From: an uncultured Arenicella sp.
GTDB taxonomy: Bacteria > Pseudomonadota > Gammaproteobacteria > Arenicellales > Arenicellaceae
Direction of reading: 5' to 3'
NCBI GenBank assembly: GCA_938045295.1
Contig: CALINO010000001.1
Span: 1 to 64,000 of the forward strand
Length of the DNA stretch: 64,000 nucleotides
The position numbers and the translations under genes are program-made. Positions 1 through 64,000 of the stretch are shown one piece after another; the stretch's first letter is position 1; the number at the start of each line of letters is the position of its first letter. The notes beneath the pieces are model-generated. The model was not told the DNA's origin, ran no database searches, and was given only the letters and a program-made list of their open reading frames with translations.

Positions 1-147
1 CGCCGAAACTTGTCGCCCAAGGATTACATTTACAACAATAAAACCAATTCAAACATTGGGGCGAATGAACTGAAAAAAGTGACGATTGAATTGTTGTCGT
101 TTCCAAAATCAGCCACCGGCTATGAAATTAAACTGCTGAACAATTAA
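1..147 (+). CDS. C-terminal fragment of an unidentified protein (5' truncated by window)
   Basis: Open frame from base 1 to TAA at 145-147 (...VTIELLSFPKSATGYEIKLLNN*). Confidence 0.5.
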   Translation, partial: RRNLSPKDYIYNNKTNSNIGANELKKVTIELLSFPKSATGYEIKLLNN

Positions 148-278
148 TTTGGCCGCTAACACCGCCTACTGATTAAAAAATACGCAATTTCTAATCTTAG
201 GTTCTTTACCGTTTTAGCCTTGCTCGGGTATTATCACTCGCCCTTAAGAAAACAAATTAACCTCTGGCTGACACGGCA

Positions 279-1277
279 ATGCAAATTGGTCCTTACAATT
301 TAGCCAACCCCGTAATCGCTGCGCCAATGGCCGGCGTGACCGATAAGCCCTACCGTCACGTATGTCGCAATAATGGCGCAGGCTTAGTGGTTTCAGAAAT
401 GATTACCAGCCAAGCCAACCTCCGCCACACCGCAAAAACTCGCTTTCGTTCAGACTTGGCGGGTGAGCCAGAGCCTGTAGTGGTGCAAATTGTTGGCACC
501 GACCCCGAACAGCTTTCAGAAGCCGCACGTTTCAATGTGGATAATGGCGCTCAAATCATTGACATCAACATGGGCTGCCCAGCCAAAAAAGTGTGCAAAA
601 AAGCCGCAGGTTCAGCCCTGTTAGCGGACGAGCCTTTAGTAGACACTATTTTGTCAGCCGTGGTTAGCGCCGTAGATGTTCCGGTCACGGTTAAAATTCG
701 CACCGGCACCACGCCCGACTCTAAAAACGCCACCACCATTGCGGCCATAGCCGAACAAGCGGGCATACAAGCCATTACCATTCATGGGCGCACCCGTGAG
801 TGTAAATTCGTTGGCCAAGTCGAATACGATACCATTGCGGCCGTTAAACAACGCGTCAGCATTCCGGTAACCGCCAATGGTGACATTACCAGCCCAGAAC
901 AAGCCAAGGCGGTGTTAGACGTCACTGGCGCCGATGCGGTGATGATTGGCCGTGCCGCCCAAGGCCAACCGTGGTTGTTTCAACAGGTTGCAGACTATTT
1001 AAAAACCGGCCAGTACTCAGCCATGCCTTGCGCCGAGAAACGCAGCCAAATTATTATTAACCACATTCGTTCAATTCATGATTTTTATGGCGATGGGCTG
1101 GGCGTTCGCCTAGCACGCAAGCACATCAAGTGGTATTTATTTCACTGGCCGAACACACTATCGGAATCGGCTCGTCATGAAATTAGTACTACCGAAGATG
1201 CAAGCTTACAAGCCCATCTATTAGAATCGTTTTTAACCGCACCATTAAACGCTGACTTAATAGCCTCAGCCGCTTAG
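279..1277 (+). CDS. dusB: tRNA-dihydrouridine synthase B
   Basis: PMAGVTDKPYR, DINMGCPAKKVCKKAAGSALL and TIHGRTREC motifs; directly upstream of a Fis-family gene. Confidence 0.95.
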   Translation: MQIGPYNLANPVIAAPMAGVTDKPYRHVCRNNGAGLVVSEMITSQANLRHTAKTRFRSDLAGEPEPVVVQIVGTDPEQLSEAARFNVDNGAQIIDINMGCPAKKVCKKAAGSALLADEPLVDTILSAVVSAVDVPVTVKIRTGTTPDSKNATTIAAIAEQAGIQAITIHGRTRECKFVGQVEYDTIAAVKQRVSIPVTANGDITSPEQAKAVLDVTGADAVMIGRAAQGQPWLFQQVADYLKTGQYSAMPCAEKRSQIIINHIRSIHDFYGDGLGVRLARKHIKWYLFHWPNTLSESARHEISTTEDASLQAHLLESFLTAPLNADLIASAA

Positions 1278-1289
1278 ATTAACTAAAAC

Positions 1290-1526
1290 ATGTCTAAACA
1301 ATCACCTCTTTGCATTTCGATCACTCAATCAATCGAAAAATATTTTGACGATCTCAATGGTCAGCAGCCGACTAATTTGTATAACTTTTTTATTAATGAA
1401 GTGGAAAAGCCCTTTCTAGAAGTGGTTATGCAGCAAGTTGACGGCAACCAAACTAAGGCCGCTGAAGTGCTAGGTATTAATCGCAACACGCTGCGCAAAA
1501 AATTGAAAATGTATGATTTGTGCTAG
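1290..1526 (+). CDS. fis: Fis-family DNA-binding protein
   Basis: C-terminal HTH QVDGNQTKAAEVLGINRNTLRKKLKMY; dusB-fis synteny. Confidence 0.93.
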   Translation: MSKQSPLCISITQSIEKYFDDLNGQQPTNLYNFFINEVEKPFLEVVMQQVDGNQTKAAEVLGINRNTLRKKLKMYDLC

Positions 1527-1609
1527 CGTCAGCTGACTCACGGCAGTTGTAAACCCCATTCTCTTTTGTACTCTACCAACGCCGTAGTGCGTTAACTAAA
1601 CTGGAAATA

Positions 1610-3190
1610 ATGATGACTGATTTTTCTTCAGACTCTCGAATTAAACCGGCACGTGCATTGATCAGTGTGTCAGACAAAACAGGCGTGCTTGAATTTGCTC
1701 AAGCACTGCACGCTCAAGGCGTGGAAATTTTATCCACTGGCGGTACGGCTAAGCTACTGGCTGACAACAAGGTGCCGGTTACTGAAGTGTCGTCTTACAC
1801 CGGCTTTCCTGAAATGATGGATGGGCGAGTGAAAACCCTGCACCCTAAAGTGCATGGCGGCATTCTAGGGCGTCGCGGTACCGACGATGCGGTAATGTCA
1901 GAACACGGCATCTCCCAAATCGACATGGTGGTGGTTAACCTCTACCCATTTCAACAAACCGTGGCCGACCCTAATTGCGACCTGCCTACAGCGATAGAGA
2001 ACATCGACATTGGTGGCCCAACCATGGTGCGTTCAGCGGCAAAAAATCACAAAGACGTTGCCATTGTGGTGGACGCGGGCGACTACTCCTTTTTAACCGA
2101 CGAAATTAAGCAAGGTGGTTTAACCTACGCCACGCGCTTTAGTTTGGCCACTAAAGCGTTTGAGCACACAGCGCAATACGACGGCGCCATTGCCAACCAC
2201 CTTGGGCGCATACAAGAAGACGGCAGCAAGGCTGATTTTGCCCGCACCTTCAACACTCAGTTCAAGCATCAACAAACCATGCGTTATGGTGAAAACCCAC
2301 ACCAAAAGGCCGCGTTTTACGTGGAAGAAAACGCCCCTGTTGGCATTTCAAGTGCCCAGCAACTTCAAGGCAAAGAATTGTCGTACAACAACATTGCTGA
2401 CACCGATGCCGCACTGGAATGCGTAAAACAGTTTGATGGTGCGCCCGCTTGTGTCATCGTAAAACACGCCAACCCATGCGGTGTGGCGGTGGCTCCTACC
2501 TTGTTAGACGCCTATCAAAAAGCCTTTGCCACCGACCCAGAATCGGCGTTTGGCGGCATCATTGCATTTAACCAAGAGTTAGACGCAGAAACCGCCAGCG
2601 CCATTGTCGACAAACAATTTGTTGAAGTGATTATTGCTCCCAAAGTGTCTGACAGCGCCAAAGCCGCCGTGGCTAATAAGAAAAATGTGCGTTTATTAGA
2701 ATGCGGTCAGTGGGACAACTCGTCATTCAACGCCATTGAATATAAGCGCGTTAATGGCGGCTTATTAGTGCAAGAAAACGATTTGGAACTGACCAATAAA
2801 TTAGAAGTGGTCACCAAAGTGCAACCCACTGAACAACAAATGGCCGACCTGCAATTTGCCTGGAAAGTGGCCAAGTTCGTAAAATCAAACGCCATTATTT
2901 ACGCCAGTAACAATATGACGATTGGTGTCGGCGCTGGCCAAATGAGTCGAGTCAACTCAGCTCGCATTGCCGGCATTAAAGCCGAACACGCAAACTTAGA
3001 AGTTAAGGGCTCGGTGATGGCCTCAGACGCGTTCTTTCCGTTTCGTGACGGCATCGACAACGCCGCCGCCGCCGGCATCAGCGCAGTAATTCAGCCGGGC
3101 GGTTCAATGCGTGACGAAGAAGTCATCGCCGCCGCCGATGAAGCCGGCATGGCAATGGTGTTTACTGGCATGCGTCACTTCAGGCATTAA
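1610..3190 (+). CDS. purH: Bifunctional AICAR formyltransferase/IMP cyclohydrolase
   Basis: [26 protein letters not shown]-like and KHANPCGVA motifs; fis-purH synteny. Confidence 0.96.
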
Positions 3191-3208
3191 TTCTCTAAAC
3201 AAAATCAA

Positions 3209-3248
3209 CAAAAAGCCCGAGCCACTTATCAATGCCTTGGGCTTTTTT
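3209..3248 (+). terminator. Rho-independent terminator after purH
   Basis: AAAAAGCCC...GGGCTTTTTT hairpin ~20 bp after the purH stop. Confidence 0.75.
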
Positions 3249-3451
3249 ATATTCACTGCGAATGAGTGTTACTAATAGCACATTAATCATTCTCACTGCC
3301 TTAAGATCTAAAGTGAAGTGCAAGAGTTTTTGTTTTAAGGCAAAGCCTTTGCGCATTATTTAGTTAACAAGTAATATACTGAACAACATCCCAAATATGT
3401 CTGAAAAGTCACTACTTAACGCGATGTTATCTCTGATTTATTTCAAACCCC

Positions 3452-4108
3452 ATGGACAAGTTAACAATGAAAGTTACTAAACTACTTATTTCACTCACTC
3501 TACTAGTTAGCATGACCGCTTGTGTAAGCGGTACCCGCAGTATTAACCCTCGACTGCCTGAAGCGGAAGTTTTTAAGCAAAAGCTAGGCGCAGTTTATAT
3601 TGCCTCTATTAATGATGTAAGAGCCTTTGAAGCAAAGCCTAAAAAGCCTGAAATCCCATCTGTAAAAGGCGGGCCAGAGAAAAAAACGGCCGATGAACTG
3701 AGCACTTATATTGGCCGCCAGCGTAACGGTTATGGTGGTGCAATGGGATCGGTGGCTTTAACAGAAGGTAACACCGTGCAAAGTGAGGTACGAAGCCTTT
3801 TAGAAGCGGGTTTAAAAGCCAACGGCTATGAACTGGCGGATACCCCTCAAGCCGCTGGTAAAAACTTGAATGTTGATATTGAACAGTTTTGGGCTTGGAT
3901 GGTACCAGGCTTTGTCTCCATTGGCTTTGAATCTAAGGTTAGCCTAAAGCTCAGTGTTGATGGTACAGATCAAAGCCAGCTAGTAGAAGGTTTTGGCAAT
4001 AACGAAGGCCAAATAGCCAGTAATGCGAATTGGGAGCTGACTTATAAGCGAGCTTATGCAGACTTTTTGAAAAAATTAAGTAGCTCATTAAAAAATCTTG
4101 GTTTATAA
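3452..4108 (+). CDS. Putative lipoprotein
   Basis: Signal peptide with lipobox-like LLVSMTAC. Confidence 0.6.
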   Translation: MDKLTMKVTKLLISLTLLVSMTACVSGTRSINPRLPEAEVFKQKLGAVYIASINDVRAFEAKPKKPEIPSVKGGPEKKTADELSTYIGRQRNGYGGAMGSVALTEGNTVQSEVRSLLEAGLKANGYELADTPQAAGKNLNVDIEQFWAWMVPGFVSIGFESKVSLKLSVDGTDQSQLVEGFGNNEGQIASNANWELTYKRAYADFLKKLSSSLKNLGL

Positions 4109-4113
4109 CGGCT

Positions 4114-4152
4114 AAAAAGCCCAAAACCTATTCGTTAGGTTTTGGGCTTTTT
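4114..4152. terminator. Bidirectional terminator with TTCG tetraloop
   Basis: AAAAAGCCCAAAACCTA-TTCG-TTAGGTTTTGGGCTTTTT between convergent genes. Confidence 0.9.
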
Positions 4153-4225
4153 CAAATAATTTAAAATATTAGAACGCCCGAGAGCTCACAGTGATATTTT
4201 TTAAGCGTCAATACTAGTTTCAAAC

Positions 4226-4852
4226 TTAAGCAAATAGATCATAAAACAACTTCAAAGCCAGCAGTGCTAGCAATGCACTGGCCATGTAATCAAAGCGGTG
4301 CTTGCGACGCTGATAAAAGGCGCGGCTAGGTGCCTTTGATAAACTCCACGCCACTAAGGCATACCAAGAAAAATCCACCACAAATGCGGTTAAGGTTACC
4401 CAAAGGGCGGTATAACTGGGCAGTTGCTGAGGTAACGCGGCACTAAAAATACTGGCAATAATAAAGACGGTTTTAGGGTTACTGATTTGCACCGCGAAGC
4501 CTTTTGCTAACGAGGCCAACAAACTCACTTTATCACGCTCTAACGTGCGTTCTGGCAAAGGCTGTTTGGCATTAGCAAAAAGGCAATACGCCAGCCACAG
4601 CAAGTAACACCCACCCACAAAACGGAATAATGCATACGCTTTGGGCATGCTTTCCAGTAAGCCAGTGACGCCTAAGGCCGCTAACAGCGCAAAACAAGCC
4701 GCAGCCGACGCGGTGCCTAAAGAGGTAAGTATGCCGTGCAGGCTCGATTGCGATAACGATTGCTGTGCCACCACCAAAAAGCTCGGCCCAGGGCTCATGG
4801 CCCCCCCTAATAACGCGATGCCAATGGGTAAAAGAAACGCGTAGTCGGCCAT
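4226..4852 (-). CDS. LysE/RhtB-family amino-acid exporter
   Basis: GAMSPGPSFLVVAQQSL motif; multiple TM segments. Confidence 0.85.
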   Translation of the reverse strand: MADYAFLLPIGIALLGGAMSPGPSFLVVAQQSLSQSSLHGILTSLGTASAAACFALLAALGVTGLLESMPKAYALFRFVGGCYLLWLAYCLFANAKQPLPERTLERDKVSLLASLAKGFAVQISNPKTVFIIASIFSAALPQQLPSYTALWVTLTAFVVDFSWYALVAWSLSKAPSRAFYQRRKHRFDYMASALLALLALKLFYDLFA

Positions 4853-4879
4853 TAAGTCCTTGGCCTGTAATCAAGCACG

Positions 4880-6016
4880 CTACTGCGCATTAATGCCGGC
4901 AGCTTGAGCAACACTGTCCACCAGTTTAATGGCGTGATCAACGTCAATTGAGTTATACAAATCCCAATACTGTTTACTGTCGACCACCAACTTATCGTCT
5001 ATGTCATTAATCTCATTTGGCGGCAAAGTAGTGACGTCATTCCATTCCACACCTTGGTGTAATGGGCTTTCGCTGACCAACCATTCTAAGCGCTTTGCAT
5101 ACGGTGAAAAAACCACGGCACTGGGCAAACCGGTTGCTTGCGCAATGTGTCTGGGGCCACCTTCATTGCCGACAAATAAATCGCAGTGAGACATTAGGGC
5201 GGCCAACTTAGGCAAGCTGTCAGAATTAATGTAAGGGTGAATGTCTGGGTGTTGCCCCATATTTTGATAAAACGCTTCCACGTCAGCCTGCTCTTGCTCA
5301 TTGCCGGAAAACAGCACTAATTGAGCTTTGTATGTGTCTATGCAGTGCTGAGCCCAGGCTTGCATTTTAGACATGCTCCAACGCTTAACGCGCTCTTTGG
5401 CTGTTACCGACATTAAAAAGACCGGGCGCGTAAAATCAATGCCCGACGCTTTCATGGTTTCACGCATCTGCTGCTTTAGTTCCATGGGCACCGTGACGTT
5501 AAACGCATCGTCCTGCTGCACCTCAAACCCCATTGATGTTAGCGGCTCAAGCAACCTAAGACGTTCAGCCACTTTATTGCCGCCGCCCATTTTAGGGTCA
5601 ACTTTATTGGTGTAGAAGAAACCGCGCCCTTTCTTTACGCGGCCAATACAAATGGCTTTCTTTCGCGCAAGTAACGAAATAATTTCGCTTTTATTGGTCG
5701 ACTGAGCGTCAATCACCAAATCGTAACCTTGGGCGGTCACCTCGCGTATCTTTTTGAAATATTTAAACGGGTTTTTGCGCTCACTGTTGGTTAACGCAAT
5801 CACATTATCAATATAAGGGTGTTTATCAAACAGGCTAGCACTGGCCTCGTGCACCAAGTAATCTACCTGCGCCTTAGGGAACGTCTTTTTCAGCGAGTTG
5901 CACAACACCGAAGATAAGACCACATCACCAATGGCCATAAAACGGATAACTAAAATTTTAGCCGTATCGGCATAAGGGGTGTTTAGCGGTGATGTATGAG
6001 GATGATATGCGTTCAT
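4880..6016 (-). CDS. Glycosyltransferase family 9 (heptosyltransferase-like)
   Basis: ILVIRFMAIGDVVLSSVLCNSLKKTFP N-terminus; VGNEGGPRHIAQATGLPSAVVFSP motif. Confidence 0.85.
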   Translation of the reverse strand: MNAYHPHTSPLNTPYADTAKILVIRFMAIGDVVLSSVLCNSLKKTFPKAQVDYLVHEASASLFDKHPYIDNVIALTNSERKNPFKYFKKIREVTAQGYDLVIDAQSTNKSEIISLLARKKAICIGRVKKGRGFFYTNKVDPKMGGGNKVAERLRLLEPLTSMGFEVQQDDAFNVTVPMELKQQMRETMKASGIDFTRPVFLMSVTAKERVKRWSMSKMQAWAQHCIDTYKAQLVLFSGNEQEQADVEAFYQNMGQHPDIHPYINSDSLPKLAALMSHCDLFVGNEGGPRHIAQATGLPSAVVFSPYAKRLEWLVSESPLHQGVEWNDVTTLPPNEINDIDDKLVVDSKQYWDLYNSIDVDHAIKLVDSVAQAAGINAQ

Positions 6017-6190
6017 GTGTATTCTTTTTACCCTAAAACTCGCAGTCTACAGGTTAGAATTACAAAATTATTACGATGGTGATTTTTACTGTGTTCATTA
6101 TGCATAGAGCAACTGGCCGTGATTTTCCTCATGACTGCGTGAAAAACTTTCAGAAAAGGCTTAAAAGTTAGCAGAAAGAAGCCAAACGGA

Positions 6191-7021
6191 TTACTTTTTA
6201 ACTCTTAGCAACCCTTCTTGCGAGGTGGACGCCACCAACGCACCTTGTTGGTCGTAAATTCGGCCATTGGCAAACCCTCGCCCATTGCCGGTTGATTGCA
6301 CGCGGCATTCATAAAACAGCCAATCATCGGCACGGAACGGGCGATGAAACCAAATTGCATGATCGATGGTGACTAATAACACCTTTTCATGATGCCGCCT
6401 TAAATTAGGCTCATCTAAATTGTGCGGAATAAGCGTGGACATCAACAAGCCCATATCAGAGATATAAGCCAATACTGAGTGATGATCAGCCGGGTTGTCA
6501 GGCAACGCATGCTTTGCTTTCATCCAGTATTGCAAACAGTCTTCGCGCGTTACTTTGTCGCTGGGCAAGAAATGTACATCGAAGTATTGGTTTTGAAAAT
6601 TATGCCCTTTGGGCACTCTTTCATCCAAAGCCTCGTGCAGAGCATCAACCGGCGGCACCCAATTGCGATAATAGTCTAAGCCTTGTTCCGGTTTTTGAAA
6701 CGACGCCGACAAATGAAAGATTTGGCGGCCATGCTGTATGGCAACCGCGCGGCGTGATGAAAAGCTTTTGCCGTCTAAGCTGCGATCAATTTCGTAGATG
6801 ATTGGCGCGTCAACGTCGCCTCTTAGTAAAAAGTACGCATGAGCTGAATGAATGCTTCGTTCATCATCCAACGTGTTGTAAGCGGCTTTAATCGCTTGGC
6901 CAAGCACTTGCCCACCGTAGACTTGGCCAGTATTAAAGTCTTGGCTCTGACCACGATATAAATTGTGGTCAAGAGCTTCGCAGTCCAAAAAGCTGAGTAA
7001 CGGGCTAATGCTTGGTTTCAT
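6191..7021 (-). CDS. tesB: Acyl-CoA thioesterase II
   Basis: NLYRGQSQDFNTGQVYGGQVLGQAI and HSAHAYFLLRGD; HAIWFHRPFRADDWLFYE. Confidence 0.9.
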   Translation of the reverse strand: MKPSISPLLSFLDCEALDHNLYRGQSQDFNTGQVYGGQVLGQAIKAAYNTLDDERSIHSAHAYFLLRGDVDAPIIYEIDRSLDGKSFSSRRAVAIQHGRQIFHLSASFQKPEQGLDYYRNWVPPVDALHEALDERVPKGHNFQNQYFDVHFLPSDKVTREDCLQYWMKAKHALPDNPADHHSVLAYISDMGLLMSTLIPHNLDEPNLRRHHEKVLLVTIDHAIWFHRPFRADDWLFYECRVQSTGNGRGFANGRIYDQQGALVASTSQEGLLRVKK

Positions 7022-7090
7022 TTAGTTAATGATAAAGCTAAAAATCCACTCAATTGAACTGCGCTGTTTACCTGAATCTAATACGACGTT

Positions 7091-7543
7091 TTATTCAACG
7101 CTAACGCCGGCTTTTTCAGCGGCGGTTTTAAACGTGGCGCACGCTTCGGTTTCATGCACACCGTTTTCAGGCGACATCAACGTTTCGCAAGGCACTTCAA
7201 TCATAGAATCGGCACACGCATTGGCTTCGCCTTTTAAGCCCGCGTTAATAATTTCGTCTTTCTTTTTATCAAATTCGGCTAAACATTGCTGATCAAGCTG
7301 CTGCAACAATATCTGTTTCATTTGCTCAGGAACTTCTTGACCATCAAAACTTTCAATAACGCAGGTCTTCATTTTTTCGCATATTTCTTTGCCTTTAAGC
7401 TCAGCAAAACTGGGGGCTGATACCGCAACGACCGTAACCGCAGCAAGAATTGATAGTGACTTTTTGATTTGCATTGTGTGTTCCTTTTTTTGGTAAGGTG
7501 GGTTTATTAATCGCAATATTTCAATAAGTGTATCAGCAACCAA
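7091..7543 (-). CDS. Hypothetical secreted Cys-containing protein
   Basis: Signal peptide (KKSLSILAAVTVVAVSAPSFA), paired cysteines; true start probably MQIKKSLS. Confidence 0.5.
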   Translation of the reverse strand: MVADTLIEILRLINPPYQKKEHTMQIKKSLSILAAVTVVAVSAPSFAELKGKEICEKMKTCVIESFDGQEVPEQMKQILLQQLDQQCLAEFDKKKDEIINAGLKGEANACADSMIEVPCETLMSPENGVHETEACATFKTAAEKAGVSVE

Positions 7544-7582
7544 TGGCTTGCGCGATATGCTAGAGTGTCTGATCGCCTAAAA

Positions 7583-10270
7583 TTAGGTGTCGTAACCTAA
7601 AATGGACGCTAACCAGCGCTCTACCGTCAACATGTCTAAGCCTTTTCGCTCAGCGTAATCAATCACTTGGTCTTGCTGAATACGGGTCACTGGAAAATAC
7701 CGCGATTCAGGGTGTGAAAAATACCAGCCGCTGACCGCCGCCGTGGGTAACATTGCGAAACTTTCAGTTATGGTCATGCCGGCGTTTTGCTCTGGCTCCA
7801 ACATTTGCCATAAGGTGGCTTTTTCGGTGTGATCTGGGCACGCCGGGTAACCTGGCGCTGGGCGAATACCGCGGTACTTTTCTTTAATCAGCTCTTCGTT
7901 GGTCAATGTTTCGTTAGTTTCGTACGCCCAAAACTCTTTTCGAACGCGTTCGTGCATGTGCTCAGCAAACGCTTCGGCTAATCGATCGGCCAACACTTTA
8001 AGCATAATGGACTGATAATCGTCATTATCGGCTTCAAATTCGGCAATTTTAGCCTCAATTTTATGCCCTGTAGTCACCGCAAAACCGCCAATGTAATCGG
8101 CCACACCGCTGTCTTTTGGCGCAATATAGTCGGATAAACAGTAATTCGGCTGGGTGTTCTTTTTCTTATCTTGCTGACGCAAGTGATGCAGCGTGTGAAC
8201 CACCTCGGCTCGGCTGTCATCGGCGTAGACTTCAATATCATCACCCACGCTATTGGCGGGGAAAAAACCAATCACACCACGCGCTTCTAACCAATTTTCA
8301 TCAATAATTTGCGCCAGCATGGCTTGGCCATCGGCAAACAATTTTTTGGCTTCTTCGCCAACCACTTCGTCGTCTAAAATTCTGGGGTAACGGCCGGCCA
8401 ATTCCCAAGCGCTGAAAAAGGGCGTCCAGTCTACGCGCTCAACCAATTTGGCCAAGTCGTAGTCGTCAAAGTTTTTTAAACCTAAGAACTGTGGCTTTTC
8501 AGGCGAATGCTGCGACCAGTCAATGTCGACTTTGTTGGCACGTGCTTCACCAATTTCTAATGTACGATGCACTTTGCCGTGCTTAGCTCGTTCAACGCGA
8601 ATACGCTCGTATTCATCTTGAAGTTTCACCACGAACTCAGCCTTATTGTCTTCTGACAACAAGTTCTGAGCCACACCCACCGCACGCGATGCGTCGGCCA
8701 CATGCACGACTTGGTCGGCCTTTAAATTGGGCTCAATCTTTAATGCCGTGTGCACCTTAGAAGTAGTAGCACCGCCCACCATCAATGGCATATTAATGCC
8801 TTGGCGTTCCATTTCTTTGGCCACGTGCACCATTTCATCTAGTGATGGCGTGATCAAGCCAGACAACCCAATGATGTCACACTTGTTGGCTTGCGCTTCT
8901 TTGAGGATTTGTTCGGCCGCCACCATCACGCCTAAATCAACCACTTCAAAGTTATTGCACTGCAATACCACGCCAACAATATTCTTACCAATGTCGTGCA
9001 CATCACCTTTTACCGTGGCCATCAAAATACGGCCATTGGTGTCGCCTTCTTCTTTTTCTTCCTCAATGTAGGGCATTAAATGTGCCACGGCTTTTTTCAT
9101 TACCCGCGCCGATTTAACCACCTGCGGTAAAAACATTTTACCAGAGCCAAACAAGTCACCCACAATGTTCATGCCGTCCATTAACGGCCCTTCAATCACG
9201 TGCAGAGGCTTGTCGGCATTAAGCCGTGCTTCTTCGGTGTCTTCTTCAATAAATTCGGTAATGCCTTTAACCAGCGCGTGCGCCAATCGCTTATTAACGT
9301 CCCAGCTGCGCCATTCTAAATCTTGCGTGTTGTCTACTTTTTTACCATCGCCGCGGTAATTTTCAGCAATGGCTAATAAGTCTTCTGTGGCCGAGTCGCT
9401 GGTGTTCAACACCACGGCTTCCACTTTGTCACGCAGTTCCTTCGGCAGATCTTCATAAATCGCCAGCTGACCGGCATTCACAATGCCCATGTCCATGCCG
9501 GCTTGAATGGCGTAATACAAAAACACCGAGTGAATGGCTTCACGCACGGGGTTATTACCGCGAAACGAGAACGACACGTTCGACACCCCGCCCGATACTT
9601 TGGCGTGCGGCAAGGTTCGTTTAATCTCACGCGTGGCTTCAATAAAGTCGACCGCGTAATTATTGTGTTCGTCTATGCCGGTGGCAATGGCAAAGATGTT
9701 CGGGTCAAAAATAATGTCTTCCGGCGGGAAATCAAGCTGCTGGGTCAGAATGTTGTAGGCACGAGTACAAATTTCCACCTTGCGTTCTTTGGTGTCGGCC
9801 TGACCCACTTCATCAAACGCCATCACAATCACGGCGGCGCCATAACGCTGCACGAGCTTGGCTTGCTCAATGAACTTTTCTTCGCCTTCTTTGAGCGAAA
9901 TTGAATTCACAATGCCCTTGCCCTGCAGACATTTCAAACCGGCCTCGATCACTTCCCATTTAGAGGAGTCAATCATCACGGGTATGCGTGAAATGTCCGG
10001 CTCTGAGGCCATTAAGTTCAAAAACGTCACCATGACTTTCTCGGCATCAATGAGGCCTTCGTCCATGTTAACGTCAATGATCTGTGCGCCAGCTTCAACT
10101 TGTTGGCGCGCCACTTCTAGCGCGGCTTCGTAATCTTCTTCTTTAATCAGCTTTTTAAATTTAGCTGAGCCAGTGACATTGGTGCGCTCGCCTACGTTAA
10201 CAAACAGCGTTTCTTCGCTGATGTTAAACGGTTCTAAACCTGAAAGGCGCATGGAGACAGTATTATTCAT
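7583..10270 (-). CDS. metH: Methionine synthase, pterin-binding + B12-binding + activation domains (no homocysteine domain)
   Basis: [35 protein letters not shown]..., cobalamin motif [11 protein letters not shown], AdoMet activation domain at the C-terminus. Confidence 0.95.
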
Positions 10271-10294
10271 TACGGTATTTGTTATGAGCCTAAG

Positions 10295-11287
10295 TTAAAG
10301 CGTGCGAGGCTGTTTATCAGCCACACAATCAGCAATGGCTTTAATGTGTTCTGGTGACGAGCCGCAACAGCCGCCCACAATATTTAGGAAACCACTGTCA
10401 GCCCATTCGGCAATATGGTCGGCCATGTCATCGGGCGATAAATCGTATTCACCCAACTCGTTTGGCAAGCCCGCATTGGGGTGCGCTGAGGTGCCCATTT
10501 CACTCACCCGCGACATTTCCGCCACATACTGACGTAAATCGTCTGGCCCTAACGCGCAATTCAAACCAATGGTTAATGGCTTGGCATGCCGTAAGCTGTT
10601 GTAAAACGCTTCGGTCACTTGCCCGGTTAAGGTACGCCCAGAGGCATCGGTAATGGTGCCTGAAATCATGATGGGCAATTCAACACCGTCTTCGTCAAAC
10701 ACCGTTTTTACCGCGAATACGGCGGCTTTGGCATTTAAGGTATCGAACACCGTTTCAATTAAAATGATGTCGGCGCCGCCTTCAATTAAGCCTCGTGTGG
10801 CCAGGCTGTAGTCTTCGACTAATTCATCAAAAGTAATCGCGCGTGCGCCGGGGTCATTCACATCCACCGAAACCGACGCGGTTTTTTGATTTGGCCCTAA
10901 CACACCGGCCACAAAGCGCGGTTTGTCTTCAGTACTGAATTCTTGCGCGCATTGCTTGGCTAGCTTGGCGGCCGCCACATTAATTTCATACGCATAATCT
11001 TGCAGGCCGTAACGCACCAAATCACTGGCGGTGGCATTGAAATTATTGGTTTCAATAATGTCCGCGCCAGCGGCAAGGTATTCTTTGTGAATGCTGGCGA
11101 TAATGTCGGGCTGAGTCAGCACGAGCAAATCGTTCATGCCCTTAAGAGGGCTTTCCCAGTCGGCAAAACGTTCGCCACGATAATCTTCTTCTTCTAATTT
11201 TCGACGCTGAATCATGGTGCCCATGGCGCCGTCTAAAATTAAAATGCGTTGCGACATTAATGCCGTTAATTTTTGCTGCACACTCAT
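10295..11287 (-). CDS. metH: Methionine synthase, homocysteine-binding domain as a separate ORF
   Basis: [19 protein letters not shown] and zinc-ligand [13 protein letters not shown] motifs; likely start MSVQQK at 11287. Confidence 0.93.
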
Positions 11288-11289
11288 GA

Positions 11290-12135
11290 TTATTGCTCGA
11301 CAATACCCAGCTGCAAACAAATATCACGTACAGGGTCTGTTTTGTTCAGCGTATAGAAATGCAAACCTGGCACACCGTTATCCAATAAATCTAAGCACAG
11401 GTGCGTAACCACATCAAAACCAAAGGCTTTTAATGACGCTTCGTCGTTTTGGTATTGCTCTAAGCGTGCCCGAATCCAACGCGGCAATTCAGCGCCGCAA
11501 GTATCCGAAAAACGCACCAAGGTGGCGTAATTCGTGATTGGCATAATGCCGGGCACAATCGGCGCCTCAACGCCCATTCTTTGCGCTTCGTCCACAAAGG
11601 CAAAATAGCTGTCAGCATTATAAAAATACTGAGTGATCGCCGAGTTAGCGCCAGCGTCTATTTTGCGCTTAAAGTATTGCAAGTCGGTGAACGGAGAGGC
11701 CGATTCAGGGTGAAAATCGGGGTAGGCCGCCACTTCTAAGTGCAAGTCATCACCAAACTCTTCACGAATGAATAACACTAAGTCTTCAGCGTATTTAAAA
11801 TACCCACGCTCCACCATGCCACCGGGCAAGTCACCGCGTAATACAACAATGCGCTTAATACCCAGTTCTAAATAGGTGCCAATGGTTTGCTTAATTTGAT
11901 CGCGCGACGAGCCCACACAAGTTAAGTGCGGCGCCGCATCGGAACCGGTGTCTAAAATCGCTTTAACCGCATCAAAAGTGCCTGCTTGAGTACTGCCACC
12001 GGCGCCATAAGTCACCGAGAAAAACGTCGGGTCAAATTTGGCCAGTGCCGCATGCACGTCTAACAGGTTATCAAACCCTTTAGGAGTGCGTGCAGGAAAG
12101 AACTCAAAACTGAGCTCTGGAGTTTTGCTATTCAT
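11290..12135 (-). CDS. metF: 5,10-methylenetetrahydrofolate reductase
   Basis: [42 protein letters not shown]. Confidence 0.96.
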
Positions 12136-12321
12136 GGTTAGCGTCCTAATTATTGATTAGGTTTTAACCGCAGCGGGTATGAATGCACCGCACACACAAT
12201 ATGTACGCAACACGCCTTATTCTAAAAATAAGAGCAACCCAACCGCAATGTATTAATTCAGGCTTATCGCACGTGGCCCAATATCAACCACGTGCGTCAA
12301 ACATTTACGTTTTTATTAAGC

Positions 12322-13740
12322 CTAGTAACGATAGTGCTCTTGCTTATACGGGCCTTCTACTGGCACGTTAATGTAGTCCGCTTGCTCTTGCGTTAACGTG
12401 GTTAACTTCACGCCAATTTTATCTAAGTGCAAGCGCGCTACTTTTTCGTCTAAGTGCTTAGGCAAAATGTACACACCGTTACCGTACTCATCGCCTTTGG
12501 CAAACAATTCAATTTGCGCCAGCGTTTGGTTAGTGAATGAGTTAGACATCACAAAACTTGGGTGGCCAGTGGCACAGCCTAAGTTAACCAAGCGGCCTTG
12601 CGCCAATAAAATAATGCGCTTGCCGTCAGGAAAAATAACGTGATCCACTTGGTCTTTAATATTTTCCCACTCGCAGTCATTGAGCGACGCTACGTCAATT
12701 TCATTATCAAAATGACCAATATTACAAACAATGGCTTGGTCTTTCATCGCGGCCATATGCTCGCGACGAATGATGTCGTAGTTGCCTGTGGTGGTTACAA
12801 AAATATCAGCGCTGCTAACCGCGTCTTCTAAGGTGACCACTTCGTAGCCTTCCATTGCCGCTTGTAAGGCACAGATAGGGTCTATTTCAGTCACTTTAAC
12901 AATCGCACCTAAACCGCGTAATGACGCAGCTGAGCCTTTACCAACGTCACCATAACCGCACACAACCGCCGTTTTACCGGCAATCATCACGTCGGTTGCA
13001 CGTTTAATTGAATCCACCAATGATTCGCGGCAGCCGTATAGGTTGTCGAACTTAGACTTGGTAACAGAATCGTTCACGTTAATGGCTGGGAACGGTAACG
13101 AGCCCTCTTTTTGCATCTTATACAAACGCGCCACGCCCGTTGTGGTTTCTTCGGTTACGCCTTTCACTTCGGCCAAACGACGAGAGTACCAAGTGCTGTC
13201 TTGCGCCAATGTTTTCTTAATGGATGCAAACAAAAAGGTTTCTTCTTCACTGCCTGGGTTTTCAAGAAAGCTTGGGTCGGTTTCAGCTCTGGCACCTAAA
13301 ATCAACAACATAGTGGCATCACCACCGTCATCGAGGATCATGTTAGGGCCTTTATCGTCTGCCCAGCTCATGATTTGATGTGTGTATTCCCAGTACTCTT
13401 CTAAGGTTTCACCTTTATAAGCAAACACCGGAATGTTTTGCGCCGCAATCGCCGCCGCCGCATGGTCTTGAGTAGAGAAAATATTACATGATGCCCAACG
13501 CACTTCAGCGCCTAGAGCCACCAACGTTTCAATCAATACCGCTGTTTGGATGGTCATGTGTAAAGACCCAGCAATCTGCGCGCCTTTCAATGGCTGCGCA
13601 GCACGGTATTCTTCACGAATGGAAATCAAACCAGGCATCTCAGTTTCCGCAATCGCAATTTCTTTGCGACCGAAATCAGCCAAGTTAATGTCTTTTACTA
13701 GGTAGTCTGAAAATTCAGGGATAGATGGATTTACACTCAT
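12322..13740 (-). CDS. ahcY: S-adenosylhomocysteine hydrolase
   Basis: [34 protein letters not shown]-terminal PYKQEHYRY. Confidence 0.98.
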
Positions 13741-13774
13741 CTTTCATCTCCGCTTAATTAAAAGTTAATGAAAA

Positions 13775-13862
13775 ACGAGCGTCGTTGCGAAACTGTTCAC
13801 ACAGTCAAATGAAGTACTTAAGCCTGACAGAAGGGCTTCTGTTGCAACGCTCCTTAAGTACA
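13775..13862 (-). ncRNA. SAH riboswitch (S-adenosylhomocysteine aptamer) in the ahcY leader
   Basis: Reverse complement TACTTAAGGAGCGTTGCAACagaagcccttctgTCAGGCTTAAGTA...GCAACGACGCTCG: P1 helix TACTTAAG/CTTAAGTA, GGAGCGTTGCAAC core, AGGCT segment and 3' GCAACGACGCTC pseudoknot strand; directly upstream of ahcY. Confidence 0.88.
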
Positions 13863-13932
13863 TTTGCGCCGATTATAGTCAGCAATTAGGTCAAACGCTA
13901 GCATTAAGGCCAAAATTTGCCTACTTTTTAAA

Positions 13933-13983
13933 CCTAAAAAAAACAGCCCAATAAATCACTTTAAATAGTCATTTATTGAGCTG
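13933..13983 (-). terminator. Probable terminator of the MFS gene
   Basis: CAATAAAT...ATTTATTG stem followed on the minus strand by a T-run. Confidence 0.6.
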
Positions 13984-14052
13984 CTTGAAGCCCAGCTTAA
14001 CTGGGCTTTTAATACGGCAGTGTCACAACAACACTGTATTGAAAGGATTCAA

Positions 14053-15318
14053 TTAAGCCGCTTGAGTTTCACCTTCTGGTGAAGGGGCATCAATCTGTTC
14101 AATTTTTCCAACAACGAACAAATACGATAGGAAACCCATGATCGCAACGGCACCAATGTATAAGAAAGCAGGTGCAAAGTTGTCGTCCGATATAAGCAGA
14201 CCAATAACGAATGGCGTAATGATGGCCGACATACCACCAAAGCAGTTAAACACACCACCAACAAGACCAACATATTCTTTTGGTGCCAATAACGAAACGA
14301 ACACCCAAGTGATAGACGCAAGCCCCACACCAAAGAATGAAATGGTCAAGAACATAATCGCTAGCGCATTATCTGTGGTGTAGTTAGCGCCCACAATGGC
14401 CGTTGATAGTGCGATACCAATCATAACGGGCGCTTTACGCGCAATTTCAGCCGACCAGCCTTTGCGAACCATCCAATCTGATGAAAAGCCCGACAAAAGA
14501 ACGCCACAGAACGCACCTAAGTAAGGAACGGCCGCCATAAAACCAGACTTAACAATTTCAATACCACGGTATTCAGTCAGATAAGTTGGGAACCATGTCA
14601 GGAAGAAAATAAACACCGAACCAATGGCAAACTGCCCAATATAGATACCCCATAATTTAGGGTGCTTAAATGCAACAGCGAAATCGATTTTTTGTGCTGG
14701 TACGTCTTCAGTAGGATTCTCAGCCTCTTCCTCTACAGCGTTGTCGCCTTTTCTGCTTGGGAATAATACATACCAAACGACCGCCCAAGCAACGCCCAGT
14801 AGGCCAGTTGCGATCATAAAACCACGCCAGCCGATTTCCACCAGTAATATAGTAAGAACAGGCGCCAAGAACGCTAGACCAACAAACTGACCAGACACAT
14901 ACACGCTGATGGCAGAAGCTCGTTGCTCTGGCGGGAACCACTCGGTCACCACTTTGTTGTTAATAGGGTATGAAGGCGCCTCGAAAGCACCAACCGCGAC
15001 ACGACAGCCGACCAGTGCACCCAAAGAGCTAACCAAACCTTGAATAACGGTGGCTATTGACCAGCCAACTAACAAAATGGGGTATAAAACTCTAGCGTGA
15101 AAGCGATCTGCCAACAGACCACCAGGAACTTGGAACGCCGTATAGGTCCATGCCCATGCTGAGAAAATGATACCGATAGCCTCTTTTGATAGGCCAAGAT
15201 CTCCACTGATAGCTGATGCCGCAACAGAGATGTTAATACGGTCCATGTAGTTGATAACTACAGTGAAAAACAGCAGGGCGAGCAGCATACTCCGCTCTCT
15301 TTTTTTATTTATTGGCAT
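14053..15318 (-). CDS. MFS transporter (ACS/anion:cation symporter-like)
   Basis: 12-TM protein; NYMDRINISVAAS N-terminus typical of this MFS group. Confidence 0.85.
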   Translation of the reverse strand: MPINKKRERSMLLALLFFTVVINYMDRINISVAASAISGDLGLSKEAIGIIFSAWAWTYTAFQVPGGLLADRFHARVLYPILLVGWSIATVIQGLVSSLGALVGCRVAVGAFEAPSYPINNKVVTEWFPPEQRASAISVYVSGQFVGLAFLAPVLTILLVEIGWRGFMIATGLLGVAWAVVWYVLFPSRKGDNAVEEEAENPTEDVPAQKIDFAVAFKHPKLWGIYIGQFAIGSVFIFFLTWFPTYLTEYRGIEIVKSGFMAAVPYLGAFCGVLLSGFSSDWMVRKGWSAEIARKAPVMIGIALSTAIVGANYTTDNALAIMFLTISFFGVGLASITWVFVSLLAPKEYVGLVGGVFNCFGGMSAIITPFVIGLLISDDNFAPAFLYIGAVAIMGFLSYLFVVGKIEQIDAPSPEGETQAA

Positions 15319-15830
15319 AACGAGCCGCCCTTTTGGTTGTTGTTATTAGTAAAAACATCCAACTTCTCCATAGTGTTTCTCACTGGTTGTTATATTTATA
15401 TGCGTGCAGATTGTGAGCCTTAAAGAGTATTTTGTCAATTGTCGACAATTTTTCATAGGATCAGGCTTAACACTATTGCCTAATAAATGATCGATTTTAC
15501 TCGTGTCGCTTACTAGAATTTGCTCTGATAGCCGCCTAAAAAAACCCAAACCCTTTGATTTTTTTGGAAAAACTGACCGGGCACGACTAATAAAGCTGGT
15601 GATAAGTACTAAAGATACTAGGGCCACAGCCCAAGATAACTCAAGATAGCCCAACAGCGCCTCTCATTCCTAACATTCCTAATAGGCATTTCCATACGCC
15701 GAAACGGCGGTTTAATTCCTTTTAGCTCTTACTAATAACTCTTACTAATACAACTCAACGGCGTCTACCGCGGGCTTATTAATCAAGCCCGCGTGCCTTG
15801 TGTTTGATGATCGCTTTTACTTGATACTTT

Positions 15831-16673
15831 TTACTTCACGCCATCTTGCGGGCGGTAACCAAGCACCTTTTTTGCGCGCGCGTTATCGCGAAACAGCTTA
15901 CGGTTGTCTGACGTTGCCCAGAAAATATCGAACTTAATCTCCGGTGGCGCCTCAATGCATAAGGTCGTCAACTGCTGAAGATCACGGTGGCTCGACCAGT
16001 TTGCCTGCCCGCGGCCAGGCCCCGCCGCATCCTCCGCCAAGCAGTAACTGATGCGCAAATTGATCACTGACATATCCGAGGTTGCTGCGTAGTAGCGGCC
16101 AAGGTCTTCGCCAAACAACTTAGTCACGCCGTACAGCGACACCGGCTTCGGCTCAGAGTATTCGTTCACCATCTCCCATGAATCGGGAACCGGCACATCC
16201 TCAGTAGACACCAAGCTTTTGTATGGCTCATCCAGCTCGTAGCCATTCGCGACCGCGCCAGAACTGGCAAGAATCACACGTTTGACGCCCGCTTGTTTGG
16301 CGGCCTCCAACACGTTGTACGCACCCACAATATTGTCGCGCAGCATGATATCCCAGCCGGCATCCATACCTTCAGCGCTGCTTTGCCCGCCGCCCGCGGC
16401 GAGGTTTAACACCACATCAATGCCTTCCATTGCTGGACGAAGCGAATCGATATCACCAATGTCGGCCTTAAACACACGCTCTGGTGGCAACCCTTCAACG
16501 CCGCTGCGAGACAGAGCGCTGATCTCATAACGCTCTTCCAGCGCGGGGCGCAACGTTCGCCCAACCACACCGTTCAGTCCAGTGACAAGAAGTTTCAATT
16601 TTTTTGGCATGAACCACTCCAAGATTGCCGAGGTATTAAAAGTGCAAGGAGAATAACCGCAACCGCTCGGCAT
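15831..16673 (-). CDS. NAD-dependent epimerase/dehydratase (extended SDR)
   Basis: VTGLNGVVGRTL Rossmann motif, SLYGVTKLFGE YxxxK motif; likely start MPKKLKLLVTG. Confidence 0.85.
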   Translation of the reverse strand: MPSGCGYSPCTFNTSAILEWFMPKKLKLLVTGLNGVVGRTLRPALEERYEISALSRSGVEGLPPERVFKADIGDIDSLRPAMEGIDVVLNLAAGGGQSSAEGMDAGWDIMLRDNIVGAYNVLEAAKQAGVKRVILASSGAVANGYELDEPYKSLVSTEDVPVPDSWEMVNEYSEPKPVSLYGVTKLFGEDLGRYYAATSDMSVINLRISYCLAEDAAGPGRGQANWSSHRDLQQLTTLCIEAPPEIKFDIFWATSDNRKLFRDNARAKKVLGYRPQDGVK

Positions 16674-16820
16674 ATCAAGACACAGCCCTGAAGGCTGAAC
16701 CCGGCCTATTTCAATCCATTATTAAGCATTTTTGACCTTCAATTTTGACTCAAATGCGGCCTATAAAGAGCGAATGACCGCGCGTAAAGCACTTAACTGT
16801 TACCACCCAATTTATAGCGG

Positions 16821-17177
16821 CTAACTAGAATGACACCAAACCGCAAACTCATTGCCACTTGGCTCTAAAAAGTGAAACCGCTTGCCCCCGGGAAATTCAA
16901 ACGTGGGCGTACTAATTACCCCACCGGCCTGCACAATGCGCGCTTCAGTGGCCGCTAAATCAGTGCTCAAAAACACGGTCAACGCAGCACCCTGATCTGC
17001 CCGACTGGTTTTGTCGGCCCGATAAAAACCACCTTCAAGCCCTTGGTTATCGAAGGCGGAGTAATCGGGCCCATAATCGGTAAACTGCCAGCCAAAAACA
17101 GATTCAAAAAACGCTTTAGTGGCGTTTAAGTCGCTTGCTGGGTATTCCAAATAATTAATTTTTTCAGGCAAAGTCAT
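16821..17177 (-). CDS. VOC-family (glyoxalase-like) protein
   Basis: INYLEYPASDLNATKAFFESVFGWQF...FLEPSGNEFAVW. Confidence 0.88.
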   Translation of the reverse strand: MTLPEKINYLEYPASDLNATKAFFESVFGWQFTDYGPDYSAFDNQGLEGGFYRADKTSRADQGAALTVFLSTDLAATEARIVQAGGVISTPTFEFPGGKRFHFLEPSGNEFAVWCHSS

Positions 17178-17313
17178 TACACACCGTTTGATTATGCACC
17201 ATTGATATATCCCTTAAACGCTACCGTCTTTTGATTATTCAAGCAAGGCGGAGCTACCGTTAAACCGCTGTTTAATCACTTGAATTTTACTTCCACAAGC
17301 CTATATTGGTGTC

Positions 17314-18573
17314 ATGACGCTAAATACAAGAAATGCAAGTTGTTGTATTTATACTTTATTCAGAGCCGGGTTTATCATCGCTCTAGTCACGATATTGAGT
17401 GCGTGCGCGTCGTCTAAAAAAGCACCTTCACCACGCAATGTGGCCTGGTACCAAAACGTGATCGCCTACAAAGACACCTTGAACACAGATCACCCTGATC
17501 GTATTGAGCAAGTGCTGTGGGTTAATGATCAGGCACGCCAGTTGGTGCAAGAACAATTCAGTACTGGCAGTAGAAGTAGGCGCATTGAAAAGCTGGCTAA
17601 TTGGTTGATTTCGCCTGAAGGCCAAGGCATGACTTATGACGTCGAAGCCAACTTAACGCCCAACCAAGCCATTGAACAACAGCTTGGTAATTGCTTGAGC
17701 TTCACCATACTGCTGGTAACCCTAGCCAAAGACATTGGCATAACGCTGGCTTACAACGATGTCGACTTGCCTACCCGCTGGGAACTCGAACAAGAGAGCA
17801 ATCTGGTGTTTTACCGGCACATCAACGCCAAGTTCGTCACACCGCACATTACTCAAGTGTACGACTTAGCCATACAAGACTATGAGCCCAGGTTTCCTCA
17901 GCGCACCATAACTGAGCAACACGCAGTGGCACACTTACACAGTAATTTAGGCATACAAGCACTTAAAAATGGCGCGCAAGAGCGCATGTTTCACCACTTA
18001 AAACTGGCCGCCTCAATGGCGCCGCATGATGCCAACATTTGGATTAACTTAGGCGCCGCGTACAAGCGCTATCAAAAACTCGACCTCGCGGAAGATTCAC
18101 TCAAAGTAGCCATCAGTTTGGGCGATAAAAACGGTTTGGCCGCCAGCAACTTAGAGCGTTTATATCGCCAGCAAGGCAAAGAAAAACTAGCCACAAGGTT
18201 TGGCAAGCTGGCAAAAAAGACACGCTTAAGCAACCCCTACCTTTTATACCGCAGCGCACAACAGCACTTAAACAACAGCGACATTAAGTCAGCGTACCGC
18301 TCCATTCGGCGTGCCATTAAATTGCATGACTCAGACCCTAAATTTTACGAGCTTAGAAGTTTGGTGAACATGGAAAAAGCCAAATACGCACAAGCCATCT
18401 TAGACCTTGATAAGGCCATTAAACTAAGCCCCAGCGTGGACGAACGAAAACGCTATGTGGCGCGCGTTAAAGAAATTGTTGAGCAGGTAGAAAACGACCC
18501 TCAGTATCAAAAAAAGCATCGCAATGGCTACGACGATCTGTCGTACCGTGTTTTATTTGAGACTGGGTTTTAA
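17314..18573 (+). CDS. Transglutaminase-like/TPR-repeat lipoprotein
   Basis: Lipobox LSACASS; NLTPNQAIEQQLGNCLSFTILLV transglutaminase-like core; TPR repeats. Confidence 0.7.
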   Translation: MTLNTRNASCCIYTLFRAGFIIALVTILSACASSKKAPSPRNVAWYQNVIAYKDTLNTDHPDRIEQVLWVNDQARQLVQEQFSTGSRSRRIEKLANWLISPEGQGMTYDVEANLTPNQAIEQQLGNCLSFTILLVTLAKDIGITLAYNDVDLPTRWELEQESNLVFYRHINAKFVTPHITQVYDLAIQDYEPRFPQRTITEQHAVAHLHSNLGIQALKNGAQERMFHHLKLAASMAPHDANIWINLGAAYKRYQKLDLAEDSLKVAISLGDKNGLAASNLERLYRQQGKEKLATRFGKLAKKTRLSNPYLLYRSAQQHLNNSDIKSAYRSIRRAIKLHDSDPKFYELRSLVNMEKAKYAQAILDLDKAIKLSPSVDERKRYVARVKEIVEQVENDPQYQKKHRNGYDDLSYRVLFETGF

Positions 18574-18728
18574 ACCCTTTTGAGACCAGTATTTTATATA
18601 GATATAAACCCTTATTACTTTGCTTTGCCCACAGTTACGGTTATATTCCTCGCCATTATGGGCGTACGCCCCTTTTTCATTTGTCACCTAAGTACTAATA
18701 AGTACTGATAATAAGCACGCAGTCAGCC

Positions 18729-20387
18729 ATGTATAAATACGATGCGGTCGATACGGCCATTGTAAAACAACGAGTTGCTCAGTTTCGCGACCAAGTTAAA
18801 CGCCATTTTGATGGCGAGTTAAGTGCCGCCGATTTACAACCATTGCGCCTGCGTAATGGTTTGTACATGCAAATTCACGCGCACATGTTACGTGTGGCCA
18901 TTCCTTACGGCTTGATCAGTTCGGCGCAAATGCGAACCATGGCTCACATTGCCACCAAGTACGACAAAGGCTATGCCCATTTCACCACTCGCCAAAACAT
19001 TCAATACAACTGGCCAGAACTGGCTGACGTGCCAGATATTTTAGACGAATTGGCCGACGTGGAAATGCACGCCATTCAAACCAGTGGCAACTGCATACGC
19101 AACACCACCTCAGACCAATACGCCGGTGTAGCAAAAGACGAAATCATTGACCCGCGCCCGTACTGCGAAATTATTCGCCAATGGTCTACCTTGCACCCTG
19201 AGTTTTATTGGTTGCCGCGCAAATTTAAAATTGCCGTTACCGGCGCCACTAACGACCGCGCCGCGGTGCAGTTTCATGACATAGGTCTTGAAGTGGTGCA
19301 CAACCAAGCCAACGAAATTGGTTTTAAAGTGTATGTGGGCGGTGGCCTAGGCCGTACGCCCGTGATTGGCAAAGTGATTAAAGAATTCTTACCGCGCGAA
19401 GACATATTGTCGTACTGCGATGCCATTCTTCGGGTGTATAACCTGCATGGCCGACGCGACAATAAATACAAAGCGCGCATCAAAATTTTAGTGAACGCCA
19501 TGGGCATTGACGCGTTTCGCGAAGAAGTGGAAGCCGATTGGGAGTTCACCAAAAACGGCGAGCTGAAACTGCACGACGAAGACTTTGCCAAAATGGCCGA
19601 GTTTTTCCCGGCGCCAGCTTACGATGACCTGCCCGAAGGCGATGATCGCGTGGAAAAATGGCGTTCTTTAGACAGCCGTTTTAAAGCGTGGTACGACAAC
19701 AATACGGTTGAACACAAACAAGCCGGTTACCGTATTGTGAACATTTCACTCAAAGAGCACGGCGTTGCCCCCGGTGACATCACCGACGAGCAAATGCTGG
19801 CCGTGGCCGACATTGCCGACCAATACTCGTTTGGCGAAGTGCGCTCAACACACGAACAAAATTTAGTATTGGCCGACGTTCGTGAACAAGATTTATTAGA
19901 GCTGTGGAAAACACTGGATGCCAACCGCTTAGCCACGCCAAACATTGGCTCAGTCAACGACATGATTTGCTGCCCAGGCTTGGATTTTTGCTCATTGGCC
20001 AACGCCAGCTCAATTTCAATTGCCAAACAAATTAACGACAAGTTCACCGATTTTGACGAGCTGTATGACATTGGCGAAGTTAAATTAAAAATGTCGGGCT
20101 GCATGAACGCCTGCGGCCACCACCACGTAGGCCACATTGGCATACTGGGTGTGGATAAAAAAGGCGTAGAGTGGTATCAACTCACCATTGGCGGCGACGC
20201 CAGCAACAACGCCGAGCTTGGCACCCGCTTAGGCCCAGCCATTGCCAAAGACAAAGTGGGCGATGCGGTGTCAGATATTTTGCAAGTTTATAAAGACCAA
20301 CGCCAAAATGACGAACGCTTGCTCGACACTTTCCGCCGAGTGGGCATTGACCCATTTAAAGAGCGCGTATACGCAGAGGCCAACTAA
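18729..20387 (+). CDS. Sulfite/nitrite reductase hemoprotein
   Basis: Siroheme/4Fe-4S motifs ICCPGLDFCSLA and MSGCMNACGHHHVGHIGILG. Confidence 0.92.
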   Translation: MYKYDAVDTAIVKQRVAQFRDQVKRHFDGELSAADLQPLRLRNGLYMQIHAHMLRVAIPYGLISSAQMRTMAHIATKYDKGYAHFTTRQNIQYNWPELADVPDILDELADVEMHAIQTSGNCIRNTTSDQYAGVAKDEIIDPRPYCEIIRQWSTLHPEFYWLPRKFKIAVTGATNDRAAVQFHDIGLEVVHNQANEIGFKVYVGGGLGRTPVIGKVIKEFLPREDILSYCDAILRVYNLHGRRDNKYKARIKILVNAMGIDAFREEVEADWEFTKNGELKLHDEDFAKMAEFFPAPAYDDLPEGDDRVEKWRSLDSRFKAWYDNNTVEHKQAGYRIVNISLKEHGVAPGDITDEQMLAVADIADQYSFGEVRSTHEQNLVLADVREQDLLELWKTLDANRLATPNIGSVNDMICCPGLDFCSLANASSISIAKQINDKFTDFDELYDIGEVKLKMSGCMNACGHHHVGHIGILGVDKKGVEWYQLTIGGDASNNAELGTRLGPAIAKDKVGDAVSDILQVYKDQRQNDERLLDTFRRVGIDPFKERVYAEAN

Positions 20388-20980
20388 TGACGATTAATAA
20401 AACGGTTGCCAACCGCAGTAAAAAAGCACGCCCCAAGGCCACGCCATCACGCATTCAAACCAACATGCAAAGCGCAAAAGCCATTGTTGATCAGGCTATT
20501 GTTGATAACAACATTGTGCACATTGCAGAGACTGAAGAATTAACGGCCAGCGACCTGCCCAATGGGTTGGTCAGCGTACCTCTAAATTTATGGCTTGAAG
20601 ACAAAGACGCCATCAAAGCCCGCGACGGCATTACCGCCGTACAAATTGCGGTGGATGAAGAGCCTGAAGACCTAATTGATGACTTGGCAGATATCGACAT
20701 GATCGTTCTGCCGTTTGTAAATCACGTCGATGGCCAAGCCTACTCGCACGCTTACAAGCTAAGAACGCGCTACGGCTTTAAAGGCCAAATTCGAGTTATT
20801 GGCGACGTAAAGTTTGACCAGCTCGGCTTTTTAACACGCGTAGGCTGTAATGCGTTTGAACTGCCTGAGTCAGAAAATTTAGAAACCGCCCTGCGCGCAT
20901 TTAATGAGTTCAGCGATTTTTATCAACCGTCAGCCGACGGTGCTCCGTTAATTTTTTCACGCCGACGCGCCGTACACTAA
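20387..20980 (+). CDS. DUF934-family protein
   Basis: Follows the sulfite reductase gene with overlap; VSVPLNLWLEDKD...QIRVIGDVKFDQLGFLTRVGCNAFEL. Confidence 0.8.
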   Translation: MTINKTVANRSKKARPKATPSRIQTNMQSAKAIVDQAIVDNNIVHIAETEELTASDLPNGLVSVPLNLWLEDKDAIKARDGITAVQIAVDEEPEDLIDDLADIDMIVLPFVNHVDGQAYSHAYKLRTRYGFKGQIRVIGDVKFDQLGFLTRVGCNAFELPESENLETALRAFNEFSDFYQPSADGAPLIFSRRRAVH

Positions 20981-20984
20981 CGCC

Positions 20985-21284
20985 ATGCCACACATTACCT
21001 TTGTTAAAAAAATTCTCGCCAATGGCGAAATGTGTAAAAAATGCCACGAGGTCAGTGAGCGATTGGCCAGCGAAGGCTTAATAGAACACGTCAATCACAT
21101 TGCCATTGCCGATGAGCGCGATGCCGACTCTGAAGGCATGCGCCTAGCGGCCAAACACGAAGTGGAACGCGCGCCGTTTTTCTTAGTAGAAGAAAACGGC
21201 GAAATCACGGTGTTTGATATCTACTTTAAATTCAAAAAGTACATGGCCAATCAAGGCGTTGCAACTCAGTCAGCCGATTTATAA
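20985..21284 (+). CDS. Thioredoxin/glutaredoxin-fold-like protein with CKKC motif
   Basis: NGEMCKKCHEVSERL and VERAPFFLVEENGEITVF. Confidence 0.6.
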   Translation: MPHITFVKKILANGEMCKKCHEVSERLASEGLIEHVNHIAIADERDADSEGMRLAAKHEVERAPFFLVEENGEITVFDIYFKFKKYMANQGVATQSADL

Positions 21285-21286
21285 CC

Positions 21287-21388
21287 ATGAGTTGGCTGCT
21301 GTTGTTAAAAATAGCCGTCGTTGTATTCGTGTTCGCCCTGCCGCTGTATTTGGTTTATTTATTGATCAAGTCCAATAAAGACAACTGA
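21287..21388 (+). CDS. 33-aa single-TM protein
   Basis: Short ORF MSWLLLLKIAVVVFVFALPLYLVYLLIKSNKDN, 2 bp after the previous stop; below ORF-track cutoff. Confidence 0.55.
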   Translation: MSWLLLLKIAVVVFVFALPLYLVYLLIKSNKDN

Positions 21389-21393
21389 ATCTT

Positions 21394-22359
21394 CTATTCA
21401 AATATTCGATCCAAGGGGCTTTGAGTGCCAGCGTAATGTTGGCCGATAACGTGCGTGTATATTTGCGTTGTCTTCACATCCGTATGCCCAAGCAGTTCTT
21501 GCACCGTTCTAATGTCAGTGCCCGACTCTAATAAATGCGTGGCAAAGGAATGACGAAAGGTGTGACACGTTACGCGCTTATTAAGCTTGGCCGATAAAGT
21601 GGCTCGTTTTACCGCTTTTCTTATCACCGTATGGTGCAAATGAAAACGGCATAACTCCCCACTCACAGAATGCTTACTAATGGTGGTTGACGGAAACAAA
21701 AACATCCACGCCGGTGTTTTATAAGCAAACGGATACTTCCGTCCCAAGGCCATAGGCATGTAAGGGCCAATCCTTTTTTGATTGTCCAAACGCTGCACAG
21801 CCAGCGCCACCTGAATTTGCTGTTTCAGTTCTGGCTTTAATTGCTGACTCAACAAACTGACCCTATCTTTACCGCCTTTGCCCGATCGAACCGTGACACT
21901 GTTTTTGTCAAAATCGATATCTTGAACACGTAAACGCAAAGCCTCAGACACCCTTAAACCACTGCCGTACATTATTTGCACAATCAACTTATGAATACCA
22001 CTGAGCTCATTAATCACAACACTGACTTCATTAACACTGAGCACCGTAGGTAATTTCCGCGGTTTCGTTGAACGTTGAAAATTTAAGTTTTCAAGCGGCA
22101 ATTCTAAAAACTTATTGTACAAAAAGCCTATTGCATTCAAAGCAATACTTTGAGTATTCGCCGAGACCGCCCGCTCATTAGCCAAATAATCTAAAAAAGC
22201 AATCACCTCGTCTCGACCCATCTCTTTCGGGTGCCGCTTCTTATGAAAATTGATATAAAAACGAATCCAATACAAATAACTCTTTTCAGTTTTTAGCGCA
22301 TACCCTCGTAAACGCATCGTCCTGCGAATAGACTCCAAAAACGGGCTCCTTGCATACAT
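21394..22359 (-). CDS. intI: Integron integrase IntI (tyrosine recombinase)
   Basis: Tyr-recombinase motifs plus IntI-specific insert (YPFAYKTPAWMFLFPSTTISKHSVSGELCRFHLHHTVIRKAVKRA) and CHTFRHSFATHLLESGTDIRTVQELLGHTDVKTTQIYTHV. Confidence 0.96.
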   Translation of the reverse strand: MYARSPFLESIRRTMRLRGYALKTEKSYLYWIRFYINFHKKRHPKEMGRDEVIAFLDYLANERAVSANTQSIALNAIGFLYNKFLELPLENLNFQRSTKPRKLPTVLSVNEVSVVINELSGIHKLIVQIMYGSGLRVSEALRLRVQDIDFDKNSVTVRSGKGGKDRVSLLSQQLKPELKQQIQVALAVQRLDNQKRIGPYMPMALGRKYPFAYKTPAWMFLFPSTTISKHSVSGELCRFHLHHTVIRKAVKRATLSAKLNKRVTCHTFRHSFATHLLESGTDIRTVQELLGHTDVKTTQIYTHVIGQHYAGTQSPLDRIFE

Positions 22360-22377
22360 TTCACCTTCCCCCTATAA

Positions 22378-22393
22378 CTGTATATTTATACAG
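22378..22393. promoter_or_regulatory. LexA (SOS) box upstream of intI
   Basis: CTGTATATTTATACAG (CTGT-N8-ACAG palindrome) 19 nt upstream of the intI start. Confidence 0.87.
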
Positions 22394-22599
22394 TTTATAT
22401 TTTTAGAAATGATAAATCAAACACCTTTCACCCCCTTTGCTGCCCCCTTTCACACCTTGATTTTAAAAAAAACAATAATAATCAATTAGTTAAAATCATC
22501 ATAAAATAAATAGTAGGCACCCTCGGTAGAAAAACGAGCACGCCCCCTTTCACTCCAATAAAAAACCAGATAAAGTACCCAAATATTAGAAATATCAGG

Positions 22600-22669
22600 G
22601 AGTTACAAAGAAAATGAACATTAATGGAAAGGCGACAAAGTGCGCTCGCAATCTAATAAGCTGTTATGC
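22600..22669 (+). other. Probable attI region / first cassette boundary
   Basis: intI-proximal segment ending in GTTATGC (22663-22669) just before the first cassette ORF. Confidence 0.6.
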
Positions 22670-30619: not shown

Positions 30620-31486
30620 ATGAATATAAAAATCTTTATCACCTCATGCATTTTGTTGGTGTTTTGCATGAAGCTATCGGCTGAACCGGCTGAACCGGCT
30701 GAAACACTTTCTAGCTTTGAAATACCAAATTCCAACGTTGTTACCATTGAGTCGAAAACCCTTGGTCGAGCGTACGACCTTTATATTAAAGTTCCTAGAG
30801 ACTATTTTGAGGAAGAGAACAAATCTAAAAAATACCCTGTTTTATATTTAAATGACGGCCCCCACACTTTTAAAGTTGCTGCAGGCGTGACTCATTTTTC
30901 CAACATGGATAAATCCATTATTGTTGGGATATCTTTCGCACACGGAGAGGATGGGCAATATAGTCGCGTACGCGATTTAACCCCTGACATCGACAAAAGC
31001 TGGACAAACTACATTACCGGTGGAGCACCTAGATATTTAAACTTCATTGAGCGTGAAATTTTCCCTTTTGTTGATGAACACTACCGAACCAATGTGAACA
31101 ACAGAATCCTTGCCGGTCATTCGCTCGGAGGCTCGTTTGGCGCGTGGGTATTGCTAACTAGCCCTTCTTCATTTTCAGGCTATATATTAACCAGCCCATC
31201 TTTATGGTTTAAAAACGATTTGATCTTTGAATTAGAGAATCAATACTCAAAAAACAACACGAATCTGGATGCAAAATTATTTATTGCCACTGGTGCTTTA
31301 GAGACTCCTGAAAACGGAATGAGAAATAACATGGTGGACGGGCATCAACGGTTTGTTGAGCGTTTGCGCTCTAGAAATTACAAAGGCTTGTCTATAAGTG
31401 ATGAAATAGTAGAAGGCACAGATCATTACTCAACGTTTCCGGTTGGTTTGGCGAAAGGTTTAAGGCTGTTTTATCAAGATTTGTAG
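30620..31486 (+). CDS. Alpha/beta-hydrolase esterase (putative esterase/IroE-like fold)
   Basis: Signal peptide; PVLYLNDGPHTF, RILAGHSLGGSFG nucleophile elbow. Confidence 0.82.
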   Translation: MNIKIFITSCILLVFCMKLSAEPAEPAETLSSFEIPNSNVVTIESKTLGRAYDLYIKVPRDYFEEENKSKKYPVLYLNDGPHTFKVAAGVTHFSNMDKSIIVGISFAHGEDGQYSRVRDLTPDIDKSWTNYITGGAPRYLNFIEREIFPFVDEHYRTNVNNRILAGHSLGGSFGAWVLLTSPSSFSGYILTSPSLWFKNDLIFELENQYSKNNTNLDAKLFIATGALETPENGMRNNMVDGHQRFVERLRSRNYKGLSISDEIVEGTDHYSTFPVGLAKGLRLFYQDL

Positions 31487-31572
31487 TTTTATTCTAAAAT
31501 GCCAAACAAATTGGGCAAAAGGCGGAAGAGTTGAATTAAGCTGGCATAAATTGGCTTTTATTTTCAGCACTG

Positions 31573-31683
31573 CTTGTTGTTCCAGGCCATGGGGCGGTTG
31601 GCGACATATCATTATTGGAAGAGACACAGAGGCTAGCCGTTGAAGGTGTCGCTTCTAGTAAATCACCCCAGCATGATCACTAA
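31573..31683 (+). pseudogene. 3'-terminal fragment of a second B1 metallo-beta-lactamase gene
   Basis: Reads LVVPGHGAVGDISLLEETQRLAVEGVASSKSPQHDH*, near-identical to the C-terminus encoded at 29747-29872; no upstream ORF. Confidence 0.9.
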
Positions 31684-31748
31684 TACGTTGGCTGATTAAA
31701 GCTTTATACTTTAAGAACATTTACAGTGATAATTTTATAAGGAAGTGT

Positions 31749-32711
31749 ATGCGAACAATAATTCTGTTATTAACGTCTTTTTTTAGTTTAAGTGCCTTTG
31801 CAGAAAAAATTGATGGAACACCTTTCGAGCAATATATTACCCAAAGTAAGAATGACAACCATATTACTTACTATTTGAGCGAGTCAAAAGCTGATGACGC
31901 TCCATTGCTTTTAATGATTCAAGGCTCTGGTTGTAATAGAGTTATAACTAAAAACCGTGATGGGGTTTACTCTTCAATATTTAATTTATTGAAAATAGCA
32001 AACTCTGGAAAATTTACGGTGTTGGCAGTAGAGAAGCCAAACTCTGGGTTAGTAAACGCTAAGGGGGGGAATGTTGCCCATTCTTGTTCAAAAGAATTTC
32101 ATGATAGCTTTACCGTTGAGAGCTGGGTTGAAGCGCTCAACTTAGCTATTAAAGAAACATTGTTAAAGCTAAAACGAAAGCCAAAACAAATACTGTTATT
32201 TGGCTTTTCTGAGGGCGCAGGCATTGCCTCTCAAGTTGCAGCAACTAACCATTTGGTAACTCATGTAATTACAAGTGGTGGTTCAGGTACTTCGCAAATG
32301 TTCGATTTTGTCGCCTTTGCTTATAAAAATTGCTTTGAGCGTTCAAAATGTATAGATGATGCATATTTAACGCTAGAAAATATTCTCAAAGAACCTGACA
32401 GTTCAACTAAGTTTGCTTGGGGGCACCCTTATAAAAGATGGAGTTCTTTTTTTCGATTAGACCCAGCGGAAAACTTACTAAAGTCTAATGCAAAAGTTTA
32501 TTTGGTTTTTGGTACTTCCGACACCGCAACTCCGGCCATTTCTCAAGAAATAATAGCGGCAAAATTAAAGTCAGCGGGTAGAGACATTACGATCAGAAGG
32601 CTCCCTAATGCCAGCCATAGTTTTCAGAGCTCTAGGCATCAAGGGTTTGACCAACTCGATAACGAGCATAGGCTGTCATTCAAATGGTTTTGGGATGACA
32701 TTGCTCTTTAA
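31749..32711 (+). CDS. Secreted alpha/beta hydrolase
   Basis: Signal peptide; LLLMIQGSGCNR, LFGFSEGAGIASQ elbow, ASHSF C-terminal His. Confidence 0.75.
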   Translation: MRTIILLLTSFFSLSAFAEKIDGTPFEQYITQSKNDNHITYYLSESKADDAPLLLMIQGSGCNRVITKNRDGVYSSIFNLLKIANSGKFTVLAVEKPNSGLVNAKGGNVAHSCSKEFHDSFTVESWVEALNLAIKETLLKLKRKPKQILLFGFSEGAGIASQVAATNHLVTHVITSGGSGTSQMFDFVAFAYKNCFERSKCIDDAYLTLENILKEPDSSTKFAWGHPYKRWSSFFRLDPAENLLKSNAKVYLVFGTSDTATPAISQEIIAAKLKSAGRDITIRRLPNASHSFQSSRHQGFDQLDNEHRLSFKWFWDDIAL

Positions 32712-32843
32712 GTTTTAACATTGCAGAGCAACTAGTTTCGTGACGCATGCTAAATGAAATATAGCAAGCCAATTAAACGTGCCCGTTTTAATTGTGATAG
32801 CCTCAAATAAATGTTTTAACCACCCTAAACATGGAGTTGTATT

Positions 32844-33149
32844 TTGGTAACCTGTTATCTCAATTATGTAATTGACCCATACAAGCTCAAAGAGTTTGAG
32901 CATTACGCTAAACTTTGGATACCGCTGGTTAACAAATTTGGTGGCCAGCATCATGGGTATTTTCTTCCATCAGAAGGCGTTAATAACAAAGCGTTAGCTC
33001 TGTTTTCATTTCCCAGTTTGGCGGCTTACGAAGAGTATCGAGAGAAGTCACTCTTAGACAATGACTGCATGAGCGCATTTAAATACGCTGAAGACACAAA
33101 GTGTATTTTAAGTTACGAGCGTAGTTTCTTTCGCCCTGTGTTTGAATAA
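32844..33149 (+). CDS. NIPSNAP-family protein
   Basis: VTCYLNYVIDPYKLKEFEHYAKLWIPLVNKFGGQHHGYFLP. Confidence 0.8.
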   Translation: MVTCYLNYVIDPYKLKEFEHYAKLWIPLVNKFGGQHHGYFLPSEGVNNKALALFSFPSLAAYEEYREKSLLDNDCMSAFKYAEDTKCILSYERSFFRPVFE

Positions 33150-33152
33150 ACG

Positions 33153-33227
33153 TATAAACAGGGCAGGGGTGAATCGGACTCTTATTTTCATGCCTAAACT
33201 TAATGCATGCATGTAAAAGTGTTATGT
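33153..33227 (+). repeat. Possible last attC of the array
   Basis: TATAAACAGGG...AAGTGTTATGT; R'/R''-like ends directly after NIPSNAP stop; weak symmetry. Confidence 0.4.
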
Positions 33228-33255
33228 ATGAACTAGATGTTCTAGGGCGCAATCA

Positions 33256-34158
33256 TTAATGCTCTTTGGTGGTTTTGAGTAGCTCAATAAAAACCTCGCT
33301 TGCTGGCGACATTGAGTGGTTTTTGGGCGTAAAAATGTGAACAGGCAGTTCTAGCTTCAGGTTTTCTATTGGAATTTTTTTTATTGTGCCTTCCAATAAT
33401 TCTGATTCAAAAAAAGCACTTGGTACAAAACCAAAGAAGTTCTCTCTGAGTATCATTTCTCGAATCAGTAAGGGGGCGTCAGTAAAAAGAAAGTTGCGCT
33501 TCTCGTTCAGTGTGTTAATTAACTGATGTTCAAAAAACTCAGGGAATAATGTGAGTTGTGCCTTGCCGAATACCCAAAAAGATTCTTCTAAATCACGGTT
33601 GCTGATGTTCTGTTTTTGGCTCAACGGGTGTTTGGTTGAGCAGACGGCCACCAGCTCATCGCTGTAAATGTGGTTGTGGTTTAAGTTTGCATTCACCGAA
33701 TATTGTAAGCTAGACAGCATCATGTCTATTTGGCGGGTGAGCAGTTGCTCTTGTAACTCGTTGAAATAGCCATGCACTACATTGATGAGAAGCTTGGGGT
33801 ATAAATCGCGCATTTGGCGAACCAGGTTGCCTACTATTCGATGAGAAACCGACGGGCTAATGCCAATGTTGAGTTGCCCTTTATTAATATCTTTCAGCGC
33901 TTCGATTTTTCGCAAACCTTCGGTGATGTCAAATTGGACGTTGCTTGCCAGCTCATGGAGTGAGTGCCCCAGCGAGGTTGGCACAATGCCTTCGGGGGTT
34001 CTATCAAGCAATTTTCCATCAAGCAAATTCTCAAGATTCGAAATCGCCATACTCAGTGCTGGCTGTGAGACCGAGCACTTGTGAGCGGCTTTAGAAATGC
34101 TCTTTTCCTCAACAACCGCACAAAAGAAACTGAGGTGGCGAAAATTAAAATTAAGCAT
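33256..34158 (-). CDS. LysR-family regulator
   Basis: FNFRHLSFFCAVVEEKSISKAAHKCSVSQPALSMAISNLENLL. Confidence 0.9.
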   Translation of the reverse strand: MLNFNFRHLSFFCAVVEEKSISKAAHKCSVSQPALSMAISNLENLLDGKLLDRTPEGIVPTSLGHSLHELASNVQFDITEGLRKIEALKDINKGQLNIGISPSVSHRIVGNLVRQMRDLYPKLLINVVHGYFNELQEQLLTRQIDMMLSSLQYSVNANLNHNHIYSDELVAVCSTKHPLSQKQNISNRDLEESFWVFGKAQLTLFPEFFEHQLINTLNEKRNFLFTDAPLLIREMILRENFFGFVPSAFFESELLEGTIKKIPIENLKLELPVHIFTPKNHSMSPASEVFIELLKTTKEH

Positions 34159-34262
34159 ATCTTATATTATTATAATAATTATTGAATTTACTTATTTATC
34201 ACCGTTGCGTAAATTCATCAAGGTAAGTAAGCAAGTAATGCACAATTTATCTGAGGATAGTT

Positions 34263-35303
34263 ATGTCTAAAGACGTTGATATTAAGGGCGTTTACGAAGT
34301 TGCCATTGGTGTTCCAGACCTTATGGAGCAAGCTCGTTTTTGGATTCAGTTTGGTTATCGAATTGGTAAGCAAGGTGAGCTGTCTGCGAGCGAAGCTAAG
34401 GCTTTATACAATGTGGGTTCGGCGGTTAAGTCAGTGCAGCTTTTGCATCAAGATGCCGATCACGGATTGGTTCGTTTAATGCAGTGGGAAAAGCCGGTTA
34501 ATTCTGGCATTGGCATTACCTCTCATCTGCGTCAAGAAGGTGGCCGTTGGACCGTTGCCCTCACAGACAGCACGCTCAACATTCTTAATCATGCGGAAGA
34601 CGCAAAAGCCAAGGGCTTACCTTGGAACTCGCTTTACCCGCATTGGTTGCAAATTTACCCAATGGATAAAGGCGAACCGTTTATGGACCTACCCATTGGT
34701 GTGCGAGAGGCGTTTATTTCTCATCCATTGTGCCGAGTTGCTCCGTTTGAGCGTTATAACTATGAGAAAAAAGGCTATGGCACGGTTAACCCGGCCAGCC
34801 TATTGAAAACAAGCCAATTCACGCATTTTGGAACCATGATTCGTCGTGACGATGACAGCATTCTAGACTTTTACGAGAACACGCTAGGGCTTATGCGCCA
34901 GAAAGAGTACGTGATGGAAGGCGGTGCGGCTCACTGCGTTAAAGGCGCGGCTGAAATATTCAACCTCACTGGCGATGAAGTTTACTACGTAACTGATTTC
35001 GACGATCCTCGCTCTTCAATGGAAATTAAAAACCATCGCTCTGGCCGATTGAAGTTTATTCGAATGAAAGAAGAGTGCGATATGCCCGAAGTATGGGACA
35101 GGCAACGCCCGGGTTCTTTAGGTATGTCGTTGTTCACTTACCGAGTGCGCAGCGCAAGTGATTTTCGTGAACGTGTGATCAAAGGCGGGGCTACCGAGAT
35201 CACCGAAATAAGCAATAATGAATTTGGTAAACCCAGTTTCAGTTTTATCGCACCCGAGGGTTCTTCTTGGAACCTGATCGAAGATGCCGACGTGTTTGAC
35301 TAA
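34263..35303 (+). CDS. VOC-family protein (two-domain, dioxygenase/glyoxalase-like)
   Basis: VYEVAIGVPDLMEQARFWIQFGYRIG; second domain FTHFGTMIRRDDDSILDFYENTLGL; FIAPEGSSWNLIE. Confidence 0.8.
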   Translation: MSKDVDIKGVYEVAIGVPDLMEQARFWIQFGYRIGKQGELSASEAKALYNVGSAVKSVQLLHQDADHGLVRLMQWEKPVNSGIGITSHLRQEGGRWTVALTDSTLNILNHAEDAKAKGLPWNSLYPHWLQIYPMDKGEPFMDLPIGVREAFISHPLCRVAPFERYNYEKKGYGTVNPASLLKTSQFTHFGTMIRRDDDSILDFYENTLGLMRQKEYVMEGGAAHCVKGAAEIFNLTGDEVYYVTDFDDPRSSMEIKNHRSGRLKFIRMKEECDMPEVWDRQRPGSLGMSLFTYRVRSASDFRERVIKGGATEITEISNNEFGKPSFSFIAPEGSSWNLIEDADVFD

Positions 35304-35369
35304 GCCGCTCTTGAAAATGGTAGAGCCTACAAACACAACCATACTGACGCTTTAGAGACGGATACACAC

Positions 35370-35690
35370 ATGAGTAACAACACTAATATTACGGTCAACG
35401 AACTAAAACGCCTCATTACTGAGCAAACTCCTGTTGAGTTAATTGACGTGAGGTCGCCTCAAGAATACGCCAATGGGCATATTGAGAATACTAACAACAT
35501 TCCACTGGAAGAGGTTGCGCCTTTATTTGATGACCCTGATAACGCCAAAGCAATGATTTTTATCTGTGAGTCTGGCATTCGCAGTGCTCAAGCGGCGAAT
35601 TTTGGGCTTCTGGCCGGTTTGCCTGACGTAAAGTCGTTAGAAGGCGGCATGATACAATGGAAAACCTTAAGCTCCTCAGATGACGGTTGA
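35370..35690 (+). CDS. Rhodanese-domain protein
   Basis: VELIDVRSPQEYANGHIENTNNIPLEE, IFICESGIRSAQAA active-site loop. Confidence 0.9.
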   Translation: MSNNTNITVNELKRLITEQTPVELIDVRSPQEYANGHIENTNNIPLEEVAPLFDDPDNAKAMIFICESGIRSAQAANFGLLAGLPDVKSLEGGMIQWKTLSSSDDG

Positions 35691-35759
35691 TCGTGACAAG
35701 TACCGCAATTTCACCATCAGTAGCTTTGGCGTTATTAAGAGCTAAAGAAATATAACGCC

Positions 35760-37079
35760 ATGACAAAAGACCATATTGCCGCCCCAGCTAACTCTAAGAA
35801 CAATGCTTATAGCTGGTATATGGTCTTTTTGCTGACCCTGATTTATGTTTTTTCTTTCATCGACCGTTTTATTCTGGGGCTGCTCATTGAGCCGATAAAA
35901 GCGGAGTTAAATTTATCTGACCTTCAAGTAGGTATTTTACTAGGCCCGTCATTCGCTCTTTTTTATGCGCTAATGGGCTTACCACTTGGCTGGTTGGCCG
36001 ATAAAAAACGTCGAACCTTCATTATCGGGTTAGGCCTTGCGCTCTGGTCACTGGCTACTGCCGCATCAGGGCTTGCTCGTAACTTTTTGCATTTGTTTCT
36101 CGCACGTATGTCTGTGGGGGTTGGCGAAGCAACCTTAAGCCCCTGTGCCATGTCGTTGATTGCTGACAGTTTTCCTAAGGAAAAACGCGGTAAGCCGATC
36201 GCGTTTTACTCAATGGCAATTTCATTGGGCGCAGGCATTGCTTACATTGCCGGTGCGGCCGTTATTAGTTGGGCAAACACGTCGCCATCGGTAAGTTTAT
36301 TCGGTTTCGCTGACCTAAGTGCATGGCGTTTAAGCCTTTTGATTGTTGGCTTACCCGGCTTGTTACTGGTGCCATTAGTGTTGCTTTTGCGCGAGCCAAA
36401 ACGAACGCAAGATACGTTGACGAACAGCGAAGACAACTACAAAGCGGTATTTGCACACATTGCTAAGCATTGGCCCACGTTTTTAGGCTTTGTCTCGGTA
36501 TTTGGTTACATCATTCTTATCGGCTACAGCACTACTTGGGGGGCGGCCACGTTTTCAAGAACATGGGGCTGGTCGCCAATTCAATTTGGGCAAGCTCTGG
36601 GGACGTTGTTTATTGTGTTTGGCCCCTTATCAATTAATTTGGGCGGTTGGCTGTCTGATAAGTTATATCAACGAGGCAACCATACAGCGCCTATGTTGGT
36701 TGGCTTGATCGGCATACCTATTACAACGCTCGGCGCCATTGCTTGGCCGCTAATGCCCAGCGCAACACTAGCGCTGCTGCCTTTGAGTTTGTTAGTCATC
36801 GGAACAGCCTTGTCTTCGGCAACCGGTGTTACCGCGTTACTCAATATCATTCCGTCTAATATTCGCGGGCGAACCATTGCTGTTTATTACATGGCAACCA
36901 GCTTATTTGGCATCGGCGTTGGGCCTGTGGCCATTGGCTTGCTTAACGACAGCGTCTTTGGCCCAGAGAATTTGCGCATTTCAATGGCTCTATTGCCCGT
37001 AATCTTTGGGCTACCACTGATGTTTTTTATGCCAAAAACCTTAAAAAGTTACCAGCGTTTGTACGATCGGTTAAATTAG
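35760..37079 (+). CDS. MFS transporter
   Basis: YVFSFIDRFILGLLIEPIKAEL, GLPLGWLADKKRR. Confidence 0.9.
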   Translation: MTKDHIAAPANSKNNAYSWYMVFLLTLIYVFSFIDRFILGLLIEPIKAELNLSDLQVGILLGPSFALFYALMGLPLGWLADKKRRTFIIGLGLALWSLATAASGLARNFLHLFLARMSVGVGEATLSPCAMSLIADSFPKEKRGKPIAFYSMAISLGAGIAYIAGAAVISWANTSPSVSLFGFADLSAWRLSLLIVGLPGLLLVPLVLLLREPKRTQDTLTNSEDNYKAVFAHIAKHWPTFLGFVSVFGYIILIGYSTTWGAATFSRTWGWSPIQFGQALGTLFIVFGPLSINLGGWLSDKLYQRGNHTAPMLVGLIGIPITTLGAIAWPLMPSATLALLPLSLLVIGTALSSATGVTALLNIIPSNIRGRTIAVYYMATSLFGIGVGPVAIGLLNDSVFGPENLRISMALLPVIFGLPLMFFMPKTLKSYQRLYDRLN

Positions 37080-37154
37080 TCTGCTCGCTCGAGCCGAACT
37101 TACTACTGGAAAGTAGAAACTCCACACTGACACTTTTCATTTGTCTTATCAAAA

Positions 37155-37655
37155 ATGTCGTTGACATCCAGTTTTATTGAAATATACTTGACGTATCAAC
37201 TATTATTCAATAATTACTCAAGGAGTGTCGTTGTGAATTCCAATAAACAAGTTTCGTTGATATTAGATTACGGCTATACAAATATATTGTTAAACAAAAA
37301 AATGGATTCAAGCCTGACTCCGCACGGTATCAGCTTTACCGAGTTTACGATTATGCATAAGCTGCATACATCGAAAGGGGATGCGCTCAGCCGTATCGCT
37401 TTAGCTGAGTCTATTGGCCTTACCGCGTCTGGGGTTACTCGGTTATTGGCTCCAATGATGAAAAACAATATTGTGCAGAAAACAGCCAACCTTAGAGACG
37501 CACGTCAAAGTATGGTGGCGCTTACCGATATTGGTCAAAAATTGTATATGGATGCGTTGGTTTCTATTGAGTACAGTTGTGATTCAGCCTTTTCATTATT
37601 AGAAGAATCTGAAGTTGACCAACTACTGGCTCTTCTTAATAAAATTAAGTGCTGA
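37155..37655 (+). CDS. MarR-family regulator
   Basis: LAESIGLTASGVTRLLAPMMKNNIVQKTANLRDARQSMVALTDIGQ. Confidence 0.87.
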   Translation: MSLTSSFIEIYLTYQLLFNNYSRSVVVNSNKQVSLILDYGYTNILLNKKMDSSLTPHGISFTEFTIMHKLHTSKGDALSRIALAESIGLTASGVTRLLAPMMKNNIVQKTANLRDARQSMVALTDIGQKLYMDALVSIEYSCDSAFSLLEESEVDQLLALLNKIKC

Positions 37656-37683
37656 ACTGATAAGGCTAATCCGCGGGTATTAA

Positions 37684-38004
37684 ATGGAAGAGAATTTATT
37701 ATTTATTTGCAGCCGAAACCAGTGGCGAAGCCCTACGGCTGAAAAGGTGTATAGTCAGAAGGGTTTTAGTGTTCGCTCTGCGGGTACTAGCCCAAATGCA
37801 AAAAGAACGGTATCGGTAAACGATATCAGATGGTCTAGCCATATTTTTGTAATGGAAAAGAAGCATAAACAGTGGCTTATGGCTAAGTTCACCAAATTAC
37901 TTAAATATAAAAAGATAATTGTTCTTGATATTCCTGATGAATATCAATTTATGGATGAAGAGTTAGTCAGTATTCTTAATGATTCTATTGAACACCATTT
38001 GTAA
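37684..38004 (+). CDS. Low-molecular-weight protein tyrosine phosphatase-like protein
   Basis: LFICSRNQWRSPTAE (CX5RS) near the N-terminus. Confidence 0.8.
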   Translation: MEENLLFICSRNQWRSPTAEKVYSQKGFSVRSAGTSPNAKRTVSVNDIRWSSHIFVMEKKHKQWLMAKFTKLLKYKKIIVLDIPDEYQFMDEELVSILNDSIEHHL

Positions 38005-38119
38005 AAAATACTGAGCAAGCTTTAAACCGAAAATGCCAGTGTCAGTGTCAGTGTCAGTGCAGGTTGGCGAGGCATTAGTCTTTATTTTAATTACCTTTAA
38101 TCACTGGAGAGGCAAACGC

Positions 38120-38494
38120 ATGAATAAAATTATGGCAGGGCTATTATTATTGGCCGGTATTATTCACTTGTTGCCGCTGCCGGGCGTGCTTGGGGCGGAG
38201 CGCTTAACGGCGTTGTATGGTCTTTCGTTTAACGAGCCCAATTTGGAAATCTTGATGCGCCACCGCGCGGTTTTGTTCGGGCTACTTGGCGTGCTATTAG
38301 TCTACGCCGCCTTTACTCCATCAATTCAGCCACTGGCAATTATTGCTGGCTGTGTTAGCGCGGTGTCTTTCATTGCCATAGCGTGGTCAGTAGAAGGCTA
38401 CAATGCGTCCATTCAAAAAGTGGTGTTGGCCGATATTGTGGCAATCATTGCGCTGGTGATTGCCGGTGCAATTCACGTGTTTAGTAAAAACTAG
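38120..38494 (+). CDS. Small membrane protein, function unknown
   Basis: Start at MNKIMAGLLLLAG; hydrophobic; upstream in-frame extension covers a hexamer repeat and is probably not translated. Confidence 0.6.
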   Translation: MNKIMAGLLLLAGIIHLLPLPGVLGAERLTALYGLSFNEPNLEILMRHRAVLFGLLGVLLVYAAFTPSIQPLAIIAGCVSAVSFIAIAWSVEGYNASIQKVVLADIVAIIALVIAGAIHVFSKN

Positions 38495-38570
38495 CCAGAT
38501 CAGCCGTTAATAGCAATGCAACGCTTTTAAAGCGGCGAGGCTTATTGCTCACCGCTTAAGTGTTTACAGC

Positions 38571-39917
38571 TTAAACTTGGTTAGCCCATAAGTCGTGTTC
38601 GTCGCTGGCGTGTACTTTTACGCTAACAATGTCACCGACTTTGTGTTGGGTTTCTTCGTTTAAGTACACTAAGCCGTCAATTTCAGGGGCGTCGGCCTTG
38701 CTGCGGCCTACGGCGCCTTCGTCGTCCACTTCATCAATAATCACATCAATGGTTTTGCCCACTTTGTGAGCTAGTTTGGCGGTGCTGATTTCAGCCTGCA
38801 ATGCCATAAATTCAGCCAAACGCTCTTGCTTAACTTCTTCTGGCACGTGGCCTTCCAGTGCATTGGCGGGGGCACCTTCTACTGGTGAATACGTAAATGC
38901 GCCGACACGGTCGAGCTGTGCTTGGTCAATAAAGTCTAACAGCTGTTTAAAATCATCGTCGGTTTCACCGGGGAAGCCCACAATAAAGGTGCTGCGTACG
39001 GTCAGGTCAGAACAAGTTTCACGCCATTTTTTGATGCGGTTTAGTGTGTTATCAATCGCGCCCGGGCGTTTCATGGCTTTTAGCACTTTGGGCGAACCGT
39101 GTTGAAACGGAATGTCTAAGTACGGCAGTATTTTACCTTCGGCCATGTAGGGAATAACGTCGTCCACATGAGGGTAGGGGTAAACATAATGCAAGCGAAC
39201 CCAAGGCGGTGTGTCGTTGCCAGAGTTGGCGCCAATGTTCGATAGGGCGTTACACAAATCCAACATTTTGGTTTTAACCGGTTGCCCGTTGTGAAACGTG
39301 GTGCGGTATTTGGTGTCTACGCCGTAGGCGCTGGTGTCTTGTGAGATAACCAGCAATTCTTTTACCCCTGACTTTACCAAGCCCTCGGCCTCGGCCACCA
39401 CTTCATTTGCTGGGCGGCTGACTAAATCGCCGCGCATTGACGGAATGATGCAGAAACTGCAACGGTGGTTACAGCCTTCAGAGATCTTTAAGTAAGCGTA
39501 GTGGCGTGGTGTCAACTTAATGCCTTGCGGTGGCACCAAATCAATATGTGGGTTGTATTCTTTTTCAAACGGTAAGTGCTCTTTAACCGCGCCTAAAACT
39601 TGTTCGTAAGCATGCGGGCCCGACACATCAAGCACGCTTGGGTGAATGTCGGTAATGTCGGACTCTTTAGCGCCCATGCAGCCAGTAACAATCACTTTGC
39701 CGTTATTGTTTAGCGCTTCGCCAATGGTATCTAATGATTCCTTTTTGGCTGCGTCAATAAACCCGCACGTGTTCACCACTACCATGTCGGCGTCTTCGTA
39801 GGTGGGCACAATGTCGTAGCCATTGGTTTTAAGCTCGGTCAGAATAAGCTCTGAGTCAACGAGTGCTTTCGGGCAGCCAAGGCTGATAAATCCAATTTTT
39901 GGGGCGCTGGTGGTCAT
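38571..39917 (-). CDS. rimO: Ribosomal protein S12 methylthiotransferase
   Basis: [34 protein letters not shown] radical-SAM motif. Confidence 0.97.
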
Positions 39918-40211
39918 GATTTACCGCAGGGTTATCTTTTCTGCGCGGATTATAGGCTAAAACGGCTGCCAGCATAAAAGCCTGAGGCCATTCTTTTTAA
40001 TCTTTTATTTTTGCGCCTTTCTTTATGCCTTTTTTTGCGCCTTTCTTTGCGTCTATTGATGCGCAGTAAAAGAACGAGCATTTTTTGTCATTATGTCCAT
40101 TAGTGATCAAATAGAATGTAAACTATCAGCAGCAGTTTTACTTGGTTTGTTTAGGCAAAGGTAAGTTGATGCTAACAACCAAGTTAAGTTATTAATGAGA
40201 GAGTCTCAGAC

Positions 40212-41582
40212 ATGCAAAAAATTGAAGCCACAGTACAACGTTTAAGAGCGAATTTTGGCCAAGGCTTAACACGGTCGTTGGCTTGGCGTAAAACTCAGTT
40301 GAATGCGTTGCTTGATATGCTCAAGACCGAAGAGGCCGCATTATTGGCGGCTTTGAAGCGCGATTTGGGTAAAGGGGAGTACGAAGCATGGTCAAGCGAA
40401 ATTGGCTTTGTGATAAGTGAAATTCATCTTGTGCTGAAAAAAATAGATAAGTGGGCGTCGGCACGTTCCGTAGCCACGCCCATGGTTGCCCAGCCAGGTA
40501 AAAGTTACGTGCTGCCCGAGCCGTTAGGAACGGTACTGATTATTGGGGCGTGGAATTACCCGCTTCACTTAACCGTAGGCCCGTTGGTTGCGGCCATGGC
40601 GGCTGGAAATTGCGCGGTGTTGAAACCATCAGAATTGGCACCCGCCACGTCGGCATTGTTGGCCAAACTGGTGCCCAAGTACCTTGATGTTAATGCGTTT
40701 TCAGTGGTTGAAGGTGCGGTGCCTGAAACCACGGAGTTATTACAGCAAAAGTTTGACCATATTTTTTATACTGGTGGTGAAGCTGTGGCGAAAATTGTTA
40801 TGCGAGCTGCGTCGGAACATCTCACGCCAGTGACGTTGGAACTTGGCGGCAAAAGCCCCTGTATTGTTGATGCTTCGGCAAACCTGTCTGTTGCGGCAGC
40901 ACGAATAGCGTGGAGCAAATGGATGAATGCGGGGCAAACCTGCGTTGCGCCAGACTATATTTTAGTAGAAGAGTCGGTTCGCGATGATTTAATGGCGGCG
41001 TTGCGCAATAAGCTCACCGAGTTTTATGGCGCTAATCCAAAGCACAGCGATGATTACGGTCGCATTGTGAATGCACGGCACTTTGACCGTCTAACCTCTT
41101 ATCTTGAGGGGCAACAGATTGTTTATGGCGGTGAAATTGATGCGGAGCAGCGTTACCTAAGCCCAACTTTGGTGCTCGACCCAGATTTAGAGTCACCGCT
41201 GATGAAGAATGAAATTTTTGGCCCCATTTTGCCGATTATTACTGTAAGCAATAAGCTGGAAGCCATTGATATTATTGGCGCACAACCCAAACCCTTGGCC
41301 ATGTATTTGTACACCCAAGATCGTCCATTTGAGAAAACCGTGCTGGCGTCTACCAGTGCTGGCAGCGTGGGCATTAATGATGGCATGATGTTCATGGCTA
41401 ACCCAAAACTACCGTTTGGTGGCGTAGGCAACAGTGGTATAGGGCGGTATCACGGGCAATTTGGGTTTGACACGTTCAGTCACCTTAAAGCCGTGCTGAA
41501 GCGCACCACCTTGTTGGAGCACCGCTTGCGCTACCCGCCATTTTCTCGCCGAAAGTTATCAATAATTAAGAAGTTTCTTTAG
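40212..41582 (+). CDS. Aldehyde dehydrogenase (class 3/coniferyl aldehyde DH-like)
   Basis: TLELGGKSPCIVD, WMNAGQTCVAPDYILV. Confidence 0.93.
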   Translation: MQKIEATVQRLRANFGQGLTRSLAWRKTQLNALLDMLKTEEAALLAALKRDLGKGEYEAWSSEIGFVISEIHLVLKKIDKWASARSVATPMVAQPGKSYVLPEPLGTVLIIGAWNYPLHLTVGPLVAAMAAGNCAVLKPSELAPATSALLAKLVPKYLDVNAFSVVEGAVPETTELLQQKFDHIFYTGGEAVAKIVMRAASEHLTPVTLELGGKSPCIVDASANLSVAAARIAWSKWMNAGQTCVAPDYILVEESVRDDLMAALRNKLTEFYGANPKHSDDYGRIVNARHFDRLTSYLEGQQIVYGGEIDAEQRYLSPTLVLDPDLESPLMKNEIFGPILPIITVSNKLEAIDIIGAQPKPLAMYLYTQDRPFEKTVLASTSAGSVGINDGMMFMANPKLPFGGVGNSGIGRYHGQFGFDTFSHLKAVLKRTTLLEHRLRYPPFSRRKLSIIKKFL

Positions 41583-41638
41583 GCATCACCGTCTTTGTCT
41601 GGCTGGCGTTGAATATTGAGATAAAGAAGTAAAAAAAG

Positions 41639-41681
41639 AGGCCATAATACCCAACGTATAGCACGCTGAATATTATGGCCT
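41639..41681. terminator. Bidirectional terminator between convergent genes
   Basis: AGGCCATAATA...TATTATGGCCT stem flanked by A-run and T-rich sequence. Confidence 0.75.
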
Positions 41682-41724
41682 AATTAGTTTTATTTACTGT
41701 GCTGTTGCTTTCAGCAAGGCGGGT

Positions 41725-43320
41725 TTAACCAAACTGGTTCATAGTGTTGTCTTCACCAGCCGCTTTCAGTGCCGCGTCGCCAGAGAAATACTCTTTGTGA
41801 TCGTCACCGATGTTGGAACCAGCCATGTCTTGGTGTTTAACACACGCCAGACCTTGGCGAATTTCTTTACGCTGCACACCTGCAACGTACGCCAGCATGC
41901 CTTGTTCACCGAAGTAGCCCTTGGCTAAGTTATCGGTTGAAAGTGCGGCTGTATGGTAAGTCGGCAGGGTGATTAAGTGGTGGAAAATACCCGCTTCACG
42001 TGAGCCGTCACGTTGAAAATTTTGAATCATGGTGTCGGCACGGTCAGCCAGTTCACTGCTGTCGTATTTTTCATCCATGAGCTCATCGCGGTTATATGCG
42101 CTCACGTCTTCATTAGACTCAACCATGGCATCGTAAGCTTGCTGGCGGAAAGACAAGGTCCAGTTGAACGAGGGCGAGTTGTTGTATACCAATTTTGCGT
42201 TTGGCACCACTTCGCGAATTCGGCTCATCATGCCACCTATTTGCCCAACGTGTGGTTTTTCGGTTTCAATCCAAATTAGATCAGCGCCGTTTTGCAAGCT
42301 GGTGATGGAGTCAAGCACGCAGCGGTCTTCGCCGGTATTGGGTTTGAACTGGAACAAGCCGCTGGGTAGCCGTTTTGGGCGCACCAGCTGACCGTCGCGA
42401 TGCATGACTACGTCGCCGTTCTGCATTTGCCCAGGCGTAAGCTGCTCGCAATCGATGAATGAATTGTATTGATCGCCCAAGTCACCGGGTTCATTGGTAA
42501 CGGCAATTTGTTTGGTTAGGCCAGCGCCGAGTGAGTCGGTGCGAGCAACAATAACCCCGTCATCAACGCCCAGTTCCATAAAGGCATAACGCACGGCGCG
42601 AATCTTGGCTAAGAAATCAGAGTGTGGAACCGTTACTTTGCCGTCTTGGTGGCCACATTGCTTTTCATCTGACACTTGGTTTTCAATTTGAATGGCGCAG
42701 GCGCCAGCCTCAATCATTTGTTTGGCCAGTAAATAGGTGGCTTCTTCATTACCAAAACCGGCATCAATGTCGGCAATAATCGGCACCACGTGGGTTTCAA
42801 AATTATCTATTTTTGCTTGTACTTGTTTCGCTTGCTCAGGCTTGCCAGCGGCGTTGGCAGCATCTAACTCTTTGAACAAGTGCCTTAGTTCACGTGCATC
42901 GGCTTGGCGTAAAAAGGTATAAAGCTCTTCAATTAATGCCGGAACCGATGTTTTTTCATGCATTGATTGGTCTGGCAGCGGGCCAAACTCTGAACGTAAT
43001 GCGGCAATCATCCAGCCAGACAGGTATAAGTAACGCTTGTTAGTTGTGCCGTGGTGCTTTTTCACCGCAATGAGCTTTTGCTGGCCAATAAAACCGTGCC
43101 AGCAGCCTAATGATTGAGTGTAACTGGCAGAGTCAGCATCGTAGTCGGCCATGTCTTGGCGCATGATATTGGCGGTGTATTTGGCAATTTCCAAACCGGT
43201 TTGAAACCGGTTTTGCAATTTCATACGGGCAACGTAATCAGGGTTGATTCCTGCAAAGGCGGTTGCGTCTGTGCCAACCAGCTTGTTGGCGGCGTCAATA
43301 GCGTCTTGATAGGTAGACAT
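41725..43320 (-). CDS. aceA: Isocitrate lyase
   Basis: QKQC-equivalent DEKQCGHQDGKV; DADIGFG-like IADIDAGFGNEEATY; 531-aa form. Confidence 0.95.
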   Translation of the reverse strand: MSTYQDAIDAANKLVGTDATAFAGINPDYVARMKLQNRFQTGLEIAKYTANIMRQDMADYDADSASYTQSLGCWHGFIGQQKLIAVKKHHGTTNKRYLYLSGWMIAALRSEFGPLPDQSMHEKTSVPALIEELYTFLRQADARELRHLFKELDAANAAGKPEQAKQVQAKIDNFETHVVPIIADIDAGFGNEEATYLLAKQMIEAGACAIQIENQVSDEKQCGHQDGKVTVPHSDFLAKIRAVRYAFMELGVDDGVIVARTDSLGAGLTKQIAVTNEPGDLGDQYNSFIDCEQLTPGQMQNGDVVMHRDGQLVRPKRLPSGLFQFKPNTGEDRCVLDSITSLQNGADLIWIETEKPHVGQIGGMMSRIREVVPNAKLVYNNSPSFNWTLSFRQQAYDAMVESNEDVSAYNRDELMDEKYDSSELADRADTMIQNFQRDGSREAGIFHHLITLPTYHTAALSTDNLAKGYFGEQGMLAYVAGVQRKEIRQGLACVKHQDMAGSNIGDDHKEYFSGDAALKAAGEDNTMNQFG

Positions 43321-43737
43321 GCGGTTCTCCTGTAGTAATACTCTTTCGTGTTTGAACGTGAGTTAGCTCAAGCTAAATGCATCACACTCTGTGTTGTATG
43401 TAACTACCATAGCCTTAGATCTATTATTTCCCAACATTATGATTTATATAATTGCCATTTTCTATCTGAATAATGGTAGTAGTATTCACGGTTTTTCTAG
43501 CTTTTGCGATACTTATTCTTTTTGTGAATAGTGTGCATTTGAATACGTGTTGTGAAATACCGCTAGAATTCGCTCAGTACCACTGAATTGAATGCCTTGT
43601 TATGCTTGTCAAAGACTTTGTTAGAGTCTTGTTAATACAGCGCTTACCGGCCAGTTTAGTGTTGATTTTTTAGTTTAGCGTTAACGTTAGTGAAAACGGC
43701 GTAACGCTGAAATATATGGAAAGTTGGAGATAAGCCC

Positions 43738-45909
43738 ATGAGTTGCTATATCGAACGTTGCGCAATGCGTGTTGATGTTGAACTAATTCAATTCGTTGAA
43801 GAAGAAGTACTGCCCGGTTTGCCAATACAGGCAAATGCTTTTTGGCAATCACTCAATAACTTAGTGACTGAGTTAACACCAAAAAACAAAACCTTACTGG
43901 CTAAACGTGATGCATTACAACAACAGTTAGATCAATGGAATCAGGCCAATAAAGGCACGTTTGATCAACAGCAATATAAGGCTTTTTTACAAAGCATTGG
44001 CTACCTTGAGCAAGAGGGCGACGACTTTGAAATTACCACCAGTAACGTTGACAGCGAAATTGCCCTGCAAGCGGGGCCTCAATTGGTGGTGCCCACGTCT
44101 AATGCGCGTTTTGCGCTAAATGCCACCAATGCACGTTGGGGAAGCCTCTACGACGCTTTGTACGGCACTGACGTTATTTCAGAAGAGGGTGGCGCTCACC
44201 GTTCAGGTGGTTACAACCCGGTGCGCGGCGCCAAAGTGGTGGCCTTTGCACGCCACTTTCTTGATCAGGCCTTCCCGTTATTAAACAAAAGCCACGCCGA
44301 TGTGACGAGTTATTCCATTAAAGACCGCACGCTGCTTGCCGAGTTTGATGATGGCGAAAGTGCGTTATTGCAGGCACCTGAGCAATGCGTGGCGTATCAA
44401 GGTGAGCCAAGCCAGCCCAGCGCTGTGGTGTTGCGTAATAACGGTTTGCATGTGGTGCTTGAAATTGACCCAGAGTCAGAGATCGGTAGTCATGACAAAG
44501 CCGGTATTAGTGATGTAACAATGGAAGCGGCTGTTACCACCATTCAAGACTTTGAAGACTCGGTGGCGGCGGTGGATGCGCAAGACAAGGTGGGTGTGTA
44601 CCGCAATTGGCTAGGCTTAATGAAAGGCAATTTGCAGGATACGTTTACTAAGAATGGCCAGCCAGTGACACGCAGCATGGCGGCCGATAGGCATTGTCAT
44701 TCTGTTAACGGAGAGCCCTTAGTGTTGCATGGGCGCAGCTTATTGTTCTGCCGTAACGTTGGCCACTTAATGAGCAACCCGGCCATTTTGGACGCCAACG
44801 GAGATGAAATTCAAGAAGGCATCATGGATGCCATGCTGAGTGTGCTGATTTCCATGCATGACTTAACAGGCGAACACGCTTGCCGCAACACACGTACGGG
44901 CAGTGTCTATATTGTTAAACCTAAAATGCACGGGCCAGAAGAAGTAGCGTTTGCCAATACCTTATTTGACCGCGTTGAAGATGAGCTAGGGTTACCTCGC
45001 CACACCATTAAAATTGGTGTGATGGACGAAGAGCGCCGCACCACCGTTAACCTCAAAGAATGCATACGTCAGGTTAAAGACCGCGTGGTGTTTATTAATA
45101 CTGGCTTTTTAGATCGAACCGGTGATGAAATTCATACCAGCATGTTGTTAGGCGCTATGGCAACTAAAGCGCAGATTAAGCAGCAGCCGTGGATTAACGC
45201 CTATGAAAATTGGAATGTGGACATTGGCTTGCAGTGCGGTTTTTCCAAAAAAGCGCAAATAGGCAAGGGCATGTGGGCCATGCCCGATGAAATGTCGCAA
45301 ATGCTAGAGGCCAAAATAGATCACCCCAAATCCGGCGCCAATACTGCTTGGGTGCCGTCCCCCAATGGCGCTACGTTGCACGCCACCCATTACCATCAAG
45401 TGAGCGTTTCTGATGTGCAAAGCCAGCTTAAACAGCGCCAACGAGCCTCGTTGCAAGACATTCTAACGGTGCCATTGAGTGATGACATTAGCCAGCTAAG
45501 CGCAGATGACATTCAAGCCGAGTTAGACAATAACGTGCAAGGCATATTGGGCTATGTGGTGCGTTGGGTCGACCAAGGTGTTGGTTGCTCTAAAGTGCCA
45601 GACATCAACAATGTGGGGTTGATGGAAGACCGAGCCACTTTGCGTATTTCCAGCCAACATTTGGCTAACTGGTTAACTCATAATGTGACCAATGCTGAAC
45701 AGGTTCGCCAGACTTTTGAGCGTATGGCAGCGGTGGTTGATAAGCAAAATCAAAACGACCCGTTGTACAAACCCATGGCTGGAAACTTCGACACCAGTTT
45801 GGCTTATCAAGCGGCTCTTGAATTGGTATTTGAAGGCACACGGCAGCCCAATGGCTATACTGAGCCATTGTTACACGCGTATCGCTTGCGGTTGAAAAAG
45901 GCCAGTTGA
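43738..45909 (+). CDS. glcB: Malate synthase G
   Basis: [46 protein letters not shown]. Confidence 0.97.
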
Positions 45910-46127
45910 TTATTGCTTAGCGGCCGGCAGGTAAACTGCGCAGGCTATTGTGGGCCTATTGTGGGCCTATTGTGCGGCTTATACAGATCTTTGCCTGGGC
46001 TGCTAATGGCTTCAGGTTGGCTGTTTTGTTGCGGTTTTGCCTGTTGATCAGTGTTGTCTTGGTGTAGTGTCTTAATGCGAACAATGTTAGCATTACGCTC
46101 CTCACATCCAATACAGTTGCTCACGGC

Positions 46128-47234
46128 ATGTCTGAACAAATTATTACGGCAATAACCAACCAATTACATGCGGTTATTGACCCTTATACGCAAACCAAAC
46201 TTACTGCAAATAAAGGCTTGGTCAGCGTTCAAGTTGATGACGCTAAAGTTACCGTTAGCTTAAGCCGCGGCTACCCAATTCGCTCAGTGTTAACTGAATT
46301 GGCTGATTTAGTAAAAAATCAGTTACAAAGCGTGGATGTTGGTACTCGAAACCTGGAAGTGTTGGTGACGCAAAACATTGTCTCGCACAGTTCTCAGCAA
46401 GGCGTTAAAGCGGTTCCTGGCGTGAAAAATATCATTGCCATTGCGTCTGGCAAGGGCGGGGTTGGAAAGTCCACTTGTTCGGCTAACTTGGCGTTAGCTT
46501 TATCGGCCTCAGGTGCCAAAGTGGGCATGCTCGATGCCGACATATACGGGCCCAGCCAACCGCGCATGTTAGGCATTACTGGCAAGCCAGAAGCACTTGA
46601 AAATAAAATGCTGTTGCCGATGCTCAGCCACGACATTAAAATTATGTCGATCGGCTTCTTAGTGGAAGAAGACACGCCGATGATCTGGCGTGGCCCCATG
46701 GTGACCCAAGCGCTTGAGCAAATGTTGCGCGGCACATCATGGAACCAAGACGGCCAAGATTTGGATTACCTGATTGTCGACTTACCGCCAGGCACGGGGG
46801 ACATTCAACTCACCTTAAGCCAAAAGGTGCCCGTTAGCGGTGCCGTTATTGTTACCACTCCACAAGACATTGCGTTGTTGGACGCGAAAAAAGCCTACAA
46901 AATGTTTGAAAAAGTGGACGTGCCCATTTACGGCGTAATTGAAAACATGAGCACCCATATTTGCACCAGCTGTGGCCATGAAGAAGCCATTTTTGGTTCA
47001 GAAGGTGCCAGTAAAATGGCGCAAGAGTACGGTTTAGACCTGTTGGGTAAAATTCCATTAGAAATGGCCATTCGAGAATTGGCCGACTCAGGAACGCCAA
47101 CCGTGGTATCACAACCCGATTCTGAAACAGCCAAACGTTATCAGTCTATTGCAATGAAAATTGCCGGTAAGCTGTCGGCCAAGAAAAAAGACTTTAGTGC
47201 CAGTTTTCCTAATATTGTGGTGGAAAATTCATAG
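46128..47234 (+). CDS. apbC: Mrp/ApbC Fe-S cluster carrier P-loop ATPase
   Basis: IAIASGKGGVGKSTCSANLALAL, LDADIYGPSQPRMLG, ENMSTHICTSCGH. Confidence 0.96.
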   Translation: MSEQIITAITNQLHAVIDPYTQTKLTANKGLVSVQVDDAKVTVSLSRGYPIRSVLTELADLVKNQLQSVDVGTRNLEVLVTQNIVSHSSQQGVKAVPGVKNIIAIASGKGGVGKSTCSANLALALSASGAKVGMLDADIYGPSQPRMLGITGKPEALENKMLLPMLSHDIKIMSIGFLVEEDTPMIWRGPMVTQALEQMLRGTSWNQDGQDLDYLIVDLPPGTGDIQLTLSQKVPVSGAVIVTTPQDIALLDAKKAYKMFEKVDVPIYGVIENMSTHICTSCGHEEAIFGSEGASKMAQEYGLDLLGKIPLEMAIRELADSGTPTVVSQPDSETAKRYQSIAMKIAGKLSAKKKDFSASFPNIVVENS

Positions 47235-47296
47235 CGCCCCCTTGCTATGATGGCCTGTATTTAAATTTATAATTTAGCACTTACGCAGATAAGAAA

Positions 47297-48397
47297 ATGA
47301 GCGATAGTAGTATTGGTAAACTGTTTAGAGTAACCACCTTTGGTGAAAGCCACGGTAAAGGCATTGGCTGCATCGTTGATGGCTGCCCACCTGGGCTGGG
47401 CTTAACGGAAGCCGATTTGCAACCAGATCTTGACCGCCGCAAACCTGGGCAGTCTAAGTTTACTACTCAGCGCCGCGAGCCCGATGAAGTGCAGATTTTT
47501 TCTGGCGTGTTTGAAGGGAAAACCACCGGCACGTCTATCGGTATGTTGATTCACAACACCGATCAAAAATCCAAAGACTACTCCAACATCATGGATACGT
47601 TTCGCCCCGGGCACGCTGATTACACGTATCACCACAAATACGGCAATCGAGATTACCGCGGCGGTGGGCGTTCATCGGCTCGTACTACGGCCATGATTGT
47701 GGCTGCGGGTGGCATTGCTAAAAAGTATTTAAACGAAAAGCAAGGCATTGAAATTCGGGCCTATTTGTCGCAAATGGGCGATGTTAAAGTTGATAGTGTT
47801 GATTTTGATGAAATCAGCAACAACCCATTTAACTGCCCCGATGCCAGTAAAGTAGAGGCCATGGAGCAGTTAATTACCCAGTTACGTCGCGATGGCGATT
47901 CGGTGGGTGCCAAAATTACCGTGGTGGCTAACAACATGCCAGTGGGGCTGGGTGAACCGGTATTTAATGAACTTGATGCCGATATAGCCAAAGCGCTAAT
48001 GAGCATTAACGCAGTAAAAGGCGTGGAAATTGGTGCGGGTTTTGATGCGGTTAGCCAGCGTGGCTCAGAGCACCGCGATGAACTTCACCCCGATGGCTTT
48101 GCCAGCAATAATGCCGGCGGCATTTTGGGTGGCATTTCGTCAGGCCAAGACGTGGTGGCCAGCTTGGCTTTAAAGCCAACGTCTAGTATTACCAAGCCCG
48201 GCATGAGTATTAATCGCCAAGGCGAACCGGCAGAAGTGGTGACCAAAGGCCGCCATGATCCGTGCGTTGGTATTCGCGCCGTGCCGATTGCCGAAGCCAT
48301 GTTGGCCATTGTGATCATGGATCATTTTTTACGACACCGCGCACAAAATGCCGATGTGTCGGTATCCACACCCGTTATTCCGGCGAGCCGCGGTTAA
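47297..48397 (+). CDS. aroC: Chorismate synthase
   Basis: [44 protein letters not shown]. Confidence 0.98.
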
Positions 48398-48563
48398 ACA
48401 GCGCGGCGGCATGAATGGCCACCGGTTAAGCCAGGCCTTATTGTTTGGTCTTATTTCCCAGTTCTACTTCGCCGTATTGCGCCAGCAAACGGGCGTAATT
48501 GTGTGCCTGAAGCGTACTCATAACAGGCGTGCGCATAAAACGGTACGAGGCATTCGCTAGCAC

Positions 48564-49724
48564 ATGCGCACTTGGCACTTTTCTAATTTTTACTTTTTCT
48601 ACTTTGCAACCATCGGCATCATCATGCCGTACTGGAGCCTGTACTTAAATCACATTGGCTTCAGCGCTAAAGAAATTGGCCAACTCATGGCCATATTTCT
48701 GTTCACCAAAATGATTGCGCCTAATATTTGGGCGGCCATTGCCGATTCTGTTGCGGCCAAGCGAGGCAGTTCTTTAGGCTTATTAAAGTTTGCCGCTGTC
48801 GCCACCTTGCTTATTTACTCATTGATGGCGGTGGTTGAGAGCTTTTGGGCGGTGGGCGCCGTAATGCTGGGGTATTGCGTTTTTTGGAACGCCTCATTAC
48901 CGCAACTTGAAGCCGCCACCTTGAACCACTTGCAAGACAAGCGTCAGTACGGGCGTGTGCGTTTATGGGGTTCATGGGGTTTTATTGTTACCGTGCTTGG
49001 GCTTGGGGTGCTAATGGATTTTTCTGGCCCCAGCAGTATTTTGCCTGCCGGTGGTGTGGCCTTAGTGGCCTTGGTTATTGCCAGCTTATTTATGCGTGAC
49101 GGCAGTATTAAGCCGGCAGATACGCCTCAACAAACCGTGCGTGTTTTTGAAGTACTGAATTGGCGAGTGATGACGCTATTAGCTTTATGCGTGCTAATGC
49201 AACTCAGCCATGCGCCACTGCAAACCTTTATGAGTTTGTATTTACTTGAATACGGTTATACCAATTGGCAAGTGGGCTTGTTATGGACCACCGGCGTACT
49301 GTTCGAGATTGTGATATTCATTTATGCCTACAAAATATTGCACCGCTTTCGCTTATCTCATTTGTTGACCTTCACCTTTGCCGTAGCCGCACTGCGTTGG
49401 GTGCTGGTTGCCCAGTATCCTGAATTTCCGGTTGTGGTGTTTTTAACGCAAGCCATGCACGCCATTACCTTTGGCCTGTATCACGCGGTAATGATGCAGC
49501 TCATTGATCGTTTATTTGTGGGGCGCTACCAAATTCGAGGGCAGGCGCTGTACAGCAGTTTAAGTTATGGCTTAGGCGGGGCGGTTGGCAGTTTTATCAG
49601 CGGCTATATTTGGACGGACATTGGTAAGCAAGAACTGTTTCTTTTTTGTGGGGTGCTGATGATCTTCGTGTCGGTGTTTTCGTTTTTCTTTGTTCACAAA
49701 TTAACCCATCAAGTTTCACGATAA
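48564..49724 (+). CDS. MFS transporter (HcaT/phenylpropionate permease-like)
   Basis: NFYFFYFATIGIIMPYWSLYLNHIGFSAKEIGQLMAIF, RLWGSWGF. Confidence 0.85.
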   Translation: MRTWHFSNFYFFYFATIGIIMPYWSLYLNHIGFSAKEIGQLMAIFLFTKMIAPNIWAAIADSVAAKRGSSLGLLKFAAVATLLIYSLMAVVESFWAVGAVMLGYCVFWNASLPQLEAATLNHLQDKRQYGRVRLWGSWGFIVTVLGLGVLMDFSGPSSILPAGGVALVALVIASLFMRDGSIKPADTPQQTVRVFEVLNWRVMTLLALCVLMQLSHAPLQTFMSLYLLEYGYTNWQVGLLWTTGVLFEIVIFIYAYKILHRFRLSHLLTFTFAVAALRWVLVAQYPEFPVVVFLTQAMHAITFGLYHAVMMQLIDRLFVGRYQIRGQALYSSLSYGLGGAVGSFISGYIWTDIGKQELFLFCGVLMIFVSVFSFFFVHKLTHQVSR

Positions 49725-49752
49725 CCTCACTGGCAAAAACTACACTGCGCAC

Positions 49753-51168
49753 ATGAAAGTAATACATTGGTTTCGCGAAGATTTACGCCTGTTAGACAAC
49801 CCAGCGCTCAGTCATGCGGCTGAACACGCCGATGCTGAAGTGGTGCCGGTTTTTATTTACCCCGAAGGCTTAGGTGGCGCCAGTTATTGGTGGCTACATA
49901 AAAGCTTAGAGAACTTATCTAAAGCATTGAAAAGTAAAGGCGTTGATCTGGTTTTTGCCACCGGCTCACCGCACACGGTATTGCCCAAATTGGCCGAGCA
50001 AATAGGCGCAAATTTAATAACTTGGAATAGGGTGTATTCGCCTGAAGGTATTGAACAAGGCAAGCAGGTTAAACAGGCATTAGGCAATGCATCAGTAGAG
50101 CACCGTTCGTTTAACGGCCAATTGTTGATAGAGCCGACAAAGGTGCTTAACAAGCAAGGTTTGCCGTTTAAAGTCTTTACGCCTTTTTGGCGCAACTGCG
50201 TATCATTTTTAACCGCTCGCGAATTAGCCCCTGAACCCAGATTCAAGCCCAGTACGCACTCATTGGCCAGTGAGCATTTGCAAGACTGGGGTTTACAGCC
50301 AACAGCGCCGAACTGGGCCAAAGGGTTTGAGCCTTTATGGCAACCGGGTGAGGCGGGCGCACAGAGCCGTTGGCGCGAATTTTTATCGGGCACTATTGAT
50401 ACTTATAAAGACGGGCGAGACATTCCAAGTGAATCGAACACGTCATTACTCTCACCGCATTTAGTGTTTGGTGAAATCAGTTCGCAACAGCTGTGGAACG
50501 ACGTGCAAGAAGCCATCGTAGGCCAACAAATTAGCCATGAAAATGGGCACAAGTTTTTATCTGAAATAGGGTGGCGTGAATTTAGCCGCTACCTGTTGGT
50601 ACACTTTCCGCACTTAATTACTGAGCCCTTTAATGCGCGCTTTACTAATTTCCCGTGGGGCGATGACGCGCAGCTCATTAAAGCGTGGCAGCAAGGGCAA
50701 ACCGGTTACCCCATTGTCGATGCCGGAATGCGTGAACTGTGGCAAACCGGTTATATGCACAACCGGGTGCGCATGATTGTGGCGTCGTTTTTAACCAAGC
50801 ACTGTTTGAGCCATTGGCATCATGGCATGGCGTGGTTTTGGGACACGCTGCTGGATGCCGACATTGCCAATAACACCGCAAGCTGGCAATGGGTTGCCGG
50901 TTGCGGTGCCGACGCGTCTCCCTACTTTCGCATTTTCAACCCCATTTTACAGGGTGAAAAATTTGATAAACAAGGTGTGTACGTGAAGCGTTGGGTGCCA
51001 GAATTGGCCGATGTTCCAGCTAAGTTTATTCACAAACCGTGGGAGGCCGACCAGCCGACATTACATGCCGCAAAGGTGGCATTAGGCACTGATTACCCAC
51101 TGCCCATTGTGGACCACAAACACGCGCGTGAAACAGCACTATTAGCCTATCAAGCAATAAAAACATAA
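49753..51168 (+). CDS. Deoxyribodipyrimidine photolyase (class I)
   Basis: VIHWFREDLRLLDNPAL; FAD-domain SEIGWREFSRYLL, DAGMRELWQTGYMHNRVRMIVASFLTKH, WQWVAGCGADASPYFRIFNP. Confidence 0.95.
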   Translation: MKVIHWFREDLRLLDNPALSHAAEHADAEVVPVFIYPEGLGGASYWWLHKSLENLSKALKSKGVDLVFATGSPHTVLPKLAEQIGANLITWNRVYSPEGIEQGKQVKQALGNASVEHRSFNGQLLIEPTKVLNKQGLPFKVFTPFWRNCVSFLTARELAPEPRFKPSTHSLASEHLQDWGLQPTAPNWAKGFEPLWQPGEAGAQSRWREFLSGTIDTYKDGRDIPSESNTSLLSPHLVFGEISSQQLWNDVQEAIVGQQISHENGHKFLSEIGWREFSRYLLVHFPHLITEPFNARFTNFPWGDDAQLIKAWQQGQTGYPIVDAGMRELWQTGYMHNRVRMIVASFLTKHCLSHWHHGMAWFWDTLLDADIANNTASWQWVAGCGADASPYFRIFNPILQGEKFDKQGVYVKRWVPELADVPAKFIHKPWEADQPTLHAAKVALGTDYPLPIVDHKHARETALLAYQAIKT

Positions 51169-51286
51169 GTGCCATTGATCTTTAAAATAGATCAATATTA
51201 TATAAATAATCAAATTTAAAGATCGTTATTGGCTTGTTAAGATTCATTCATTGAAACAAACCAGTTAACTATTTAACGAGGGCGTT

Positions 51287-52054
51287 ATGTCAAACGAAAC
51301 GGTATCAAATCAAGACTTTCCAACAGCCAGCATGCAAGGCCAAGCCATACCCAATGTCACGTTCCGCACGCGCGATGGTGATGAATGGGCAGACGTAACG
51401 ACCGACGAGCTTTTCAAAGGCAAAACGGTGGTTCTTTTCTCATTACCCGGGGCATTCACGCCAACCTGTTCGTCAACGCACTTGCCGCGTTACAACGAAT
51501 TGGCCAGCACCTTCGAGAAAAACGGCGTTGATAGCATTATTTGCATGAGCGTTAACGACACTTTTGTGATGAACGCTTGGAAGCAAGACCAAGAGGCCTC
51601 TAATATTACGGTTATCCCCGACGGTAACGGTGAGTTCACTGATGGCATAAGTATGTTGGTTGGCAAAGAAGATTTAGGCTTTGGCAAACGTTCTTGGCGT
51701 TATTCCATGTTAGTGAAAGACGGCGTGGTGGAAAAAATGTTTGTTGAACCCAACAAACCTGGCGACCCATTTGAAGTGTCAGACGCTGATACCATGCTCG
51801 AATACATAAACCCAGAAGCGGTAAAGCCACAGTCTGTGGCCATTATCACCAAGCCGGGTTGCCCGTATTGCGCTAAGGCAAAAACCTTACTTAAAATCAA
51901 AGGCATTGCGTTTGAAGAAATTGTACTCGGCAAAGACGCAACCTCAGTGAGTGTGAAAGCTATTTCAGGCAAGGCCACGGTTCCCCAAGTATTTTTTGAT
52001 GGTGTTAATATTGGTGGCTCTGATGATTTAGAAAAATACTTACAAGACCAATAA
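51287..52054 (+). CDS. Peroxiredoxin-glutaredoxin fusion
   Basis: Prx5-type [15 protein letters not shown]; glutaredoxin domain [14 protein letters not shown]. Confidence 0.95.
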
Positions 52055-52204
52055 GGCAACGGCAGGTCATTAAAGCAGCTACAAGCTAAAGAGTGGGCGC
52101 ATTTTACGAATTAATTTGTGCCCACTTAAATCCAGCCCGTAATATACTTAGCAACCTAATATTTCAGTCGCGTACGCGTTTACTGATGAATAAATGATTG
52201 TTGC

Positions 52205-52465
52205 ATGAGGTTGTGTATGCAAAACGACGAAGCCGACTTCGCCGACAATGTGGGGTTCTCCACCGAAGATTTAAGCAAGTTAGCTACATGGAAAATGCCA
52301 TTTGGCAAATACGCCGGCAGTGCACTTATTGACTTGCCTGAAGCGTATTTGTTTTGGTTTCAAAAACACGAATTCCCAAAAGGAGAGCTGGGCGAATTAA
52401 TGAAACTATGCCTAGATTTGAAAATTGAAGGTTTAGATAGCCTGATTAAGCCGTTGAAGAAGTAG
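52205..52465 (+). CDS. DUF3820-family protein
   Basis: KMPFGKYAGSALIDLPEAYLFWFQKHEFPKGELGELM. Confidence 0.88.
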   Translation: MRLCMQNDEADFADNVGFSTEDLSKLATWKMPFGKYAGSALIDLPEAYLFWFQKHEFPKGELGELMKLCLDLKIEGLDSLIKPLKK

Positions 52466-52558
52466 GGTTTGGGTGACTTTTGTATTTTAATGATACTTAT
52501 ACAATTAATTTTCTTACTCAGATGAGAAAAGTTAAAAGGAAGTATCAAAGCCAATTAA

Positions 52559-52784
52559 GGTTGGTAGAAAAATCGTCTCTGACCCTATTTATTGTGGAAT
52601 CTATCAAGGTGTTCAAGCATACGAAAACTGTGGTAACGAGCCATTTACTAAATTAGCATATGCTATTTTGGTTGGTGCTCTGAGTCTTGCATTTGAGGTT
52701 GGTGAGGCTCTTTTGGGTTTGTTGGCGCTCATGCTGGGTGAAGTCTTGGAGGCTAAGGGCGTTATTTATTTGGATGGATGCTAA
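52559..52784 (+). pseudogene. Orphan hydrophobic C-terminal fragment (possible toxin tip) without a start codon
   Basis: Open frame GVGRKIVSDPIYCGIYQGVQAYENCGNEPFTKLAYAILVGALSLAFEVGEALLGLLALMLGEVLEAKGVIYLDGC*, overlapping the start of the next ORF. Confidence 0.5.
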
Positions 52785-53023
52785 TGAGTCTTGAACAATA
52801 TAAATTTGATAATACGGCATTAGGTGTTGGTATATTCAGTTTACCTTTGAGTATATTAGAGTTGATTTTTGGTTTCGCATGGGCACCAACTCGGTCCAAC
52901 CTAATTAACTTTATTTCGAGAGTAGAAGATTTTGGAACTTTTTACTTTTTAATTGGTAGTCACTTATTTGTCTCAGTTACATTTTTATGTATCGGCTTTT
53001 ATATTAAATGGCTAAACAGTTGA
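52778..53023 (+). CDS. Small membrane protein (candidate immunity protein)
   Basis: Start overlaps stop of the preceding fragment; TM segments. Confidence 0.5.
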   Translation: MLMSLEQYKFDNTALGVGIFSLPLSILELIFGFAWAPTRSNLINFISRVEDFGTFYFLIGSHLFVSVTFLCIGFYIKWLNS

Positions 53024-53030
53024 TAAAGCT

Positions 53031-53432
53031 ATGAATAGTCAAATAGACCGAGTGTTAGAAAACACATTTTCTATGATGAGAAATAGGAACTCTTTGGGGG
53101 CTGAATATTCTAAACTTAAAAATGGCTACAAAATTGATTTTAATGTCATTGTTGGAATGATCTGTATACCTTGGCTTATTTTTAACAAGCTCTACTTTAT
53201 TGGTTTAATCTTTTGGTTCTTTTTATCAATAGTTTTTCGAGTCACTCACGACCTAATGGATTTAGACATATTGTCTGTATTTTTAATTATATTTTTAATT
53301 CATTTTTTGTTTGGGGCGCTTTTGGGTAAATATTTATTTTTTAGTAAGTTGAAAAATAAGGCTAAAAAATTACTCAAATCTGGTTATAGTGAAAAAGATG
53401 TAAGCCTTCATATAAAGAGGGTTTTCTTTTAG
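53031..53432 (+). CDS. Small membrane protein (candidate immunity protein)
   Basis: AT-rich ORF with three or more hydrophobic segments, adjacent to preceding ORF. Confidence 0.5.
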   Translation: MNSQIDRVLENTFSMMRNRNSLGAEYSKLKNGYKIDFNVIVGMICIPWLIFNKLYFIGLIFWFFLSIVFRVTHDLMDLDILSVFLIIFLIHFLFGALLGKYLFFSKLKNKAKKLLKSGYSEKDVSLHIKRVFF

Positions 53433-53493
53433 AGGGATAAAGGAAAGTAATAAAGAGCAAGTAATAAAGGACAGGCATGCTTAGAAAGCTGTT

Positions 53494-54618
53494 TTGTCAG
53501 CTGGTTGTTCAAAAGGTCGGGTTTTAAAATTAGTTTATATTTGCTCGCAAAGTGTGAACCCCACCAAGCTAGAACAATTACAAGCCAGTGTGGAAGAAAC
53601 GCGTACTATTTTAGAAAGTAACGACCCATCTCAACTGGAAAACCTCACGCGTGATCAAATCTTAGGCGATTTATTCTACGCCGGTGGGTTGGGGTATTTT
53701 GCGCAATACAACGGTTTAAGTCATATCGCCGCCTTACAAGCCCAAGGCAACCACAAGCTGGAGTTTGGTTACGGCAGCTATGGCTACGAACCCAATCAAG
53801 ACGTGTTCTTTGGCATACCCAGGGGCATTAAAACTGGCGGCGCGGCGTTTAATATTCGTTTTGGTAACACGGTGGAGCTTAAACAAGGCGGGGCAGAACA
53901 ACGCGCGCAGTTTCGCTTTCAAACTGGCTTGATCTCCAGCGCCCTAGAACACGCGGTGCCAGAACAAATGTTCAGCGACCCTGACGACCCCACCGACGGC
54001 GTGAGTGCAGTTAAAGCATTGCAATTAGCCGCACAACAAGGGCAAAAAATCTATCAAATAGACAGTTCAAACGTGAACACCGTATTGGCTCAAACTAACT
54101 TAGGCAGCAGTATTGAAGATGAAATTAGAAGTTACGTAGGTAGCGGCAATATTGCCATTGCACATCAGAGCAACATCAGCGTGCCGGGTTGGAGTGGGGC
54201 GGGGTATATACTTCTTGATCAAGAAACGGGCATTGGCAGTTATAAGATTACTGGTGGGGGTAATGGGGGGTTCCTAAAAAATATATTGAATAGTGCTATT
54301 AATAAGCTAATGCTTATTGCTGGTATTTGGCAGGGGTTTGCAAAAAATAATCCAGCTTTAGCTAAATTACTCGGAGGTTCTATTGGCCTTGTAATAGGTG
54401 CGTTGACTCGTATAGTAAAATTGCTTAATGAGTGCCCAACTGGAATTGCTCTTATAGGAACTCTTTTAACCATCGGCTGGAATATATTGTTTTTAACTAT
54501 AAATGTTGCTTTGGCGGCCTCAGGAGCAGGGGCTTTACTGTTATACCCTCTTGCTGCTATGGAACTTTATTTAGAAGCAGTGGTAATAGATAAGTTTATT
54601 GAAAAAGGTTGTTCTTAA
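53494..54618 (+). CDS. Displaced C-terminal region of a large transglutaminase/Rhs-associated-type protein with hydrophobic tip
   Basis: Hydrophilic shared-type region (QILGDLFYAGGLGYFAQYNGLSHIAAL...GYEPNQDVFFGIPRGI...SALEHAVPEQMF...GYILLDQETGIGSYKITGGGNGGFL) then a strongly hydrophobic C-terminus; no full-length parent gene in window. Confidence 0.6.
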   Translation: MSAGCSKGRVLKLVYICSQSVNPTKLEQLQASVEETRTILESNDPSQLENLTRDQILGDLFYAGGLGYFAQYNGLSHIAALQAQGNHKLEFGYGSYGYEPNQDVFFGIPRGIKTGGAAFNIRFGNTVELKQGGAEQRAQFRFQTGLISSALEHAVPEQMFSDPDDPTDGVSAVKALQLAAQQGQKIYQIDSSNVNTVLAQTNLGSSIEDEIRSYVGSGNIAIAHQSNISVPGWSGAGYILLDQETGIGSYKITGGGNGGFLKNILNSAINKLMLIAGIWQGFAKNNPALAKLLGGSIGLVIGALTRIVKLLNECPTGIALIGTLLTIGWNILFLTINVALAASGAGALLLYPLAAMELYLEAVVIDKFIEKGCS

Positions 54619-54917
54619 TGAAATGTCCAAAATGCTATAACAAACTTTCTTTTAGTTCGATAATCGGCTGGATAAATTCTGCAAGTAATGATTTGGTTTG
54701 TACAAGTTGCAGTAAGCCAATTGCAGAAAACTATTTTTTACTGTTGATTTATTTAACTGGCGGTGTGTTTTTAGTGCTAGGTGTATTAAATATTGGTTTC
54801 GTGTCTGAAGTTGTTGGTGTATCCAGCTTTTTTGCTTTGATGTTAATTATTATAATCGGTATTTTTGTAATGATTAGTCTAGCTGTGTTGATTGTGATAA
54901 TTAAAAAAGAAAGATAA
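54609..54917 (+). CDS. Small zinc-ribbon membrane protein (candidate immunity protein)
   Basis: CPKCYN...CTSCSK followed by two TM segments; overlaps the end of the preceding ORF. Confidence 0.55.
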   Translation: MFLMKCPKCYNKLSFSSIIGWINSASNDLVCTSCSKPIAENYFLLLIYLTGGVFLVLGVLNIGFVSEVVGVSSFFALMLIIIIGIFVMISLAVLIVIIKKER

Positions 54918-54952
54918 GGGGGCAGGTCTTTGATTTATGATTCCTTCTAAGG
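54912..54952. repeat. 41-bp repeat, copy 1
   Basis: AGATAAGGGGGCAGGTCTTTGATTTATGATTCCTTCTAAGG; one mismatch to copy 2. Confidence 0.92.
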
Positions 54953-55091
54953 CGGAGTAATAAAGGACACAAAGTAACGCTTTGTTAGCTGGTCCGTTCT
55001 GATTATTTATTTTTCTATTTGCTGTTGCTCTTATGAGTATTCAAGTTGCTATAGTGAGCAGAGTGGTTGAAGAGACACTAGAGTTAGAAGC

Positions 55092-55516
55092 ATGCAGAAC
55101 ATAATTGATATCATAGTGTTTAAAGTTAAATACCGTTATTCATTGCCGTATTTATTTCCTTTAATGAATTGTTTGTATGCTTTGGTTTATCTGTATTTCA
55201 AACTCTCTACCAATAGGGAGTATTTGTATGAAGTAGCATTCATTACATTAGGAGTTTTGGTCGTCACATTACTTTCATTATCACAGAGACTATTCGTTTT
55301 GAAGATGGTGTTATAAAAATTAATAGGCTTTGGCGTATTAGTACAATTGATTTTGATTTAATGAAAACCGAAGTAAAGTTAAGTAAGGATAAGAATCACC
55401 TTCGTTTTCATGATAAATGTAAAACTTACATCTTATATAATCAGTTTTCTGATTCAGACTGGAAGAATATAAAGAGAGAAATAAAGAAAAGAGGAAAAAT
55501 AGCAAGTAAAAGATAA
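55092..55516 (+). pseudogene. Frameshifted small membrane protein gene
   Basis: ORF 55092-55316 has TM segments; coding continues in another frame as IITETIRFEDGVIKINRLWRISTIDFDLMKTEVKLSKDKNHLRFHDKCKTYILYNQFSDSDWKNIKREIKKRGKIASKR*. Confidence 0.55.
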
Positions 55517-55551
55517 GGGGTCAGGTCTTTGATTTATGATTCCTTCTAAGG
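55511..55551. repeat. 41-bp repeat, copy 2
   Basis: AGATAAGGGGTCAGGTCTTTGATTTATGATTCCTTCTAAGG. Confidence 0.92.
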
Positions 55552-55591
55552 TAGGGTAGAAACCAACAGGGATTGTTGAATGAGTTAATCT

Positions 55592-55846
55592 ATGGCTAGG
55601 CCCTTAAGATTGGAATTTGCAGGCGCGTTGTATCACGTTATTTCAAGAGGTGATCGGCGTGAAGATATTTATGAAACAGACGCTGATCGTTGTTTGTTTT
55701 TGTCGATATCAGGTGATGTGTGTGCGACGTGTAACTGGGTATGTCACGCTTATTGTCTAATGGGTAACCATTACCCTTTATTGATTGAAACATCTGATGC
55801 GAACTTATCTAAATGTATGCGCCAATTGAATGGTGTGTTAACTTAA
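55592..55846 (+). pseudogene. Truncated REP-associated tyrosine transposase (RAYT/Y1-type)
   Basis: MARPLRLEFAGALYHVISRGDRREDIYETDADR...GNHYPLLIETSDANLSKCMRQLNGV; only N-terminal ~85 aa remain. Confidence 0.88.
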
Positions 55847-55911
55847 GATTATTACTCGAACCTTGATTGCGTTAATATACTAAGCCATTGCCTGACTGGT
55901 GACATTTCCTT

Positions 55912-56112
55912 ATGACTAAGTGGCACAAAACCGAAGAGCAAAAATTAAAGTCGCCTTGCGTGCATTTTTGCAATTTCCTGGATGATGTGAAAGTGTGTGG
56001 TGGGTGTTTTCGTACTGCGGAAGAAATTAAAGCCTGGCGAACGTTGGATGAAAACGATCGCAAAGTTATTTTAGAGAAAACCAAGCAGCGTCAACGACGT
56101 TATCAAGACTAA
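55912..56112 (+). CDS. DUF1289-family protein
   Basis: SPCVHFCNFLDDVKVCGGCFRTAEEIKAWRTLDENDRKVIL. Confidence 0.88.
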   Translation: MTKWHKTEEQKLKSPCVHFCNFLDDVKVCGGCFRTAEEIKAWRTLDENDRKVILEKTKQRQRRYQD

Positions 56113-56298
56113 ATGACACGATTCCGTGGTGTTGTGTTGAGTGAGTCAGAGCCGAATTAGTGCTGGTAAACTTTTTGTGGTTAACCAATTTCTTATTTTC
56201 CGATCGAATTTCAAATATACAAATATCGAAAGCGTCATTGATGCTAGTCATGATGACTGTTGCTTGAATATTGTTCGTTTTTCATTCATCTTACTCAG

Positions 56299-56748
56299 AT
56301 GAGATTTTTGTTTTTATTTGTTCTGTGCATGTCTGGGTGTGTGTCTCACCAAGCCCCAAGTTCTTCTGTGATTGTGGCGGAGGGGTCTTTATCTATTGTG
56401 GTAAAGGTGGGCGGTGTGAAATGTTGTGATGGCGTGCTTCGGTTGGCGGTTTATAACGACCCAAGCAGTTGGATGAGTGAACATAATATGGTGCGTGGGC
56501 GCTTGGGGTTTATTCAAAACAGTGAGCAAACTTTTGAGATTCATGGCTTGCCCGAAGGTAGATACGCCATTGCGATTTATCAAGATACCAACAGTAATAA
56601 TAAGTTGGATCGCTGGTTATGGAGTGTGCCTAAGGAGCCTTATGGTTTTTCAAATAACGTCGGGCGATATGGGCCAGTGTCATTTAATAAGGCGGCATTC
56701 AATTTGAATGAAGACCTAGATATTTCAATAGAGTTGAACTCATGGTAA
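56299..56748 (+). CDS. DUF2141-like lipoprotein
   Basis: Lipobox CMSGC; LRLAVYNDPSSW...GLPEGRYAIAIYQDTNSNNKLDRWLWSVPKEPYGFSNN. Confidence 0.82.
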   Translation: MRFLFLFVLCMSGCVSHQAPSSSVIVAEGSLSIVVKVGGVKCCDGVLRLAVYNDPSSWMSEHNMVRGRLGFIQNSEQTFEIHGLPEGRYAIAIYQDTNSNNKLDRWLWSVPKEPYGFSNNVGRYGPVSFNKAAFNLNEDLDISIELNSW

Positions 56749-57698
56749 AAGCTGACTTTTTTGTTGCGGTTTTATTTATTTCAGCGGCGTTAATGTTGAG
56801 TGCGCACACACAGGCTAAATCGTTTAATGGGTTTGATTTAAGCAACAGCCTGATTGATAAAAAAGACATTATTCAAGGAGGGCCGCCACGCGATGGAATA
56901 CCCGCTATATCGGCCCCGGTCTATGTCAGTGCGAGTGATGCGTCGTTTTTAAAATCAGAAGACATCATTTTGGGTATTGAAATTAATGGCGTTGCGCTTG
57001 CTTACCCTAGGCATATTATGAATTGGCATGAGTTGGTTAATGACGAAATTAACGGTGTCGCGTTTTTAATTAGTTATTGCCCTTTATGCGGCAGTGGTAT
57101 GGCGTTCTCTTCTAAGGTTGCTGAGCAGCGTTTGACGTTTGGTGTTTCAGGGTTGTTGTATAACAATGATTTGATCTTTTATGATCAGCAAACGGAGTCA
57201 TTGTGGTCGCAAATTGAGCGTCGGGCGATAGCGGGAAAATACGCAGGTGAAAAATTACAGCAGTTGTACCTTGAACATACTTCGTGGCAAGACTGGCAAG
57301 CAAAGCACCCCAAAACAAAAGTATTAAGCGAACAACAAGGCTTTAAACGCAACTATCGGCACGACCCTTACACCGGGTATGACACATCCAGCCAAGTGTT
57401 TTTCAAAACGTTAAGGCAGGCGCCAGATGATTTTCATAGTAAAGAAAAAGTGCTCGGCTTACAGATCAACGATAGTGCAAAAGCCTACCCGTTTAGCGAA
57501 CTCAAGAAGCATGGGCTTGCCAATTTTGAGGATGAATTAGGTGGCGTTCGCTACCGAGTAATTTGGAATGAAGGTGCTGGGTCGGCCACGGTGAAGGCGC
57601 TAAATAGCGAGCTGGTGTTAACACCAACGGTGGCGTTTTGGTTTGCATGGTATAACTTTCACCCTGAGACTGAGGTATTTTATGCAAAGCCGAATTAG
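56742..57698 (+). CDS. DUF3179-family protein
   Basis: GIEINGVALAYPRHIMNWHELVNDEINGVAFLISYCPLCGSGMAF. Confidence 0.9.
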   Translation: MVKADFFVAVLFISAALMLSAHTQAKSFNGFDLSNSLIDKKDIIQGGPPRDGIPAISAPVYVSASDASFLKSEDIILGIEINGVALAYPRHIMNWHELVNDEINGVAFLISYCPLCGSGMAFSSKVAEQRLTFGVSGLLYNNDLIFYDQQTESLWSQIERRAIAGKYAGEKLQQLYLEHTSWQDWQAKHPKTKVLSEQQGFKRNYRHDPYTGYDTSSQVFFKTLRQAPDDFHSKEKVLGLQINDSAKAYPFSELKKHGLANFEDELGGVRYRVIWNEGAGSATVKALNSELVLTPTVAFWFAWYNFHPETEVFYAKPN

Positions 57699-57730
57699 CG
57701 TTGGTCGAAAAACGTTTCTAATCCATTTGC

Positions 57731-58045
57731 TTACTTTCTGTATTTTCTAAACCTATTCAATACTCGTTTATGCTCCACCGCCATTTTGGGGAGCAGGTAA
57801 GCGCGCACAGCCGCTAAGGCCACCAACAGTGCGCCTATGGGCCACATACTTCTAACGTGAATTGACCAGGCCACTGAGGCTAACAACAGCACATACTCAA
57901 TGCCAACCACCAAACTTTTGCGGCTTTTGGGTACGGTGAAGCAGGTACCGCATTTATCGCAGCACACGCGCTCGTCGTGAATAATAAAAATCACTCCAAT
58001 CGAACTCAGGCCGCGTTGTTTGCAGTTTGGGCAAGTGCGTTTCAT
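57731..58045 (-). CDS. Zinc-ribbon membrane protein
   Basis: CPNCKQRG...CCDKCGTCF followed by TM segments. Confidence 0.65.
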   Translation of the reverse strand: MKRTCPNCKQRGLSSIGVIFIIHDERVCCDKCGTCFTVPKSRKSLVVGIEYVLLLASVAWSIHVRSMWPIGALLVALAAVRAYLLPKMAVEHKRVLNRFRKYRK

Positions 58046-58102
58046 TAGAATATTTCCGATTTCATAAAGCCAGTCTACACCATTGAATACGGTGCTCTAT
58101 GT

Positions 58103-59896
58103 TTATGTATTAGGTTTACTAGCAAGCCATTGTTCAATAATATTTTCGAGTATTGAGAGAGGTATTGCGCCGTTCTCCAAGACTTTGTCGTGAAACTCCC
58201 GCACATCAAAAGAGTCACCTAATTGTTGCTCAGCTTTCGCGCGCAGCTCACGAATTTTTAGCTCGCCAATTTTGTATGCCAGTGCTTGGCCTGGCCATGT
58301 GATGTAGCGGTCTACTTCCGACACTATATTGTTCATTGATAAGCCTGAGTTTTCGGCCATATAATCGATGGCTTGTTGGCGTGTCCAACCTTTGCTGTGC
58401 AGACCGGTGTCCACCACCAAGCGGCAAGCACGCCACATTTCATACGACAAGCGCCCAAAGTTTGTATAGGGAGTTTGGTAAAAGCCGACTTCCAAACCGA
58501 GGCGTTCACTGTAAAGCCCCCAGCCTTCAATAAACACGGTTTGGCCGCCGTATTTGCGAAAATTTGGCAGATCAAGTTCTTGTGCTAAGGCAATCTGCAA
58601 GTGATGCCCGGGTACCGCTTCATGCAAAGACAATGCTTCAAGCTGATACAAAGGCCGAGTATCGAGCAGCGATGTGTTTACGAAATAAAAGCCAGCGCGC
58701 GAACCATCGCCAGCGGGGCGTTGGTAATAGGCCGTGGTTGTTTTTTCGGCTATGTCTTTTGGTATTTCTTTTAAGCCATACGGCATGCGCGGCAATTTGC
58801 CAAACAGCTTGGGCAGTTCTCCATCCATTTTTTTGGAAATGGTTGCCACTGCTTGCATTCGTTCTTCCGGTGTTTTTGGGTAAAAATCGGGGTTGGTTTT
58901 AAGAAATTCTAACCACGCTTTAAAGTCGCCTTTGAAGTTGGCTTGTTTGATCACTTCGTTCATTTCTGAACGAATACGGCTAACTTCGCTTAAGCCAATC
59001 TTGTACACATCGTCGGCACTTAAATTTGTGGTGGTAAAAAAACGAACGCGATGTTCATAATAATCACCGCCACCGGGAAGGGAGTCAGTGCCCACTTTTT
59101 TATTACATTTGGGTGCGTAAGACGTTTGATAGAAATTGTGGAACTTCGACAGCGCGGGTATCAATTTGTCTTTAATGCTCGCAGCCGCTTGCTGTTTTAG
59201 CGCGTTAAACTTTTTAGCATCAACCACGCTGGGCTTGGTTGAAAACGGCTGCATAAATGCGCTGTCTTCTGCCTTGTCAACCACATGAGCTTTAATTGAT
59301 TTTTCATAACCTCGCATGGGCTCACACGGTTGTACCCAGCCAGCATCAAGACCGGCCTGAATTCTTGCGGTGGCTTGTTCAAGAAAGGCAGGCATCTGGT
59401 TTAAGCGCGCAACATAACTCTCGTAATCCTTTGTGTTGAAAAAAGGTAAGCGCCCAACCATTGAGGTTAATTGCAAATGTGGCCCGCCACGATTGGTTAA
59501 TATCATGTACTTCGCGCCGCCATAATTAGCGGCCGCAACTTGGTTTTCCAAGTCGAGTTTCAACAGAGAATGATTGAGTTGGTTGGGCGCTGATAAATTA
59601 TCAGTACTGATGTTGTTTAGCCGAGTAAGAAACGCATTAGCAGCGTCGACTGAAGCCTCATAGGCTTTTAGTGAAGGGTCAGGCAATAACGCATCATAGT
59701 CTCTCACGCCCAAGCTGGTAGCAAACGTAGGATTCTCAGCCAGAACGCGCTCCCAATGATCGTCTAACAAGTTTTGAAACCGCTGATTAGCTTCAACATC
59801 AGCTGAGTTTTGCGCAATAGCGCTAAGGCTATAGGCTAGAAATACAATCAGTGTCAGCAGGGTTGCGGCTAAGTGTTTTTGGAGTGTTATGTGCAT
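58103..59896 (-). CDS. DUF885-family secreted protein (M32/HExxH-like metalloenzyme)
   Basis: Start MHITLQKHLAATLLTLIVF (signal peptide); LSLHEAVPGHHLQIALAQE motif. Confidence 0.88.
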   Translation of the reverse strand: MHITLQKHLAATLLTLIVFLAYSLSAIAQNSADVEANQRFQNLLDDHWERVLAENPTFATSLGVRDYDALLPDPSLKAYEASVDAANAFLTRLNNISTDNLSAPNQLNHSLLKLDLENQVAAANYGGAKYMILTNRGGPHLQLTSMVGRLPFFNTKDYESYVARLNQMPAFLEQATARIQAGLDAGWVQPCEPMRGYEKSIKAHVVDKAEDSAFMQPFSTKPSVVDAKKFNALKQQAAASIKDKLIPALSKFHNFYQTSYAPKCNKKVGTDSLPGGGDYYEHRVRFFTTTNLSADDVYKIGLSEVSRIRSEMNEVIKQANFKGDFKAWLEFLKTNPDFYPKTPEERMQAVATISKKMDGELPKLFGKLPRMPYGLKEIPKDIAEKTTTAYYQRPAGDGSRAGFYFVNTSLLDTRPLYQLEALSLHEAVPGHHLQIALAQELDLPNFRKYGGQTVFIEGWGLYSERLGLEVGFYQTPYTNFGRLSYEMWRACRLVVDTGLHSKGWTRQQAIDYMAENSGLSMNNIVSEVDRYITWPGQALAYKIGELKIRELRAKAEQQLGDSFDVREFHDKVLENGAIPLSILENIIEQWLASKPNT

Positions 59897-60295
59897 TTGC
59901 CAGCCTCGTGGTTTGTGATGATAGGGGTAACACCTATCAAGATATTGACAATAACACAGCCTGTTAATGCTGATAAAAGGAGCAAATTCATAAAAATATA
60001 AAAAACACAAATACATGCACTGAGTCAAATTATCTGGCTTTTGAGTGCAACATTACAGTCATTGATTTGGCAACGACGGTTTGTTTCCTGTGATAACGAC
60101 ACACAACCAAGTTTGCTTATTGTGCTAAAGGCGTTGCCAACATCACAAAAAATAGACATATGTTTGTTGCTGACAACGGCTGTGATTATTTGATCACCAA
60201 CTTCAATTAATGGTAACCCTGTTTGCACACGCGATAAACGAATTAAAGATTATGGTACCTCCTTCATAACAACTAACTACCTATGAGGAACTCTA

Positions 60296-60814
60296 ATGAA
60301 TATCAAATCAATCTTATCTGCCGTTGCAATCATTGCGTCATTTGCCGTTGCGTCTGTCAGTTTTGCCGGTGACGATTATGGTAAAAAAAACAAAAAAGAC
60401 ATTGTTGAAACAGCGGTGGCTGCAGGTTCATTCAATACTTTGGCTGCAGCATTAACCGAAGCGGGGCTAATCGAAACCTTAAAAGGTGATGGGCCATTCA
60501 CTGTATTTGCCCCAACCGACGAAGCGTTTAATAAAATTCCTGCTGATCAGTTAACGGCTATTTTGGCTGATAAAGAATTGCTGACCAGCATTCTTACTTA
60601 CCATGTGGTGGCGGGCAAAGTGTTGGCTGAAGACGTGGTGAAATTAGAGGCCGCTACCAGTTTGCAAGGCACTGATATTGCCGTTTCTACTGACGACGGT
60701 GTTAAGGTAAACAATGCATCGGTGATTAAAGCCGACATCATTACCAGTAACGGGGTTATTCATGTTATTGATACGGTGCTAGTACCTGAAGCGAACGCGG
60801 CTTCATCTGAGTAA
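60296..60814 (+). CDS. Fasciclin-domain secreted protein
   Basis: Signal peptide; [60 protein letters not shown]. Confidence 0.95.
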
Positions 60815-60970
60815 ATTCTGAAATTAGGTTTCATTCTACCGCTTTAAATGGTCGCCTTTGGGCGGCCATTTTTATTGAGTCAAAGAAAACTACGTATTGA
60901 GGCATGGTCATCTACTGGTCGGCTTGCCTGCCTAGCCGGCCAGCAAGGTGTTGTCGCTGTCACTGCTACT

Positions 60971-61891
60971 TTACCTCTGAAGTATCGCCTTACCGCGTTC
61001 TTTTTTATAACTTTCGTAGGTGCTTGCTCGGCCTTCCCATGGCGCTTGAGAGTCAAAGTAATTCGGCTGTTCGGCTTTGATATAGTCTTGCAGTTCGGTT
61101 GATATTTGTGAGGGTGAGTTGATTTTAGAAGCGACCCCTCGCCACATGACAAAGCCGGGCGCTCCGTCCATCAATAACCACGGTTCCCATGAGAGAAAAG
61201 CGGTCCAGAACAAGGTGTAGTCAACGCGCGTAAGAGTGGGGTCATTGATTTCGTCGGCGGAAACTACGTAGCTGGTTTCTGAGCCAAAATGAAACTCTTC
61301 TCCGGAACTTTCACGCGGCCATTGATCTGGCGGAAAAGGCGTTTCAAAGGTGCCGCCGCGCTGTTCTGTAAACCACAGTTTGTCTCCTGTGGTTTGCCAT
61401 TCAGATTGCTCTTTGTTCTCTATCGATTCTTTGGTATGAATCACCTCATTGCCACCGTAACGAAAATGAAAAGGTGAAACCGTTTCATCCGTAATAGGGT
61501 TGGTGAGTGAATTCAGTGGTGCTTTTGAATCAAGGTCGCCGAAGTAGCCAATATCGAAACTGCGTTGTGAGTAAGAGCCGTCATCTAACGGGTTCCAAAT
61601 CGAACGGGCAAGGCCATGAAAACTGCAAATGGGGGCAGGGGCTTTGTTGGGCGCAATGCCCCAGAGCGTGCCATCTAACGCCACATACACATCTTCTTGC
61701 TCAAGGCTGCCGATTAATTTGATGTGGGTCTTTAAGTCGTGTTCAGCTGGGTGGGTGGGTTTGCTGCCTGTTATAGGGCGTTGCCCGGCACCGTAGCTTG
61801 CCGTTGATAGCAGTGTCATTCCAGCGCCGAACTTGAGCAAGTTGCGCCGATTAAAGGTAACGCCTGATTGAGCATTGAGTAGGTTAAGCAT
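60971..61891 (-). CDS. DUF1838-family protein (Tat-like signal)
   Basis: NRRNLLKFGAGMTLLSTASYGAG; FWTAFLSWEPWLLMDGAPGFVMWRGVASK. Confidence 0.78.
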   Translation of the reverse strand: MLNLLNAQSGVTFNRRNLLKFGAGMTLLSTASYGAGQRPITGSKPTHPAEHDLKTHIKLIGSLEQEDVYVALDGTLWGIAPNKAPAPICSFHGLARSIWNPLDDGSYSQRSFDIGYFGDLDSKAPLNSLTNPITDETVSPFHFRYGGNEVIHTKESIENKEQSEWQTTGDKLWFTEQRGGTFETPFPPDQWPRESSGEEFHFGSETSYVVSADEINDPTLTRVDYTLFWTAFLSWEPWLLMDGAPGFVMWRGVASKINSPSQISTELQDYIKAEQPNYFDSQAPWEGRASTYESYKKERGKAILQR

Positions 61892-61973
61892 GGTGATACC
61901 TTAGCAAGCTATCTATGCAAGTGTATGCAATAAACGCTAAATATGTCTGGTTTTAACGAGGTCTGTCTGACGG

Positions 61974-64000: not shown

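Follow-up and report, generated by a model that had tools for sequence, protein, structure and literature searches.

Degenerate gene fragments and fused cassettes have already been described in integron arrays. The cassette array of the Xanthomonas fuscans 4834-R integron contains a degenerate pigH fragment, and a related array holds several pigH copies (PMC3826837). Phylogeny ties this fragment to an array in another Xanthomonas species, and the intI gene is truncated (PMC3826837). Fused cassettes with a lost or truncated attC are thought to result from replication slippage or from illegitimate recombination at attC (PMC8876359, section 2.4.4). The locus reported here, a short 3′-terminal relic of a subclass B1 metallo-beta-lactamase gene (bla), is an ordinary remnant of this kind. 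Similar to the pigH fragment (PMC3826837), it is what is left of a decayed cassette gene within the array of a chromosomal integron; the two cases differ in that an intact copy of the bla gene is present in the same array, intI is intact and no donor array is known. Similar to fused cassettes (PMC8876359), the relic and the hydrolase gene that follows it adjoin, with no intact attC separating the two coding regions. However, both coding regions are whole in classical fusions, whereas here not even the full last quarter of the upstream gene remains, and presumptive cassette borders are used.

The window, namely, the whole stretch of 64,000 nucleotides that was analysed, belongs to the draft genome of an uncultured Arenicella sp. 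The coordinates of its relevant features are listed in Table 1. The two elements of a chromosomal integron, an integrase gene and an attC array, are both present. The cassettes on the plus strand come after intI on the minus strand. Integron integrases were found in 14 of the 19 genomes of the genus including the present one, that is, in 13 of the 18 other species, and the type of attC seen at the two best sites recurs in the arrays of sister species.

Table 1 Features of the integron region, with positions in the window
Feature	Position	Strand	Evidence or remark
Integron integrase gene intI	21394..22359	-	TIGR02249, 414 bits (cut-off 265)
attC, genus-type	23332..23412	+	78.9 bits; one of the 18 training sequences of the model
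attC, genus-type	23980..24057	+	72.2 bits; likewise a training sequence
Degenerate attC-like site before intact bla	28999..29110	+	11.2 bits, not significant
Intact subclass B1 metallo-beta-lactamase gene (252 aa)	29114..29872	+	NF033088, motifs
Segment of intact bla and 3′ flank matched by the relic	29747..29887	+	BLASTN
Putative esterase gene, directly upstream of relic	30620..31486	+	PF00756
bla relic, probably the 3′ end of another allele of a subclass B1 metallo-beta-lactamase gene	31564..31714	+	Repeat, BLASTN, nhmmer
Relic: clean core	31573..31679	+	
Relic: stop codon TAA	31681..31683	+	
Relic: diverged tail and 3′ flank	to 31714	+	
Alpha/beta-hydrolase gene, directly downstream of relic	31749..32711	+	
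Degenerate attC-like hairpin after hydrolase gene	32754..32801	+	Fold z = -3.75 for 32740-32810

The attC sites were searched with a covariance model that combined 18 sites of the genus type with a hand-written structure, since a version with an automatic structure performed poorly. The model gave no significant site in 27600-33300, and thus none next to either the relic or the intact gene. A simple scan for pairing of the R″ and R′ arms did not separate the array from the remainder of the window. The relic lies in the distal and degraded part of the array, where attC sites become harder to recognise. Two degenerate sites were nevertheless noted by eye. The 3′ half of the attC-like site before the intact gene, CGAGCCCGCTTTAAAGACGTTAG (29076-29098), shares 83% identity with the corresponding half of the site at 23332, and the sequence CGTGCCCGTTTTAATTGTGATAG in the hairpin after the hydrolase gene is 78% like the genus attC 3′ half. 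No significant model match was obtained near the relic, and this hairpin is tentatively regarded as the end of the relic-bearing unit. No attC fold was found between the esterase gene and the relic (31487-31575, z = 0.89). Given that no genus-type attC adjoins the relic or the intact gene, the cassette borders are uncertain.

Several further irregularities were observed in the array. A third genus-type attC in the region 24400-24620 starts at 24400 and breaks off approximately 60 bases later, interrupted by a short segment resembling a transposase, MGQTKKRHYERYTLAFKLQAVKLANHPGV (approximately 24515-24600), which is followed by a core-site-like GTTATGC. At 30590-30606 the sequence CGCTAACAAGGTTAGCT brings an R″-like and an R′-like half site nearly into fusion 14 bases before the esterase start codon, as though the interior of an attC had been deleted. 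A minus-strand LysR-type regulator gene faces genes for a flavodoxin-fold reductase and a short-chain dehydrogenase at 25194-27614; this unit, between attC-like sites at 25113 and 27653, is unusually large, multi-gene and mixed-strand for a cassette.

The intact IMP/KHM-like bla gene is a more notable feature than the relic. Its product scored 248.3 bits against NF033088 (curated cut-off, 200 bits), which places it in subclass B1, and contains all zinc-ligand motifs (HFHGD, GHTKDN, GGCFVK and PGHG) as well as a signal peptide recognised by eye. The best family models were KHM/HMB (380.6 bits) and IMP (347.7 bits), both below the respective curated cut-offs of 450 and 460 bits, so the enzyme belongs to neither family by these models. 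IMP-14 was the closest plasmid enzyme (61% identity). The nearest relatives found were two MAG genes, L032 from Cellvibrionales and L033 from Kangiellaceae, with 74% and 73% protein identity, respectively; no genus-type attC sites were recognisable beside either. The KHM/HMB, IMP and SIM enzymes of subclass B1 share an integron setting with the intact gene, although theirs are plasmid-borne class 1 integrons and the present one is chromosomal.

Approximately 1.8 kb downstream of the intact gene and on the same strand, its 3′ end is repeated. Positions 31573-31679 match 29747-29853 as a direct repeat at a spacing of 1826, with 103 of 107 bases identical (96%), and the longest exact run common to both copies is 39 nt. 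This pair is the sole long repeat within 21000-44000. A preliminary description of the window had reported a repeat of the bla 3′ end with only a few substitutions, still readable as LVVPGHGAVGDISLLEETQRLAVEGVASSKSPQHDH* up to a stop codon and lacking the rest of the gene; the alignment bore out the repeat and the translation, and no other part of bla was found elsewhere in the window or, by protein search, in the genome. The extent of the repeat had been drawn too short. BLASTN stretched the match to 29747-29887 and 31573-31714 (127/142 identical, one gap, E = 5e-51), and homology continues approximately 34 nt beyond the relic stop codon, with 10 differences in 34 positions and a 1-nt insertion, through CTGATTAAAGC (local p = 0.001). 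On the left side, an nhmmer profile of bla relatives began its match at 31564 instead of 31573; the 9-nt extension 31564-31572 was not significant alone in pairwise tests, leaving the left end uncertain.

Other delimitations of the relic were considered and rejected. A further leftward extension at approximately 31530-31557, where AAGCTGGC... is collinear with the bla codons for ESWP, gave p = 0.40 against the intact gene and p = 0.026 against L032 among four tests. Two copies of TTGGCT (31552 and 31689), reminiscent of integrase core sites, would make the relic a 137-nt insert between them; this reading fails because the significant homology to the bla 3′ flank passes the second copy. The placement of the relic within a recognisable attC was discarded with neither a fold nor a model match.

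The relic comprises approximately the last 36-39 codons, less than the final quarter of the gene. Of the six zinc ligands it retains a single one, the PGHG His, and the catalytic domain of subclass B1 is incomplete; the relic therefore cannot be an enzyme, and no function is predicted for it.

The four differences within the core are AAG/CAG (K/Q), GTT/GCT (V/A), CGT/AGT (R/S) and the silent GGT/GGC, given as intact gene/relic. At the three nonsynonymous sites (31627 in the Q codon, 31652 in the A codon and 31657 in the S codon), the letter of the relic is that of both L032 and L033, and at the R/S site it is also shared by three IMP genes. The intact gene has kept the older letter at the silent site. 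The changes thus polarised number three in the intact gene, all altering amino acids, and one in the relic, which is silent; the relic differs from the two relatives at 39 and 31 core positions, and the intact gene at 42 and 33. Since the intact gene changed at all three nonsynonymous sites while the relic retained the letters of the relatives, the comparison suggests, with moderate rather than strong confidence, that the relic stems from a related allele and was not copied from the intact gene as it stands today. This polarisation is based on three sites and two relatives, each 31-42 differences away in the core. The preliminary description had likewise favoured a related allele over a very recent copy; its conclusion stands by this route, whereas its own argument, an excess of amino-acid changes, fails because such an excess is equally to be expected of a copy in neutral decay. 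On these sequence comparisons, the existence of at least two versions of bla in the lineage is supported.

The differences are unevenly distributed. Their density rises abruptly after the core at 31680, from 4/107 to 10/34 (Fisher p = 1e-4; p = 0.016 against synonymous sites only). In the tail beyond the core, L032 resembles the intact gene (AACGCATCNNCTGATT), and it is the relic that departs from the others. One simple divergence does not account for this pattern. Any one of three causes would be sufficient: a complex mutation at this spot, tails specific to each allele, or a conversion tract with its end near 31680. The last of these belongs to a more elaborate reading, in which two complete and diverging IMP/KHM-like alleles once stood in tandem and exchanged sequence, the 96% core being a conversion tract; we regard this reading as improbable.

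The relic is probably a non-functional 3′ remnant of a second B1 allele that shared a recent common ancestor with the intact gene and was left behind by a deletion. In the simplest account, a full second bla gene would formerly have been located upstream of the hydrolase gene (31749). Its first three quarters would have been lost, together with the attC of the esterase cassette, in an illegitimate deletion that probably began within or close to this attC, so that the tail was left fused to the hydrolase cassette. Homology past the stop codon is expected if the fragment once continued into the 3′ flank of its own gene, and the missing attC fold between the esterase gene and the relic is expected if the site was lost in the same event. 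Judged by the open frame of the relic and its single silent change in 107 nt, the deletion would be recent in comparison with the separation of the two alleles.

Nearly the same sequence would be predicted by a partial duplication of an ancestor of the intact gene, hence the missing 5′ part of a second gene is conjectural. Illegitimate recombination or template switching would have placed a copy of approximately 110-150 nt from the 3′ end of that ancestor 1.8 kb downstream, the array never having contained a complete second gene, and the three amino-acid changes of the intact gene would have followed. The proximity of the copies on one strand, the untraced 5′ three quarters in the window and the abrupt left edge, with no significant homology left of 31573, agree with such an event. 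Nonetheless, a neutral fragment should change at least as much as a gene under selection, yet the core counts, small as they are, are one change in the relic against three in the intact gene, and the 3′ flank past the stop codon is still in place on the fragment. A partial duplication is considered rather unlikely. More doubtful is the arrival of the fragment in a truncated state, as a fused cassette of bla tail and hydrolase from the integron of another organism, two bla genes never having been present in this array. Such fusions belong to a known class of cassettes (PMC8876359), and no relative of the hydrolase reached E ≤ 1e-10 among 118 other related genomes, on which account its gene is probably a recent acquisition. 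A local origin is simpler for a fragment that is 96% identical to the resident gene when the nearest others reach 73-74% protein identity, and no donor was found: the relic DNA gave chance matches only among plasmids, viral contigs contained no bla relative, and the related genomes examined offered none. An assembly artefact, with the bla allele of a strain variant joined at the wrong contig position, is conceivable in a draft genome of 92 contigs but very improbable, given that the longest exact match of 39 nt is well under a normal read length and can be spanned by ordinary reads, that no repeat is common to the bla gene and the junction towards the esterase, and that both places are on one contig with different neighbours.

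The distribution of the relic was examined with one genome per species. The relic or a near copy of bla was present in none of 147 other related genomes, and an intact second bla was found neither in the present genome nor in the other related genomes examined. A DNA search of the related genomes with 30360-32850 returned a relative of the esterase gene (70%) in one sister species (G006), and otherwise short chance matches and the bla repeat itself. The preliminary description had envisaged an array with two bla variants, one of them lost by deletion, and hence turnover of this cassette type. Its two alleles and integron setting are retained; the full second cassette, the single deletion and the turnover go beyond the data, with no attC detectable around the relic and no other genome among those examined carrying the relic or an intact second copy. 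Two complete bla cassettes in the array and turnover of the cassette type are accordingly plausible but unproven. A decayed B1 metallo-beta-lactamase gene with five stop codons and 39% identity to the gene in the window was observed elsewhere (L069; G494 contig 216, 3035-3709). This second, more distant B1 gene shares its genome with the intact L033, and no genus-type attC was recognisable near it. As the L033 genome shows this parallel, the loss of one of two B1 genes is not peculiar to the present array.

In old cassette arrays, such relics are to be expected. The present one provides direct evidence for more than one version of a carbapenemase-type gene in one environmental lineage with an intact integrase gene. 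If the exchange between tandem alleles were true, the chromosomal integrons of the genus would be a setting in which these enzymes diversify prior to being mobilised.
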